DNA from: Bacillota bacterium
GTDB lineage: Bacteria; Bacillota; Negativicutes; CTSoil-072
NCBI GenBank assembly: GCA_017889545.1
Contig: JAGFZV010000024.1
Coordinates: 1-47,964, forward strand
Reading direction: 5' to 3'
Length of the DNA stretch: 47,964 nucleotides
Part shown: in pieces, positions 1-47,964 of the stretch
Layout of the letters: each line of letters opens with the position of its first letter
Position numbering within the stretch: the first letter of the stretch is position 1
The notes under the pieces: model-generated
Databases searched by the model: none
Told to the model about the DNA's origin: nothing
What the model saw: the letters and a program-made list of their open reading frames with translations, nothing else
Position numbers and translations under genes: made by a program

Positions 1-12
1 ACGCACTAAAGT

Positions 13-48
13 GCAACAAAAACAACAAGTTCGGTCTGCGCCGAACTT
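13..48 (-). terminator. Intrinsic terminator after folE2
   Basis: An 8-bp stem (AAGTTCGG/CCGAACTT, 27-48) with a six-base loop is followed on the minus strand by a T-rich run (GTTGTTTTTGTTG). It lies about 20 bases past the folE2 stop codon, as expected for a rho-independent terminator. Confidence 0.75.
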
Positions 49-66
49 GCCTTAACTCAATCTATT

Positions 67-852
67 TCAGCCAATTTGTTCGACATGCGAAGCAAATGCA
101 TTGTGGTTATGTATGGATTCAAAATTTTCACATTGCGCAGAGAACCAGCATACGCCAGGTAAAGAACGAATTGCCAAAACTAAATCTCGTAATACGTCTT
201 CGACAAATTTAGGATTATTATAGGCCTGCTCAGTAACATATTTTTCATCCTCACGTTTCAGTAATGCATATACCGGACAGCTTCCTTGAGCCTCCATCAG
301 AGCAGCTAGGTCTTCAATCCAAATAAACTTTCCATGTTGATGTCGAACCCAAACCTGCATAAGACCCCTCTGATTATGCGCTCCGTAAGATGAAATTTCC
401 TTGCTGCATGGACACAAAGAGGTAAACGGAACCTTCATTCCAAGAATAAAATCCAAATGTTCTCCTTTGGTTAAATCGCCGGAAAAACAGCAATCGCAGT
501 CAATCAAGCTCTTCAAGCCGCTGACTGGAGCCTGTTTTTCAATAAAATATTTGAAGTCAATATCAATATGCGCCCTTTTCGCATCCAACCGTTTAAGGAC
601 GTCGGTCAAAATTGCTTCCATCTCACGATAAGAAATAGGCTTGCGGCTCCATTCACTAAGAGTTTCGATAAAACGGCTCATATGCGTCCCCTTAAATTCC
701 TCTGGAAGATCAACCGTTAATTTTATTTTTGCCAATACAGATTGAAAAGCTCCCGCCTTGGTTCGAATAAGGAAAGGCAAATGAACGTCACTAACGCCGA
801 CTTTTTGAATAGCTATACCACGCTTATCGGCTAAACTTTGAACATCTTTCAA
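67..852 (-). CDS. folE2: GTP cyclohydrolase FolE2 (type IB)
   Basis: Cytosolic enzyme that converts GTP to 7,8-dihydroneopterin triphosphate, the entry step to folate and, in many bacteria, to queuosine. The protein carries the family hallmark CPCSKEIS followed by YGAHNQRG near residues 147-162, which holds the active-site cysteine of the type IB (MptA/FolE2) fold. An ATG further upstream (885) is possible, but a TTG at 852 has AGGGGTG six bases before it. That start gives an N-terminus MKDVQ...IAIQKVGV that matches the usual family beginning, so I chose it (261 aa). The gene is followed by a hairpin terminator. The upstream HD-GYP gene ends about 25 bases before the longer start, so the two may be co-transcribed. 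No other folate or queuosine genes are in the window. Confidence 0.93.
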   Translation of the reverse strand: MKDVQSLADKRGIAIQKVGVSDVHLPFLIRTKAGAFQSVLAKIKLTVDLPEEFKGTHMSRFIETLSEWSRKPISYREMEAILTDVLKRLDAKRAHIDIDFKYFIEKQAPVSGLKSLIDCDCCFSGDLTKGEHLDFILGMKVPFTSLCPCSKEISSYGAHNQRGLMQVWVRHQHGKFIWIEDLAALMEAQGSCPVYALLKREDEKYVTEQAYNNPKFVEDVLRDLVLAIRSLPGVCWFSAQCENFESIHNHNAFASHVEQIG

Positions 853-909
853 ATCATTCACCCCTATAATTACATTTAGAAGCATTACAATCGTTAAATT
901 TTTTCTTAA

Positions 910-2010
910 TTAAGCCTTTAGCACATAAGCGATCGTAATTTCTTTATTCGTTTCCAAATCAATAAATTCCCCATCAGCGGTTCGAACGACCGGACGTGTA
1001 AAAAGAAACTGGCCTGTAGAAATAATTTCCGCTTGCCGGCCATCACTTAGCTGCACAATGCTTCCAACAAAACAATCTCTGACATGACTCAGAAAGACGC
1101 TGCATACGGATGGATCATATTCGTCGAACATTTTCTGCGCCATCATTTCAAGCACGAAAAATGGTGTAACTTTGGGGCGGTATATCCGGTCGGATGTCAT
1201 GGCATCATATACATCAGCCACTGCAATGATTTTCGCATAGGGATGTATCCGGCCTCCATCGAGTTTGAGCGGGTAACCACTGCCATCCATACGCTCATGG
1301 TGTTCAAGAACACCGACGACCACCTCATCCGGTAAATCAGGAATGTTTCGTAATAATTTATACCCCAACGTTGCATGTGTTTGCATGAGATGCATTTCCT
1401 CAGCCAATAATTTTTCCGGCTTATTCAATACTTCCAAAGAAATTTTAGCCTTTCCTATATCATGCAATAAGCCGGTCAAAATGATATCCTGCAACTCTGG
1501 TCCCTGATAGCCGATCCATTTTCCAAGAACTCCCGCGATCACTGAAACATTCACCGAATGCTGAAAAGTGTACTCATCCTGGTGGCGAACCATTTGCAAA
1601 TGGTTCATCACACCTGCGGAATTTACGAGGTTGCTGACTGAATCATTCGCCAACTCTCTCATTTGGTTCAGGGGAACTTCATTAAAGTACCGTACCGATT
1701 GAAACGCTTGCGAAAGAACTTTGATCGTTTCCTGATAATCTTTCGTAAAGCGCTGCAGTTCCTGAGATATAGGGATAGGGACAGCTTGAAAAAAACCGCT
1801 TGTATCTGAACCATCATGAATTACCAGTTCTGTGACGCCCCAATAATGGAGACGTTTAATCAATGCCTCATTTAAAATGGTTCCTTCATGCAAAACGATT
1901 TTACCATTATCAGTAATCAGCGGTTGTCCGATTTTCATACCCGGCACAACATTTTTGAGCATATATTGCCTATAATGGTTCAAACCTACATCATCCTTGT
2001 CTTTATTCAT
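910..2010 (-). CDS. HD-GYP domain c-di-GMP phosphodiesterase
   Basis: A predicted cyclic-di-GMP phosphodiesterase of 366 aa. An N-terminal segment of about 80 residues (MLKNVVPGMKIGQPLIT...) resembles the accessory region often found before HD-GYP domains. The catalytic domain follows, with HD at 183-184 (LLHDIGKAKIS), HHE at 237-239 and the GYP signature GSGYP at 243-247. No transmembrane segment or receiver domain is visible, so it is probably cytosolic. The ATG start has GAGG only two bases before it, a tight spacing. The leader contains a CCCC-GAGA-GGGG hairpin immediately upstream. It is a paralogue of the gene at 4347-5390, with the same N-terminal layout. Confidence 0.92.
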   Translation of the reverse strand: MNKDKDDVGLNHYRQYMLKNVVPGMKIGQPLITDNGKIVLHEGTILNEALIKRLHYWGVTELVIHDGSDTSGFFQAVPIPISQELQRFTKDYQETIKVLSQAFQSVRYFNEVPLNQMRELANDSVSNLVNSAGVMNHLQMVRHQDEYTFQHSVNVSVIAGVLGKWIGYQGPELQDIILTGLLHDIGKAKISLEVLNKPEKLLAEEMHLMQTHATLGYKLLRNIPDLPDEVVVGVLEHHERMDGSGYPLKLDGGRIHPYAKIIAVADVYDAMTSDRIYRPKVTPFFVLEMMAQKMFDEYDPSVCSVFLSHVRDCFVGSIVQLSDGRQAEIISTGQFLFTRPVVRTADGEFIDLETNKEITIAYVLKA

Positions 2011-2226
2011 AACCTCAATGCCCCTCTCGGGGATCCGTGTTTTTGTGCCAGGAATGTAATTTGATTCGCTAAAAAAGATCCCAAATATAACTGCTGTCCT
2101 ATGTGGCTATATTATATATTTTCACACTTTTTTGTTATTTTCCTGCTAACTGCAGTATTTTTATATAGCCGTCAGGCTGTGTGAAGGATAAACCGGTAAT
2201 GAATTTTTTTATAACTGGGTTATCAA
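2011..2226. other. Intergenic region between larC and HD-GYP gene
   Basis: No gene is seen. On the minus strand it holds the end of the larBC transcript (a weak AGCC/GGCT hairpin near 2167-2178) and then the leader of the HD-GYP gene. A TATAAT-like -10 is visible in the AT-rich stretch near 2108-2117, but I see no convincing -35. GGGATC near 2080 can pair with GATCCC near 2030, followed by a GNRA-type hairpin (CCCCGAGAGGGG), so the leader is structured. I do not recognise a known riboswitch. Confidence 0.4.
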
Positions 2227-3432
2227 TTAGTTTTTACTCGATAAAAAAGCAGGCCAAAGCTTGGCAGACATCTTTAAAACTTCCTGCTGAACTAATTTTA
2301 AAGGAATATGATGTTCATCGGCTATTTTACGACAGTCCTCATACTCTGGGGAAACCGTGCAGATTCTACCTTCCATGCGACTGACTTTAACCTTGATTGG
2401 GCCCCACAGCGTGTCAATCATGATCATTTCCCGGTCCGCTACTGTTCTGTTGACCGGATAACTTCGCACCCCTATGGTACTCGTTTCAGAGAATATGATT
2501 TGCGTGATTTCGGCTTGCTGCGGAGCCTTTAACAGTACGGACAAAGTGACAGCCGGACGACTTTTTTTCATGATAATAGGAGTCAACCAAACATCCAGTG
2601 CTCCGGCTGCAAACAATTTCTCCATCACATATTCGTATATCTGAGGATTCAAGTCGTCAATATTTGCTTCCAAAGTCAGTGTCTGTTCCGCTCCCGGAGT
2701 ACCGGCTTCTACCGCAATGTCTCCGATTTGCATGCGCAATACATTAGGAATATCCAAATCCCAGGTACCTGCCCCATAGCCAGTAGATTTGCTGACAAAC
2801 CCCGCCGGAATTTCTCCAAAAGCGGTTGCCAAAGCAGCAATAATTGCAGCGCCGGTCGGAGTAACCAATTCTTTATTAATTTCTCCCTGGTAATAAGGGA
2901 TCCCACGCAGCAATTCTGCCGTTGCAGGCGCCGGAACAGGCATCCATCCATGACTGCATTTCGTAAAACCGGTTCCAGTCTGCAAACGGGACACAATAAT
3001 TTTCTTAATATCAAGATAATGCAAAGCAAATACAGTGCCTACCACATCTACGATTGCATCAACCGCACCTACTTCATGAAAATGGATCTTTTCAACACTG
3101 GTTCCGTGTACTTTAGCCTCTGCTTGCGCCAAACGCTGAAATACAGCCTTGCTTTTTTCACGGACGGCTCCGTCTAAGGCGGACTCATCCAAAATACGAA
3201 AAATATCCGGCAAATGACGATGCCGTTGACGACTGGTCAATTTCACATCTACATACGTGGCATGGATGCCGCATTTTTCCACTGGCTGAACAGTGATTTC
3301 ATAACCTGATACGGATAATTTGGCCAACTCGGCCCGTAAACGATCCTCAGGAACTCCTGCATCAATAAAAGCTCCTAACAGCATATTGCCGCTAATACCG
3401 GAAAAACAGTCCAAATACAAAGTCTTCATCAT
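2227..3432 (-). CDS. larC: Nickel-pincer cofactor biosynthesis protein LarC
   Basis: LarC inserts nickel into the pincer nucleotide made by LarB and LarE, giving the cofactor first described for lactate racemase LarA. The 401-aa protein begins with the family signature LYLDCFSGISGNMLLGAF and carries HFHEVGAVDAIVDVVG around residue 120. It also carries the threonine/glycine-rich TPTGAAIIAALA segment. It is one continuous frame covering both the LarC1 and LarC2 regions. The start has AGGTGA before ATGATG. It follows larB by 3 bases, so the two are translationally coupled. larE and larA are not in the window. Confidence 0.95.
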   Translation of the reverse strand: MMKTLYLDCFSGISGNMLLGAFIDAGVPEDRLRAELAKLSVSGYEITVQPVEKCGIHATYVDVKLTSRQRHRHLPDIFRILDESALDGAVREKSKAVFQRLAQAEAKVHGTSVEKIHFHEVGAVDAIVDVVGTVFALHYLDIKKIIVSRLQTGTGFTKCSHGWMPVPAPATAELLRGIPYYQGEINKELVTPTGAAIIAALATAFGEIPAGFVSKSTGYGAGTWDLDIPNVLRMQIGDIAVEAGTPGAEQTLTLEANIDDLNPQIYEYVMEKLFAAGALDVWLTPIIMKKSRPAVTLSVLLKAPQQAEITQIIFSETSTIGVRSYPVNRTVADREMIMIDTLWGPIKVKVSRMEGRICTVSPEYEDCRKIADEHHIPLKLVQQEVLKMSAKLWPAFLSSKN

Positions 3433-3435
3433 AAA

Positions 3436-4188
3436 TCACCTCATATGATTAATAATACTAGCCAAACGCCCCGCGCCGAAACCATTATCAATATTTACCA
3501 CCGCCACCCCGGCCGCACAACTGTTCAGCATGGACAGCAAGGCTGATAATCCGCCAAAATTAGCTCCATAACCAATACTGGTCGGTACGGCAATCACCGG
3601 TTTGGCAACCATCCCGCCAACTACGCTTGCCAAAGCGCCCTCCATACCAGCAGTGACAACAAGGACATTTGCTGTTTGCATTAATTCGTGCTGCGATAAT
3701 AAACGGTGTATCCCGGCTACACCGACATCGTATACGCGTTTAACATGATTGCCCATGATCTCAGCGGTAAGGGCCGCTTCTTCCGCAACCGGAATATCAC
3801 TTGTTCCGGCAGTCATCACCAAAATAAACCGCTCCGGATCTACGGACAAAGCTTCCCGTCGAACGAGTATCAGCTTCGCATCCTCAGAATATTCCGCTTC
3901 CGGCAACAGCTCGCGAACCGCCTCAAACATCTCTTTGTTAGCCCGCGTTGCTAAAATATTGTGAGGAAAACGCGAAAGACAACTGACAATTTCAACTACC
4001 TGTTGAACCGTTTTTCCCTGGCAAAAAATCACTTCTGGAAAACCTTGTCGAATAACCCGGTGATGATCAATTTTTGCAAAGCCCAATTCCTCATACGGCA
4101 GCGACTTTAACTGTTTCAACGCTTGATCCAACGAAAGTTGTTTATCCCGAAATAATTGCAAAATCTCTGTTGCAACAACATCATCCAT
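3436..4188 (-). CDS. larB: LarB, pyridinium-3,5-biscarboxylic acid mononucleotide synthase
   Basis: LarB carboxylates nicotinic acid adenine dinucleotide and cleaves its phosphoanhydride, the first step of nickel-pincer nucleotide synthesis. The 250-aa protein has a small N-terminal helical part (about 1-100). A PurE/AIR-carboxylase-like domain follows, with TAGTSDIPVAEEAA near residue 126 and VVTAGMEGALASVVGG near residue 178, both typical of LarB. A GAGGTG ribosome site precedes the ATG. larC follows directly, and the pair forms a two-gene operon. It used to be annotated as an AIR carboxylase or NCAIR mutase-like protein; the larC partner settles the assignment. Confidence 0.95.
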   Translation of the reverse strand: MDDVVATEILQLFRDKQLSLDQALKQLKSLPYEELGFAKIDHHRVIRQGFPEVIFCQGKTVQQVVEIVSCLSRFPHNILATRANKEMFEAVRELLPEAEYSEDAKLILVRREALSVDPERFILVMTAGTSDIPVAEEAALTAEIMGNHVKRVYDVGVAGIHRLLSQHELMQTANVLVVTAGMEGALASVVGGMVAKPVIAVPTSIGYGANFGGLSALLSMLNSCAAGVAVVNIDNGFGAGRLASIINHMR

Positions 4189-4242
4189 TATTTTTCACCT
4201 CGTTTAATATTCATTTACTTATTACAAAGTCTGCTACTGACT

Positions 4243-4289
4243 CAAAAAAATATGAAGACATACCTCCCCTTGGAGAAAAATGTCTTCAT
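4243..4289 (-). terminator. Intrinsic terminator after second HD-GYP gene
   Basis: A 10-bp perfect stem (ATGAAGACAT/ATGTCTTCAT) encloses a smaller CTCC/GGAG stem and is followed on the minus strand by ATTTTTTTG. It ends the transcript of the gene at 4347-5390. Confidence 0.85.
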
Positions 4290-4308
4290 GACACTTTAGC
4301 CGTTGCAC

Positions 4309-4335
4309 AACCGGCTTCGGCCGGTTTGCTTTTTA
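4309..4335 (+). terminator. UUCG-tetraloop hairpin with plus-strand T run
   Basis: AACCGGC-TTCG-GCCGGTT is a 7-bp stem closed by an extra-stable cUUCGg tetraloop, followed on the plus strand by TGCTTTTTATA. It looks like an intrinsic terminator reading rightwards, although no plus-strand gene lies to its left. It sits just past the stop of the minus-strand HD-GYP gene and may simply block antisense transcription. Confidence 0.45.
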
Positions 4336-4346
4336 TATACAAATTT

Positions 4347-5390
4347 TTATAGTGAAGCTACAACATGCAGTTCCGGGGTATTTAGCAAATTAACAGTGCC
4401 TTGCGCCGTCCATAAAATTGGCCGGGCTGTGTCCATACTATTGAGACGGAGCACAGTGCCGTAAAGACCATTATTCAGTTTTACGCCGGTACCTATTTCA
4501 TAAGGAACAGTCGCCTTGCAAAATGCCTGAACAACCGCACTATCAAACTGGGTTCCTGAACCTTGGCATATCATACGAACCGCTTCGTGCGTCGGAATCC
4601 TCGGCCGGTACACCCTGTCCGTTGTTAATGCGTCATAAACATCTGCTACGGCGACAATACGCGAAAATAAATGAATATCCTCTCCGCTTGTACCCCAAGG
4701 GTAGCCGCGGCCGTCATGCCGTTCATGATGTTGAAGCGCAATCAGCATCATACGATGGTCAAATTTGGTTTCGGTCTTCAAAATGGTATATCCGGTTAAT
4801 GAATGTTCCTTAACCTTATTAAACTCTTCCCAAGTTAAAGCGCCTTGCTTGTCCAGTATCGCTTTATTGATCCTTGTTTTACCATAATCATGCAGCAATG
4901 CCCCCATTCCCAGACAAAAGAGATCTTCCGCTTCCAGTCCCAGTTTAATGCCAATCACAATGGCAAAAATTCCGACATTAGCACTATGCATAAATAAATA
5001 ATCGCTCTTGAAGCGGACATCGTTGAGATAAATTAACACATGCTCACGGTGCATCAAATCCTCAACAACTTGATGAACATGTTCACTAAGTTGCGGCAGA
5101 TGTGAGGCGATTCCATCCTGACTATGAAACGCATTTTGCATGCTATATGTCATTTTTAACCGAGTGGAAGCACTAACTAAATTTTGCATCACGGAGATCT
5201 CGTGATTGTAAGAGCTATCGACTTTTATCCATACGGACGTAATCTCATGCTTGGCAAGTAATACAATAAATTCCTCCCGCAGAAGAACGCCTGCCGAGAT
5301 CAATACTCGTCCGTATTCATCGATCACATCTCTTCCTAATGTCATGCTCCCATCGACATGTTGCAAAAGGACCCGTTTGATGGTGTACAC
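4347..5390 (-). CDS. HD-GYP domain c-di-GMP phosphodiesterase
   Basis: A second predicted c-di-GMP phosphodiesterase, 347 aa. The catalytic domain has LLHDYGKTRI (HD at 167-168), HHE at 221-223 and GRGYP at 227-231. The N-terminus (KRVLLQHVDGSMTLGRDV) matches the accessory region of the paralogue at 910-2010, so both belong to one subfamily. The start is uncertain. The GTG used here lies directly against GGAGG, which is too close for normal initiation, and no better in-frame start follows soon. The roughly 210-base leader contains a copy of the dispersed structured repeat (5482-5540). The gene ends in a strong terminator. Confidence 0.9.
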   Translation of the reverse strand: MYTIKRVLLQHVDGSMTLGRDVIDEYGRVLISAGVLLREEFIVLLAKHEITSVWIKVDSSYNHEISVMQNLVSASTRLKMTYSMQNAFHSQDGIASHLPQLSEHVHQVVEDLMHREHVLIYLNDVRFKSDYLFMHSANVGIFAIVIGIKLGLEAEDLFCLGMGALLHDYGKTRINKAILDKQGALTWEEFNKVKEHSLTGYTILKTETKFDHRMMLIALQHHERHDGRGYPWGTSGEDIHLFSRIVAVADVYDALTTDRVYRPRIPTHEAVRMICQGSGTQFDSAVVQAFCKATVPYEIGTGVKLNNGLYGTVLRLNSMDTARPILWTAQGTVNLLNTPELHVVASL

Positions 5391-5481
5391 CTCCGTAAAC
5401 TGCTGCTATTAAATTGGATTTTGAGGCTGCTTTTTAAATTGTGCGATGAAAGGTCCATTTTCCATACAAGAATATACTTTT

Positions 5482-5540
5482 TCACAACAACGGCACAAAC
5501 CGCCGGCTGCACTTATAAACAGATACATCGAAATCTGATT
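5482..5540 (+). repeat. Dispersed structured repeat, degenerate copy
   Basis: Contains ACAACGGCACAAACCGCC, then CGGCTGCACTTATAA, then a short hairpin (CAGAT...ATCTG). This is the same order as in the better copies at 33936, 40421 and 17963. It lies in the leader of the HD-GYP gene, in opposite orientation to transcription. It is short and degenerate, so the assignment is tentative. Confidence 0.45.
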
Positions 5541-5563
5541 CGACATATAGAATCTCATCTCCT

Positions 5564-5584
5564 GCAATTTTCATAGAAAATTGC
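5564..5584. other. AT-rich hairpin past the RND gene
   Basis: GCAATTTTC-ATA-GAAAATTGC is a perfect 9-bp stem about 20 bases beyond the RND transporter stop codon. On the minus strand no T run follows (AGGAGATG does), so it is not a classical terminator. It could protect the 3' end of the efflux mRNA or be a protein site. Confidence 0.4.
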
Positions 5585-5601
5585 TTTCAAGTAAAAGAAT
5601 G

Positions 5602-8600
5602 TTAATTTTGCAACGGTTTTTTGTGTTTCTTTTTTGCTAAAAACTGTTGAAAATCATCCATAAAAATATACATTTGCGGAACTACGACTAAAGTCAGAAC
5701 CGTTGATGTAATTAGCCCGCCAACAACAACAACCCCCATCGAGGATCGCAGCTCTGAACCGGCGCCAAAACCAATTGCAACAGGCAGCATTCCCAAGATC
5801 ATCGCGGCAGTCGTCATCAAAATGGGCCGAAGTCTGACCGTTCCAGCATCCAGCAATGCTTTTTCCCGCGATAATCCATCCCGGCTACGCAATATATTTG
5901 TATAATCAACCAGCAAGATTGCGTTTTTAGCAACTAAGCCCATCAGCATAATAACACCAATCAAACTCATGATGTTAATCGTTTTATCAGTGATCAACAA
6001 CGCTAATACTGCACCAATCAATGAAAACGGCAAAGACAGCATGATCGTAAACGGGTGAATAAAACTTTCGAACTGAGCTGCCAAAACCATATAAATCAGA
6101 ATTACTGCGATAACCAACGCCCGTCCAATTTCTTTAAACGAATCATTCATCGTGCGGGTTTGCCCAACAAATTTATACGTATAACCAAACGGGAAACTCA
6201 TCTGATTAATTTCATTTTGCGCAGCAGTGATAATATCACCTGCCGAGACGCCCACATTATTGGCATAGACAATAATTTCCCGCTGCCGGTCGTCACGGTT
6301 AATTTGTGTCGGCCCGGAAGATAATGTAACATTTGCGACGTCGCCCAATCGAATTTGATTCCCAAATTTGGTCGGAACACGTAAATTTGCAACGTCTTCA
6401 ATTCTCGTCCGGTTCTCATGGTGTAGAAGAACTCGTATATCATAATCTTTATCACCGACCCGATACCGGTTTCCGGTAACATTGCCAGCAAAAGCAGTTT
6501 GTACTACATATCCGATTGTGGTAGTGTCGACACCAGTCTGGCCGGCCTTTGCACGGTCCAGAACAACCTGTACTTCCGGCTGATAGTCAGCTACAGAAGT
6601 ATCGACATCGGTAGCGCCAGGAATACGTCGCAGCCGTTCAGACAACTCTTGCGACAACTGTTGCAGAACCACCATATCATCGCCCCGGATCCCTACTTGT
6701 ACAGGACGGTTGTCACCACGGCTGGCAGTCGAACTGCTCGGTACAACAGAAATTTTCATTCCCGTATAATTTCGAAACTTCATTCGCAATTCATCCATAA
6801 TTTCCATCATGCTTCGCTCACGATCGGACGGATCAGTTAATTTAACGCCGATCAACGCTTTATTAACAGGATTACGACTGTACCCGATCAATAAAAAAGC
6901 ATTTTTTAACTCCGGTAATTCCAACACTTCCTGTTCAATCGGTCTGACCATCTGCTCCATTTTTTCCATAGAAGTCCCTGCCGGTGCAGACAGCATAATA
7001 TTAAACTCACCGGAATCATAGGTTGGCTGAAATTCAAAGCCCAATAATGGAATAAAAAACACATTAATCACTAATGAAACCAGTGCAATGCCTACAATCA
7101 AAAACGGTCTCTTCATCGCCCATTCTAAAAAACTCCGGTAAGTGGACCGTATAGCCAAAAATCCATTTTCCCATTTCAACAGAATTTTTTCTACCACATT
7201 CTCAAATGCGACAAACGCTTTTGGTCTCTCCGGGGCCTTTTCTTTAACACCTCTAAGCCAGCGGGCGGACAACATCGGCGTTAAAGTAAACGCAACAAAC
7301 AGTGAAAATGTTACCGCAAAAGCGATTGTCAGACCAAATTGACGAAAAAACATCCCAATTACTTCACCCATGGAGCCAACGGGGACAAAAACTGCCAAAA
7401 TACAAAAGGTGGTCGCCAAAACAGCCAATGCAATTTCCGCGGTACCGGAAAGAGCCGCGTGCATTGGGTTGCGGCCGCCCTCAATGTGACGATGGATATT
7501 TTCCACAACGACAATTGCATCGTCAATTAAAATCCCAACGGCCAAGCTGAGTCCCATCAAAGACATATTATTCAATGTAAAATTAAAATATTTCATCACG
7601 GCAAACGTTGCAATAATGGAAGTTGGGATTGCCACCGCACCGACCATCGTCGCACGAAAATCACGCAAAAAGAGAAAAACAATGATAACAGCCAATAAAC
7701 CGCCTAAAACGATTGATGTCTGTACATCTTCTACGTTATTTCTTATATAAATGGAGCTGTCGCGGGTAATATCGACTTTCACATCAGAAGGTAGTTCTTT
7801 TTGAATTTCCTTCATTGCATTTTTTACCCGTTCCGATACATCAACCGTATTGGTTCCTGACTGTTTTTGAACTGATACAACAACAGCCGGAGAACCATTC
7901 GAACGAGCATAGGTCCGTTCTTCAGTCCAGGAATCATGAACTGATGCGACATCACGCAAGAGCACAGTCTGTCCCTTTTGATACGCAACCGTAATGCTGC
8001 CGATTTCCTCGACCGTACGATACTGTCCCAGTGTGCGGACAACCATCTCATAGCCTTTTTCTTCAACATAACCGCCTGGCACGTTTGCATTTTGGCTGTT
8101 AACAATCGATAATAACTGATCCAATGTCAACCCGTATGCGTCAAGCTTGCGCGGGTCCACCATGATTTGTATTTCACGATCATTACCGCCCATCAAATTC
8201 ACAGCGCCCACACCATCCATTTGTTGGAGACGCTGTTTGACAACATCGTCCGCCATCTTGCGGACTTCGCCGCGTGACCGTTGCTCAGAGGCCATGCTAA
8301 AGTACACGACAGCTTGTGCTGTCATATCATACCGTTGAGTAACCGGTTCATCAATTTGGTCCGGCAATCTCCTGCGTATCCCCCCTACTTTCTCGCGGAC
8401 ATCAGCAGCAGCCATTTTAGGATCTGTGCCCAAAGTAAATTCAATAGTAACTTGAGAAACTCCTGAACGCGAAAGGGATGATATGGTTTTAATCCCAGCC
8501 ACTGAACTGACAGCATCTTCAATCGGCTTCGTCACTAAATTTTCCATTTCTTCCGGTGAAGCGCCTGTCCATGTCACGGAAACGGAAACCAGCGGCAAAT

Positions 8601-8724
8601 CAACGTCCGGCAACAAATCAATTCCCATTCGCGGCATCGAAGATAATCCAAAAACAACCAGTACAAGTACCAGCATCGTTGTAAATACAGGCCGATGGAT
8701 AAAAACCTTCAACATGCTATTCAT
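5602..8724 (-). CDS. RND multidrug efflux transporter, AcrB/HAE-1 family
   Basis: Inner-membrane proton-driven efflux pump of 1040 aa, full length for the family. The N-terminal transmembrane helix (FIHRPVFTTMLVLVLVVFGLSS) and the repeated two-domain architecture are clear. The proton-relay residues are present: paired Asp in TM4 (GILIDDAIVVVENIHRH) and Lys in TM10 (GLVAKNAILLVDYTN). It overlaps the upstream membrane-fusion gene by 4 bases. As is usual for many Negativicutes and HAE-1 pumps, substrate cannot be read from sequence. No outer-membrane channel (TolC/OprM) follows, so one must be supplied from elsewhere. Expression probably depends on the palindromic operator at 9916. Confidence 0.96.
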   Translation of the reverse strand: MNSMLKVFIHRPVFTTMLVLVLVVFGLSSMPRMGIDLLPDVDLPLVSVSVTWTGASPEEMENLVTKPIEDAVSSVAGIKTISSLSRSGVSQVTIEFTLGTDPKMAAADVREKVGGIRRRLPDQIDEPVTQRYDMTAQAVVYFSMASEQRSRGEVRKMADDVVKQRLQQMDGVGAVNLMGGNDREIQIMVDPRKLDAYGLTLDQLLSIVNSQNANVPGGYVEEKGYEMVVRTLGQYRTVEEIGSITVAYQKGQTVLLRDVASVHDSWTEERTYARSNGSPAVVVSVQKQSGTNTVDVSERVKNAMKEIQKELPSDVKVDITRDSSIYIRNNVEDVQTSIVLGGLLAVIIVFLFLRDFRATMVGAVAIPTSIIATFAVMKYFNFTLNNMSLMGLSLAVGILIDDAIVVVENIHRHIEGGRNPMHAALSGTAEIALAVLATTFCILAVFVPVGSMGEVIGMFFRQFGLTIAFAVTFSLFVAFTLTPMLSARWLRGVKEKAPERPKAFVAFENVVEKILLKWENGFLAIRSTYRSFLEWAMKRPFLIVGIALVSLVINVFFIPLLGFEFQPTYDSGEFNIMLSAPAGTSMEKMEQMVRPIEQEVLELPELKNAFLLIGYSRNPVNKALIGVKLTDPSDRERSMMEIMDELRMKFRNYTGMKISVVPSSSTASRGDNRPVQVGIRGDDMVVLQQLSQELSERLRRIPGATDVDTSVADYQPEVQVVLDRAKAGQTGVDTTTIGYVVQTAFAGNVTGNRYRVGDKDYDIRVLLHHENRTRIEDVANLRVPTKFGNQIRLGDVANVTLSSGPTQINRDDRQREIIVYANNVGVSAGDIITAAQNEINQMSFPFGYTYKFVGQTRTMNDSFKEIGRALVIAVILIYMVLAAQFESFIHPFTIMLSLPFSLIGAVLALLITDKTINIMSLIGVIMLMGLVAKNAILLVDYTNILRSRDGLSREKALLDAGTVRLRPILMTTAAMILGMLPVAIGFGAGSELRSSMGVVVVGGLITSTVLTLVVVPQMYIFMDDFQQFLAKKKHKKPLQN

Positions 8725-9854
8725 ATTTTGCCGGCCTCCCGGGTCGCGGTTACTGTCACTTTTGAACCATCACGGGTAATATTTTGTCCGGATACAACAA
8801 CCAACTCACCAGGATTTAAGCCGCTCAAGACTTCCGCCCAACCGTCGCCAACATAGCCCAGCTTCAATTTGCGCTGCTGAACCTGGTCACCGACAAGGAC
8901 AAATACCGTACGCTGATCCTCAAACAATACCAAGGAAGCTTCCGGCACTACCAACGCTTGTTGATGTTCTTTCCCATTGATAACGACTTTTGCGAACATT
9001 CCTGATCGCAAAATATTTTCCGCGTTATTCAGACTCACTTCCATGCTGAAAGTATGGGCAGGAACGATTGCTGCCGGAGAAACTTTCGTCACAACACCTG
9101 AAAATTCTTGCCCATTCAAAGCATCAATCACAACTTTTGCAGGCGCACCCAGAACAATCTGGCTAATTTGATTTTCACCAACTGTCGCTTTAGCAACAAG
9201 AATGGAAAGATCAGCAATATTAAAAATGGCGGTTCCCGCTTTTGCATAATCTCCGGTTTGAAGATAGCGTTTAGTCACTGTGCCGGCATGCGGCGTAACC
9301 ACATTTGCATTACCCAGCCGCGTTTCCAAATAACCAATATTACCTTCATTGGCTCTTAGTTGTCCCTCTAATGAAGCCACCTTTGTCCGCATCGCTTCAT
9401 ATTGTTGCGCCGAAATTGCACCTTGCGTGTATAAACTTTCATAACGAGCCAAGTCCGCTCTGGCTTGAGCCAAATCAGCCCTCGTAGCATAAGCTATCCC
9501 TTGAGCTTGAGATACTTGGGCGGCAAATTCATTGTTTTCAATGCTGGCTACAACTTGTCCTGCAGAAACAACCTGTCCTTCGTCCGTCATAAGATTGCCA
9601 ATGCGCCCGTCTACTTTCGGACTGATATCTGAATACCATATTGGTTCCAAAGAAGCAGACAACACAATTACCGGAGTGATATTCTTGTGAAAGGCAGGCA
9701 TCACTTCTACTGTAACCACTCTGCCTTTCGTAATCCCTGCCGCTTTTTGCTTTGCAGCATTTAGATTACTATAGATCCTAAAGCCGATAAAAGCACTTAA
9801 TAGCAATACAGCAATCACTGCAAGCCAAATGATCTTCTTATTCTTCTTTTGCAC
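8721..9854 (-). CDS. RND efflux periplasmic adaptor (membrane fusion protein)
   Basis: AcrA/MexA-type adaptor that links the inner-membrane RND pump to an outer-membrane channel. After a short basic start it has one hydrophobic anchor (IIWLAVIAVLLLSAFIGFRIY). A lipoyl/barrel-sandwich half (DEGQVVSAGQVVASIENNEF), a coiled-coil hairpin (about residues 100-180), the second lipoyl half (NVVTPHAGTVTKRYLQTGDY) and a beta-barrel follow. ATG codons at 9890 and 9872 are possible, but AAGGGAG lies seven bases before a GTG at 9854, so I place the start there (377 aa). No lipobox cysteine is seen, so the anchor is a transmembrane helix. It is the first gene of the pump operon. Confidence 0.93.
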   Translation of the reverse strand: MQKKNKKIIWLAVIAVLLLSAFIGFRIYSNLNAAKQKAAGITKGRVVTVEVMPAFHKNITPVIVLSASLEPIWYSDISPKVDGRIGNLMTDEGQVVSAGQVVASIENNEFAAQVSQAQGIAYATRADLAQARADLARYESLYTQGAISAQQYEAMRTKVASLEGQLRANEGNIGYLETRLGNANVVTPHAGTVTKRYLQTGDYAKAGTAIFNIADLSILVAKATVGENQISQIVLGAPAKVVIDALNGQEFSGVVTKVSPAAIVPAHTFSMEVSLNNAENILRSGMFAKVVINGKEHQQALVVPEASLVLFEDQRTVFVLVGDQVQQRKLKLGYVGDGWAEVLSGLNPGELVVVSGQNITRDGSKVTVTATREAGKI

Positions 9855-9915
9855 AATGTAACTCCCTTTCATGGCGCATCTTGTAGTCATACAAAAGTTA
9901 GAATGTTATTTTATA

Positions 9916-9929
9916 TGACTATATAGTCA
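9916..9929. promoter_or_regulatory. Perfect palindromic operator in RND promoter
   Basis: TGACTATATAGTCA is a perfect 14-bp palindrome 60 bases before the adaptor start. On the minus strand it overlaps a TTGACT -35 box, with a weak TAACAT -10 sixteen bases further. Palindromes of this type at efflux promoters are typical targets of TetR- or MarR-family repressors (established pattern). The regulator itself is not in the window. Confidence 0.65.
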
Positions 9930-9997
9930 AAATGTTTTATTCGCTCTTATCCTCTATTTCCCTGTTAAGTTTTACACCGTTTAAAAATTATTTAATC

Positions 9998-10027
9998 CTA
10001 AAAAGAGCAGCCCAATTGGACTGCTCT
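9998..10027 (-). terminator. Terminator of the aroCKB end of the operon
   Basis: AGAGCAGTCC-AATT-GGGCTGCTCT followed by TTTTTAGG on the minus strand, about 45 bases after the aroB stop. This is a strong stem with one G-T pair and a T run, and it ends the shikimate/pilus cluster. Confidence 0.85.
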
Positions 10028-10072
10028 GCATTGTAGCCCCGAACCCAGGACGTGCCAATATCAAAATTCCAT

Positions 10073-11170
10073 TTATGCATCTGCCGGCAGCATAATTTCT
10101 GCCATGATATCTTGCAGCATCGCTTCAGAAACTGCATTGCAAATCGTCGTCTGCCCAATATCAAGCAATAGTATCCACTGGGTTTCACCGCCAATGTTTT
10201 TCTTATCCCGCTCCATGTAACCGCGATAATCAATAACTGTTCCACCAACGACATTCGTTGGAAGATGGAAACGGATAAGGCAGTCACGCAAGGCAGCAAC
10301 CACATCCGGACTGCAAAAACCCATACGATGGCTAAGCAGCGCAGCTCCAACCATGCCGATAGCAACCGCTTCACCGTGATTGTAGCGTTCAAAACCAAAA
10401 CCGGCTTCCAATGCATGCGCAATCGTATGCCCAAAATTTAAAATCATACGCAGCGAAGTGTCTTTTTCATCCTTTTCTACAATATCAGCCTTAATTTGGC
10501 ACGAACGCTGAATGATTTCGCCTAAAACAAGCGGATTTCTGGCTAAAATTGCTTCCTGTTCCGTTAACAAACGAGTAAAAAACTCCTTGTCGGCAATTGC
10601 ACCATATTTTATTACTTCCGCCAAGCCCGCATAATATTCCCGCTCAGGAAGCGTTCGGAGAAGCGCTGGATCGATAACAACTGTCTGCGGTTGATAAAAA
10701 GCGCCAATCAAATTTTTACCCAGAGGATGATCGACTGCAACTTTTCCTCCTACGCTGGAATCCACTTGCGCTAATAAGCTTGTCGGAACTTGAATAAATG
10801 GAACGCCGCGCAAATATGTCGCCGCGACAAAACCAGTCAAGTCACCAACCACACCGCCGCCCAAGGCTAAAAACGAAGATTTTCTGTCCATTCCCCATTC
10901 GATTGCTTTTGTATAAACCGACATTGCCACTTCGATAGTTTTAGATGCTTCCCCCGGCCGTATCTGAAAAATTTCCGCATGATAACCGGCTTTTTCTAAA
11001 CTGGCAAGAACTTGTTGACCATAAAGCGCGGCAACATGATCATCAGATACAATCAATATCTTTGTTTCAGGGTCAATATTTCTCAATAAATCACCGATAT
11101 TGGCAAGACAGCCCGGTGAAATCGTGATCGGGTAACTCCGATCTCCTAAATTAACGTTAACCACGGCCAC
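10073..11170 (-). CDS. aroB: 3-dehydroquinate synthase
   Basis: Second step of the shikimate pathway: NAD-dependent cyclisation of DAHP to 3-dehydroquinate in the cytosol. The 365-aa protein shows the family's glycine-rich GGGVVGDLTGFVAATYLRG near residue 104. It also shows PTSLLAQVDSSVGGKVAVDHPLGKN just after, and the metal-binding histidines in LNFGHTIAHALE and NHGEAVAIGM. It starts 14 bases inside the end of aroK, so translation is coupled. It is the last gene of the cluster that began with aroE. Confidence 0.97.
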   Translation of the reverse strand: MAVVNVNLGDRSYPITISPGCLANIGDLLRNIDPETKILIVSDDHVAALYGQQVLASLEKAGYHAEIFQIRPGEASKTIEVAMSVYTKAIEWGMDRKSSFLALGGGVVGDLTGFVAATYLRGVPFIQVPTSLLAQVDSSVGGKVAVDHPLGKNLIGAFYQPQTVVIDPALLRTLPEREYYAGLAEVIKYGAIADKEFFTRLLTEQEAILARNPLVLGEIIQRSCQIKADIVEKDEKDTSLRMILNFGHTIAHALEAGFGFERYNHGEAVAIGMVGAALLSHRMGFCSPDVVAALRDCLIRFHLPTNVVGGTVIDYRGYMERDKKNIGGETQWILLLDIGQTTICNAVSEAMLQDIMAEIMLPADA

Positions 11171-11684
11171 GTAAATGCCCCCCCTGCCTCAGTAAAACAA
11201 TAATCTTTTGCGCAATTTGATGAAGTGAACCTGATGTTGTATCGATGATATAATCCGCTTCCTGATACAGGGGTTCTCTGTTTTCCAAAAGCGCTTTTAC
11301 CGTCTGTTCCCGATCAGGAGCATTTAATAGAGGCCGTGTTGTCCTTTTTGCCGTGCGTTCCAAGATCACTTCCGGCGATGCAGTCAGCGTCACTAAAACG
11401 CCATTGCAACGCAAGCGCGCAATGTTCTCTGCATTGAGAACCACGCCGCCGCCGGTAGCAATCACCGCATTTTCATAAGAAGCTGCCTTTGCAATCATTT
11501 CGCTTTCCTGTTCTCGAAAAAATTTTTCCCCATGCTTTTGAAAAATCTCGCTAATCGCAGCCCCGCATGCAATTTCAATCATTTTATCCACATCAACGAA
11601 CGGACGTTTTAGCTGCCGCGCTAAAAGCCGCCCTACACTGGTCTTTCCTGTTCCCATAAAACCCAATAATACGATATTCTTCAT
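11157..11684 (-). CDS. aroK: Shikimate kinase
   Basis: ATP-dependent phosphorylation of shikimate to shikimate 3-phosphate. The 175-aa length is normal. The P-loop GFMGTGKTSVG starts at residue 8, the shikimate-binding DVDKMIE follows near residue 31, and GGGVV lies near residue 78. The lid segment TAKRTTRPLL sits near residue 114. It overlaps aroC by 4 bases and aroB by 14 bases. Confidence 0.96.
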   Translation of the reverse strand: MKNIVLLGFMGTGKTSVGRLLARQLKRPFVDVDKMIEIACGAAISEIFQKHGEKFFREQESEMIAKAASYENAVIATGGGVVLNAENIARLRCNGVLVTLTASPEVILERTAKRTTRPLLNAPDREQTVKALLENREPLYQEADYIIDTTSGSLHQIAQKIIVLLRQGGHLRGRG

Positions 11685-12784
11685 ACCCGTTCCGGCTCAA
11701 TCCGCTGATAATAATGTGCCTTAGCAGCAAGTAAATCACACATATGATCACCGCCGAATTTTTCCAACATGGCTTCTGCTAAAACAATAGCCATAACCGC
11801 TTCGCCAACAACGGCGGCGGCCTGTACCGCACAAACATCGCTTCGTTCTGTATTTGCGCTGATCGCTTCGTGACTGACAATATCCACTGACGCCAGTGGA
11901 GACATCAATGTGGGGATTGGCTTCATCACTGCACGGACCTCAAGATCCGCTCCGTTCGTTATCCCGCCTTCGAGTCCACCGGCATGATTACTGGTACGAT
12001 AGTATCCTTTTGCAGAAGAATAAAAAATTTCATCGTGTGCCATGCTGCCCGGCATGCCGGAATATCTGAAACCAGCGCCAAATTCCACTCCTTTAATCGC
12101 AGGAATTGACATGATTGCACCTGCCAGGCGGCCATCCAATCGCCGATCCCAATGAACATGGCTTCCCAGTCCGGGAGGCGCCCCTATTGCTGTTACTACA
12201 AAAACTCCGCCCAACGTATCTCCCCGCCGTTGGGCCGCTTCAACTACAGTCTGAATATTTAAATCGTCTTCCGGCTCTGGGGTAGTAACGGTCACGCCGC
12301 CGATTTCAGTTACTGCCGACACAATCTGAATCCCGCAATGAGACAAAAGTTGGACTAATAAGGCTCCGACAGCAGTCCGGGCAGCCGTTTCGCGCGCGCT
12401 GGCCCGTTCCAAAATATCGCGAATATCCTTGCTTCCGTATTTTAATACCCCTGCCAGATCGGCATGTCCCGGACGAGGCGCAGTGACTGCTTCACAATCA
12501 AACTTACCTGTAACCGCCATGCGCTCCTGCCAATTTTCCCAATCCCGGTTATGGATCGATAAAGTCACAGGACTTCCTAATGTATATCCAAAGCGAACCC
12601 CTGATAAAATTTCTACCGTATCCGCCTCAATTTGCATCCGTTTCCCCCGTCCGATACCTTGCCGTCGGCGATATAAAAAAGCATTGATCGCATCAATTTC
12701 GACAGGCAACCCGGCTGGCAAACCCTCAATCACGGCTGTTAAGCATGGTCCATGTGATTCTCCGGCTGTTAAAAAACGCAACAT
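11681..12784 (-). CDS. aroC: Chorismate synthase
   Basis: Last step of the shikimate pathway: FMNH2-dependent elimination of phosphate from EPSP to give chorismate. The N-terminus LTAGESHGPCLTAVIEGLPAG is diagnostic. GIGRGKRMQIEADTVEILSGVRFG near residue 43 and ERASARETAARTAVGALL near residue 127 are family signatures. It is 367 aa, with a GAGGTGATGAATT ribosome site. It follows pilO by 21 bases, so the pilus genes and aroCKB are one transcription unit. aroA (EPSP synthase) and aroD/aroQ are not in the window. Confidence 0.97.
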   Translation of the reverse strand: MLRFLTAGESHGPCLTAVIEGLPAGLPVEIDAINAFLYRRRQGIGRGKRMQIEADTVEILSGVRFGYTLGSPVTLSIHNRDWENWQERMAVTGKFDCEAVTAPRPGHADLAGVLKYGSKDIRDILERASARETAARTAVGALLVQLLSHCGIQIVSAVTEIGGVTVTTPEPEDDLNIQTVVEAAQRRGDTLGGVFVVTAIGAPPGLGSHVHWDRRLDGRLAGAIMSIPAIKGVEFGAGFRYSGMPGSMAHDEIFYSSAKGYYRTSNHAGGLEGGITNGADLEVRAVMKPIPTLMSPLASVDIVSHEAISANTERSDVCAVQAAAVVGEAVMAIVLAEAMLEKFGGDHMCDLLAAKAHYYQRIEPERV

Positions 12785-12805
12785 AATTCATCACCTCATA
12801 CCCGT

Positions 12806-13351
12806 TTACTTAATTCTGCAGCTATAAATTGCCACTACAAAATTACTTTCTAAGTCCCCTGTTTGAGACTGTAAGGATAATCGTACCACACTATTAAAGC
12901 GCGGGCAATCTTCCAATTTTTTTAAAAAAGCGATTGTCTGAAAAAAATTGCCTCTTGTCATAATTTCAATAGGTAATTCCCAATATTCTCCCTTATTTAT
13001 ACCAATACCGGGTTGGATCTGCAATAGCTTCACTCCGCTTGTATTCGCGGCCAAATCAACCTGCAGCAAAAATTCCCGGATGTCCGGATGATCCGGCAGC
13101 GTACGACTGGTTTGGATAAATTTGCTTTCCAAACTCGCAAGATGGCGGTCAGTATCCGGATAGAAAAACGCAAATTTTTCAATAACTTGAACTTTTTGCT
13201 GTTCGGAATGGACCCGGTTGGATAATTCCGCAATCTGCATTTGCTGCGGTCGGAGCAATCCAATGTAAAACACGACTACACACGACAATAGAAAAACAAT
13301 AAATGAACCTATTTTAGCCTGAACAGGCAGATTCGTCCAGGAACATTGCAA
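12806..13351 (-). CDS. pilO: Type IV pilus assembly protein PilO-like
   Basis: A 181-aa bitopic inner-membrane protein. One transmembrane helix lies at about residues 16-33 (IVFLLSCVVVFYIGLL), then a coiled-coil stretch (about 34-75) and a small periplasmic ferredoxin-like domain. This is the architecture of PilO, which pairs with PilN to connect the cytoplasmic PilM ring to the outer parts of the pilus machine. Sequence identity cannot be read by eye, so the call rests on topology and on its place directly after pilM and pilN. No pilP or pilQ secretin gene follows; aroC does. Confidence 0.8.
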   Translation of the reverse strand: MQCSWTNLPVQAKIGSFIVFLLSCVVVFYIGLLRPQQMQIAELSNRVHSEQQKVQVIEKFAFFYPDTDRHLASLESKFIQTSRTLPDHPDIREFLLQVDLAANTSGVKLLQIQPGIGINKGEYWELPIEIMTRGNFFQTIAFLKKLEDCPRFNSVVRLSLQSQTGDLESNFVVAIYSCRIK

Positions 13352-13354
13352 TCT

Positions 13355-13885
13355 TTACATCCCCTCGCCTACGACTGTTATCTCAAATTTCATGATTGAA
13401 AGCACCGCGTCCCGTTCTGCTTTCACTAAGATCGGGCTTCCATACAAAGGATCTTTTTCAATTTGATCCAAAAACGATGCCAGTTCAGCATAAGCAGAAG
13501 CCTGTCCTTTGATGTGAAAACGTTTTTGCTCATCAACCGCGATTTCATACAGCCAAATTTGCGGCGGAATAATCTCAGCCAAATGGGTAAGAGCTGCATA
13601 TTGTGACTGCCGCTTGACCGTTAATTCCATCAACAGCCTTTCTTTTTGATTGATTTGCTGTTGCAGGGCATTCGCATCTAGCATCTTGCTTTGAATAGGC
13701 CGCAGCAATTCATAGCGGCTCATTGTCTTTTGGACTTCCTGGTTCAATCCCCATAACCGGTAGGTTCCATATCCATACCATGCAGAACAAAGAAAAAAGG
13801 CCACAAGTCCGGCCAGCGTAAAAAACCTGATGAATGAAAATTGAGGCATTCGCTGGGAAAGCGGTAATAAATTTATCCGGATCAT
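13355..13885 (-). CDS. pilN: Type IV pilus assembly protein PilN
   Basis: A 176-aa inner-membrane assembly protein. It begins MIRINLLP, the conserved cytoplasmic PilN motif that inserts into the groove of PilM. One transmembrane helix follows (about 21-40), then a coiled coil and a periplasmic domain similar in layout to PilO. It overlaps pilM by 4 bases and is followed by pilO 3 bases later. Confidence 0.9.
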   Translation of the reverse strand: MIRINLLPLSQRMPQFSFIRFFTLAGLVAFFLCSAWYGYGTYRLWGLNQEVQKTMSRYELLRPIQSKMLDANALQQQINQKERLLMELTVKRQSQYAALTHLAEIIPPQIWLYEIAVDEQKRFHIKGQASAYAELASFLDQIEKDPLYGSPILVKAERDAVLSIMKFEITVVGEGM

Positions 13886-14916
13886 AATTCACCGCCGCGC
13901 ATTGCAAGCCCAACCGCTACAGCCATCTGAGGCGCGATCGAACGGATATACTGAAGGTCGAAAGAATTATCCACTTCTATCGCTTTAAACGGATCATGCA
14001 ATAGGACCGGCATGTCCAATTCTTTTTCCAACTGCTCTTTTAAATTACTTAACCTGGATCCGCCGCCACTCAAAAACAACTTTTCCAAAGAAATTTGTTT
14101 TTTTTGAACTTGAAAATACTCGACAGTTCGATGGATCTCTGAAACCAAACCAATGACCAATTGGCTCACTTGGGGTTGAACATTCGTAAACGAGCCTTTT
14201 TTTATATTTTCTGCTTCTCTTGCCGTTACCTTTAAGGATCGCATAACATCTTCCGTAAAACGCCTACCGCTGACCGGAATGGTCCTGGCAAGAATAGGTC
14301 TTCCATTTTGAAAAACCGTTATATGCGATACTTCAGCGCCAATATCAACAAGCAGGGAATTTTCTCCGCTTTCCATGGTCCGGTATATCGCTAATGGCTC
14401 TATATCGATTGCCAAAGTTGTCAAACCGGCCTTGCGCAAAATATCTGATATCCCGTCAACCATTGTCTGAGGCGCAGCCACTAAAAACACTTCAAGTTCC
14501 GTCTTTTCCGGTCGTTCGCTGAGAACGGCAAAGTCATAGTAATAACTTTCCGGAGGATAAGGGACATATTTTTCAATATCCCACCGAACTGCTTCCTGCA
14601 ATTCCTCTTGCTTCATTACGGGAAACGATACTTGCCGTGTGAAAATCATTCTCCCGCTCACCGCTGTCACCGCGTGCTTGGCGGAAATACCGGCAGTTTC
14701 AAGCTCTCGGCGCAACAAATCCGCCAAGAAATCAATATCCATAAAATGGTCATTTTGAAAACTGTCAGACGGCAAATCACAAACATGAACCTGCGTGATT
14801 TTAGGATGTCCCTGAATACTGGAAATGCAAGCAATCTTAATGGCCCCCGTCCCAATATCGATTCCCAGGACCTTGCTCGGCTGGTTTTTTACGAAATGGA
14901 TCAATTTTTCCCACAT
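13882..14916 (-). CDS. pilM: Type IV pilus assembly ATPase-like PilM
   Basis: Actin-like cytoplasmic protein of 344 aa that binds the N-terminus of PilN. The phosphate-1 motif VLGIDIGTGAIKIA lies near residue 17. VRWDIEKYVPYPPESYYYDFAVL near residue 129 is typical of PilM. NSLLVDIGAEVSHITVFQNG near residue 206 and FLSGGGSRLSNL near residue 282 complete the actin-fold nucleotide site. It is preceded by comFB and followed by pilN and pilO with overlapping ends. Confidence 0.94.
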   Translation of the reverse strand: MWEKLIHFVKNQPSKVLGIDIGTGAIKIACISSIQGHPKITQVHVCDLPSDSFQNDHFMDIDFLADLLRRELETAGISAKHAVTAVSGRMIFTRQVSFPVMKQEELQEAVRWDIEKYVPYPPESYYYDFAVLSERPEKTELEVFLVAAPQTMVDGISDILRKAGLTTLAIDIEPLAIYRTMESGENSLLVDIGAEVSHITVFQNGRPILARTIPVSGRRFTEDVMRSLKVTAREAENIKKGSFTNVQPQVSQLVIGLVSEIHRTVEYFQVQKKQISLEKLFLSGGGSRLSNLKEQLEKELDMPVLLHDPFKAIEVDNSFDLQYIRSIAPQMAVAVGLAMRGGEL

Positions 14917-14924
14917 ATTTCTCC

Positions 14925-15197
14925 TTATTTTTTCTCATGCTGTTGTTTTCGGCTGACAATATCGATCGCATTGGTCAGCGCAGCCACAATATCAATACCA
15001 AATTGTTGTTCCAACGAATGAACTTTCGTGTACGTTTCTCCGGCAAAAGTTACCACATAGCGCGGAGGCAAAGCATTAAGGGCTAATGCCACAACATCGT
15101 TACGACATTTTTGACAGGTGCACATTTCCGGATAAGCGCGCAAAACGCTGTCCAACCGTTCCCAAACCAGACTCTCCATGCAATTTTTCAGTTCCAC
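14925..15197 (-). CDS. comFB: ComFB family protein (late competence development)
   Basis: A 90-aa protein with the ComFB signature. It has an acidic or neutral start, then CTCQKCRNDVVALALNALPPRYV, with Cys-X-Cys-X2-Cys at residues 26, 28 and 31 as a possible zinc site. In Bacillus the homologue lies between comFA and comFC. Recent work reports that ComFB-family proteins bind cyclic dinucleotides, from memory and not checkable here. Its position between the minor pilins and pilM suggests a role in regulating pilus or DNA-uptake function rather than a structural one (inference). Confidence 0.85.
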   Translation of the reverse strand: MELKNCMESLVWERLDSVLRAYPEMCTCQKCRNDVVALALNALPPRYVVTFAGETYTKVHSLEQQFGIDIVAALTNAIDIVSRKQQHEKK

Positions 15198-15209
15198 AAC
15201 AAGCCCTCC

Positions 15210-15638
15210 TTAATAATTATTCCAAGATACAACAGTAATAGCCGGTAAGGGTGATCCTACACTTAAGACAAGAACGATCTGTCTGCGAGCCTTATTAACA
15301 ATCCCAGTAGAAGTAACGGTTTTTTTATTGCCGCCGATATTGGTCACCGATACCTCATAGCGACCCGCAGTCGGTTTGGTACTCAAATTTTCAACTAATG
15401 GCGACGGAGACGGCATCCATGCCGGATCCTGACTCAACTTCAGCATCATTCGCTTTGCTCCGGCCTCCGCCAGGCATTGAGCCGCGACTCCATCCCGAAA
15501 ATTCGTTGAAGTTTTGATTTCAGTAGAACTCAGCATGATAAACGCTGCACCAAGTGAACTCAGCAAAGCCATGACAAATATGGCTAATAGTGCTGCGGAT
15601 CCATTTTGTTGGGCAGCCATCCTCCGGTCACAATACAA
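15210..15638 (-). CDS. PilX-like minor pilin component
   Basis: About 142 aa. A basic, polar start (QQNGSAALLAIFVMALLSSLGAAFIML) leads into a hydrophobic helix followed by STEIKTSTNFRDGVAAQCLAEAGAKRMML. This is the PilX N-terminal pattern: a pseudopilin-like helix without the classical GFTLIE cleavage motif. A GTG at 15656 is also possible, but AGGTGA lies seven bases before a TTG at 15638, which I prefer. It is the last of four minor-pilin genes after pilD; such proteins form the priming complex at the pilus tip. Confidence 0.75.
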   Translation of the reverse strand: MYCDRRMAAQQNGSAALLAIFVMALLSSLGAAFIMLSSTEIKTSTNFRDGVAAQCLAEAGAKRMMLKLSQDPAWMPSPSPLVENLSTKPTAGRYEVSVTNIGGNKKTVTSTGIVNKARRQIVLVLSVGSPLPAITVVSWNNY

Positions 15639-15674
15639 GATTCTTTCACCTGCCACTACTTTTTCAATTGGCTG

Positions 15675-16187
15675 CTAATGAACATTTAAGCAAGTCACTG
15701 CAGTTTGTAAAGTTTCACGCTGCCCGCTGTTGGCATCGGTAATTGTGATCACTGCAAAAACGGTACGCGGCCTTACGATTGTAAAAGACAAGGCAGTAAC
15801 CGTATTTTCTGTCAAGGGATTGTCCGTTAGAAACACTCTGCGATACAGTGTCTGCGGATTTGCCCCGCTTGATGTGCCGCGTGAGTAAGTGATGACTTCA
15901 TTGCGAAAATTTGTAAAGGTAATTGCGTTGACTGTCCCGCCACCGCTTGGAGATTGAATAGTCTTTGCATATCGCAGTTCGCGAACCATTGTATCGAGGG
16001 AGATCCGGGCGGTCTGCTGAAGAGCGGACTGGGTGCTGCCGTAATGCCACGCTTTCAGGGAAACAAACAAAAAAGAAACCAAAACCGCCATCAACAAAGA
16101 AGCTAATGCCATTCCAATAAGCAATTCAATCAATGTGAAGCCGGATTGCCGAAAACGAAAGAATTTTAATAATAATAGTTTCTGCAT
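15675..16187 (-). CDS. PilW/GspJ-like minor pseudopilin
   Basis: 170 aa with a prepilin peptidase site G|FTLIELLIGMALASLLMAVLVSFLF at residues 17-18 after a basic leader (KFFRFRQS). A long beta-rich globular part follows. The Glu5 of the mature protein (FTLIE) is present. Length and position among the four minor pilins suggest PilW or GspJ, but which exact role cannot be told from sequence alone. Substrate of the PilD encoded three genes upstream. Confidence 0.8.
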   Translation of the reverse strand: MQKLLLLKFFRFRQSGFTLIELLIGMALASLLMAVLVSFLFVSLKAWHYGSTQSALQQTARISLDTMVRELRYAKTIQSPSGGGTVNAITFTNFRNEVITYSRGTSSGANPQTLYRRVFLTDNPLTENTVTALSFTIVRPRTVFAVITITDANSGQRETLQTAVTCLNVH

Positions 16188-16198
16188 GATATCGACCT

Positions 16199-16609
16199 TT
16201 ATGGATATTGTGAAAACACCGTACGAATAAAGTAATTCAGCAACGAAACATGAAATGATCTGCCCGCTTCTTCCCAGGAAACCTGCACAGTGGCTTGGAA
16301 CAATCCATTGGCAGCATCCAAGTCGCTACGCACAACAATAACTGTTTGTCGATGAAAGAACCGGTTATTTAATGAGATTTCTTCATCTGCAAAAACAGCC
16401 GAATTGAAAGAGGCTGGATCCATTGCTGACAATAATTCCATTTTTTCTTGCGCCAAGTTTGTCGCGACCGTATAGTCCGCAGCAACAGCATTCGTCTGCA
16501 AGGATAGAATAAACAACCCGGCAATCGCTAAAACCGCCACAGAAACAATCACAGAAGCGGTCAACGCCTCTAACAAAAGAAAGCCTTGCTGCCTTTGGAT
16601 TATTCGCAA
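16199..16609 (-). CDS. PilV/GspI-like minor pseudopilin
   Basis: 136 aa. The cleavage-site region reads QQG|FLLLEALTASVIVSVAVLAIAGLF, with the conserved Glu5. The AMDPASF segment and size match PilV/GspI-like minor pilins, whose second motif is often near QEKMEL (present here as LAQEKMELL near residue 48). The start shown is TTG with no clear ribosome site, so translation may be coupled to the upstream gene 29 bases away. Confidence 0.75.
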   Translation of the reverse strand: MRIIQRQQGFLLLEALTASVIVSVAVLAIAGLFILSLQTNAVAADYTVATNLAQEKMELLSAMDPASFNSAVFADEEISLNNRFFHRQTVIVVRSDLDAANGLFQATVQVSWEEAGRSFHVSLLNYFIRTVFSQYP

Positions 16610-16637
16610 TAAAAAACTTTTTTGTTCTTTTCTAATC

Positions 16638-17099
16638 TTACATCACCGCATCCGTAACACTGATCCTTACCCGCCCAATTGCCGGAGCTAAAATCACATA
16701 TTTGCAATTATTTAAAACCAGGCTTTGCAGCTTAATCGACTGTGCTCCTGTGCTGGGAAACCCCGTATTAGGATTAAACATAATTTGTGACGGCGCATTG
16801 CCCAAACGCACACTGCCGGGCAATTGAACCGCCTTAATCGTTTGCCCGTTTGCCGTAATATAGTAATTCTCATGATCTGCATTGTTGAACATTAAAACAT
16901 AGACTGTCGCACCGGCGCCAACACCGCCATTAATGCTAATTTGTTGAATCCAGCGGATATCGGCTGCCAAATTACGAGCCGCCCCGTCAATATCCTGGCG
17001 TGCCAGCGTTTTTGTAATCATAGGAACTGTCACAGCGGACAATATAAAAATAACCGTCATAACCGCCAGCATCTCAATCATTATGAATCCACGCTGCAC
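16638..17099 (-). CDS. GspH/FimT-like minor pseudopilin
   Basis: 153 aa with a very short leader (MQRG) then FIMIEMLAVMTVIFILSAVTVPMI, a pseudopilin helix with Glu5. The downstream ARNLAADIRWIQQISINGG resembles the first strand-helix region of GspH/FimT proteins (AxxLaxdLraaRseAi). The GTG start has GAGGTGATGAG before it. First of the four minor-pilin genes, directly after pilD. Confidence 0.78.
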   Translation of the reverse strand: MQRGFIMIEMLAVMTVIFILSAVTVPMITKTLARQDIDGAARNLAADIRWIQQISINGGVGAGATVYVLMFNNADHENYYITANGQTIKAVQLPGSVRLGNAPSQIMFNPNTGFPSTGAQSIKLQSLVLNNCKYVILAPAIGRVRISVTDAVM

Positions 17100-17108
17100 C
17101 TCATCACC

Positions 17109-17906
17109 TCAAACAACCCGCACCAAATACCAGGCAATAATTTTCGTTCCATACAAAAAACTAATCCACGCACCTAAAGCAATAAACGGTCCGAACGGAA
17201 TATAATCTTTGCGGCTTTTCAATTTTAAAGCCAAAACCATTATACCACCCAGCCCTCCTAAGATAAAAGCAATAAAGAGAGCCGCAACCGTCAGCTTAGC
17301 GCCCAGCCAAATACCAATAGCCGCTGCAAATTTGATATCGCCGCCTCCCATGCCGCCGCGGGTCAGCACAGCAATCAATAGAAATAACCCGCCAGCACTC
17401 AAACCGGTAATCAGCATTTCCCATAACCCAACATGCCCGGTCCAAAAATTAAGAAGGAAACCAGTTCCGGCCAAAAATAACAATACCTTATCTAAAATGA
17501 GCTGATAATCCATGTCAATGAAAATAATGACAATCAAAAAGGAAGATAATATCAATGCTTTCACAAGCATCGCGGACAAGCCAAACAGCAAAAATGACCA
17601 GACAAATAAACCGGATGTCAACAGTTCTACAAACGCGTACCGAGGTGAAATGAAGGCATGACAATGACGACAGCGGCCATGCAAGCGCACATAGCTTAAC
17701 ACAGGAATCAGGTCCTGCGGTTTTATGCGTGTCAAGCAAGCTGGACAATGCGACGGAGGCATAAAAACAGATTGGCTGCGAGGCAACCGGTAAATACAGA
17801 CGTTCAGAAAACTGCCAATCAGCAACCCCAAGACGGCAAATACGAAAAGAAATCCAATGAATGCAGCGTCGTGAAAATAAACAAATTCGTGTATTTGATA
17901 GGGCAT
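17109..17906 (-). CDS. pilD: Prepilin peptidase / N-methyltransferase
   Basis: Inner-membrane aspartic protease that removes the basic leader from pilins and methylates the new N-terminus. It has GSFLNVCIYRLPR, two CxxC pairs in the cytoplasmic loop (CPAC and CRHC) for zinc, and the two catalytic aspartates in FIDMDYQL and GGGDIKFAAA. A TTG at 17972 would add 22 residues, but that segment is the end of a dispersed repeat and overlaps a TATAAT at 17949-17954. I therefore start at the ATG at 17906 (265 aa), which gives a normal family length with most of its eight helices. Ends 10 bases before the fimT-like gene. Confidence 0.92.
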   Translation of the reverse strand: MPYQIHEFVYFHDAAFIGFLFVFAVLGLLIGSFLNVCIYRLPRSQSVFMPPSHCPACLTRIKPQDLIPVLSYVRLHGRCRHCHAFISPRYAFVELLTSGLFVWSFLLFGLSAMLVKALILSSFLIVIIFIDMDYQLILDKVLLFLAGTGFLLNFWTGHVGLWEMLITGLSAGGLFLLIAVLTRGGMGGGDIKFAAAIGIWLGAKLTVAALFIAFILGGLGGIMVLALKLKSRKDYIPFGPFIALGAWISFLYGTKIIAWYLVRVV

Positions 17907-17962
17907 AAATTCACACACCAATCTACCAATTTCTCTTCCCGTAACAGCATTATAAAATATAG

Positions 17963-18045
17963 TTTGCGCCAAACTTTTGTAACGGCGTTACAAGTCGCTG
18001 GCTGCACTTAGGTCCATCAGAAAATTTATACTGTCTGATAAATTA
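17963..18045 (+). repeat. Dispersed structured repeat, copy between pilA and pilD
   Basis: Contains ACGGCG flanked by a GTAAC/GTTAC stem, then AGTCGCTGGCTGCACTTA and GGTCCATCAGA...TCTGAT. The 31-base core is almost identical to the copy inverted at 18541-18636, so two copies flank pilA in opposite orientation. On the minus strand its far end holds GTTTGGCGCAAAC plus an AT run just before pilD. Confidence 0.7.
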
Positions 18046-18049
18046 ACAG

Positions 18050-18068
18050 GAAAACGGCCGAAGCCGCC
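18050..18068 (-). terminator. pilA terminator
   Basis: GGCGGC-TTCG-GCCGTT followed by TTTCC on the minus strand, 19 bases after the pilA stop. The UUCG loop and T run support an intrinsic terminator that separates the abundant pilA message from pilD. Confidence 0.7.
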
Positions 18069-18086
18069 TTATCATCTCTTACTATT

Positions 18087-18476
18087 TTAAATATCTTCCG
18101 CCTTTAACGTACCGCACAATGCCCTATAGTTATTCGTAGCGGTATCTAGTGTGTATGCTTCAGCCGGAACAGCAACGCTTGCCGAAGTATGGTTAGGACC
18201 AGAAAAATTTCCTCCCGGCGGAACCGGCCAAGCAGCCATTAGCGCCGTAACTTTTTCAACACTGGGCGTCTCTCCCTCTGCAACTACAATTGCAACAGCA
18301 GAGTCAATCGTCCGTAAATCAGCGGCTAGTTTCGCTCCCCTTGCGGCATCGCCTGCACTTGCAAACTTAGGAACCGCAATCGTCGCCAAGACACTGATAA
18401 TGCCGATCACAATCAATAATTCAATTAAGGTAAAGCCTTTTTGGTTGGTCGTGCTCTGTTTCATACGCGTCAACAT
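18087..18476 (-). CDS. pilA: Type IV major pilin (PilA-like)
   Basis: Likely the major pilin, 129 aa. A basic leader (MLTRMKQSTTNQKG) is followed by the cleavage site G|FTLIELLIVIGIISVLATIAVPKF with Glu5. A variable C-terminal domain follows (residues about 40-129) with a single Cys near the end. The frame is open upstream to 18608, but that part encodes the repeat in the leader. GGGAGAG seven bases before the ATG at 18476 fixes the start. It has its own promoter at 18712, a 230-base leader and its own terminator, as expected for a highly expressed subunit within a longer assembly operon. Confidence 0.92.
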   Translation of the reverse strand: MLTRMKQSTTNQKGFTLIELLIVIGIISVLATIAVPKFASAGDAARGAKLAADLRTIDSAVAIVVAEGETPSVEKVTALMAAWPVPPGGNFSGPNHTSASVAVPAEAYTLDTATNNYRALCGTLKAEDI

Positions 18477-18540
18477 AAGTTTCTCTCCCTTTTTCATCCA
18501 TTTCGTATTCCGATCAGGATGTTTGTCAAAGCTATGAATC

Positions 18541-18636
18541 CCAGGCAGGAAATATAAATTTTTCTGATGGACCCAAGTGCAGCCAGCGACTTTCAGCGTC
18601 ACAAGCAATGCTTAGCGAAAGTCGGGTTTTAAAAAA
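18541..18636 (-). repeat. Dispersed structured repeat in pilA leader
   Basis: On the minus strand: AAAACCCGACTTTC...GAAAGTC, then GCTGGCTGCACTTGG, GTCCATCAGAAA and an AT-rich hairpin. It matches the plus-oriented copies at 17963, 33936 and 40421 in order and sequence, but points the other way. On the plus strand the same segment reads as a hairpin ending GTCGGGTTTT. Confidence 0.7.
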
Positions 18637-18701
18637 TAAGTGCGACTATACCCCACAGGCGCTTCAGATTAAGGGTAAATTTCATCTTATCCAAGCTTAC
18701 T

Positions 18702-18739
18702 GTATAATAATATTATACTATATTGTAAATTTTTTGCAA
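18702..18739 (-). promoter_or_regulatory. pilA promoter with overlapping palindrome
   Basis: Minus-strand TTGCAA (18734-18739), 16-base spacer, TATAAT (18712-18717), directly after the pilC stop. The -10 box lies in a perfect inverted repeat, GTATAATA-A-TATTATAC (18702-18718), which could bind a regulator or simply reflect AT-rich promoter DNA. Confidence 0.65.
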
Positions 18740-18745
18740 TCAAAT

Positions 18746-19972
18746 TCACATTGTTGTTGAACCGAAATTCGTGATTACATCAAATAACGGCATGGCAATC
18801 GCAATAACAATCCCTCCGATCAATACCCCGAGAAACGTGATCAATACCGGTTCCAACAAACTGCTGAGACGATTGATCGTTTCATCTACATCGCTTTCAT
18901 AAAAATCTGCAATTTTATCCAGCATTTGATCCAAAGCGCCGGTTTCTTCTCCCACTGCCACCATCTGAACCGCCATTGGCGTAAATAAATGATTGGCTGC
19001 CAATTGGCCGGACAGGCTTGAACCGCTGCTTACACCCATCTGAGCATTCGTCAATACTTCCATCATAATTGCATTTGCGGTTGTTTTTTTAACGGCCTCC
19101 AAAGCCGCAAGCATTGGCACTCCTCCCCGCAGCAAGGTTGAGAAGGTCCGGCAAAATCGAGCCAAAATAATCCGGCGCGCTAAAAGACCAAATAGGGGTA
19201 GACAGAAAGTCATTTTTTCTACCGCTTTCCGAATGGGACGGCATCGTACAGCTACAAAAAAACCGCAGCTTAATATCAATGAACCAATGAAAAATAACAG
19301 GATATATTCTTTCAAAAAGTTGCTGATATGGATCATCAAGCGTGTGAAAAGGGGTAATTCTACTTTCATATCTGCAAACAAATGAACAAAAACGGGTAAT
19401 ACAAACGTTAGGATAAAAGCCGCAATACTCACAGCCAATCCCATTACTACAATTGGATATGTCAATGCGGATTTTACTTTTTCCCGCATAATATGCTCTT
19501 TTTCAAAGTGTGTTGCCAATCGGCTAAGTACATCGTCCAGAACTCCGCCAACTTCTCCGGCAGCGATCATGCTTGTCAAAATAACAGGAAATACCTGAGG
19601 ATGTGCGGCCATTGCGCCGGACAATGTTTCCCCGGCCTGTACCCGTCCATAAACTTCACGGGCAGCACTTTTCAACCGTAAATTTGTAGTCTGCTCAATT
19701 AAAATATCCAAACAGGATATCAAAGGTAACCCTGCATCCATCATAACCGAAAACTGCCTACAAAAAATGGCCAGTTCCTTACTGTTAACCGGTATTCTGT
19801 TCTCAAAAAATTTTTTTATACTTGATGTCTGTCGTAAGTCGTTAATTTTGGTAATATACAACCCTTGATCACGGATAAACCTTGCTGCTCCGGCTTTGTT
19901 TTCTGCCGTAATTGTACCCGAAAGATGTTTTCCTTTCCAGTCTCTGGCGCGATAAGAATACATGTTAGCCAA
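18746..19972 (-). CDS. pilC: Type IV pilus inner-membrane platform protein PilC
   Basis: GspF/PilC platform protein, 408 aa. It is a polytopic inner-membrane protein with two homologous halves, each beginning with a cytoplasmic helical bundle: FCRQFSVMMDAGLPLISCLDIL near residue 68 and FCRTFSTLLRGGVPMLAALEAV near residue 268. The membrane segments follow. The final GVLIGGIVIAIAMPLFDVI is typical. The start is a TTG directly after the pilT stop, with GGAGG seven bases before it, so translation is coupled to pilT. Confidence 0.95.
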   Translation of the reverse strand: MANMYSYRARDWKGKHLSGTITAENKAGAARFIRDQGLYITKINDLRQTSSIKKFFENRIPVNSKELAIFCRQFSVMMDAGLPLISCLDILIEQTTNLRLKSAAREVYGRVQAGETLSGAMAAHPQVFPVILTSMIAAGEVGGVLDDVLSRLATHFEKEHIMREKVKSALTYPIVVMGLAVSIAAFILTFVLPVFVHLFADMKVELPLFTRLMIHISNFLKEYILLFFIGSLILSCGFFVAVRCRPIRKAVEKMTFCLPLFGLLARRIILARFCRTFSTLLRGGVPMLAALEAVKKTTANAIMMEVLTNAQMGVSSGSSLSGQLAANHLFTPMAVQMVAVGEETGALDQMLDKIADFYESDVDETINRLSSLLEPVLITFLGVLIGGIVIAIAMPLFDVITNFGSTTM

Positions 19973-21052
19973 TTACAGGCCTCCCGTCAACACATCAGAA
20001 TTGCTTTTAAACTGGCGAGCAAACACCTCTGGATCCATTACCTTGGCAATCGCTTCTTCGCGCGATATCAATCCTTGCCGGTATAACCAGAGCAGCGCCA
20101 TATCCATCGTCTGCATGCCAAACTTGCTTCCGGTTTGAATAACAGAAATAATTTGATGCGTCTTCCCTTCCCGGATCAAATTACGTACTGCCGGAGTAGC
20201 TGTTAGCACTTCAACAGCAACTACTCGCCCCCTGCCATTTTTTCGGGGCAATAACTGCTGAGCCACTATTCCCTGCAAAGTCAATGAAAGTTGAGTCCGC
20301 ATCTGTTGTTGCTGATAAGACGGAAAAGCGTCGACTATCCGGTCAATCGTCTGTGCAGCGTCACCGGTATGCAATGTCGCAAAAACCAAATGTCCGGTTT
20401 CTGCTGCGGTAATTACCGTACTGATCGTTTCCGGATCACGCATTTCCCCCACCAAAATCACGTCCGGATCTTCACGCAATGCAGCGCGCAGCGCATTGCT
20501 GAAAGAAAAAGTATCCGTATGAATCTCACGTTGATTAACCATGCTTTTCTTATGATGATGAAGATATTCGATCGGATCCTCCAGTGTAATAATATGACAA
20601 GCTTTCTCATTATTAATCAAATCAATCATTGCCGCCAGAGTGGCGGATTTGCCGCTTCCAGTCGGTCCGGTAATCAGGACCAGTCCCTGCGATTTACGAG
20701 CAAGGTCTTTCACTGTTTCAGGCAACCCAAGCTGTTCAAGCGTCATTACTTGAGAAGGAATTACACGGATGGCGATCGCCACCGTTCCCTGCCGGCGGAA
20801 TGCGTTAATGCGGAAGCGTCCAAGACCATCAATCGCATAAGAAAAATCAATTTCGCCGCGTTCCGCAAGCAATTGATTCTGCTGTTCGGATGCGAGTTCC
20901 AATAAACATTCCTTGGTATCGTCAAATGATAAGCAGGGAGCTTCTAACGGCAGCATGGAACCATTTATTCGCAGCATTGGCGGCAATCCCATCGTCAAAT
21001 GCAAATCCGACGCTCCTCTTTGCACTGCTTCCCACAACAAATCAATCATCAT
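19973..21052 (-). CDS. pilT: Type IV pilus retraction ATPase PilT
   Basis: Hexameric AAA-like motor that retracts the pilus (twitching, DNA uptake). The 359-aa protein has an N-terminal PAS-like part and Walker A GPTGSGKSATLA near residue 130. The Asp box motif ALREDPDVILVGEMRD near residue 190 and the His box TAAETGHLVFATLHT near residue 213 are present. The C-terminal segment has AVRNLIREGKTHQI, the known PilT signature of the AIRNLIRExK type. GGAGGA precedes the ATG. It sits between pilB and pilC. Confidence 0.96.
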   Translation of the reverse strand: MMIDLLWEAVQRGASDLHLTMGLPPMLRINGSMLPLEAPCLSFDDTKECLLELASEQQNQLLAERGEIDFSYAIDGLGRFRINAFRRQGTVAIAIRVIPSQVMTLEQLGLPETVKDLARKSQGLVLITGPTGSGKSATLAAMIDLINNEKACHIITLEDPIEYLHHHKKSMVNQREIHTDTFSFSNALRAALREDPDVILVGEMRDPETISTVITAAETGHLVFATLHTGDAAQTIDRIVDAFPSYQQQQMRTQLSLTLQGIVAQQLLPRKNGRGRVVAVEVLTATPAVRNLIREGKTHQIISVIQTGSKFGMQTMDMALLWLYRQGLISREEAIAKVMDPEVFARQFKSNSDVLTGGL

Positions 21053-21065
21053 AAAAATTCCTCCA

Positions 21066-22739
21066 TCATGATTCCTGATACGCTACTCGCATGATTTCTT
21101 CAATCGAAGTATCTCCTGCTAAGATTTTTGCAATGCCATCCTGCAGCATTGTCTGCATGCCTTCCTTCATAGCAAGCTTTGACACTGCATGCTCGGGCAG
21201 GCGTCGGTTAACCGCATCACGAATTGCAGGAGTAATCACTAACACCTCTTGAATTGCGATCCGGCCATGATAGCCGGTATAATTGCAATATGGGCATCCC
21301 ATAGCACGATACGCCTCAACAGACTGTTCCCCCTGCAAAGAAAGAAACTGGCCGTCGAGGGATCTTGCCTCAATCGCATATGCCTCCCGACAGTCCAAAC
21401 AAAGCTTCCTTGCTAATCTCTGAGCCACAACGCCCAACAAAGCTGAGGCTGCTAAAAACGGTTCAATCCCCATGTCCAATAGACGGATAATCGCTCCGAC
21501 AGCATCATTCGTATGCAGCGTACTAAAAACCATATGGCCGGTCAATGCGGAACGAACAGCAATATCAGCAGTTTCTTTATCACGAATTTCACCGACCATA
21601 ATCACATTTGGATCCTGGCGAAGAATGGACCGCAGCCCGTTTGCAAAAGTTAATCCTACTTTACCGTTTACCTGTACTTGGTTTACCCCATCAAGCCGGT
21701 ATTCTATAGGCTCTTCAATAGTGATCATATTTTTTGCAGGTGAATTCACCTGCATTAATGTCGAGTATAAGGTTGTCGTTTTACCTGAACCGGTTGGCCC
21801 GGTAACCAGTATCAATCCATGCGGCTGTTTGTATAAGCGGCTGTAGCGCTGAAGATTATCTTTTGTAAAACCCAGTTCTTTAATATCAAATGCGATCGCT
21901 TTTTTATCTAAAATACGCATTACAATTTTCTCACCTAAAATGGTTGGCAAAGTGGCAACTCGAATGTCAATTTCATGGCCATTTTCTTTCACCTGAAAAC
22001 GACCATCCTGCGGTTTGCGTTTTTCGGAAATATCCATTTCACTCATGATTTTTATCCGGGAAATAATCGCAAGATGGATATTGCGCGGAAAAGTAACAAC
22101 TTCTTCAAGTACGCCATCAATTCGGAATCGAACTCTGGTCACCTTTTCCAGTGGCTCAATATGGATATCACTCGCTCGTTCTTTCACTGCTTGACTAATC
22201 AACGAGTCAACAACGTTAACAATAGGTGCATCTTCAAAAATCTGTTTTTCGGCCGTTTCATCGGCATCATCCGACTGAAGCTTTTGGACCGCTTTTGCAA
22301 TGACCTCTTTTACTCCGTATGCCTGATTAATGGCCCAATTGATTTCCGTCTCAGCCGCGATAACCGGATTTACATCCAAGCCAGTTGCCATACGAACATC
22401 ATCAATTGCATAAAAGTTAGTAGGGTCAGCCATTGCCAGCGTCAATTTCGACCCATTCACCGCCGTAGGAAGCACTTGATACCGTTCAGCCAAACTAAGA
22501 GGAATTAAATGGACAGCTTCTTGCGAAATAATGGAAGCCGCTAAATCAATGCGCGGTAAACCAAGTTGAAAAGCGATGGTTTCAACCATATCCTGCTCGT
22601 TAATATAACCGAGATTAATGAGCACTTTACCTAATAACTCGCCTGTTTTCCGTTGTACAATGAGCGCTTCATTCAACTGTTCTCCGGTAATCAATCCAAT
22701 TTCAAGCAACAAATCCTCCAACCGTTTGTGTAATGCCAT
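21066..22739 (-). CDS. pilB: Type IV pilus extension ATPase PilB with MshEN domain
   Basis: Hexameric motor for pilus extension, 557 aa. Residues 1-60 (RLEDLLLEIGLITGEQLNEAL...RKTGELLGKVLINLGYI) fit the tandem MshEN motif, which in MshE and some PilB proteins binds c-di-GMP (known family property; binding here is inferred). The catalytic part has Walker A GPTGSGKTTTLYSTL near residue 313, ILRQDPNVIMVGEIRD and TALTGHMVFSTLHTND. Four cysteines (CLDC ... CPYC) form the usual zinc site. It follows aroE by 45 bases on the same strand. Confidence 0.96.
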   Translation of the reverse strand: MALHKRLEDLLLEIGLITGEQLNEALIVQRKTGELLGKVLINLGYINEQDMVETIAFQLGLPRIDLAASIISQEAVHLIPLSLAERYQVLPTAVNGSKLTLAMADPTNFYAIDDVRMATGLDVNPVIAAETEINWAINQAYGVKEVIAKAVQKLQSDDADETAEKQIFEDAPIVNVVDSLISQAVKERASDIHIEPLEKVTRVRFRIDGVLEEVVTFPRNIHLAIISRIKIMSEMDISEKRKPQDGRFQVKENGHEIDIRVATLPTILGEKIVMRILDKKAIAFDIKELGFTKDNLQRYSRLYKQPHGLILVTGPTGSGKTTTLYSTLMQVNSPAKNMITIEEPIEYRLDGVNQVQVNGKVGLTFANGLRSILRQDPNVIMVGEIRDKETADIAVRSALTGHMVFSTLHTNDAVGAIIRLLDMGIEPFLAASALLGVVAQRLARKLCLDCREAYAIEARSLDGQFLSLQGEQSVEAYRAMGCPYCNYTGYHGRIAIQEVLVITPAIRDAVNRRLPEHAVSKLAMKEGMQTMLQDGIAKILAGDTSIEEIMRVAYQES

Positions 22740-22783
22740 AAAAACACCACCTCAGTGAAGACTAAAGATTATCCCTGGTCATT

Positions 22784-23638
22784 TTAAAAACAAACCGCCA
22801 GTTCTTCGTAAAGAATTTTTTCCATCACTGCTCTTGGCGCAGATTTACCCGTCCATAAGGAAAACGCAAGCATTCCTTGTTCAAGAAGCATCCCGGCTCC
22901 GCTTATCGTAGTGTGTCCGTGCTTTTGGGCAGCGTATAAAAAATCAGTCATCGGCGGATTATACACCAAATCGCAGACTACAGCACCGGTATTTACTTGT
23001 GACCAATCAACCGGCAATGAATGATCCGAATAAGCGTTCATCCCCAACGGTGTGCAGTTAATCAACAAATTGCATCCTTGCAATGCTTTCGTAAAATGGT
23101 CTGCTCGCCAATCTGTCCCGGAAATTGTCGTCCCAGAGAATGTTTTAGCGAGATGAACTGCTTGCAGTTCATTTCGGGCGCCGATAACAATCTCTTTGCA
23201 GCCATGGGCGATCAGGCCGGCGACAATCGCTCTGGCCGCGCCTCCAGCGCCAACAACAACAGCGATCCGGTCATCGATCGAAATCCCTTTTGTAAGCAAA
23301 GAACGAATAAAGCCCTCGGCGTCAGTGTTATATCCCCGGCATCGTCCATCTTTATGAACAATCGTATTCACCGCACCTACTAACTGAGCGCTAATATCCA
23401 ATTCATCCAAAAAAGGGATCACTGCCATTTTATGCGGTATCGTAACATTTACTCCGGTAAAATTCAGCGCACGAATGGCGTTTACTGCTTGTTCCAAACG
23501 TTCCGGCTGAACCGGAAACGGGAGATATACGGCGTCAATTCCTGCCGCAGTAAAAGCGGCATTTTGCAATGCCGGAGAAAGAGAATGGCCTAACGGCCAG
23601 CCGAATAAGCCGACAATTTGGGTATGCGCAGTAATCAT
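22784..23638 (-). CDS. aroE: Shikimate dehydrogenase
   Basis: NADP-dependent reduction of 3-dehydroshikimate to shikimate, 284 aa. The N-terminal substrate site reads GLFGWPLGHSLSPALQNAAF near residue 10. FTGVNVTIPHKM lies near residue 55, with the catalytic lysine. The Rossmann motif VVVGAGGAARAIV lies near residue 128, and the late signature GMLLEQGMLAF near residue 249. It lies 27 bases after yqeG and 45 bases before pilB, so the shikimate genes are split around the pilus cluster. Confidence 0.96.
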   Translation of the reverse strand: MITAHTQIVGLFGWPLGHSLSPALQNAAFTAAGIDAVYLPFPVQPERLEQAVNAIRALNFTGVNVTIPHKMAVIPFLDELDISAQLVGAVNTIVHKDGRCRGYNTDAEGFIRSLLTKGISIDDRIAVVVGAGGAARAIVAGLIAHGCKEIVIGARNELQAVHLAKTFSGTTISGTDWRADHFTKALQGCNLLINCTPLGMNAYSDHSLPVDWSQVNTGAVVCDLVYNPPMTDFLYAAQKHGHTTISGAGMLLEQGMLAFSLWTGKSAPRAVMEKILYEELAVCF

Positions 23639-23665
23639 ATTGCGATCATACTCCTTTCATATCCC

Positions 23666-24172
23666 TTATTTTAATAATTTTTGGGCTCGCAAAATTCGAA
23701 CCATCATTTTTTCCAACTGTCTGGTTACTTTTGTACCAATAAATTCACGTGAAGATAATGGTTTGACCCAAATTGTAAACATACCCAAGCGGTTCCCGCC
23801 CAATACATCAGTAAACAACTGATCACCAACAACAGCCACAACTTCCGGCGAAAGCCCCATCGCTGCCGAAACTTTACGAAAACCATTTTTCGACGGTTTA
23901 TAGGCACGAAAAACATAAGGAATATCAAAGCGCCCCGCAATTTTACTCACTCGCTGACGACGATTATTGGAGACCAGACCGGCTTTGAACCCATTCGCCA
24001 ATACCTGTTCCATCCAAACGCTTACTTCCAGCGATATTTCCGAGCTGTCCCAAGGTAAAATGGTATTATCTAAGTCAAAAATAATTCCTTCAATGCCCAT
24101 CTTTTTTATTTCTTGCAAATCAATGTCCTGAAGACGAAGAACAGACCGGTCTGGACATAATAACTTATACAA
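23666..24172 (-). CDS. yqeG: YqeG family HAD IIIA-type phosphatase
   Basis: A 168-aa HAD-superfamily protein. Motif I is DLDNTILPWD (residues 35-44). Motif II is SNN near residue 68, the lysine lies in YKPSKNGF, and motif III is VVGDQLFTDVLGG near residue 116. This layout is the YqeG/PGPMitochondrial phosphatase type, homologous to phosphatidylglycerolphosphate phosphatase Gep4. The bacterial substrate is not certain. In many Firmicutes yqeG lies directly upstream of aroE, as here, which supports the name. Confidence 0.92.
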   Translation of the reverse strand: MYKLLCPDRSVLRLQDIDLQEIKKMGIEGIIFDLDNTILPWDSSEISLEVSVWMEQVLANGFKAGLVSNNRRQRVSKIAGRFDIPYVFRAYKPSKNGFRKVSAAMGLSPEVVAVVGDQLFTDVLGGNRLGMFTIWVKPLSSREFIGTKVTRQLEKMMVRILRAQKLLK

Positions 24173-24227
24173 GCAATCACCTCACCTTCTATAAAGAAAA
24201 TCACAAAACAGACATGATTGATCTGCA

Positions 24228-24256
24228 TTGCATCCAATTCATAATTCTTTTATAAT
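24228..24256 (+). promoter_or_regulatory. Promoter for the small plus-strand ORF
   Basis: TTGCAT (24228-24233), 17-base spacer, perfect TATAAT (24251-24256). It points right into the 30-codon ORF at 24323 and faces away from yqeG. The -35 is weak (three of six), the -10 and spacing are ideal. Confidence 0.6.
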
Positions 24257-24322
24257 GAACTAAGACTTGATTTACATTTCTTGAAACTCCCGACAAGTCG
24301 ACAGGAAGGATGGAAGGAAAGC

Positions 24323-24415
24323 ATGAACCAGCATGTTGGCGATCTTGGGATTTTATTCGCAATTGTACTTGTCATCTTATATTTATCGTGGGACAGGTTA
24401 TTTCACAACAGATGA
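24323..24415 (+). CDS. Small single-pass membrane peptide (30 aa)
   Basis: A 30-codon ORF, ATG to TGA, with a very strong purine-rich ribosome site (GGAAGGAAAGC) in front. The peptide begins MNQHVGDLG, then a hydrophobic stretch of about 13 residues (ILFAIVLVILYLS), then WDRLFHNR with basic residues. This is the pattern of a small inner-membrane protein with the C-terminus probably in the cytosol. It has its own promoter and a hairpin terminator at 24556. I recognise no family. It is the only plus-strand gene I find before 47350. Confidence 0.6.
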   Translation: MNQHVGDLGILFAIVLVILYLSWDRLFHNR

Positions 24416-24502
24416 TCTAATGATATACTTCGCCATTTAACCTAGGTTCTCTTGCCATTACGATAACAAAGATCGAAATATAAGCGAATGAAGATATAAA
24501 GT

Positions 24503-24552
24503 AATTAGAAGGACTTCAGCATATATCATAATCTGCTGAAGTCCTTCTAATT
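24503..24552. repeat. 19-bp perfect inverted repeat
   Basis: AATTAGAAGGACTTCAGCA (24503-24521) and its exact complement (24534-24552) around a 12-base AT-rich loop. It lies between the small ORF and the convergent HD gene. Neither strand carries a T run right after it, so it may act as a transcription barrier in both directions rather than as a simple intrinsic terminator. Confidence 0.75.
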
Positions 24553-24555
24553 GAC

Positions 24556-24594
24556 CCAGCTTTTTTTGTACACACTACGACAAAGCTGGTTTTT
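24556..24594 (+). terminator. Plus-strand terminator after the small ORF
   Basis: CCAGCTTT...AAAGCTGG stem followed by TTTTT on the plus strand. It touches the stop codon of the convergent HD gene at 24593. Together with the long inverted repeat just before it, it closes the small plus-strand transcript. Confidence 0.6.
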
Positions 24595-25162
24595 AACTTA
24601 TAAGAGGAAACTCCTGATACACAGGATTTCGTTTTGCGTCAGCCAATGCACGCGTTATAAAAGCCACGTGTTCCTTAAAATCAACATTCATTGCCTCAGC
24701 ACTGTCGATAATTGTCTGGCGGTTTACAGCACGGGCAAATGCTTTATCTTTCATTTTTTTCATCACTGATTTTACTTCCAGGTTATCCAAATCTTTATCC
24801 GGACGAACCAGCGCACAAGCAATGACGAACCCTGTTAATTCATCAACTGCCAGTAAAGTTTTCTGTAGTTGCGTCCGCTCGCGGTCCCAATCACGGGCAT
24901 GAGATTCGACATTGGTGATAAAATCAGTATCATAACCATAATCTGATAATATTTCACGCGCATGATGCGGATGGTCATCGGGAAATTGTTCAAAATCAAT
25001 ATCGTGCAATAATCCCACCGCGCCCCAATATTCTTCCTCTTCGCCATATTTCACAGCATAGGCGCGCATGGCAATCTCGACCGCTAAACAATGCTTTAAA
25101 AGAACATCGTTGGTTACATGCTTGTTTAAAATGTCCCATACATATTGTCGTTTTGTTTGCAT
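24593..25162 (-). CDS. HD domain protein (HDIG-type hydrolase)
   Basis: 189 aa with an HD metal-dependent phosphohydrolase fold. An early His (KHCLAVEIAMRAYA) is followed by LLHDIDFEQFPDDHPHHARE near residues 52-69, giving the HD pair and a further His pair. ESHARDWD near residue 86 and ALLAVDELTGFVIACALV-like text (LAVDELTGFV) near residue 104 provide further ligands. Proteins of this type are widespread in Firmicutes and often called HAD/HDIG hydrolases; the substrate is unknown. GAGGAGG precedes the ATG. It follows the ABC transporter by 27 bases and may share its transcript. Confidence 0.85.
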   Translation of the reverse strand: MQTKRQYVWDILNKHVTNDVLLKHCLAVEIAMRAYAVKYGEEEEYWGAVGLLHDIDFEQFPDDHPHHAREILSDYGYDTDFITNVESHARDWDRERTQLQKTLLAVDELTGFVIACALVRPDKDLDNLEVKSVMKKMKDKAFARAVNRQTIIDSAEAMNVDFKEHVAFITRALADAKRNPVYQEFPLIS

Positions 25163-25189
25163 TTCAAAAAATCCTCCTCTGTGTTTCTA

Positions 25190-26905
25190 TCATTTCATCA
25201 GTTCCTCACGTTGGACCGCCTGGGCATAAAGTCCGCCGCATCTTAGCAATTCTTCGTGCAACCCAGTTTCAACAATTTGACCATCTACAAGGTAAATCAC
25301 TTTATCCGAAGGCAATAACGTCGACAAACGATGAGTGATAATAAATGTTGTACGCCCCACGCTAACTTGACGGATCGCTTCCATAACCTGTTTTTCCGCC
25401 TGTGCGTCAAGTGCCGCAGTCGGCTCGTCCAGCAATAAGATAGCCGGCTGCATAATCATTGCCCGTGCAATTGCAATCCGCTGCCGCTGGCCTCCCGATA
25501 AATTCCCCCCCAGTTCGCCAACCAGAGTATTATATCCAGATGGAAAATCAACAATAAAATCATGTGCTTTTGCCATCCGGGCCGCCTTTTCGACTTCCGC
25601 GAAACTGGCATCCGGCCGGCCATATTTAATATTTTCTATGATGCTCGTATTAAACAAAATTGGTTCCTGTTGGATGAAGCCAATATGCCGACGCAAAGAG
25701 CGGATTGTCAACTTTCTGATATCAATCCCATCAAGACAGATCATTCCTTGGACCGGGTCATAAAACCGCAGCAGCAAATTAGCAAAAGAAGACTTCCCTG
25801 CACCGCTCGGGCCAACAATCGCTATGACATCTCCCGGCCGCGCAATGACCTGAATATCCTTTAAAATATCTGCATCCGGCAAATAACGGAATGCAACATG
25901 ATCAAAATTAACCAATCCCTTAGCCTCTACTAGTTCAATCTCCCCATCCAATACAGTATGGCGTTGTTCGTACAAAGAGTGAATCCTCCGCCAGGCAACC
26001 GTTCCCAGTTTCAAACGCGTAACCGCCTCACTCATTTTGCGAACCGGCATCGGAACATTAATAATATAAACCAAAAACGCAAACATGCCGCCGATTGTCA
26101 GCTGACCATCAATGACCTCCCGCCCGCCATACCAAACAATAATCGTAATTCCGATTGCTGCTAAAAATTCTACGAGTGGAACCAAAATTGCGTTTAGTCG
26201 TTGGGCTTTGAGAAAGTCCGTGGCAGCTTCATGTACTTTCATACTGAAATTCCGGTATTCGTGTTCTTCACGAACATAACTTTGCACAAGCATAACAGAC
26301 AATAAAAATTGATGTAAAATGGCATTGACTGTGGCCAATGTATGTTGAACCAGCAGATTTAGCCCGGCAATTTTTTTGTTAAAAAAAGTAATGGCAACGA
26401 TAATAAACGGTAAAGTGGCAAAAGTAACCACTGCTAGTTTCCAGTCAAAATAAATCATAATAACAACAATTGCCGCTAAATTCAGCGTTTCTACCACTAA
26501 ATCCGGAATACCCTGCGAAACCGATTGCTGGATCAGTAAAAGATCGTTTGTAAACAAAGACATAATCTCACCGGTTGGGTTGCTGATAAAATATGCATAA
26601 TCCTGGCACTGGAGGCGTTGAAACATATTCTGGCGCAAAGCAGCAAGCATCTTATGGCCTGCTTTAGCCATCACATATCCATATAAATAAAAGAATACAC
26701 CCCGGATGAAATATAAAATCACAATACCAATTGCAATCACGTGTAAATAATCAACATCACCTTGGATAAGCGCGTCATCAATTAAAAATTTCATCACTAA
26801 TGGAGCGGACAATCCAGCCAAACTGGCCAAAATATAGCACAGAAGAGCGATGATGACTAAGGGCCAATATAATACTATAAAATAATTCCAATAAAAATTT
26901 TTCAT
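25190..26905 (-). CDS. ABC exporter, fused permease and ATPase
   Basis: A 571-aa half-transporter of the MsbA/multidrug type that would act as a homo- or heterodimer in the inner membrane. Six transmembrane helices (about residues 10-290) are followed by the nucleotide-binding domain. Walker A is GPSGAGKSSFANLL near residue 364, the Q-loop is IGFIQQEPILF, the signature is LSGGQRQRIAIARA near residue 473, Walker B is ILLLDEPTAALD and the H-loop is ITHRLSTL. In a diderm Firmicute it could be the lipid A flippase MsbA or a drug exporter; sequence alone does not decide. Confidence 0.92.
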   Translation of the reverse strand: MKNFYWNYFIVLYWPLVIIALLCYILASLAGLSAPLVMKFLIDDALIQGDVDYLHVIAIGIVILYFIRGVFFYLYGYVMAKAGHKMLAALRQNMFQRLQCQDYAYFISNPTGEIMSLFTNDLLLIQQSVSQGIPDLVVETLNLAAIVVIMIYFDWKLAVVTFATLPFIIVAITFFNKKIAGLNLLVQHTLATVNAILHQFLLSVMLVQSYVREEHEYRNFSMKVHEAATDFLKAQRLNAILVPLVEFLAAIGITIIVWYGGREVIDGQLTIGGMFAFLVYIINVPMPVRKMSEAVTRLKLGTVAWRRIHSLYEQRHTVLDGEIELVEAKGLVNFDHVAFRYLPDADILKDIQVIARPGDVIAIVGPSGAGKSSFANLLLRFYDPVQGMICLDGIDIRKLTIRSLRRHIGFIQQEPILFNTSIIENIKYGRPDASFAEVEKAARMAKAHDFIVDFPSGYNTLVGELGGNLSGGQRQRIAIARAMIMQPAILLLDEPTAALDAQAEKQVMEAIRQVSVGRTTFIITHRLSTLLPSDKVIYLVDGQIVETGLHEELLRCGGLYAQAVQREELMK

Positions 26906-26992
26906 AAACCCTCAATCAATACATACTTTCTATAGTATAACCGAAAAACGGACTTGATTGTACCCTGAATTCATAAAGACCGTCTTTTATTC

Positions 26993-27023
26993 CCAAAAAA
27001 ATGGGGAAGGCATAAGCCTTCCC
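26993..27023 (-). terminator. Terminator after NlpC/P60 gene
   Basis: GGGAAGGC-TTAT-GCCTTCCC followed by CATTTTTTTGGG on the minus strand, directly after the hydrolase stop codon. A strong intrinsic terminator. Confidence 0.9.
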
Positions 27024-27031
27024 TTCTCAAA

Positions 27032-27697
27032 TTACAGTACCCGCCGCGCGCCAATATAACGGGCGCCCCAGTAGCCGCTGCCCAAGCTGGCGATTGCCAC
27101 GCCCTGACTGGAAGTAGCACTGATGAATTGTCCGTTGCCCAAGTAAATGCCACTATGGGAAACGCCTTCCTCATATGTAGAAAAAAACACAAGATCGCCT
27201 GCTTGCAACCGGTTATAAGAAACCGGTTGACCAACACCATACTGTGCATCAGCCGTCCGTGGCAAAATAATACCACTTTGACCATAGACGAAACGGGTAA
27301 ATCCAGAACAATCAAATCCGTCCGGCGTCGTACCGCCGAACACATACGGGACTCCGAGATAACGGGAAGCCGATTGGATCACACGTCTGATCGTTGAGCT
27401 GGAACCGTCACGGCTTGCGGGGATTTCCCGGCCTAATAAGGCGCGATACGTATCCGCTCCGACAACACCATCTGTTTCTAACCCACGATCTTGTTGAAAT
27501 CTCTTAATTGCTTCCGTCGTCAATGAACCGAAGTCGCCATCAGAGCCGCCAGGATGATAACCAAGGGATGCTAACCGCGATTGAATAGCAGTGATCTCTT
27601 CCCCTGAATCACCTTCCCTGTACGCTCCTGCTGCACTGGCGCTGGAAAAAACACCAAACAGCAATACAAAAACCACCAAAACCCGAACCAAATGCAC
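27032..27697 (-). CDS. NlpC/P60 cell-wall endopeptidase with PG-binding domain
   Basis: Secreted peptidoglycan hydrolase, 221 aa. It has a signal peptide (about 1-23, ending SASA-AGA). A PG_binding_1 repeat follows (EEITAIQSRLASLGYHPGGSDGDFG...TDGVVG), then an NlpC/P60 domain with the catalytic DCSGFTRFVYG (Cys near residue 130), the His in GVSHSGIYLG and a later polar residue. It would cleave stem peptides (gamma-D-Glu to diamino acid). The GTG start has GAGGGG eleven bases before it. A c-di-AMP riboswitch precedes the gene, the classical partner for such hydrolases. Confidence 0.93.
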   Translation of the reverse strand: MHLVRVLVVFVLLFGVFSSASAAGAYREGDSGEEITAIQSRLASLGYHPGGSDGDFGSLTTEAIKRFQQDRGLETDGVVGADTYRALLGREIPASRDGSSSTIRRVIQSASRYLGVPYVFGGTTPDGFDCSGFTRFVYGQSGIILPRTADAQYGVGQPVSYNRLQAGDLVFFSTYEEGVSHSGIYLGNGQFISATSSQGVAIASLGSGYWGARYIGARRVL

Positions 27698-27715
27698 CTG
27701 GTAATTAACCCCTCT

Positions 27716-27846
27716 CTTCAGCCTCCGAGGTTAGCTGACGGGTTAGGGTTGAGATACCCCCCATCGTCCTGACAAACATAGCCTTATCAGGAAAATTTCA
27801 CCCCTTATAAATTGGTTCCCCCGTACCCGAGTTGGATTCGGCTTTT
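27716..27846 (-). ncRNA. ydaO/yuaA c-di-AMP riboswitch
   Basis: On the minus strand the segment contains the conserved pieces of the ydaO-yuaA class in order: GGGTACGGGGGAACCAA, GGGGTGAA, GGCTATGTTTGTCAGGAC, GGTATCTCAACCC and ACCCGTCAGCTAACCTCG. It is framed by an AGCC/GGCT closing stem. The RNA senses cyclic di-AMP and normally shuts off cell-wall hydrolase and osmolyte genes when ligand is high (established knowledge). It ends about 20 bases before the NlpC/P60 start, so control could be by termination or by hiding the ribosome site; no separate terminator is obvious. Confidence 0.95.
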
Positions 27847-27885
27847 CTTTGCACTCGACTAGTTTGTACAGTTCGACTGATATTG

Positions 27886-28851
27886 TCAGAATCCTGTCGA
27901 ACAAATATTCTCTTTGTTATCTAAATCATGTTTCAACTCATCGCGCACTAAATATAAAGGTCTTTGTTTTACCTCATCAAAAATCCGACCGACATATTCG
28001 CCGACAATACCGACCCCCAACAATTGAAGCCCGCCTAAAAACAGTATACTGGCCGAAATAGTAGCCCACCCCGGTACAGCTTCATTCGTAAAGAATTTGA
28101 TGAATAAAACATGTAATGTTAATCCAAAACTGATTAAACTAAACACTATTCCAGAATAAAATGCAAACCTGAGCGGCATTCTGGAATATGCCGTAATTCC
28201 ATCCAAAGCAAAGTGCAGCATTTTTGCCACGGAGTACTTGGATTGACCGGCATAGCGGCGTAAAGCCGTAAACTCTAAAGTAGTCTGACGGTAACCAATA
28301 GAGTCAACCATACCGCGGATAAAACGGGCTTTTTCTTTAAAACGGCGAAAACTGAGAACCACTTTTTTATCCAACAGACGAAAATCCGATCCACCCTCTG
28401 TAATATGAACATTTGACATGGCATTAATTAACTTATAAAACATATTGGAAGTAAATTTCTTAAAAATCGAAATTCCTTCCGTGCGAAGCCGAACCGTTTT
28501 TACGACTTCATAGCCCTCCTCCCACTTTTCCAGAATAGCCGGCAACAGTTCCGGAGGATGCTGCATATCGCCGTCCATTGTAATTACAGCATCGCCGCCT
28601 GCATGATCCAACCCGCAAGTCAAGGCGACCTGATGACCAAAATTACGCGCCAGAATAAACGCCCTGACCCGATGATCTTTAGCAGCTAATCGATCAAGAA
28701 TCAACGGTGTTGCATCACTGGACCCATCATCTACGAACACCAGTTCAAATCGATACGATAATTTTTCCATGTGACGACAAACTTCTTGATAAAAAACATC
28801 TAGATTATCCTGTTCGTTAAATACCGGCACCACAATTGAAATAAATTTCAT
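27886..28851 (-). CDS. GT2 glycosyltransferase, polyprenyl-phosphate type (GtrB/DPM1-like)
   Basis: 321 aa. The N-terminal GT-A domain has VPVFNEQDNL, FVDDGSSDATPLIL near residue 40 and TMDGDMQHPPELL near residue 91 (the DxD-type metal site). The C-terminal part has two transmembrane helices (about 232-255 and 265-290), the arrangement of GtrB, ArnC and bactoprenol glucosyltransferases. It would load a sugar onto undecaprenyl phosphate for periplasmic glycosylation of lipid A, teichoic acid or O-antigen; the sugar cannot be told. GGAGG stands before the ATG. No flippase or third-component gene is adjacent. Confidence 0.9.
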   Translation of the reverse strand: MKFISIVVPVFNEQDNLDVFYQEVCRHMEKLSYRFELVFVDDGSSDATPLILDRLAAKDHRVRAFILARNFGHQVALTCGLDHAGGDAVITMDGDMQHPPELLPAILEKWEEGYEVVKTVRLRTEGISIFKKFTSNMFYKLINAMSNVHITEGGSDFRLLDKKVVLSFRRFKEKARFIRGMVDSIGYRQTTLEFTALRRYAGQSKYSVAKMLHFALDGITAYSRMPLRFAFYSGIVFSLISFGLTLHVLFIKFFTNEAVPGWATISASILFLGGLQLLGVGIVGEYVGRIFDEVKQRPLYLVRDELKHDLDNKENICSTGF

Positions 28852-28944
28852 ATTTTGCCTCCTTGAGCAATCGTAAACTATAACACGAATAGTTGTCCAA
28901 CCATTCGGTTGTCTGCAAATTCAAATTCACATCTATAATATCAT

Positions 28945-29004
28945 AAAAAAATAATAACGTAAAAAAATCGCTGCAGCTGCACAGTCCATTTTCTTACGTT
29001 ATTA
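28945..29004 (-). terminator. Strong terminator of the hydrogenase operon
   Basis: An 11-bp stem (TAATAACGTAA/TTACGTTATTA) extended by an A-rich/T-rich stem and followed on the minus strand by seven T. It begins 2 bases after the TAG stop of the selenoprotein frame, which supports that frame as the true end of the operon. The loop holds GGACTGTGCAGCTGCAGCG, which resembles the core of the dispersed repeat. Confidence 0.9.
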
Positions 29005-29006
29005 CA

Positions 29007-29294
29007 CTAAATAATTTTCCAGCCTTCAATATGAAGCGATTTAAGCCAAAAAAACTTTCGTAGAACAATCTTCAGATCAAACGGGGATTCAAAAGCAACC
29101 GGAACATACACTAAAATTCCATTGATTCTGTTCGCTTTATATTTTTCCGGATTATGCGGCATGCCCAATCGCACGGATGGGCCAAGGTTAATTCGCCCTC
29201 AGCACATTGCCATCCGCTGAGCATCAAAAATGAAAACAGAACCGCCCTTTACCCGGATATATTCAGCAGCATCTTGATCAACAGAAATATCCAC
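29007..29294 (-). CDS. CC/Se-motif family selenoprotein, UGA read as Sec
   Basis: A 95-codon frame that stops at 29199 in normal translation but continues for 63 codons to TAG at 29007 if the UGA is read as selenocysteine. Before the UGA: a short acidic part, then AAEYIRVKGGSVFIFDAQRMAMC. After it: GRINLGPSVRLGMPHNPEKY and a conserved-looking C-terminus ending FFWLKSLHIEGWKII. The Cys-Sec pair followed by GPSVRLG is what I know of the CC/Se motif (seleno)protein family, whose Cys forms have CC here; its function is unknown to me. The start is uncertain: GTG at 29294 (AAGGA 13 bases upstream) or GTG at 29306. A bSECIS-like hairpin follows the UGA. It is the last gene of the hydrogenase operon and ends 2 bases before the terminator. 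Confidence 0.82.
29156..29182 (-). promoter_or_regulatory. Candidate bacterial SECIS element
   Basis: Starting about 16 bases after the UGA, GCCCA pairs with TGGGC, then TC pairs with GA, leaving a single bulged U and a five-base apical loop CGTGC that contains GU. A hairpin with a bulged U and GU in the loop at this distance is the known bSECIS pattern recognised by SelB (from E. coli fdhF). Boundaries are approximate. Confidence 0.55.
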
Positions 29295-29322
29295 AGCTGC
29301 ATTCACATCCTTTTTTATCGAC

Positions 29323-29703
29323 TTAACCGGACAGTCTCTCTGACAAAGATTTTTGATCCTGCAAAATATCTTCCATTTGCGCTCCCGCCACGTTTGGAAA
29401 TGCACAGATTTCAATCGTTTCCAAAACAGGCTTATGGTTCTGATCATAAAAAACTCCGAACCAAACTCCCGATGTTCCGCTTTCAACCCATTCAGCAGGC
29501 TCGGCCGTATCATTAAGTTCAATTTTTATACTGCCTTGGCCCAAAAAATCACGAATCATTTGCCTTTCTTCGAGAGACAAGGCCATTTTATCCGAAAAAA
29601 TAGTCCATTCTTGCCGATGTTGCAGAAAATTAGTCAAAGCCTGATTAATTTCCTCCAAAACCGCCAGAGCAGCCGGCGACAAACCAGCAGTTGCTTTACT
29701 CAC
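29323..29703 (-). CDS. HupH/HyaF-like hydrogenase assembly protein
   Basis: 126 aa. After a helical N-terminus it has MIRDFLGQGSIKIELNDTAEPAEWVESGTSGVWFG..., which fits the C-terminal HupH domain (LGEGEV-x-W-x-T-x-PGVW-type) of HyaF/HupH hydrogenase accessory proteins. It then has LETIEICAFPNVAGAQ. Such proteins help assemble the small subunit in oxygen-exposed or Tat-exported uptake hydrogenases. It is shorter than usual HupH (about 280 aa) because only one domain is present, a form seen in some anaerobes. It overlaps the protease gene by 8 bases. Confidence 0.75.
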   Translation of the reverse strand: MSKATAGLSPAALAVLEEINQALTNFLQHRQEWTIFSDKMALSLEERQMIRDFLGQGSIKIELNDTAEPAEWVESGTSGVWFGVFYDQNHKPVLETIEICAFPNVAGAQMEDILQDQKSLSERLSG

Positions 29704-30181
29704 GATCTATAACCTCAACTTTCCAGTCAGCCAAAAGAGCCAGTACTTTCGTAATAACCGGTTCAACAGACTGAGCCACAACCGGAGTCAAATCCAGTCC
29801 AACATCAATTACAGCGGGCTGCACTCCCATAACCACCAATTCCTGCAACGGTTTTTCCAAAACATCAAGCGCAGCAAGAACATCCTGAATACCTAAATCA
29901 TGAACCGATATTTTTTCACGAAAATAAGTTTTTACGGCCTCTTTTTCAAACTGATAGATGGAACCCGGCGGCAAACTGCCATCAATGGCATCAATAATAA
30001 TTACCCTATCCGTTCCCAACAAGAATCTCATTAATTCCATACCCAGCGTTCCGCCGTCCAGCACTTCAACATTCTCAGGGAAGGTATAGCGCCGGGTCAT
30101 CTCTTCAACGACCCGAACGCCAACTCCTTCATCCTTCAGTAAAATATTTCCAACACCCAATACCGTAATTTTGTCTGTCAT
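29696..30181 (-). CDS. hyaD: Hydrogenase maturation protease (HyaD/HybD type)
   Basis: A 161-aa endopeptidase that removes the C-terminal tail of the [NiFe] large subunit after nickel insertion. It starts ITVLGVGNILLKDEGVGVRVVEEM, the family signature with the metal-binding Glu near residue 18. LDGGTLGMELMRFL (with Asp) follows near residue 41 and SVHDLGIQDVL (His) near residue 93, which are the nickel-sensing ligands. It overlaps the cytochrome b gene by 4 bases. Confidence 0.94.
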   Translation of the reverse strand: MTDKITVLGVGNILLKDEGVGVRVVEEMTRRYTFPENVEVLDGGTLGMELMRFLLGTDRVIIIDAIDGSLPPGSIYQFEKEAVKTYFREKISVHDLGIQDVLAALDVLEKPLQELVVMGVQPAVIDVGLDLTPVVAQSVEPVITKVLALLADWKVEVIDRE

Positions 30182-30876
30182 TTAATATCTCCAATATCTT
30201 CCGGTTCTTCATGGAAATACTTAACACCGGAAAACATACTTGAGATCTCGCCATTTTTCTCCCTCGCATCCTCCCGAAGTGATAAATATACATGAGCGAT
30301 GGCAAAAATGATAAAAATCCAAGCAATGTAATGGTGAACTAAATGTACCGTATACTCCCCGCCAAACCAAGCATTCACCCTGCCAAATATCGCAGCACCC
30401 CAACCATTGGGATGGATCATATAATACATGGCAAACCCGGTAATCGCTTCAATAAATAGCAGAATATAAACGAACGCATAACTTGCTCTCGCCATTTGGT
30501 TGCGCAAATATGGCTTATGTGTAGAACGAAGAAATGTATAATGCATTGCTACGTCCACTGTTCCAGTCCAATACGCACTTGTCCAAGGCCTCGGAAACAG
30601 CCTGTCGCCTTTATTAATCACAAATCCATAAACCCGTAATATAAACGAAGCGACGAAGATAAACGCTACAACAAAGTGAACGTAGCGCATGGTTTCCATG
30701 GAAAATAGATTGGCCACAGCGAAAGTCGGCTCTTCACTCTGCGTCCCAATATAACCTGGATCACCAATATATAACCCGGTAACAAACAAGGTAATTATCG
30801 ATACCACCATTACCCAATGAAAAATACGAAGTTCCGGGCTAAACACATAATATGGTTTTACACTATGGTCTTTCAT
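30178..30876 (-). CDS. hyaC: [NiFe] hydrogenase cytochrome b subunit (HyaC type)
   Basis: A 232-aa integral membrane di-haem cytochrome b that takes electrons from the hydrogenase small subunit to the quinone pool. Transmembrane stretches are visible near WVMVVSIITLFVTGLYIG, YVHFVVAFIFVASFILRVY, FVYILLFIEAITGFAMYYM and HHYIAWIFIIFAIAHVYLSL. Histidines in helices (FHW, RYVHF, HLVHHY) can act as haem ligands. The frame is open upstream to 30912, but AAAGGAGGG stands 6 bases before the ATG at 30876, so that is the start. It follows the large subunit gene by about 20 bases. Confidence 0.94.
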   Translation of the reverse strand: MKDHSVKPYYVFSPELRIFHWVMVVSIITLFVTGLYIGDPGYIGTQSEEPTFAVANLFSMETMRYVHFVVAFIFVASFILRVYGFVINKGDRLFPRPWTSAYWTGTVDVAMHYTFLRSTHKPYLRNQMARASYAFVYILLFIEAITGFAMYYMIHPNGWGAAIFGRVNAWFGGEYTVHLVHHYIAWIFIIFAIAHVYLSLREDAREKNGEISSMFSGVKYFHEEPEDIGDIK

Positions 30877-30899
30877 AGCTTGCCCTCCTTTCGTTCCTG

Positions 30900-32798
30900 T
30901 TAAAACTTGCAATAAGCATCAGTATGAATGACTGATATTTCTTTACCCTCGGCATCATAAAGGTGGGTAGCGCAAGCAAGACACGGGTCGAAAGAATGAA
31001 TGACTTTGAGGATTTCCAGAGGCTTATCCGCTATTTTGACTTTCGTATCAATCATTGCCGCTTCATAAGCGCCATAACCGGCCTTGCTGTCACGCGGACA
31101 AGCATTCCAGGTCGATGGAACAATCGCTTGGTAATTGGCAATCTTGCCGTCCTTAATAACCACCCAATGGCTCAATCCTCCGCGTGGAGCATCATGCAAG
31201 CCTACTCCTTTGGCTTCTTTTGGCCAGGTAGAAGGATCCCATTTCGCCGTATTGGCAACAGTCGTGTCGCCGGAACGGATATTTTTGACCAATTTTTCGA
31301 AGAAATACTTATTGATATAAGCCGACAATTGCGCATCCAAACCACGTACAGCTGTACGGCCTACAGTAGACAGCATCCAAACTTCCGGCGGTGCATTCAG
31401 CACTTTGGATACCGTGTCAATTTGATCCACAATCATTTTTTCCGCCCAAGTCGGATCCTGGATGACACCTTGTTTCACTTTGGTATAGACAACAATATAG
31501 CGGGCCAAAGGACCGACTTCAGCTGTCTTACCTTTCCATTTCGGCGTTTTCAGCCAAGAATATTTACCGGCTTCATCAAGATATTTCCAATCCTTCTTGG
31601 TTCCTTCCTTGGGTCCGGTAAATTGCGGTTTTGTGATTCCATTCCACGGATGTGCATCTTTCACTGCTTCAGGATACGCATACCAGGAGTGTTCAACGCC
31701 TTCCGCCAAAACATTCGGATCAACCAAATCCTTATTGTCCAGAGGAGAGAATGTCGCTTGCGCAGCTCCTTTGGCAAAATTTTCAACTACCCCATTGGAA
31801 CGGACCAGAAGATTCTTATGGTAACCGCCATTCGATGTACCTGAGTAGGTTTCTTCCGGATAATCTCCAAAACTCAACACACAATTTTTGGCAAGACCGC
31901 CGCCATCCAAATAACCTTTTTGCGCGTAAATATGTCCGATTGCCAAAAGATCCGGCAGGTAGAAATAATTTACAGCGGCAATGCCAAGATTGATCGATTG
32001 ATCGACAGCTGCCAGCCGTTCCGTATTGACTGGCGCATTCATATCATTCATGGAAATGGAACAAGGCATTCCGCCGACAATGTAGTGCGGATGAGGATTT
32101 TTGCCGCCAAATACAAGATGCGAAGTTACCAGTTCACGCTGCCTGTCCAACATATTGAGATAGTGGCTCACTGCCATAAGATGGACTTCCGGCGGCAATA
32201 GCGCATAATCAGGATGATCCCAATAATGAGCGGCAAAAATACCCAACTGACCACTCTCAACAATTTTTTTGACTTTCGACTGTACCGCGGCATAATAGAC
32301 AGTAGTCGCTTTGGGGAAATCTTTGGGATATGCATCCGTATCCAACGTTACCGGTCCCGACAGTGGCAAAGCATATTTTTCGAGAACCGTGTTTTGTAAA
32401 GCCGCAGTAGCTGCCGGATCCGCTTTCAGCGCTTCTACCGGACTGACCCAATCCAAGCCATGCAAATGATAGAAATGAATTAGATGATCCTGCACCGTTT
32501 GTGAAGCCGACATAATATTACGTATATAATTTGCATTTTTAGGAATTTCTATTCCCAAGGCATCCTCAACCGCCCGCAAAGAGGCCAAAGCATGTACAGT
32601 AGTGCAAACACCGCAGATGCGTTGTACGAACATCCACGCATCGCGAGGATCACGATCTTTACAAATCAATTCAATTCCCCGCCAGGCAGTACCGCTGGAC
32701 AACGCATCCGTAACTTTTCCAGATGATTCATCTATGTTTAACTCAACCCGTAAATGCCCCTCAAGCCGATTGACAGGGTCAACAACAATACGCTTCAT
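30900..32798 (-). CDS. hyaB: [NiFe] hydrogenase large subunit
   Basis: Catalytic subunit of a membrane-bound uptake hydrogenase, 632 aa. The N-terminal nickel ligands lie in RICGVCTTVHALAS near residue 61, the C-terminal ones in DPCLACATHLYDAEG near residue 607. The 18 residues or so after the His of DPCLACATH would be cut off by HyaD. All four metal ligands are Cys; no selenocysteine is used here. It is exported folded with the Tat-signal small subunit. GGAGGACAC stands before the ATG. Confidence 0.97.
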   Translation of the reverse strand: MKRIVVDPVNRLEGHLRVELNIDESSGKVTDALSSGTAWRGIELICKDRDPRDAWMFVQRICGVCTTVHALASLRAVEDALGIEIPKNANYIRNIMSASQTVQDHLIHFYHLHGLDWVSPVEALKADPAATAALQNTVLEKYALPLSGPVTLDTDAYPKDFPKATTVYYAAVQSKVKKIVESGQLGIFAAHYWDHPDYALLPPEVHLMAVSHYLNMLDRQRELVTSHLVFGGKNPHPHYIVGGMPCSISMNDMNAPVNTERLAAVDQSINLGIAAVNYFYLPDLLAIGHIYAQKGYLDGGGLAKNCVLSFGDYPEETYSGTSNGGYHKNLLVRSNGVVENFAKGAAQATFSPLDNKDLVDPNVLAEGVEHSWYAYPEAVKDAHPWNGITKPQFTGPKEGTKKDWKYLDEAGKYSWLKTPKWKGKTAEVGPLARYIVVYTKVKQGVIQDPTWAEKMIVDQIDTVSKVLNAPPEVWMLSTVGRTAVRGLDAQLSAYINKYFFEKLVKNIRSGDTTVANTAKWDPSTWPKEAKGVGLHDAPRGGLSHWVVIKDGKIANYQAIVPSTWNACPRDSKAGYGAYEAAMIDTKVKIADKPLEILKVIHSFDPCLACATHLYDAEGKEISVIHTDAYCKF

Positions 32799-32825
32799 GT
32801 ATAAGTGTCCTCCTATTCTTCCCTC

Positions 32826-33905
32826 TTACTTATTCTCGTTCGATTCATGTTTCTTATGCTGAACCACTGATGCCACTCCATGAGCAACAACCCCGGCAGC
32901 AGCGACGCCGGCGGCAATCATACCCACCTTGTCAGCAGTGGCGATGGTATTGGGCACAGGAATATTGGGCAGTCGTGCATAGAAAGGATCATTATCCCAG
33001 AAATTATTTGATGCGCAAGCCACGCAAGGCGCACCCGATTGAATAGGATATGACAATCCATTCCACCAACGCATATTGCCGCAAGAGTTATATGCTTCAG
33101 GGCCGCGGCAGCCTACTTTATACAAGCACCAGCCAGCCTTTGCCCCTGCATCATCGAATTTTTCGACAAACATCCCGGAATCAAAGAATGCTCTCCGATA
33201 ACAAGTATCATGAATACGATTGCCATAAAACTGTTTTGGCCTGCCTTGTGTATCGAGCGGCGGAATCTGACCAAACAGCACATAATGCATAACAACACCG
33301 GTGAGAACTTCAGGAATAGGCGGACAGCCGGGAACCTTAATAATTGGCTTACCACTAATAACATCACTGACGGAGACTGATTTCGTAGGATTTGGCTTGG
33401 CAGCCTGAACTCCTCCCCATGCAGCGCAGGAACCAACCTCAATAATGGCCGCAGCACCCTTAGCAGCCTCTTTCAAGTTTTCAATGAAAGGTTTCCCGCC
33501 GACCATGCAATAAGTTCCGTCATCAAGCAGAGAAACTGCACCCTCAACGGCCAGCAAATATTGGCCTTTATATTTTTGCATGATATTTTGAAGATGATGC
33601 TCCAATGGCTCGCCTGCTGCAGCGGACAGCACATCCATGTAGTCAAGGGAAATCATGTTCAAGACCACATCGGAAGCCAACGGTGATTGCGACCGGATAA
33701 AGGCCTCATCACACCCTGTACATTCGTGGCCGTGAAGCCAAATAACAGGTGGCAACGTTTTATTTTCTGCCGCATTGACCACTTGGGGCAGCATAGATGG
33801 TGACAGACCTAACATCCCCGTCAATGCTACACACGTTTTTACAAAACTTCTTCGGCTCAAATTACGTTTTTGAAACAAATCCCACAAAGAATTTTTCTCT
33901 TTCAT
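32826..33905 (-). CDS. hyaA: [NiFe] hydrogenase small subunit, Tat-exported
   Basis: Iron-sulfur subunit of 359 aa. The Tat signal is near the start (NLSRRSFVKTCVALTGMLGL, ending at VNA-AEN). Proximal cluster ligands lie in HGHECTGCDEAF and GSCAAWGG, with PGCPPIPEVLTGVV. Further cluster residues follow in HDTCYRR, GWCLYKVGCRGPEAYNSC and GAPCVACASNNFWD. A C-terminal hydrophobic stretch (VGMIAAGVAAAGVVAHGVASVV) anchors it next to the cytochrome b. A GTG at 33920 is possible, but GAGGGGGG lies 6 bases before the ATG at 33905. The leader carries a dispersed repeat. Confidence 0.96.
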   Translation of the reverse strand: MKEKNSLWDLFQKRNLSRRSFVKTCVALTGMLGLSPSMLPQVVNAAENKTLPPVIWLHGHECTGCDEAFIRSQSPLASDVVLNMISLDYMDVLSAAAGEPLEHHLQNIMQKYKGQYLLAVEGAVSLLDDGTYCMVGGKPFIENLKEAAKGAAAIIEVGSCAAWGGVQAAKPNPTKSVSVSDVISGKPIIKVPGCPPIPEVLTGVVMHYVLFGQIPPLDTQGRPKQFYGNRIHDTCYRRAFFDSGMFVEKFDDAGAKAGWCLYKVGCRGPEAYNSCGNMRWWNGLSYPIQSGAPCVACASNNFWDNDPFYARLPNIPVPNTIATADKVGMIAAGVAAAGVVAHGVASVVQHKKHESNENK

Positions 33906-33935
33906 AGATACCCCCCTCACTTCAATTCAAAAAAA

Positions 33936-34040
33936 ATTAGAAAACCCAACCTACGCCGGGCTTTGATAGCAACGGCGAAAGGCGCTGGGCGCACTTATGT
34001 CCATCAGATAAAATTGATATTTTCTGATGGGCTAAAAAAT
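33936..34040 (+). repeat. Dispersed structured repeat, near full-length copy
   Basis: Order: ATTAGAAAACCC, GCTTTGATAGCAACGGCG, AAAGGCGCTGGGCGCACTTATG, TCCATCAGA, an AT-rich hairpin (CATCAG...CTGATG) and GGGCTAAAAAA. It aligns end to end, about 105 bases, with the copy at 40421-40525, including the outer ATTAGAAAACCC and CTNAAAAA ends. It lies between the ferredoxin gene and the hydrogenase start. Confidence 0.8.
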
Positions 34041-34142
34041 GACTTATCTTTATAAATTTAACATCATTTCACATTTTCCTGCTTGTCAATAAAATTATTT
34101 ACAGTTTCCGAGAATAACGCCGCTAAATATTCAATACTTGTT

Positions 34143-35141
34143 TCATCTCAAGATCTGTGTTTTGCCTTTTAACAAGCATTCAAAACAAAATTTCTGGTCG
34201 GCGACCGGTTGAAAAAGTTGACCACAGCCGCTGCACCGCGGCAAACGAATCGCGGCAATCTCATAAAATTCCAACTGCCGGGCATCCGTCAGGGAAGATG
34301 CTCTCCGGGGGCAATTACCGACACAAACGCCGCAGCCATTACAGGCCATCGGGTCATGAATAAAGTGCAATACACCTCTTTCTTCCTGCGTTTTAATCGC
34401 TTTTTGCGGACAAATCTTGGCGCACAGGCCACAAGCCTGACAAGCAGTATGGTCAATGACGATACTGCGAAAAACCTGCTGCTGGATTGCTGACGGCGAT
34501 AAATAACTTTGAAGGGCATAACGGCGAAATAAATCCCGCTTGGGCAAACGTTCCGGAATTGAAGTGACGGGTCCCATTGCTTCGCGTACCGTATCGACCG
34601 TAGCCCCCAAAAGTTGAGAAAAAAAATCCCGCCGTGATATTGATTTTGAACATTGCGAATTTTCCCGAACCGGTTCTCCCTGTTTGATCAGAGGTCTTTC
34701 TTTGGCTGCCAAAAGTTCATTTGTTTTTGCAAGCACATTCTGTAAATGGGCCTCTACTCCAGGTTTACAAGCCGGACAGCCACGGTCATCAATAACAACC
34801 TGTCTTCCTCCAGCAGCAAACACCAATAACAATCTGGCATCGAAAAATCCAAGACATGGCCACGGACTCGCAGTATCTTGGCGTTGACAGGAAATACTGA
34901 TGGCTCCAGGATGATCTTCCAACCATTTTTCAATAGAGCATTCTGTATACGTTGTACTGAAAATCGCTTCCCGCGGACAACTTGACTGACATACGCCACA
35001 ATCATTACACAGGCTCGCATCAATCGTAAAATTTTCACGGATGCATTGCAACGGGCAACTTTGCCTGCAAAGATCACAATGCATTTTTTGATAATTGCTA
35101 TTTATGCATAGATCCCAATTAATCTGCAAATTGGCAGCCAT
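34143..35141 (-). CDS. Multi-cluster 4Fe-4S ferredoxin-type protein
   Basis: 332 aa with several cysteine clusters. CDLCRQSCPLQC (residues 19-30) and LCNDCGVCQSSCPREAI (about 40-56) form an N-terminal pair. CQACGLCAKICPQKAI near residue 234 and CNGCGVCVGNCPRRAS near residue 264 form two 4Fe-4S sites. A terminal CSGCG...CFEC pair near residue 298 could bind zinc or iron. The middle part (about 75-140, with SCQRQDTASPWPCLGFFDARLLL and CPACKPG) resembles the small cluster domain of hydrogenase-associated electron carriers. A SRRDFFSQL segment near residue 167 looks like a Tat motif but is internal. Position between the hydrogenase and tatA suggests an electron-transfer partner (inference). Confidence 0.75.
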   Translation of the reverse strand: MAANLQINWDLCINSNYQKMHCDLCRQSCPLQCIRENFTIDASLCNDCGVCQSSCPREAIFSTTYTECSIEKWLEDHPGAISISCQRQDTASPWPCLGFFDARLLLVFAAGGRQVVIDDRGCPACKPGVEAHLQNVLAKTNELLAAKERPLIKQGEPVRENSQCSKSISRRDFFSQLLGATVDTVREAMGPVTSIPERLPKRDLFRRYALQSYLSPSAIQQQVFRSIVIDHTACQACGLCAKICPQKAIKTQEERGVLHFIHDPMACNGCGVCVGNCPRRASSLTDARQLEFYEIAAIRLPRCSGCGQLFQPVADQKFCFECLLKGKTQILR

Positions 35142-35173
35142 TTTGGCAAAATCATCTCTTTCCTATCGTTATT

Positions 35174-35377
35174 CTATTTTAAATCTTCTTTTTTTGCCGG
35201 CAATGTGTCAAGGGAGACCGCTTTCTGCGTCTCGTTTTTTATATCGTCGGTCGCAGATTTAAATTCTTTGAATCCCTTGCCAAAAGCCTTGCCTATTTCC
35301 GGCAACTTGGCCGGGCCAAAAACCATCAAAGCAACAACCAGGATAACCAATAATTCCGGCATGCTGAAATTAAACAT
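35174..35377 (-). CDS. tatA: Twin-arginine translocase subunit TatA/TatE
   Basis: 67 aa. One N-terminal membrane helix (MPELLVILVVALMVFG) followed by the conserved FGPAKLPEIGKAFGKGFKEFKSA amphipathic helix and a charged tail. TatA forms the channel for folded proteins with RR signals. No tatC lies beside it. Its location 1.3 kb before the Tat-exported hydrogenase small subunit is a functional fit. GGAGGGAC-type ribosome site before the ATG. Confidence 0.95.
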   Translation of the reverse strand: MFNFSMPELLVILVVALMVFGPAKLPEIGKAFGKGFKEFKSATDDIKNETQKAVSLDTLPAKKEDLK

Positions 35378-35429
35378 ATTGTCCCTCCTTTCTTATCGGC
35401 TTCATCATAAATGAATAGTCAGCAAACAG

Positions 35430-36941
35430 TCATGAAAGAGCAAGTACCGGAAAAGAAATATCAAACGTTGTTCCCTTTCCCTTCTCGCTGGCAACCGATA
35501 CTTTCGCGCCATGCCGATCCATAATCTCCTTGGCAATCGCTAGTCCTAAGCCTGTCCCGACCTCCGTACGGCTATGTGATTTATCCACCTTATAAAATCG
35601 TTCCCATATGAACGGCAAATCTTCCTCGGGAATACCCGCGCCGGTATCTGCAACCTGCAAATGAACTCCATCGCCAGAAGGAAAAATTGTTAGAGTTACC
35701 TTCCCGCCTTCCGCAGTATACTTCAAGGCATTATCCAGTAGGATCAGCAGCAATTGTGTGAGGCGATCCCCATTTCCTTCGATATCAGGAATCGCTGAGG
35801 CCACGTTAAGAGTCATCTCAATGTTTTTTCGTTTCGCATGCTGACGGAGCATCATAACCACGCTATCGGCAATCGCCGGCAGCGGAATCGCTTCTGTTTC
35901 AAAAATCGTATTTTCCGCCTGGAGACGGCTCAAGTCCAACAAATCATGGATCAAGCGCTCCAAGCGAACTGTTTCATCACGCATGAGGGTATGGTACTTA
36001 TCAGACATTTCATTACTACGGATCGTCCCATCCAAAAACGCCTCTGTGTAGCCGCGGATGACCGTCACAGGAGTCCGTAATTCATGTGAAACGTTGGCAA
36101 TAAAATCACGTCGCAGTTTTTCTGTTTGAGCGGTTTGTTTTACAAATTCGCCCAAATCATGAGCCAATGTATTTAACGATCTTCCCAACTCTTCTAACTC
36201 ATCCCCGCTGTGTATCACCATGCGTGTATTATAATCACCGCGCGACATCGCTCCGGCAGTTTCTTGCATCGCTTGCAGAGGACGCACAATCCCCAAAGTC
36301 AATCGCCGGGCAATAAAATATGCCAACAAAAGACCGAGTCCGCCTGCAATCGCTATATAAAAATAAATACGCCACAAAACGCCATTAATTCCTCTTACAG
36401 GAGTATTAAGAACTACAGCTCCCCCCATCGTCCCATCCGTTTTCAGAAAAGGCACGGCAACAAGTAAAAAATCTTCTCCATAAAAGGGATGTTGAAGGGT
36501 CTTTGTCAAGACATTTCCTGCGTACACAGCATCCAATTCACTGATTAACCGTCGAAAGCCTTGCGTTCGCTGGTTAGGCATATTAGGATCGGTATTTACA
36601 GCATCTTGAACAGCCGTGTCACGTCTCCCCTTGTTCCATTCAAAACGCGAATCAGACATTACTAACAAATTGCGCGAAGAATCAATCACCCAGACTCTAG
36701 CGTCAAGAAAATCATCCACACTATTAATAAATCCGTTTAATTGGCTTTGATTGATTTCACCGTCGTAATACGCGTTGACTACTTTTGCCAGCTCGTACCC
36801 ATTTCGTTGCAGCTCCTGCTGTTTGTTCACCAAATAATAGTCTCGGATCAAAACGGATATGCCAACGGAAACCCCCGCAAGAACAACAAAGATAACAGCC
36901 ATGATACTGTATAAAATTTTACGCCGCAAAGGGTATTTCAT
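35430..36941 (-). CDS. Membrane sensor histidine kinase
   Basis: 503 aa. TM1 (about 10-32), an extracytoplasmic sensor region (about 33-195), TM2 (IYFYIAIAGGLGLLLAYFIARR) and a HAMP domain. HisKA has the phospho-acceptor in FIANVSHELRTP near residue 287, and HATPase has DNALKYT, DTGAGIPEEDLPFIWERFYKVDKSH and GTGLGLAIAKEIM. It is the WalK/PhoR-like class; the stimulus is unknown. It overlaps the response regulator by 4 bases. Confidence 0.95.
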   Translation of the reverse strand: MKYPLRRKILYSIMAVIFVVLAGVSVGISVLIRDYYLVNKQQELQRNGYELAKVVNAYYDGEINQSQLNGFINSVDDFLDARVWVIDSSRNLLVMSDSRFEWNKGRRDTAVQDAVNTDPNMPNQRTQGFRRLISELDAVYAGNVLTKTLQHPFYGEDFLLVAVPFLKTDGTMGGAVVLNTPVRGINGVLWRIYFYIAIAGGLGLLLAYFIARRLTLGIVRPLQAMQETAGAMSRGDYNTRMVIHSGDELEELGRSLNTLAHDLGEFVKQTAQTEKLRRDFIANVSHELRTPVTVIRGYTEAFLDGTIRSNEMSDKYHTLMRDETVRLERLIHDLLDLSRLQAENTIFETEAIPLPAIADSVVMMLRQHAKRKNIEMTLNVASAIPDIEGNGDRLTQLLLILLDNALKYTAEGGKVTLTIFPSGDGVHLQVADTGAGIPEEDLPFIWERFYKVDKSHSRTEVGTGLGLAIAKEIMDRHGAKVSVASEKGKGTTFDISFPVLALS

Positions 36942-37630
36942 CGCTGAACCTCAAATTTATACCCTACTCCCCAAACCGTTTTTAAATCCCATGGGGTTCC
37001 TTCTTTGGCGCCGATTTTTTGACGAATACGTTTGATATGCGTATCCACCGTGCGAGTATCACCGCAATATGTGTAGCCCCAAACTGCTTCCAGCAACTGA
37101 TCACGGGAAAAAACACGACTTGGATGAGAAGCCAAGTGCCATAATAATTCCATTTCTTTGGCAGTCAGCGCAATAACCTGACCAAACGTGGTCACCGTGT
37201 ATTCAGCGATATTGATATCGAGATCCGGGAAATGCAATAATCCTGCAGAAGTAAACTCTGCGGCAGGAACACGGCGCAGCACGGCTTTGACTCGTGCAAC
37301 CACCTCTCGGGGATTAAAGGGTTTCGTAATATAATCATCCGCCCCTAACTCAAGCCCCATAATTCGGTCCTCATCTTCTGCACGGGCTGTCATCATAATA
37401 ATGGGTATTTGAGAAGTTTTTCGTATTTGGCGACACACTTCCAACCCATCTAAAACCGGCATCATAATGTCCAGCAAAATCAAATTGGGCTGAAATTGCT
37501 GGATTTTTACAATTGCCTCTGCACCATCCGCCGCCTCGATAACCTCAAAGCCCTCTTTGCGGAAATATAATGATATCAATTCGCGAATTTGCACATCATC
37601 ATCAGCAATCAGCACAGTCTGTCCTGACAT
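36938..37630 (-). CDS. OmpR/PhoB-family response regulator
   Basis: 230 aa. Receiver domain with DD near residue 10, the phospho-acceptor in LILLDIMMPVLDG near residue 54, Thr in MMTARAEDEDR and Lys in ITKPFNPRE. A winged-helix DNA-binding domain follows (about 135-228) with LLWHLASHPSRVFSRDQLLEAVWG and RTVDTHIKRIRQKIG. It is the partner of the kinase that follows. GAGGGAAAAG before the ATG. The regulated genes are not known; the hydrogenase side is downstream on the same strand, trxA upstream. Confidence 0.95.
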   Translation of the reverse strand: MSGQTVLIADDDVQIRELISLYFRKEGFEVIEAADGAEAIVKIQQFQPNLILLDIMMPVLDGLEVCRQIRKTSQIPIIMMTARAEDEDRIMGLELGADDYITKPFNPREVVARVKAVLRRVPAAEFTSAGLLHFPDLDINIAEYTVTTFGQVIALTAKEMELLWHLASHPSRVFSRDQLLEAVWGYTYCGDTRTVDTHIKRIRQKIGAKEGTPWDLKTVWGVGYKFEVQR

Positions 37631-37683
37631 TCTTTTCCCTCACATTCTTCTTGCTTAATGAATGGTCCTTGATCATCGTTTAT

Positions 37684-37720
37684 TATGAAAAACTCCCGAA
37701 AGGCTTCGGGAGTTTTTCCG
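37684..37720 (-). terminator. trxA terminator, bidirectional type
   Basis: AAAAACTCCCGAA and TTCGGGAGTTTTT pair over 13 bp with a 4-base loop. A T run on the minus strand ends the trxA transcript before the response regulator. The stem is symmetrical, so it could work both ways. Confidence 0.88.
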
Positions 37721-37738
37721 CTAAACATTGTCGCTTAC

Positions 37739-38062
37739 TTACAGTGCGCTGTCCAATGCTGCGCTAATATCTTTACGGGGCCTGTAGCCAACAATCCGGC
37801 TCAGTTCTTTTCCCTCTTTTATGACCAAAAGAGTAGGCACTCCCATCACACTATACCGGCTGGCTAACGCCGGCAAATCATCCACATTTACTTTAACAAT
37901 AACCGCCTTACCTTCATACGTTTCTGCGACTGCTTCCACTTCAGGACCAACCATCTTGCACGGACCGCACCATGGCGCCCAAAAATCTACCAAAACAGGC
38001 TTATCTGATTTTATCACCTTCTCTTGAAATTCATTCTGATCAACAATCGTAACAACACTCAT
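37739..38062 (-). CDS. trxA: Thioredoxin
   Basis: 107-aa cytosolic thiol-disulfide oxidoreductase with WAPWCGPCKMVGPE (active-site CGPC near residues 32-35), PTLLVIKEGKELSRIVG with the cis-proline, and a normal length. The promoter at 38151 is followed by a GC-rich palindrome that looks like a CsoR/CstR-type operator, suggesting control by copper or by reactive sulfur (inference). Confidence 0.95.
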   Translation of the reverse strand: MSVVTIVDQNEFQEKVIKSDKPVLVDFWAPWCGPCKMVGPEVEAVAETYEGKAVIVKVNVDDLPALASRYSVMGVPTLLVIKEGKELSRIVGYRPRKDISAALDSAL

Positions 38063-38120
38063 TGCCTATGCCCCCTTATCTTTTTATGATCACAGCTGAT
38101 GCAAAAATACTCGTTTTTTC

Positions 38121-38145
38121 TATAGCCCCCCATACCGGGGGTATA
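38121..38145. promoter_or_regulatory. CsoR/CstR-like operator candidate at trxA
   Basis: TATAGCCCCC-CATACC-GGGGGTATA is an inverted repeat with G/C tracts flanked by TATA, and it contains ATACC-GGG-GGTAT. This is the general form of sites bound by the CsoR/CstR/RcnR family (known pattern). It lies at about +1 to +25 of the trxA promoter. No regulator gene of that family is in the window. Confidence 0.5.
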
Positions 38146-38150
38146 GCTTT

Positions 38151-38179
38151 ATTTTAGAAAAGAATGGCTGAAAAGTCAA
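38151..38179 (-). promoter_or_regulatory. trxA promoter
   Basis: Minus-strand TTGACT (38174-38179), 17-base spacer, TAAAAT (38151-38156). A clear sigma-A type promoter about 90 bases before trxA. Confidence 0.75.
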
Positions 38180-38215
38180 CTCCCTAAAATAGATAGATCT
38201 ACCTCAAGATACGTA

Positions 38216-38262
38216 AAAAGAGAACTTGCCGTTCAATGTTCTCGAACGGCAAGTTCTCTTTT
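38216..38262 (-). terminator. rnpB terminator
   Basis: A 19-bp perfect stem from AAAAGAGAACTTGCCGTTC (38216-38234) and its complement (38244-38262), 9-base loop, T run on the minus strand. It starts directly after the last paired base of RNase P RNA. Confidence 0.9.
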
Positions 38263-38612
38263 GTGAGTCATCAATAAGCCGAGTTCTGTCCCGCATAACG
38301 GTGACGATCATTTATCTGGGCCGACAGTTGCCTGCCGGCTCTAGCGACTCAACCCGGAAGGTTCAGCGGGCCGCATCATCCCTTCCCTATTCGGTCTTGC
38401 TCCGGGTGGGGTTTACCTAGCCAGCCAGTCACCTGGCTGCTGGTGCGCTCTTACCGCACCGTTCCATCCTTACCGGTTAACCCGGCGGTCTACATTTCTG
38501 TGGCACTTTCCCTAAGGTCGCCCTCGCTGGGCATTACCCAGCACCCTGCCCTATGGAGCTCGGACTTTCCTCGAATGCTGCGCAAGCATCCGCGATCATC
38601 TTTCCGACTCAC
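38263..38612 (-). ncRNA. rnpB: RNase P RNA, class A
   Basis: Catalytic RNA of RNase P, which trims the 5' end of tRNA precursors. The minus strand contains the conserved cores: GAGGAAAGTCCGAGCTCC near the 5' side, AGGGCAGGGTGCTGGGTAA, CCTTAGGGAAAGTGCCACAGAAA, AAACCCCACCCGGAGCAAGACC and the closing GACAGAACTCGGCTTA. The outer stem GTGAGTC/GACTCAC sets the ends used here, about 350 bases; the primary transcript starts some 20 bases earlier. Confidence 0.97.
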
Positions 38613-38638
38613 ATTTCCAGCCCATAGGCCGGAAAATA

Positions 38639-38667
38639 ATATTACCATACTTTTTTGTCCAAGTCAA
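38639..38667 (-). promoter_or_regulatory. rnpB promoter
   Basis: Minus-strand TTGACT (38662-38667), 17-base spacer, TAATAT (38639-38644), start expected near 38632. The -35 box lies inside the end of the yhaM gene. Confidence 0.78.
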
Positions 38668-39614
38668 TGTCCCAACCTTATTTGGCGGCCCAGCATGCGA
38701 TTATACTGCCATTCGTTTCCATTGTTTTCTTCTCGATATTGGAACTGATTAAGCGTTGCATTCAATTCGTCAGCATAATGAACAATGAAACTTTCCTTGG
38801 TAGCACAGGCAACAGGCGATCCTTTTTCCATAGAACCGTGGTGCGATAACAAGATATGCAGCAAATCAGCCGCCTGATGTTCAGGAAAGTCGGGAATACC
38901 GGCTATTGCCCGGTCAACAACAAATGCGCCTAACGCTAAATGACCAAGTAAATTTCCTGTCTCGGTATAAGAAAAACCAACATCCGCAGAAATCTCATAA
39001 ATTTTCCCTACATCATGCAGCAACGCTCCGGCCATTACAATATCTTTATCGATCCCTTCCGTTTCACGGGCAATTGCCATTGCCAAGCGTGCCACATCAA
39101 CCGAATGTTCCAGTAATCCGCCAATATACGCGTGATGATATTTCGAAGCAGCAGGATTTTTAACAAACCGTTTATAGACATCCCCTGTTAAAACAACTGC
39201 CACTAGTTGTCGAAGCGCGTGATCTTCAATTGCTTGAATATTTTCCTGAAGGGTTCGTTCATACAATTCAATATTTTGGGGAGTATAAGGAATTAAGTGT
39301 GATAAATCGACTTCGCTTCCAGCCTGTTGAATCGCTTCAACCATCATCTGAAGAGCTCCGTCCGCTGCATATTTATCACGACTGACCTGCCCAATCGCAA
39401 TAACCACACTTGGATTAGGCAGATTTCGTATTTCTTCTGCAACACCATCATTAAAACAGATAAAATTCATAGCTCCGCTATTATCCTGAACCGTTCCGCG
39501 TGCATATTTTTTGCCATTTACAGCTGTCCCAAATTTTTGCAAATGTAATAAGACCGCTTGCTGTACTCTATCACCAGCCCGAAACTCCTTTAAAAGACGA
39601 AACTCGGTTGACAT
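38664..39614 (-). CDS. yhaM: 3'-5' exoribonuclease YhaM family
   Basis: 316 aa with an N-terminal OB-fold nucleic-acid-binding part (KKYARGTVQDNSGAMNFICF, about residues 30-60) and a central HD domain. The HD domain has HHAYIGGLLEHSVDVARLA near residue 160 and AGALLHDVGKIYEIS near residue 193, then SHHGSMEKGSP near residue 255. This OB-HD order is diagnostic for YhaM/CBF1, which degrades RNA and single-stranded DNA. The stop codon overlaps the rnpB promoter. Confidence 0.93.
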   Translation of the reverse strand: MSTEFRLLKEFRAGDRVQQAVLLHLQKFGTAVNGKKYARGTVQDNSGAMNFICFNDGVAEEIRNLPNPSVVIAIGQVSRDKYAADGALQMMVEAIQQAGSEVDLSHLIPYTPQNIELYERTLQENIQAIEDHALRQLVAVVLTGDVYKRFVKNPAASKYHHAYIGGLLEHSVDVARLAMAIARETEGIDKDIVMAGALLHDVGKIYEISADVGFSYTETGNLLGHLALGAFVVDRAIAGIPDFPEHQAADLLHILLSHHGSMEKGSPVACATKESFIVHYADELNATLNQFQYREENNGNEWQYNRMLGRQIRLGH

Positions 39615-39660
39615 CCCGCACCGCTCCCTTTGCCTTCGCTAGACCTTTGAAAAAGCAAAC

Positions 39661-40368
39661 TTATTGGCAGTCCATTAACAGCATGCGTCCGCAATTATCA
39701 CAGTAAACCGGGTGCGCTGCAACAGAAGAAACCTGACTCGCAGGAATTCCGCGCCGACACCCGCTGCAAACGCCGTTTTCCACTTTAGCAACTGGATAAA
39801 CAATTTTTCGAGCCAACGAGGCATATTGATCATAGGTCTTCTGTTCAATCTTCTCTAATGCAATATGATATCGTTTGTCAATTTCTTCTAAACATTCCTC
39901 GACATACCCAATAGATTGAGTAATCCCCTGCTGTTTTACGGAATGGATGCTTTTCTTTTTTTTCAACTGCTCTTCGATATTAGAAATCTGATTTGCCAAT
40001 CGCTCGCATTCCTCCATTGCCCGCAAAACATCTTCTTCACGGGCTCCGATTTCCTGCCGTAACGTATCGCACTTAACCTTTACCTGTTCCATTTCCTTAA
40101 TATTTGTGATTTCGCCCTTATATAAATGTTCTTCCATTTGGCGCAGCTGATCTGCAACTTCTGCAAGATCGATTTCATGACGGCTTGCCACTTTTTGCAT
40201 ACACATCAGCTTATCACGATCGGCAATCACGGCTTGTCCCATCAAACGAATTTCCTGCCATAAGCGCCGGACCTCATCCGTTTTAATTTTTTCTTTTTTA
40301 GCCGTCAATGCTTTTTTCTCCTGCTCCAAACTTTGCAGTTGCCAGAGCAATTTCAATTGATCTTTCAT
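39661..40368 (-). CDS. Zinc-ribbon coiled-coil protein (CdsZ/C4-type)
   Basis: 235 aa. A long coiled coil (about residues 5-160) is followed by a C4 zinc ribbon, CSGCRRGIP...VYCDNCG near residues 205-232. This is the C4-type zinc ribbon family common in bacteria and close to nif3 and yqfO genes; in other organisms it is thought to aid translation or RNA metabolism. The frame is open to 40392, but AGGAGG lies seven bases before the ATG at 40368. Confidence 0.85.
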   Translation of the reverse strand: MKDQLKLLWQLQSLEQEKKALTAKKEKIKTDEVRRLWQEIRLMGQAVIADRDKLMCMQKVASRHEIDLAEVADQLRQMEEHLYKGEITNIKEMEQVKVKCDTLRQEIGAREEDVLRAMEECERLANQISNIEEQLKKKKSIHSVKQQGITQSIGYVEECLEEIDKRYHIALEKIEQKTYDQYASLARKIVYPVAKVENGVCSGCRRGIPASQVSSVAAHPVYCDNCGRMLLMDCQ

Positions 40369-40420
40369 GAAAACATCCTCCTGCTTATTCATAGTCAGCG
40401 GTTTGCCTTGTTATCAAAAC

Positions 40421-40525
40421 ATTAGAAAACCCGGCTTGCATCGAGCTTTTTAGCAACAGCGGGAGCCGTTGGTTGCGCTTATGTAATAGAAAGTATTTAT
40501 GCTTTCTATAAGACTGAAAAAAGAC
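40421..40525 (+). repeat. Dispersed structured repeat, near full-length copy
   Basis: ATTAGAAAACCC, GAGCTTTTTAGCAACAGCG, GGAGCCGTTGGTTGCGCTTATG, then a hairpin (ATAGAAAG...CTTTCTAT) and CTGAAAAA. It aligns along its full 105 bases with 33936-34040: the shared blocks are in the same order and spacing, while hairpin arms differ by compensating changes. It sits between nif3 and the zinc-ribbon gene. Confidence 0.8.
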
Positions 40526-40550
40526 AGTTGGCAAAAACCATACTGTCTTT
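40512..40550 (-). terminator. Terminator after nif3
   Basis: AAAGACAGT...ACTGTCTTT with an inner TGG/CCA and TTTTTC on the minus strand. It overlaps the nif3 stop codon at 40549 and separates trmK-nif3 from the zinc-ribbon gene. Confidence 0.8.
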
Positions 40551-41667
40551 AATACACATGAAATAATTTAGAATTATTATGATTAGCCTCAATAACCACT
40601 GCCCATTTTGCACTGTTTGCACAATCCATTAAATATTCGGACAACGCGGAGACGATCGGCTGTTCCGTCGCAAAATGGCCAGCATCAATTAAAGCAATGC
40701 CGGCCGCAAGAGCTTCTTGTGCCTCATGATACTTCACATCACCTGTAATCAGTACATCTGCACCGGCAAAAATTGCTTTATGCAGCAGCCCAGCACCACT
40801 TCCACCACAAACGGCCACGGTCGATATCCGTTGGTGTGGATCACCGACCACCTTCACAAAATCTGCCTGCAGACGCATTTTTACCGTTTCTGCCAGGTCG
40901 TGAAGATTGGCTGGCACTGCAAGCTGTCCAACACGTCCTAACCCGTACTGAGTCCCTTGGTTAGCCAACAAATATAAATCATAAGCAACTTCTTCATAAG
41001 GATGCGTTTTCAACAGTGCCTTGACCACGCGACGGCGAATTTTCGCCGGAACGATGGTTTCCATACGGATTTCCTTAACATGTTCCACTTTTCCTTGTTG
41101 ACCAATAAACGGATTTGATCCTTCCAAAGGTAAAAAACTACCCGTTCCTTCGGTCATAAACATGCAGTGGCTGTATTGGCCGATATGACCGGCTCCAGCC
41201 TTGTGGATCGCATTTTGAACTTCTTGTGCGTGTGTTTCAGGCACAAAAACCACTAACTTGAAAAGATCTTCCGTCATATCGGTTGTCAAAAGCTGAATAT
41301 CTGTCAATCCCAATGTATTTGCCAGTACATCATTCACTCCGCCATTGGCTGAGTCCAAATTCGTATGGGCCGCAAAAACAGCAATCCCTTGTCGAAGGAT
41401 TTTGGCTATCAAATCGCCTTGCGGCAAATCTGTGCGCAAATGACGCACGGGCTTTAAGAGCAGAGGGTGGTGCGAAATAATCATGTCCGCGCCACAAGCG
41501 ACAGCCTGTTCAACAGTCAACGCCGTAATATCCAATGTCACCATTATCTTGTGCACATCCTGCGCCGGATTACCTACCAGCAGGCCGACATTATCCCATT
41601 CCTCAGCTAAATGACGCGGTGCCAGTTTATCCATGGCGTCCATAATTACTTGACACTTTACAGACAT
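40549..41667 (-). CDS. Nif3-like dinuclear metal centre protein (YqfO type)
   Basis: 372 aa. The two halves of the NIF3 fold carry the metal-binding histidines in IISHHPLLLKP near residue 64, AHTNLDSANGGVNDVL near residue 100, and the late DVKYHEAQEALAAGIALIDAGHFATEQ near residue 325. A central insertion (about 130-235, with VFVPETHAQEVQNAIHKAGAGHIGQY) is the PII-like domain of YqfO proteins. The biochemical role is not settled. ATG at 41667 is used; a GTG two codons earlier sits 4 bases from GGAGG. It overlaps trmK slightly. Confidence 0.92.
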   Translation of the reverse strand: MSVKCQVIMDAMDKLAPRHLAEEWDNVGLLVGNPAQDVHKIMVTLDITALTVEQAVACGADMIISHHPLLLKPVRHLRTDLPQGDLIAKILRQGIAVFAAHTNLDSANGGVNDVLANTLGLTDIQLLTTDMTEDLFKLVVFVPETHAQEVQNAIHKAGAGHIGQYSHCMFMTEGTGSFLPLEGSNPFIGQQGKVEHVKEIRMETIVPAKIRRRVVKALLKTHPYEEVAYDLYLLANQGTQYGLGRVGQLAVPANLHDLAETVKMRLQADFVKVVGDPHQRISTVAVCGGSGAGLLHKAIFAGADVLITGDVKYHEAQEALAAGIALIDAGHFATEQPIVSALSEYLMDCANSAKWAVVIEANHNNSKLFHVY

Positions 41668-42347
41668 GCGCACTTTTCCTCCAATTCAGCAATCTTGCGG
41701 GCATATTCCTGGTATTTTATCGTTGAGCTGGCTGCAGGACTCTTGGACATTTCAGTTAAAATACTAGAATATTGAACAATTAACCGTTCAATATGATTTC
41801 GCAGTAAAGGATGGCGCTGCACCCACAATTTCGGGCCAATATCGTCAAAAACCGGCGGATACGGAAAAACCGTGCCTTGTTCGGCGACAATAATTTCGTA
41901 AAGAATATGGTCTTCTTCCACCAAAGTTTCGTCAACAATACACCAGCCATTTGCAGCTAACCAGCGCCGGATTGTGGCAGAAGCGACCATTGGCTGCAGG
42001 ATCAAGCGGGTTAACGATTGCGTAACAGGTAAAGAATCTTCCAATATTTTCACAATGGTATTTCCGCCCATACCAGCGATAACTACTGTATCGGCCTCGC
42101 CTTGGCCAAGAACAGTTAATCCGTCGCCAAATCGAACAGATATGGCTTCCACCAAACCGGCAGAAGTTACCGTTTCCACTGCTGCCTGGTATGGACCATG
42201 ATGAACGTCCACAGCAATCACTTGCTCAGCTATACCGGTTCGCAATAAAAAAACAGGTAAATATGCATGATCCGTCCCGATATCGGCCACCCGGGAACCC
42301 CGAGCGACAAAAGCGGCGATTGCCGATAAACGTGGTCTTAATAGCAC
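41658..42347 (-). CDS. trmK: tRNA (adenine(22)-N1)-methyltransferase TrmK
   Basis: 229 aa, class I SAM-dependent methyltransferase that modifies A22 in the D-loop of tRNA. The SAM site is ADIGTDHAYLPVFLL near residue 20. The motif VIAGMGGNTIVKIL near residue 91 and LILQPMVASATIRRWL near residue 114 match TrmK/YqfN. A GTG at 42347 has AGAGG 7 bases before it and gives the usual short N-terminus; an ATG three codons earlier overlaps that site. In Firmicutes trmK is usually beside nif3/yqfO, as here. Confidence 0.93.
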   Translation of the reverse strand: MLLRPRLSAIAAFVARGSRVADIGTDHAYLPVFLLRTGIAEQVIAVDVHHGPYQAAVETVTSAGLVEAISVRFGDGLTVLGQGEADTVVIAGMGGNTIVKILEDSLPVTQSLTRLILQPMVASATIRRWLAANGWCIVDETLVEEDHILYEIIVAEQGTVFPYPPVFDDIGPKLWVQRHPLLRNHIERLIVQYSSILTEMSKSPAASSTIKYQEYARKIAELEEKCACL

Positions 42348-42375
42348 ACTAATCATCCTCTGACAGTCTATATGA

Positions 42376-42409
42376 GTTAAAAAAACCTTTGAGGATAGCT
42401 CTCAAAGGT
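42376..42409 (-). terminator. Terminator of the tRNA cluster
   Basis: ACCTTTGAG...CTCAAAGGT, a 9-bp stem followed by TTTTTTTAAC on the minus strand, just after the last tRNA (Val). Confidence 0.88.
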
Positions 42410-42420
42410 AGGTTTATATT

Positions 42421-42496
<76 letters not shown>

Positions 42497-42523
42497 GAAC
42501 TTGCAAAATATTCTAATAGGGAA

Positions 42524-42598
42524 TGGTGACCCGTGGGGGATTCGAACCCCCGAAGCCGCCGTGAAAGGGCGGTGACTTAACCGCTTGTCAAACGGGCC
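42524..42598 (-). tRNA. tRNA-Glu (anticodon UUC)
   Basis: 75 bases. Acceptor GGCCCGT with ACGGGTC, anticodon stem CCGCC/GGCGG around CTTTCAC, T-arm GGGGGTTCGAATCCCCC, CCA encoded. The anticodon TTC assigns it to glutamate. Confidence 0.96.
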
Positions 42599-42607
42599 AT
42601 ATATAAT

Positions 42608-42682
42608 TGGTGGGCCCACCTGGGATCGAACCAGGGACCAGCCGGTTATGAGCCGGCTGCTCTACCGCTGAGCTATAGGCCC
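42608..42682 (-). tRNA. tRNA with CAU anticodon (Met or Ile2)
   Basis: 75 bases, GGGCCTA acceptor, anticodon stem GCCGG/CCGGC around CTCATAA, T-loop TTCGATC, CCA encoded. The CTCATAA loop context resembles Ile2, in which the C of CAU is changed to lysidine. Sequence alone does not exclude elongator Met. Confidence 0.9.
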
Positions 42683-42722
42683 TTAAGATAGGAAAACAGG
42701 TTTCCCCCCATACTTCACAAAT

Positions 42723-42798
42723 TGGCTCCTCGAGTAGGACTCGAACCTACAACAACTCGGTTAACAGCCGAGTGCTCTACCGATTGAGCTATCGAGGA
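42723..42798 (-). tRNA. tRNA-Asn (anticodon GUU)
   Basis: 76 bases, TCCTCGA acceptor, D-arm GCTC...GAGC, anticodon stem CTCGG/CCGAG around CTGTTAA, T-arm GTAGGTTCGAGTCCTAC, CCA encoded. First tRNA of the cluster, directly after the promoter. Confidence 0.97.
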
Positions 42799-42816
42799 AT
42801 GTAACCGACAAAGCAT

Positions 42817-42845
42817 ATTATAAAACATGACTGTGATTCCGTCAA
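42817..42845 (-). promoter_or_regulatory. Promoter of the tRNA cluster
   Basis: Minus-strand TTGACG (42840-42845), 17-base spacer, perfect TATAAT (42817-42822). A strong sigma-A promoter about 12 bases before tRNA-Asn, with no separate terminator visible after rpoD. Confidence 0.85.
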
Positions 42846-42874
42846 GGAAATCAACGTTTTTTTTCAAAACATGT

Positions 42875-43984
42875 TTATTCGAGAAAATCCTTCAATTTCT
42901 TGCTGCGGCTAGGATGACGCAATTTACGCAGCGCTTTGGCCTCAATCTGGCGAATGCGTTCACGCGTAACTCCAAAACATTGTCCAACTTCTTCTAACGT
43001 ACGTGCTCTGCCATCTTCTAACCCGAACCGTAATTGCAGCACTTTCTTTTCACGCGTGGTCAATGTCTCCAAAACGTCCTCCAACTGTTCTTTCAGAAGC
43101 ATGAAAGAAGCTGCTTCCGCCGGCGCCAGTGCATCCTGATCCTCGATAAAATCGCCCAAATGAGAATCTTCTTCCTCGCCAATCGGAGTTTCCAAGGAAA
43201 CCGGTTCTTGAGCAATTTTCATAATCTCCCGTACCCGTTCGACGCTAATATCCATCTCTTGTGCAATTTCTTCCGGAGCAGGCTCGCGTCCTAATTCCTG
43301 CAGTAATTGTCTTGATACTCTAATTAACTTATTAATCGTTTCCACCATATGTACGGGAATGCGGATTGTCCGGGCCTGATCGGCAATAGCCCGCGTAATC
43401 GCTTGACGAATCCACCACGTTGCATAGGTGCTGAATTTATAACCCTTACTATAATCAAATTTTTCAACCGCTTTAATTAAACCCAAATTTCCTTCTTGAA
43501 TCAAATCAAGAAAAAGCATGCCCCTGCCAACATATCGTTTGGCAATACTGACTACCAAGCGCAAATTTGCCTCAGCTAACCGGCGTTTTGCTTCCTCATC
43601 GCCTTGCTCCATGCGTTTTGCCAAAACAATTTCTTCTTCCGCATTCAACAGCGGCACACGACCAATTTCTTTAAGGTACATACGTACCGGATCATCAATA
43701 CTGACCCCTTCCGGCACGGACAAATCTACATCTGCCTCTTCTGCAGTGCTTTCAATATCGACAAGATCCGGACCGTCCAACGGTTCAACCTCCGGAAGCT
43801 CTTCAACGATTTCTATCCCTTTCGTAGTAAAAAACTCATATATATCGTCAATTTCATCCGGTGACAAATCTTCATTTTGAAACCGGTCCATGAATTCTGC
43901 AGAAGTTAATACTCCACCACGTTTTTTTGCCGTATGCAGTAAGTCATTAAAAGAATCCGCCGGTATATTTTTTTTCTCAGCCAT
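42875..43984 (-). CDS. rpoD: Primary sigma factor RpoD (SigA)
   Basis: Housekeeping sigma-70, 369 aa. Region 1.1-like start, then region 1.2 ([17 protein letters not shown] near residue 95) and region 2 ([60 protein letters not shown] near residues 130-180). Region 3 ([20 protein letters not shown]) and region 4 with the helix-turn-helix [21 protein letters not shown] follow. The ATG at 43984 has GGTGGG 6 bases upstream; an ATG eight codons earlier would be an extension. It follows dnaG by about 50 bases, the usual macromolecular-synthesis pair. Confidence 0.97.
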
Positions 43985-44031
43985 TTTAGTCCCACCCTCC
44001 ATCGGCAATTCCGGTGAATATGTTTGTATTT

Positions 44032-45834
44032 CTATTGCAATTTATGTATTTTGTTAATTTCATTTTTTATTCGCTGACTTTCCGCTAATTCCTGCAGAAA
44101 ACTGCTATCTCCTAATCGTTCTAATTCATCGGCGCGTAATCGGTGCTGTTCATACAAATGATTCAAGTACGCCACTTGTATCGTTCGCAAGCAATCTGAC
44201 AATATTCTCTGAATATCGTCAAAATTACTTTCGCTCATCATAATTTGTGAAAATTCAGCAGCCGCCGGTTCTGTCAATTCAGAAGTAATGGCAGCCGGAT
44301 CAAAATCATTCTTTTGTTCATAAGTAATATAAATGGAATGAATAATTTCCAAATGATTCTGATCCTGTATGCTCGAAATATTCAAACGTTCTTGAATAAC
44401 TTCAATGAACTGTTGATTTTCGCACATCAAACGAATTAATAATTGTTCTGCCTGATGAGTCGCTTCGTTCATTTTACGGGATCCGGCAAACACTTCTTTT
44501 TTTTGTTTCGTAACTAAATTCGTTTGCTGACTTGTTTGAAACTTGCGCAATTCACTTCGGATAGACTGTTCATCCAGCGCAAGAATCTGAGCAATTTTAA
44601 CAATATAAGCATTCACTTCCACAGCATTATCAGAAACAGCCAATGCCGGAAGCAATTTACCAACAACACTGACTTTTCCTTCTAATGTTGAATAATCAGT
44701 ATCCCGCAAACTCTGGCGAAGCATATATTCTAAAAAAGCTGGCGCTTTGTCGATCAATAACTGAAACGCTTCCGCTCCCTGCCGCCGGATAAACTCATCC
44801 GGATCTTTACCATCAGGTACCGAGATAACCCGGACAGAGGCTCCCTGATCACGAACCATAGCCAATGCACGGGCTGTAGCATTTTGTCCGGCCGCATCAC
44901 TATCATAAGCAAAAACAATTTCTGATGCACAACGCAGAAGCAGCCGACTCTGCTCAACAGAAAAAGCGGTTCCCAACGAAGCTACTGCATTATGGACCCC
45001 GGAAACCTGCGCGGTGATCAAATCCATATATCCTTCGACAACAATCGCCTGCCCTGACGACCGGATATGCCGCTCAGCTTTATCAAAGCCATAGAGGACG
45101 CGGCGTTTATTAAACACCTTTGTTTCCGGCGAATTAAGATATTTGGGCTGATCGCCATCCATAACCCGACCGCCAAAACCTATGACTCGTCCGCGAACAT
45201 CGCAAATTGGAAACATAATCCGCTCTCGAAAGCGATCATAAAAACCGTTTCCAGAAGCTCTCTGCATGATTAAACCTGCGTTGAGCAAAAGTTCCGGCTC
45301 CACCCCTCGAGAACGGAAAGAAGTGAATAATTTGTCCCATCCCGGAGGCGCAAAACCAATTTGATATTCAATCATTGCCTCGCGTGCAACACCGCGCTCA
45401 TGCAAGTATTGAAGAGGCTTAACGCCATAATTGGTATTCATCAGGCAAGAATGAAAAAATTCGGACGCCATTTGGTTAACCTTGTACAAACTGGTAATCT
45501 CACGTTCACGGGCCAGTTCCTGTGCTGATTTTTCTTTTTCCGGGAGTGGAATATTTAACTTGTTTGCCAATTGTTTTGCTGCGTCCCAAAAACTAATATT
45601 TTCAACTTTCATCAAAAAAGTAAATACATTACCCCCTGCTTGACAACCAAAACAATAAAAAAAACCTTTTGCCGGATTCACTGAAAAAGAAGCGGTTTTT
45701 TCACTATGAAAAGGGCAGCATCCCCAAAAATTATTTCCTTTTTTTTTCAGTGGAACATACTCTGCAATCACTTCGACAATATCACACGAAGATCTTAATT
45801 TGTCGATAAAGTCATCATATGCGGCATCTCTCAT
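44032..45834 (-). CDS. dnaG: DNA primase
   Basis: 600 aa, makes RNA primers for replication. The zinc-binding CHC2 domain has [29 protein letters not shown] near residues 40-68. The TOPRIM core has [11 protein letters not shown] near residue 266 with the catalytic Glu, and [16 protein letters not shown] near residue 311 with the Asp pair. The C-terminal helical domain (about 430-600) would bind DnaB. Directly upstream of rpoD. Confidence 0.97.
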
Positions 45835-45916
45835 ATTTTTTTGCGTCTTCTTTCCTCTTTACATTCGCTCCAAACTGCGATTTTATTTTAATTCTGCACC
45901 ATCTCTCCTAATCCTG

Positions 45917-45952
45917 CTTATGAAGCGTTAAATCTTAATATCGCTTCATAAG
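45917..45952. repeat. 11-bp perfect inverted repeat
   Basis: CTTATGAAGCG and CGCTTCATAAG around a 14-base AT-rich loop, upstream of dnaG. No T run on either side. Purpose unknown. Confidence 0.65.
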
Positions 45953-46007
45953 ATATTATTCAAGACAAATTGCAAATACCCTTTTTTTCTTCAAACAAAC
46001 CACTTGA

Positions 46008-46054
46008 CAAAACATAGTTCTTATGTGCCAGAGGCGCATAAGAACTATGTTTTG
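46008..46054. repeat. 22-bp near-perfect inverted repeat
   Basis: CAAAACATAGTTCTTATGTGCC pairs with GGCGCATAAGAACTATGTTTTG over 22 bases, with one T-G and a 3-base loop (AGA). Very stable for this AT-rich DNA and unlike a terminator, as no T run follows. Confidence 0.75.
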
Positions 46055-46097
46055 CCAGCTTGCTATTAATTCTACAATTTAAACAAAATTCCTTTTT

Positions 46098-46136
46098 TAA
46101 AATATAAAAGTCTGACTGCACTATCGTGCGTCAGAC
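46098..46136 (-). terminator. Terminator overlapping the dgt stop
   Basis: GTCTGACGCAC...GTGC(A)GTCAGAC, one bulge, followed by TTTTATATTTT on the minus strand. The stem includes the last codons and the TAG stop of the dGTPase-like gene. Confidence 0.78.
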
Positions 46137-47152
46137 CGGAAAAAATAATTCCTTGCTAGCCCTGCAAACCCATTCGGTACAAACAAATCTTTAAATAATT
46201 GTATTGCATACATATCTGTTAAGCCGGCAATATAATCAGTAACAATCACCTGCAACCCCCATAAATCCTCTCGATCTAAAAATTCTTCCGGCAGACCTTG
46301 CGGGTTCTTCATAAAATACTCATACAATTTATGAATGACATATCGGGCTTTTTTTCGATCGTCCTCCAATTCTGACGAATGATAAATTTTTTTGAACATA
46401 AATTCCCGAAATGTATTCATTGCGTCCTGTACCAACGGAGATATGCGAATTTCCCGTTTATCTGTCGATTCTTGAATAATATCGGCAACCATGACAGTAA
46501 TCATGCTGGAAGGGTTTGTTCCTAAAAGAGAGGATACTTCCCGTGGCAGATCTTGAGCATTCATCATACCGGCGCGAATGCCGTCGTCATAATCATGACA
46601 CAAATAGGCAATTCGGTCGCCAATGCGAACAATATTGCCCTCCAGCGTAACCGGTTTATTCAGTCCGCTATGGCAAAGAATACCGTCTTTTACTTCCGTC
46701 GTCAAATTTAATCCTTGGCCATTTCTTTCCAAATATTCAACTACTCGTAAACTTTGCTCATTATGATTAAAATGTCCCGTGGCCTCTCGAAGAGCATATT
46801 CGCCTGCATGCCCGAAGGGAGTATGCCCTACGTCATGAGCCAACGCAATCGCTTCTGTCAAATCTTCATTTAACATCAAACCGCGGGCAATTGTTCTTGA
46901 TATCTGAGCAACTTCCAGACTATGCGTCATACGCATCCGGTAATGGTCACCAGGCGCAATATACACTTGTGTTTTATGTTTCAGACGCCGAAAAGCCTTA
47001 CTATGAATAATTCGGTCCCGATCACGCTGAAACGCGGTGCGAAACTCACAAGGAAGTTCCTCCCTGTTCCGCATCGCTTCCCGGCTTTTACTGGCAAACG
47101 CAGACAATGTACGATATTCCTGTTCTTCAATCCGTTCCCGGATTTTCATCAT
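46121..47152 (-). CDS. dGTPase-like HD phosphohydrolase
   Basis: 343 aa of the Dgt family (deoxyguanosinetriphosphate triphosphohydrolase-like). RDRDRIIHSKAFRRLKHKTQV near residue 44 and the first His in RMTHSLEVAQISRTIARGL near residue 74 are typical. AIALAHDVGHTPFGHAGE near residue 105 carries the HD pair, and RIGDRIAYLCHDYDDGIRAG near residue 174 the last ligands. Firmicute homologues usually act on several dNTPs. Its promoter is an extended -10 TGATATAAT at 47188. It is divergent from lptA. Confidence 0.92.
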   Translation of the reverse strand: MMKIRERIEEQEYRTLSAFASKSREAMRNREELPCEFRTAFQRDRDRIIHSKAFRRLKHKTQVYIAPGDHYRMRMTHSLEVAQISRTIARGLMLNEDLTEAIALAHDVGHTPFGHAGEYALREATGHFNHNEQSLRVVEYLERNGQGLNLTTEVKDGILCHSGLNKPVTLEGNIVRIGDRIAYLCHDYDDGIRAGMMNAQDLPREVSSLLGTNPSSMITVMVADIIQESTDKREIRISPLVQDAMNTFREFMFKKIYHSSELEDDRKKARYVIHKLYEYFMKNPQGLPEEFLDREDLWGLQVIVTDYIAGLTDMYAIQLFKDLFVPNGFAGLARNYFFRSDAR

Positions 47153-47187
47153 CTTTCCCCCATTAACTACATTTTAGTATTGGTATT

Positions 47188-47196
47188 ATTATATCA
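47188..47196 (-). promoter_or_regulatory. Extended -10 promoter of the dGTPase-like gene
   Basis: Minus-strand TGATATAAT (TGnTATAAT form) about 36 bases before the start codon. The -35 region has no good match, which is usual for extended -10 promoters. Confidence 0.55.
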
Positions 47197-47257
47197 CAAT
47201 TTGCTTTTTCCGCTTGATCTTCATGGTTATTTTCCCGCTTCAAATAATCTTTTTTTC

Positions 47258-47266
47258 TGGTATAAT
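47258..47266 (+). promoter_or_regulatory. Extended -10 promoter of lptA
   Basis: TGGTATAAT (47258-47266) on the plus strand, again of the TGnTATAAT type with no clear -35, about 84 bases before lptA. It is the divergent partner of the promoter at 47188. Confidence 0.6.
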
Positions 47267-47349
47267 ATATATATAAACTGAAATCAAAAAAGTTTAGCCT
47301 ATCTGCTGAATAAGCGAATTTAAATTTTATGAAGAGGTGCTGTTGCCAT

Positions 47350-47859
47350 ATGCGCTACAAAATTTTCTTAATCACTCTATTCATTGCTTTATTCTTCACT
47401 TCCTCTGTATTCGCAGCAATGCCGGTCGTCAAAGCAGATAAACAATATTTTGATGTGAATACTGGCTTGCATATTTTATCAGGCAATGTGACCATTAATT
47501 ATAAGGATCGATCTGTCGTTGCCGGAACAGCCAAAACCAATATGTCAGAAGTATGGGCCTCCGGCGGAATATCGTATCACGATAAGGACATCAGTCTCAC
47601 CGGAAGTACAGTGTACGTCACTTTTCCGACCAGAACCGCTTACGTGGATGGAATGGTCACTTTTTCCCGTTCCTCCCTCAAGATTATTGCCGACCACAGC
47701 GAATACAACTGGAAAACCAAAACTGCTATCTTCACCGGCAACGTACAAGTATACCAAAACCAGAATTTTTTTAAATCAGAGCGCCTGATCTATAATGTCA
47801 AATCCGACGCTCTTATAGACGAAAACGGCTCCTTGTTGCAAGCAAGCGCGTCCTACTAA
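47350..47859 (+). CDS. lptA: LptA/OstA-family lipopolysaccharide transport protein
   Basis: 169 aa with a signal peptide (MRYKIFLITLFIALFF...SVFA-AMPV) and an OstA-type beta-jellyroll made of repeats. Short strands such as VKADKQYFDVNTGLHILSGNVTINYKDRSV, VYVTFPTRTAYVDGMVTFSRSSLKI and KSERLIYNVKSDALI are typical. LptA forms the periplasmic bridge that carries lipopolysaccharide to the outer membrane, so this gene implies a diderm cell. The ATG at 47350 is preferred over one at 47329, as GAGGTG lies 10 bases upstream. Partners (lptB, lptC) are not in the window; lptB often follows lptA beyond the edge. Confidence 0.88.
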   Translation: MRYKIFLITLFIALFFTSSVFAAMPVVKADKQYFDVNTGLHILSGNVTINYKDRSVVAGTAKTNMSEVWASGGISYHDKDISLTGSTVYVTFPTRTAYVDGMVTFSRSSLKIIADHSEYNWKTKTAIFTGNVQVYQNQNFFKSERLIYNVKSDALIDENGSLLQASASY

Positions 47860-47871
47860 CCCAACTCAGGA

Positions 47872-47964
47872 CCGCCGGCTTAGCCGGCGGCTTGTCCCAC
47901 CCCTATAAGGGGTTATTACCGGCTGCACTTGCAAGTGCTTTGAATGGTTAGCCGCCTGCACCTA
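47872..47964 (+). repeat. Palindrome cluster with possible repeat copy
   Basis: Three consecutive hairpins after lptA: CCGCCGGC-TTA-GCCGGCGG (47872-47890), CCCCTATAAGGGG (47900-47912) and GCACTTGCAAGTGC (47924-47937). The segment CCGGCTGCACTT at 47919 matches the core of the dispersed repeat. No T run follows, so this is not a simple terminator, and the element is cut by the window end. Confidence 0.5.

Follow-up and report, generated by a model that had tools for sequence, protein, structure and literature searches.

Introduction

NF041239 (Moor_selen_rel), the NCBIfam "CC/Se motif family (seleno)protein", is defined by a profile with a curated cut-off of 40 bits. The family appears in Table 1 of a 2026 review as 'CC/Se motif family selenoprotein', predicted in Moorella thermoacetica and with the motif CxxU (PMC13188914). 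The accessible part of that review does not mention a hydrogenase operon context for NF041239, and the accessible literature on the family gives no function. The same part of the review describes a model of the bacterial selenocysteine (Sec) insertion element (bSECIS), with a G among the first two nucleotides of the apical loop, a spacing of 16-37 nt, a stem of 4-16 bp, and a minimum free energy of at most -7.5 (PMC13188914). Two other systems bear on the locus described here. In [NiFeSe] hydrogenases, selenocysteine and hydrogenase are likewise encoded in one operon, and Sec is a nickel ligand in the large subunit. HesB/IscA/SufA carriers (PF01521) are iron-sulfur proteins with a C-terminal CxC motif.

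The window, a stretch of 47,964 nucleotides from a member of the Negativicutes, contains a predicted selenoprotein gene that resembles each of these systems in part. Its product shares with NF041239 a full-length match above the cut-off and the alternation of Cys and Sec, but its motif is an adjacent Cys-Sec pair (CU) instead of the CxxU given in the portion of the review available. In contrast to the [NiFeSe] enzymes, the hydrogenase large subunit HyaB has Cys, and Sec would be located in a separate small accessory protein. The HesB/IscA/SufA carriers provide the best match to the modelled fold, with the Cys-Sec pair placed near IscA Cys35, but the C-terminal CxC is absent from the selenoprotein and Pfam does not detect the window protein. 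The family itself was already catalogued. The conservation of the operon with a hydrogenase, the test of the SECIS across the family, and the predicted fold resembling IscA are apparently new; the conserved operon leads to a concrete assay and the fold to a concrete hypothesis.

Reading frame and family assignment

Comparative sequence analysis suggests, with a probability of about 0.95, that the gene encodes a genuine NF041239-family selenoprotein in which the UGA at 29201-29199 is read as Sec. The original prediction described a minus-strand frame that reaches ...AQRMAMC, encounters a TGA, and continues for 63 codons to a TAG followed closely by a strong terminator, and every element of this description was recovered (Table 1). 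There are 63 sense codons between the UGA and the TAG at 29009-29007, the readthrough translation has 95 residues with Sec32 adjoining Cys31, and the terminator hairpin begins 1-2 nt past the TAG. This hairpin was not called by a consensus terminator scanner because its loop is too long for the scanner. There are two candidate start codons, GTG 29294, which the original prediction used, and the in-frame GTG 29306, and the choice between them is uncertain; in hydrogenase-linked relatives, an ATG start aligns roughly with GTG 29294. The chance of 63 consecutive open codons is about 5% [(61/64)^63], such that the open frame alone is weak evidence and homology has to carry the case for a selenoprotein.

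The readthrough protein matches NF041239 with 78.5 bits (E 3.1e-22) from residue 2 to 92 of 95 and from profile position 2 to 91 of 91, thus crossing the UGA, and no other NCBIfam family and no Pfam family matched it at E up to 1. All 46 aligned relatives match NF041239, and no other family convincingly. In the 46-row alignment, motif column 32 is invariantly Cys or Sec, and Cys and UGA alternate there. The proposed identity as a Cys-Sec protein of the CC/Se family, with Cys homologues aligning across the U, is thus borne out by the profile match and the homologues, and additionally by the Sec machinery and the bSECIS hairpin described below. The description of the gene as hidden was only partly right, since NCBI's NF041239 had already been built for this family, although gene callers that end at the UGA do lose such genes, including four in the source genome.

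The source genome (3.27 Mb, 50 contigs, completeness about 96%) contains five NF041239 regions, four of which have exactly one TGA. Members were found in 56 of 380 genomes in a class-level survey and in 90 of 398 genomes in a phylum sample, and in both sets many have exactly one TGA. These counts are from whole-genome profile searches, which were used in place of a direct protein search of the genome contigs; the latter method reaches close relatives only and returned no relative. On a protein tree of the family, at least 11 changes between the Cys and Sec states are needed; the tree is based on few columns and does not firmly place the window copy.

Table 1. Features of the predicted selenoprotein gene and the adjoining hydrogenase operon (window coordinates).
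Feature	Position	Strand	Details
Intrinsic terminator directly 3' of TAG	28945..29006	-	Fold -24.2 kcal/mol, z -5.33, then U-tract
CC/Se motif family selenoprotein gene (predicted)	29007..29294	-	GTG to TAG; readthrough translation and NF041239 match
bSECIS hairpin (predicted) CCCAUC-CGUGC-GAUUGGG	29164..29181	-	Extra G-C pair 29182/29163
In-frame UGA, predicted selenocysteine, residue 32	29199..29201	-	Column invariant Cys/Sec, 46 aligned homologues
HupH_C-domain hydrogenase expression protein, directly upstream of selenoprotein gene	29323..29703	-	PF04809 E 2e-21
HyaD/HybD-type hydrogenase maturation endopeptidase	29696..30181	-	TIGR00140 164.6 bits
Hydrogenase cytochrome b subunit (HyaC)	30178..30912	-	TIGR02125 144.6 bits
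[NiFe] hydrogenase large subunit (HyaB)	30900..32798	-	PF00374; C-terminal DPCLACATH
[NiFe] hydrogenase small subunit (HyaA), Tat signal	32826..33920	-	TIGR00391 456.8 bits, TIGR01409
[4Fe-4S] ferredoxin-type protein	34143..35141	-	Fer4 domains; heads cluster in relatives too

Hydrogenase operon and putative function

The selenoprotein gene ends an operon for a membrane-bound uptake [NiFe] hydrogenase. The HyaB frame of this operon has no internal UGA, and its C-terminal motif has Cys, not Sec. The order HyaA-HyaB-HyaC-HyaD-HupH_C-selenoprotein is present in seven genomes from three families (that of the window, G306, G307, G308, G309, G310, and G312). The hydrogenase-linked copies are always of the UGA form, on the same strand, adjacent to HupH_C, and last in the order. 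In G306 and G307, the start ATG of the selenoprotein gene and the stop codon of HupH_C overlap (ATGA); at the G306 locus, no ferredoxin-type gene appeared up to the end of the contig. Given that this layout is conserved in seven genomes, the selenoprotein is probably co-transcribed with the hydrogenase. The arrangement is not universal, however. Among the 55 class genomes carrying this HupH_C, the selenoprotein gene is next to the HupH_C gene in 7 and absent from that place in 48. This count draws on inspection of 30 loci; the other genomes have a HupH_C match and no NF041239 member in the class survey. The hydrogenase loci of named Sporomusa, Veillonella, Propionispira, and Pectinatus also contain no selenoprotein gene. 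Hydrogenases of this type can therefore do without the selenoprotein.

An AlphaFold2 model of the selenoprotein is small and beta-rich (pLDDT 87). Foldseek comparison with the PDB gave SufA/IscA as the only plausible match (probability 0.91-0.99, TM 0.49-0.60, E about 0.03), and no solved structure matched in a sequence search. The modelled fold thus most resembles the HesB/IscA/SufA iron-sulfur carriers. At the sequence level, PF01521 matches 5 of the 46 family members weakly (best 9.5e-5) and does not match the window protein at E up to 1, while TIGR01911, the HesB-like selenoprotein family, matches neither the window protein nor its 46 relatives. An hhalign comparison of the family with E. 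coli IscA gave 10% probability over 31 columns; this low-probability alignment places the Cys-Sec pair at IscA Cys35-Ser36. The set of three cluster-ligand Cys residues, two of them in a C-terminal CxC, was not found in the window protein, which ends in LHIEGWKII and has no Cys there. A search of the source genome for a canonical IscA/HesB (PF01521) gave none.

On an IscA-like scaffold, the Cys-Sec pair would be located near the first cluster-ligand Cys position of A-type carriers, where it might bind a soft metal or an iron-sulfur cluster, or cycle as a selenenyl-sulfide. The selenoprotein could then help to mature or protect the hydrogenase, with the iron-sulfur small subunit as the likeliest target because the HupH_C gene is adjacent. 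This role for the Cys-Sec pair is proposed tentatively, at odds well below even. The narrower suggestion of a Sec-armed IscA-like carrier dedicated to one uptake [NiFe] hydrogenase type is unlikely as it stands; if true, the Cys-Sec site would deliver or repair an iron-sulfur cluster, or handle nickel, for a hydrogenase that itself contains no selenium.

The main rival to a hydrogenase role is that the selenoprotein is a general thiol or soft-metal redox protein and that its place behind the hydrogenase reflects hitch-hiking, an explanation to which we give somewhat less than an even chance. Family members are also present beside ArsR/ArsP permease, radical SAM-like, or nuo genes and, on the strand opposite to them, near lar genes, and most genomes with the hydrogenase are without the selenoprotein, as expected if the association is incidental. 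For instance, in G311 the same selenoprotein gene follows a complex I-like (nuo) antiporter subunit gene and not a hydrogenase, and further members are beside unrelated genes. The four f27 genomes also form a single clade, and the tree gives the window row no firm place with them. Hitch-hiking is, however, harder to reconcile with an adjacency that recurs in three families, always on the same strand and with UGA, and with the ATGA overlap of G306 and G307.

Other branches of the family have neighbourhoods of their own. Five members (L093, L096, L110, L124, and L056) form a separate branch with the pattern GGVUSGGxCG...PSVRLGKP and are directly beside ArsR regulators, with ArsP-type permeases on the same strand in most; this suggests an association with the handling of soft metals or organoarsenic compounds. 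A mostly Cys branch (L075, L076, L079, L082, and L112-L114) is located 1.3-4 kb from LarB/LarC/LarE-like genes (LarC was confirmed as PF01969), which are on the opposite strand, and a conserved unknown 159-aa protein is encoded between them. A nickel theme drawn from this neighbourhood was considered and dropped, and the lar neighbourhood was not used as evidence because the genes are distant and on the opposite strand.

Predicted selenocysteine insertion and alternative readings of the UGA

Looking for selA, selB, selC, and selD elsewhere in the genome had been suggested as a check of the original prediction, and all four are present. A tRNA-Sec with a UCA anticodon is encoded at C3:230-327, SelA (552 bits) and SelB (362 bits) are encoded side by side on contig C38, and SelD (400 bits), also on C38, has its own in-frame UGA in SGGUAAK.

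The predicted bSECIS hairpin has a stem of 6-7 bp and an apical loop of CGUGC located 23 nt from the UGA. Alone it has moderate stability (-8.6 to -8.7 kcal/mol) and near-equal registers. With G as the second loop base and U as the third, it falls within the bSECIS constraints quoted in the accessible part of the review, while the spacing of 38-41 nt in a longer-insert branch of the family is slightly beyond the range published there. UGA members have CCCRUC-CGUGC-GAYUGGG or close variants 3' of the UGA. All six pairs are intact in 42 of 44 UGA members and are mostly lost in Cys members. Where the peptide PSVRLG is identical, the hairpin is intact in 31/31 UGA members vs 2/9 Cys members; random synonymous coding of PSVRLG would be expected to give it in 2.8% of cases. 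The Fisher value for UGA vs Cys members (2e-6) is only indicative because related sequences are not independent. Two pairs are changed on both sides (G-C to A-U and U-A to G-C), and sliding one strand of the hairpin causes the pairing to collapse. Folding-energy z-scores for the region 3' of the UGA hardly distinguish Sec members from Cys members (mean -0.74 vs -0.32), in contrast to exact-hairpin pairing, which does separate them. One Cys member (L121) still has the identical hairpin, as a recent change from Sec to Cys would predict.

Since the hairpin is mostly lost in Cys members with the same peptide, GPSVRLG conservation is tied to the RNA hairpin. The GPSVRLG-like stretch noted in the original prediction therefore largely mirrors, at the protein level, the SECIS hairpin of the RNA and is not a pure protein signature. 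In this family the SECIS hairpin shapes the protein, and PSVRLG codons drift once Sec has changed to Cys. In the window, SelB with Sec-tRNA(Sec) would bind the hairpin at 29181-29164, and Sec would then be inserted at residue 32, next to Cys31.

It is very improbable that the UGA is a true stop and that what follows the hydrogenase operon is a pseudogene cut short or a non-coding remnant. A shorter ORF does end at the TGA, the start codon is weakly defined, and a sister copy in the same genome does look frameshift-broken. However, the NF041239 match is full-length across the UGA, divergence is third-position-biased on both sides of it, dozens of genomes have UGA in the same column, and a conserved SECIS is accompanied by complete Sec machinery. 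The sister copy is the fifth NF041239 region of the source genome (G000:C20:49589-49744; L059:9584-9751) and is split over two frames (VERPSGLUSGG / SVRLGQPSDNYD...), and it differs in length close to the sequence of the SECIS hairpin; a DUF2703 gene with a Cys-rich N-terminus follows it. Its sequence suggests either a pseudogene produced by a frameshift or a mistake in the assembly.

A reading of the UGA as Trp or another residue by a variant code or suppressor would also explain a frame that is open through it, but is scarcely credible, as TGA terminates 8 of 19 neighbouring genes and is therefore an ordinary stop outside selenoprotein genes, homologues have Cys and not Trp in the UGA column, and tRNA-Sec and SECIS are present.

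Several additional features were observed in the genome and the window. A CRISPR-type array on contig C31 of the source genome (G000:C31:28300-31500; L057:11300-14500) has about 48 copies of the 30-nt repeat ATTTACATTCCAGTATGGTCAGATTAAAAC, separated by spacers of 35-38 nt, and is about 3 kb from another copy of the selenoprotein. The window also contains ordinary RNA features: a c-di-AMP (ydaO) riboswitch at 27705-27853 (minus strand), preceding a gene for a cell-wall hydrolase of the NlpC/P60 type (27032-27697), a class A RNase P RNA at 38260-38611 (minus strand), and four tRNA genes grouped at 42424-42798.
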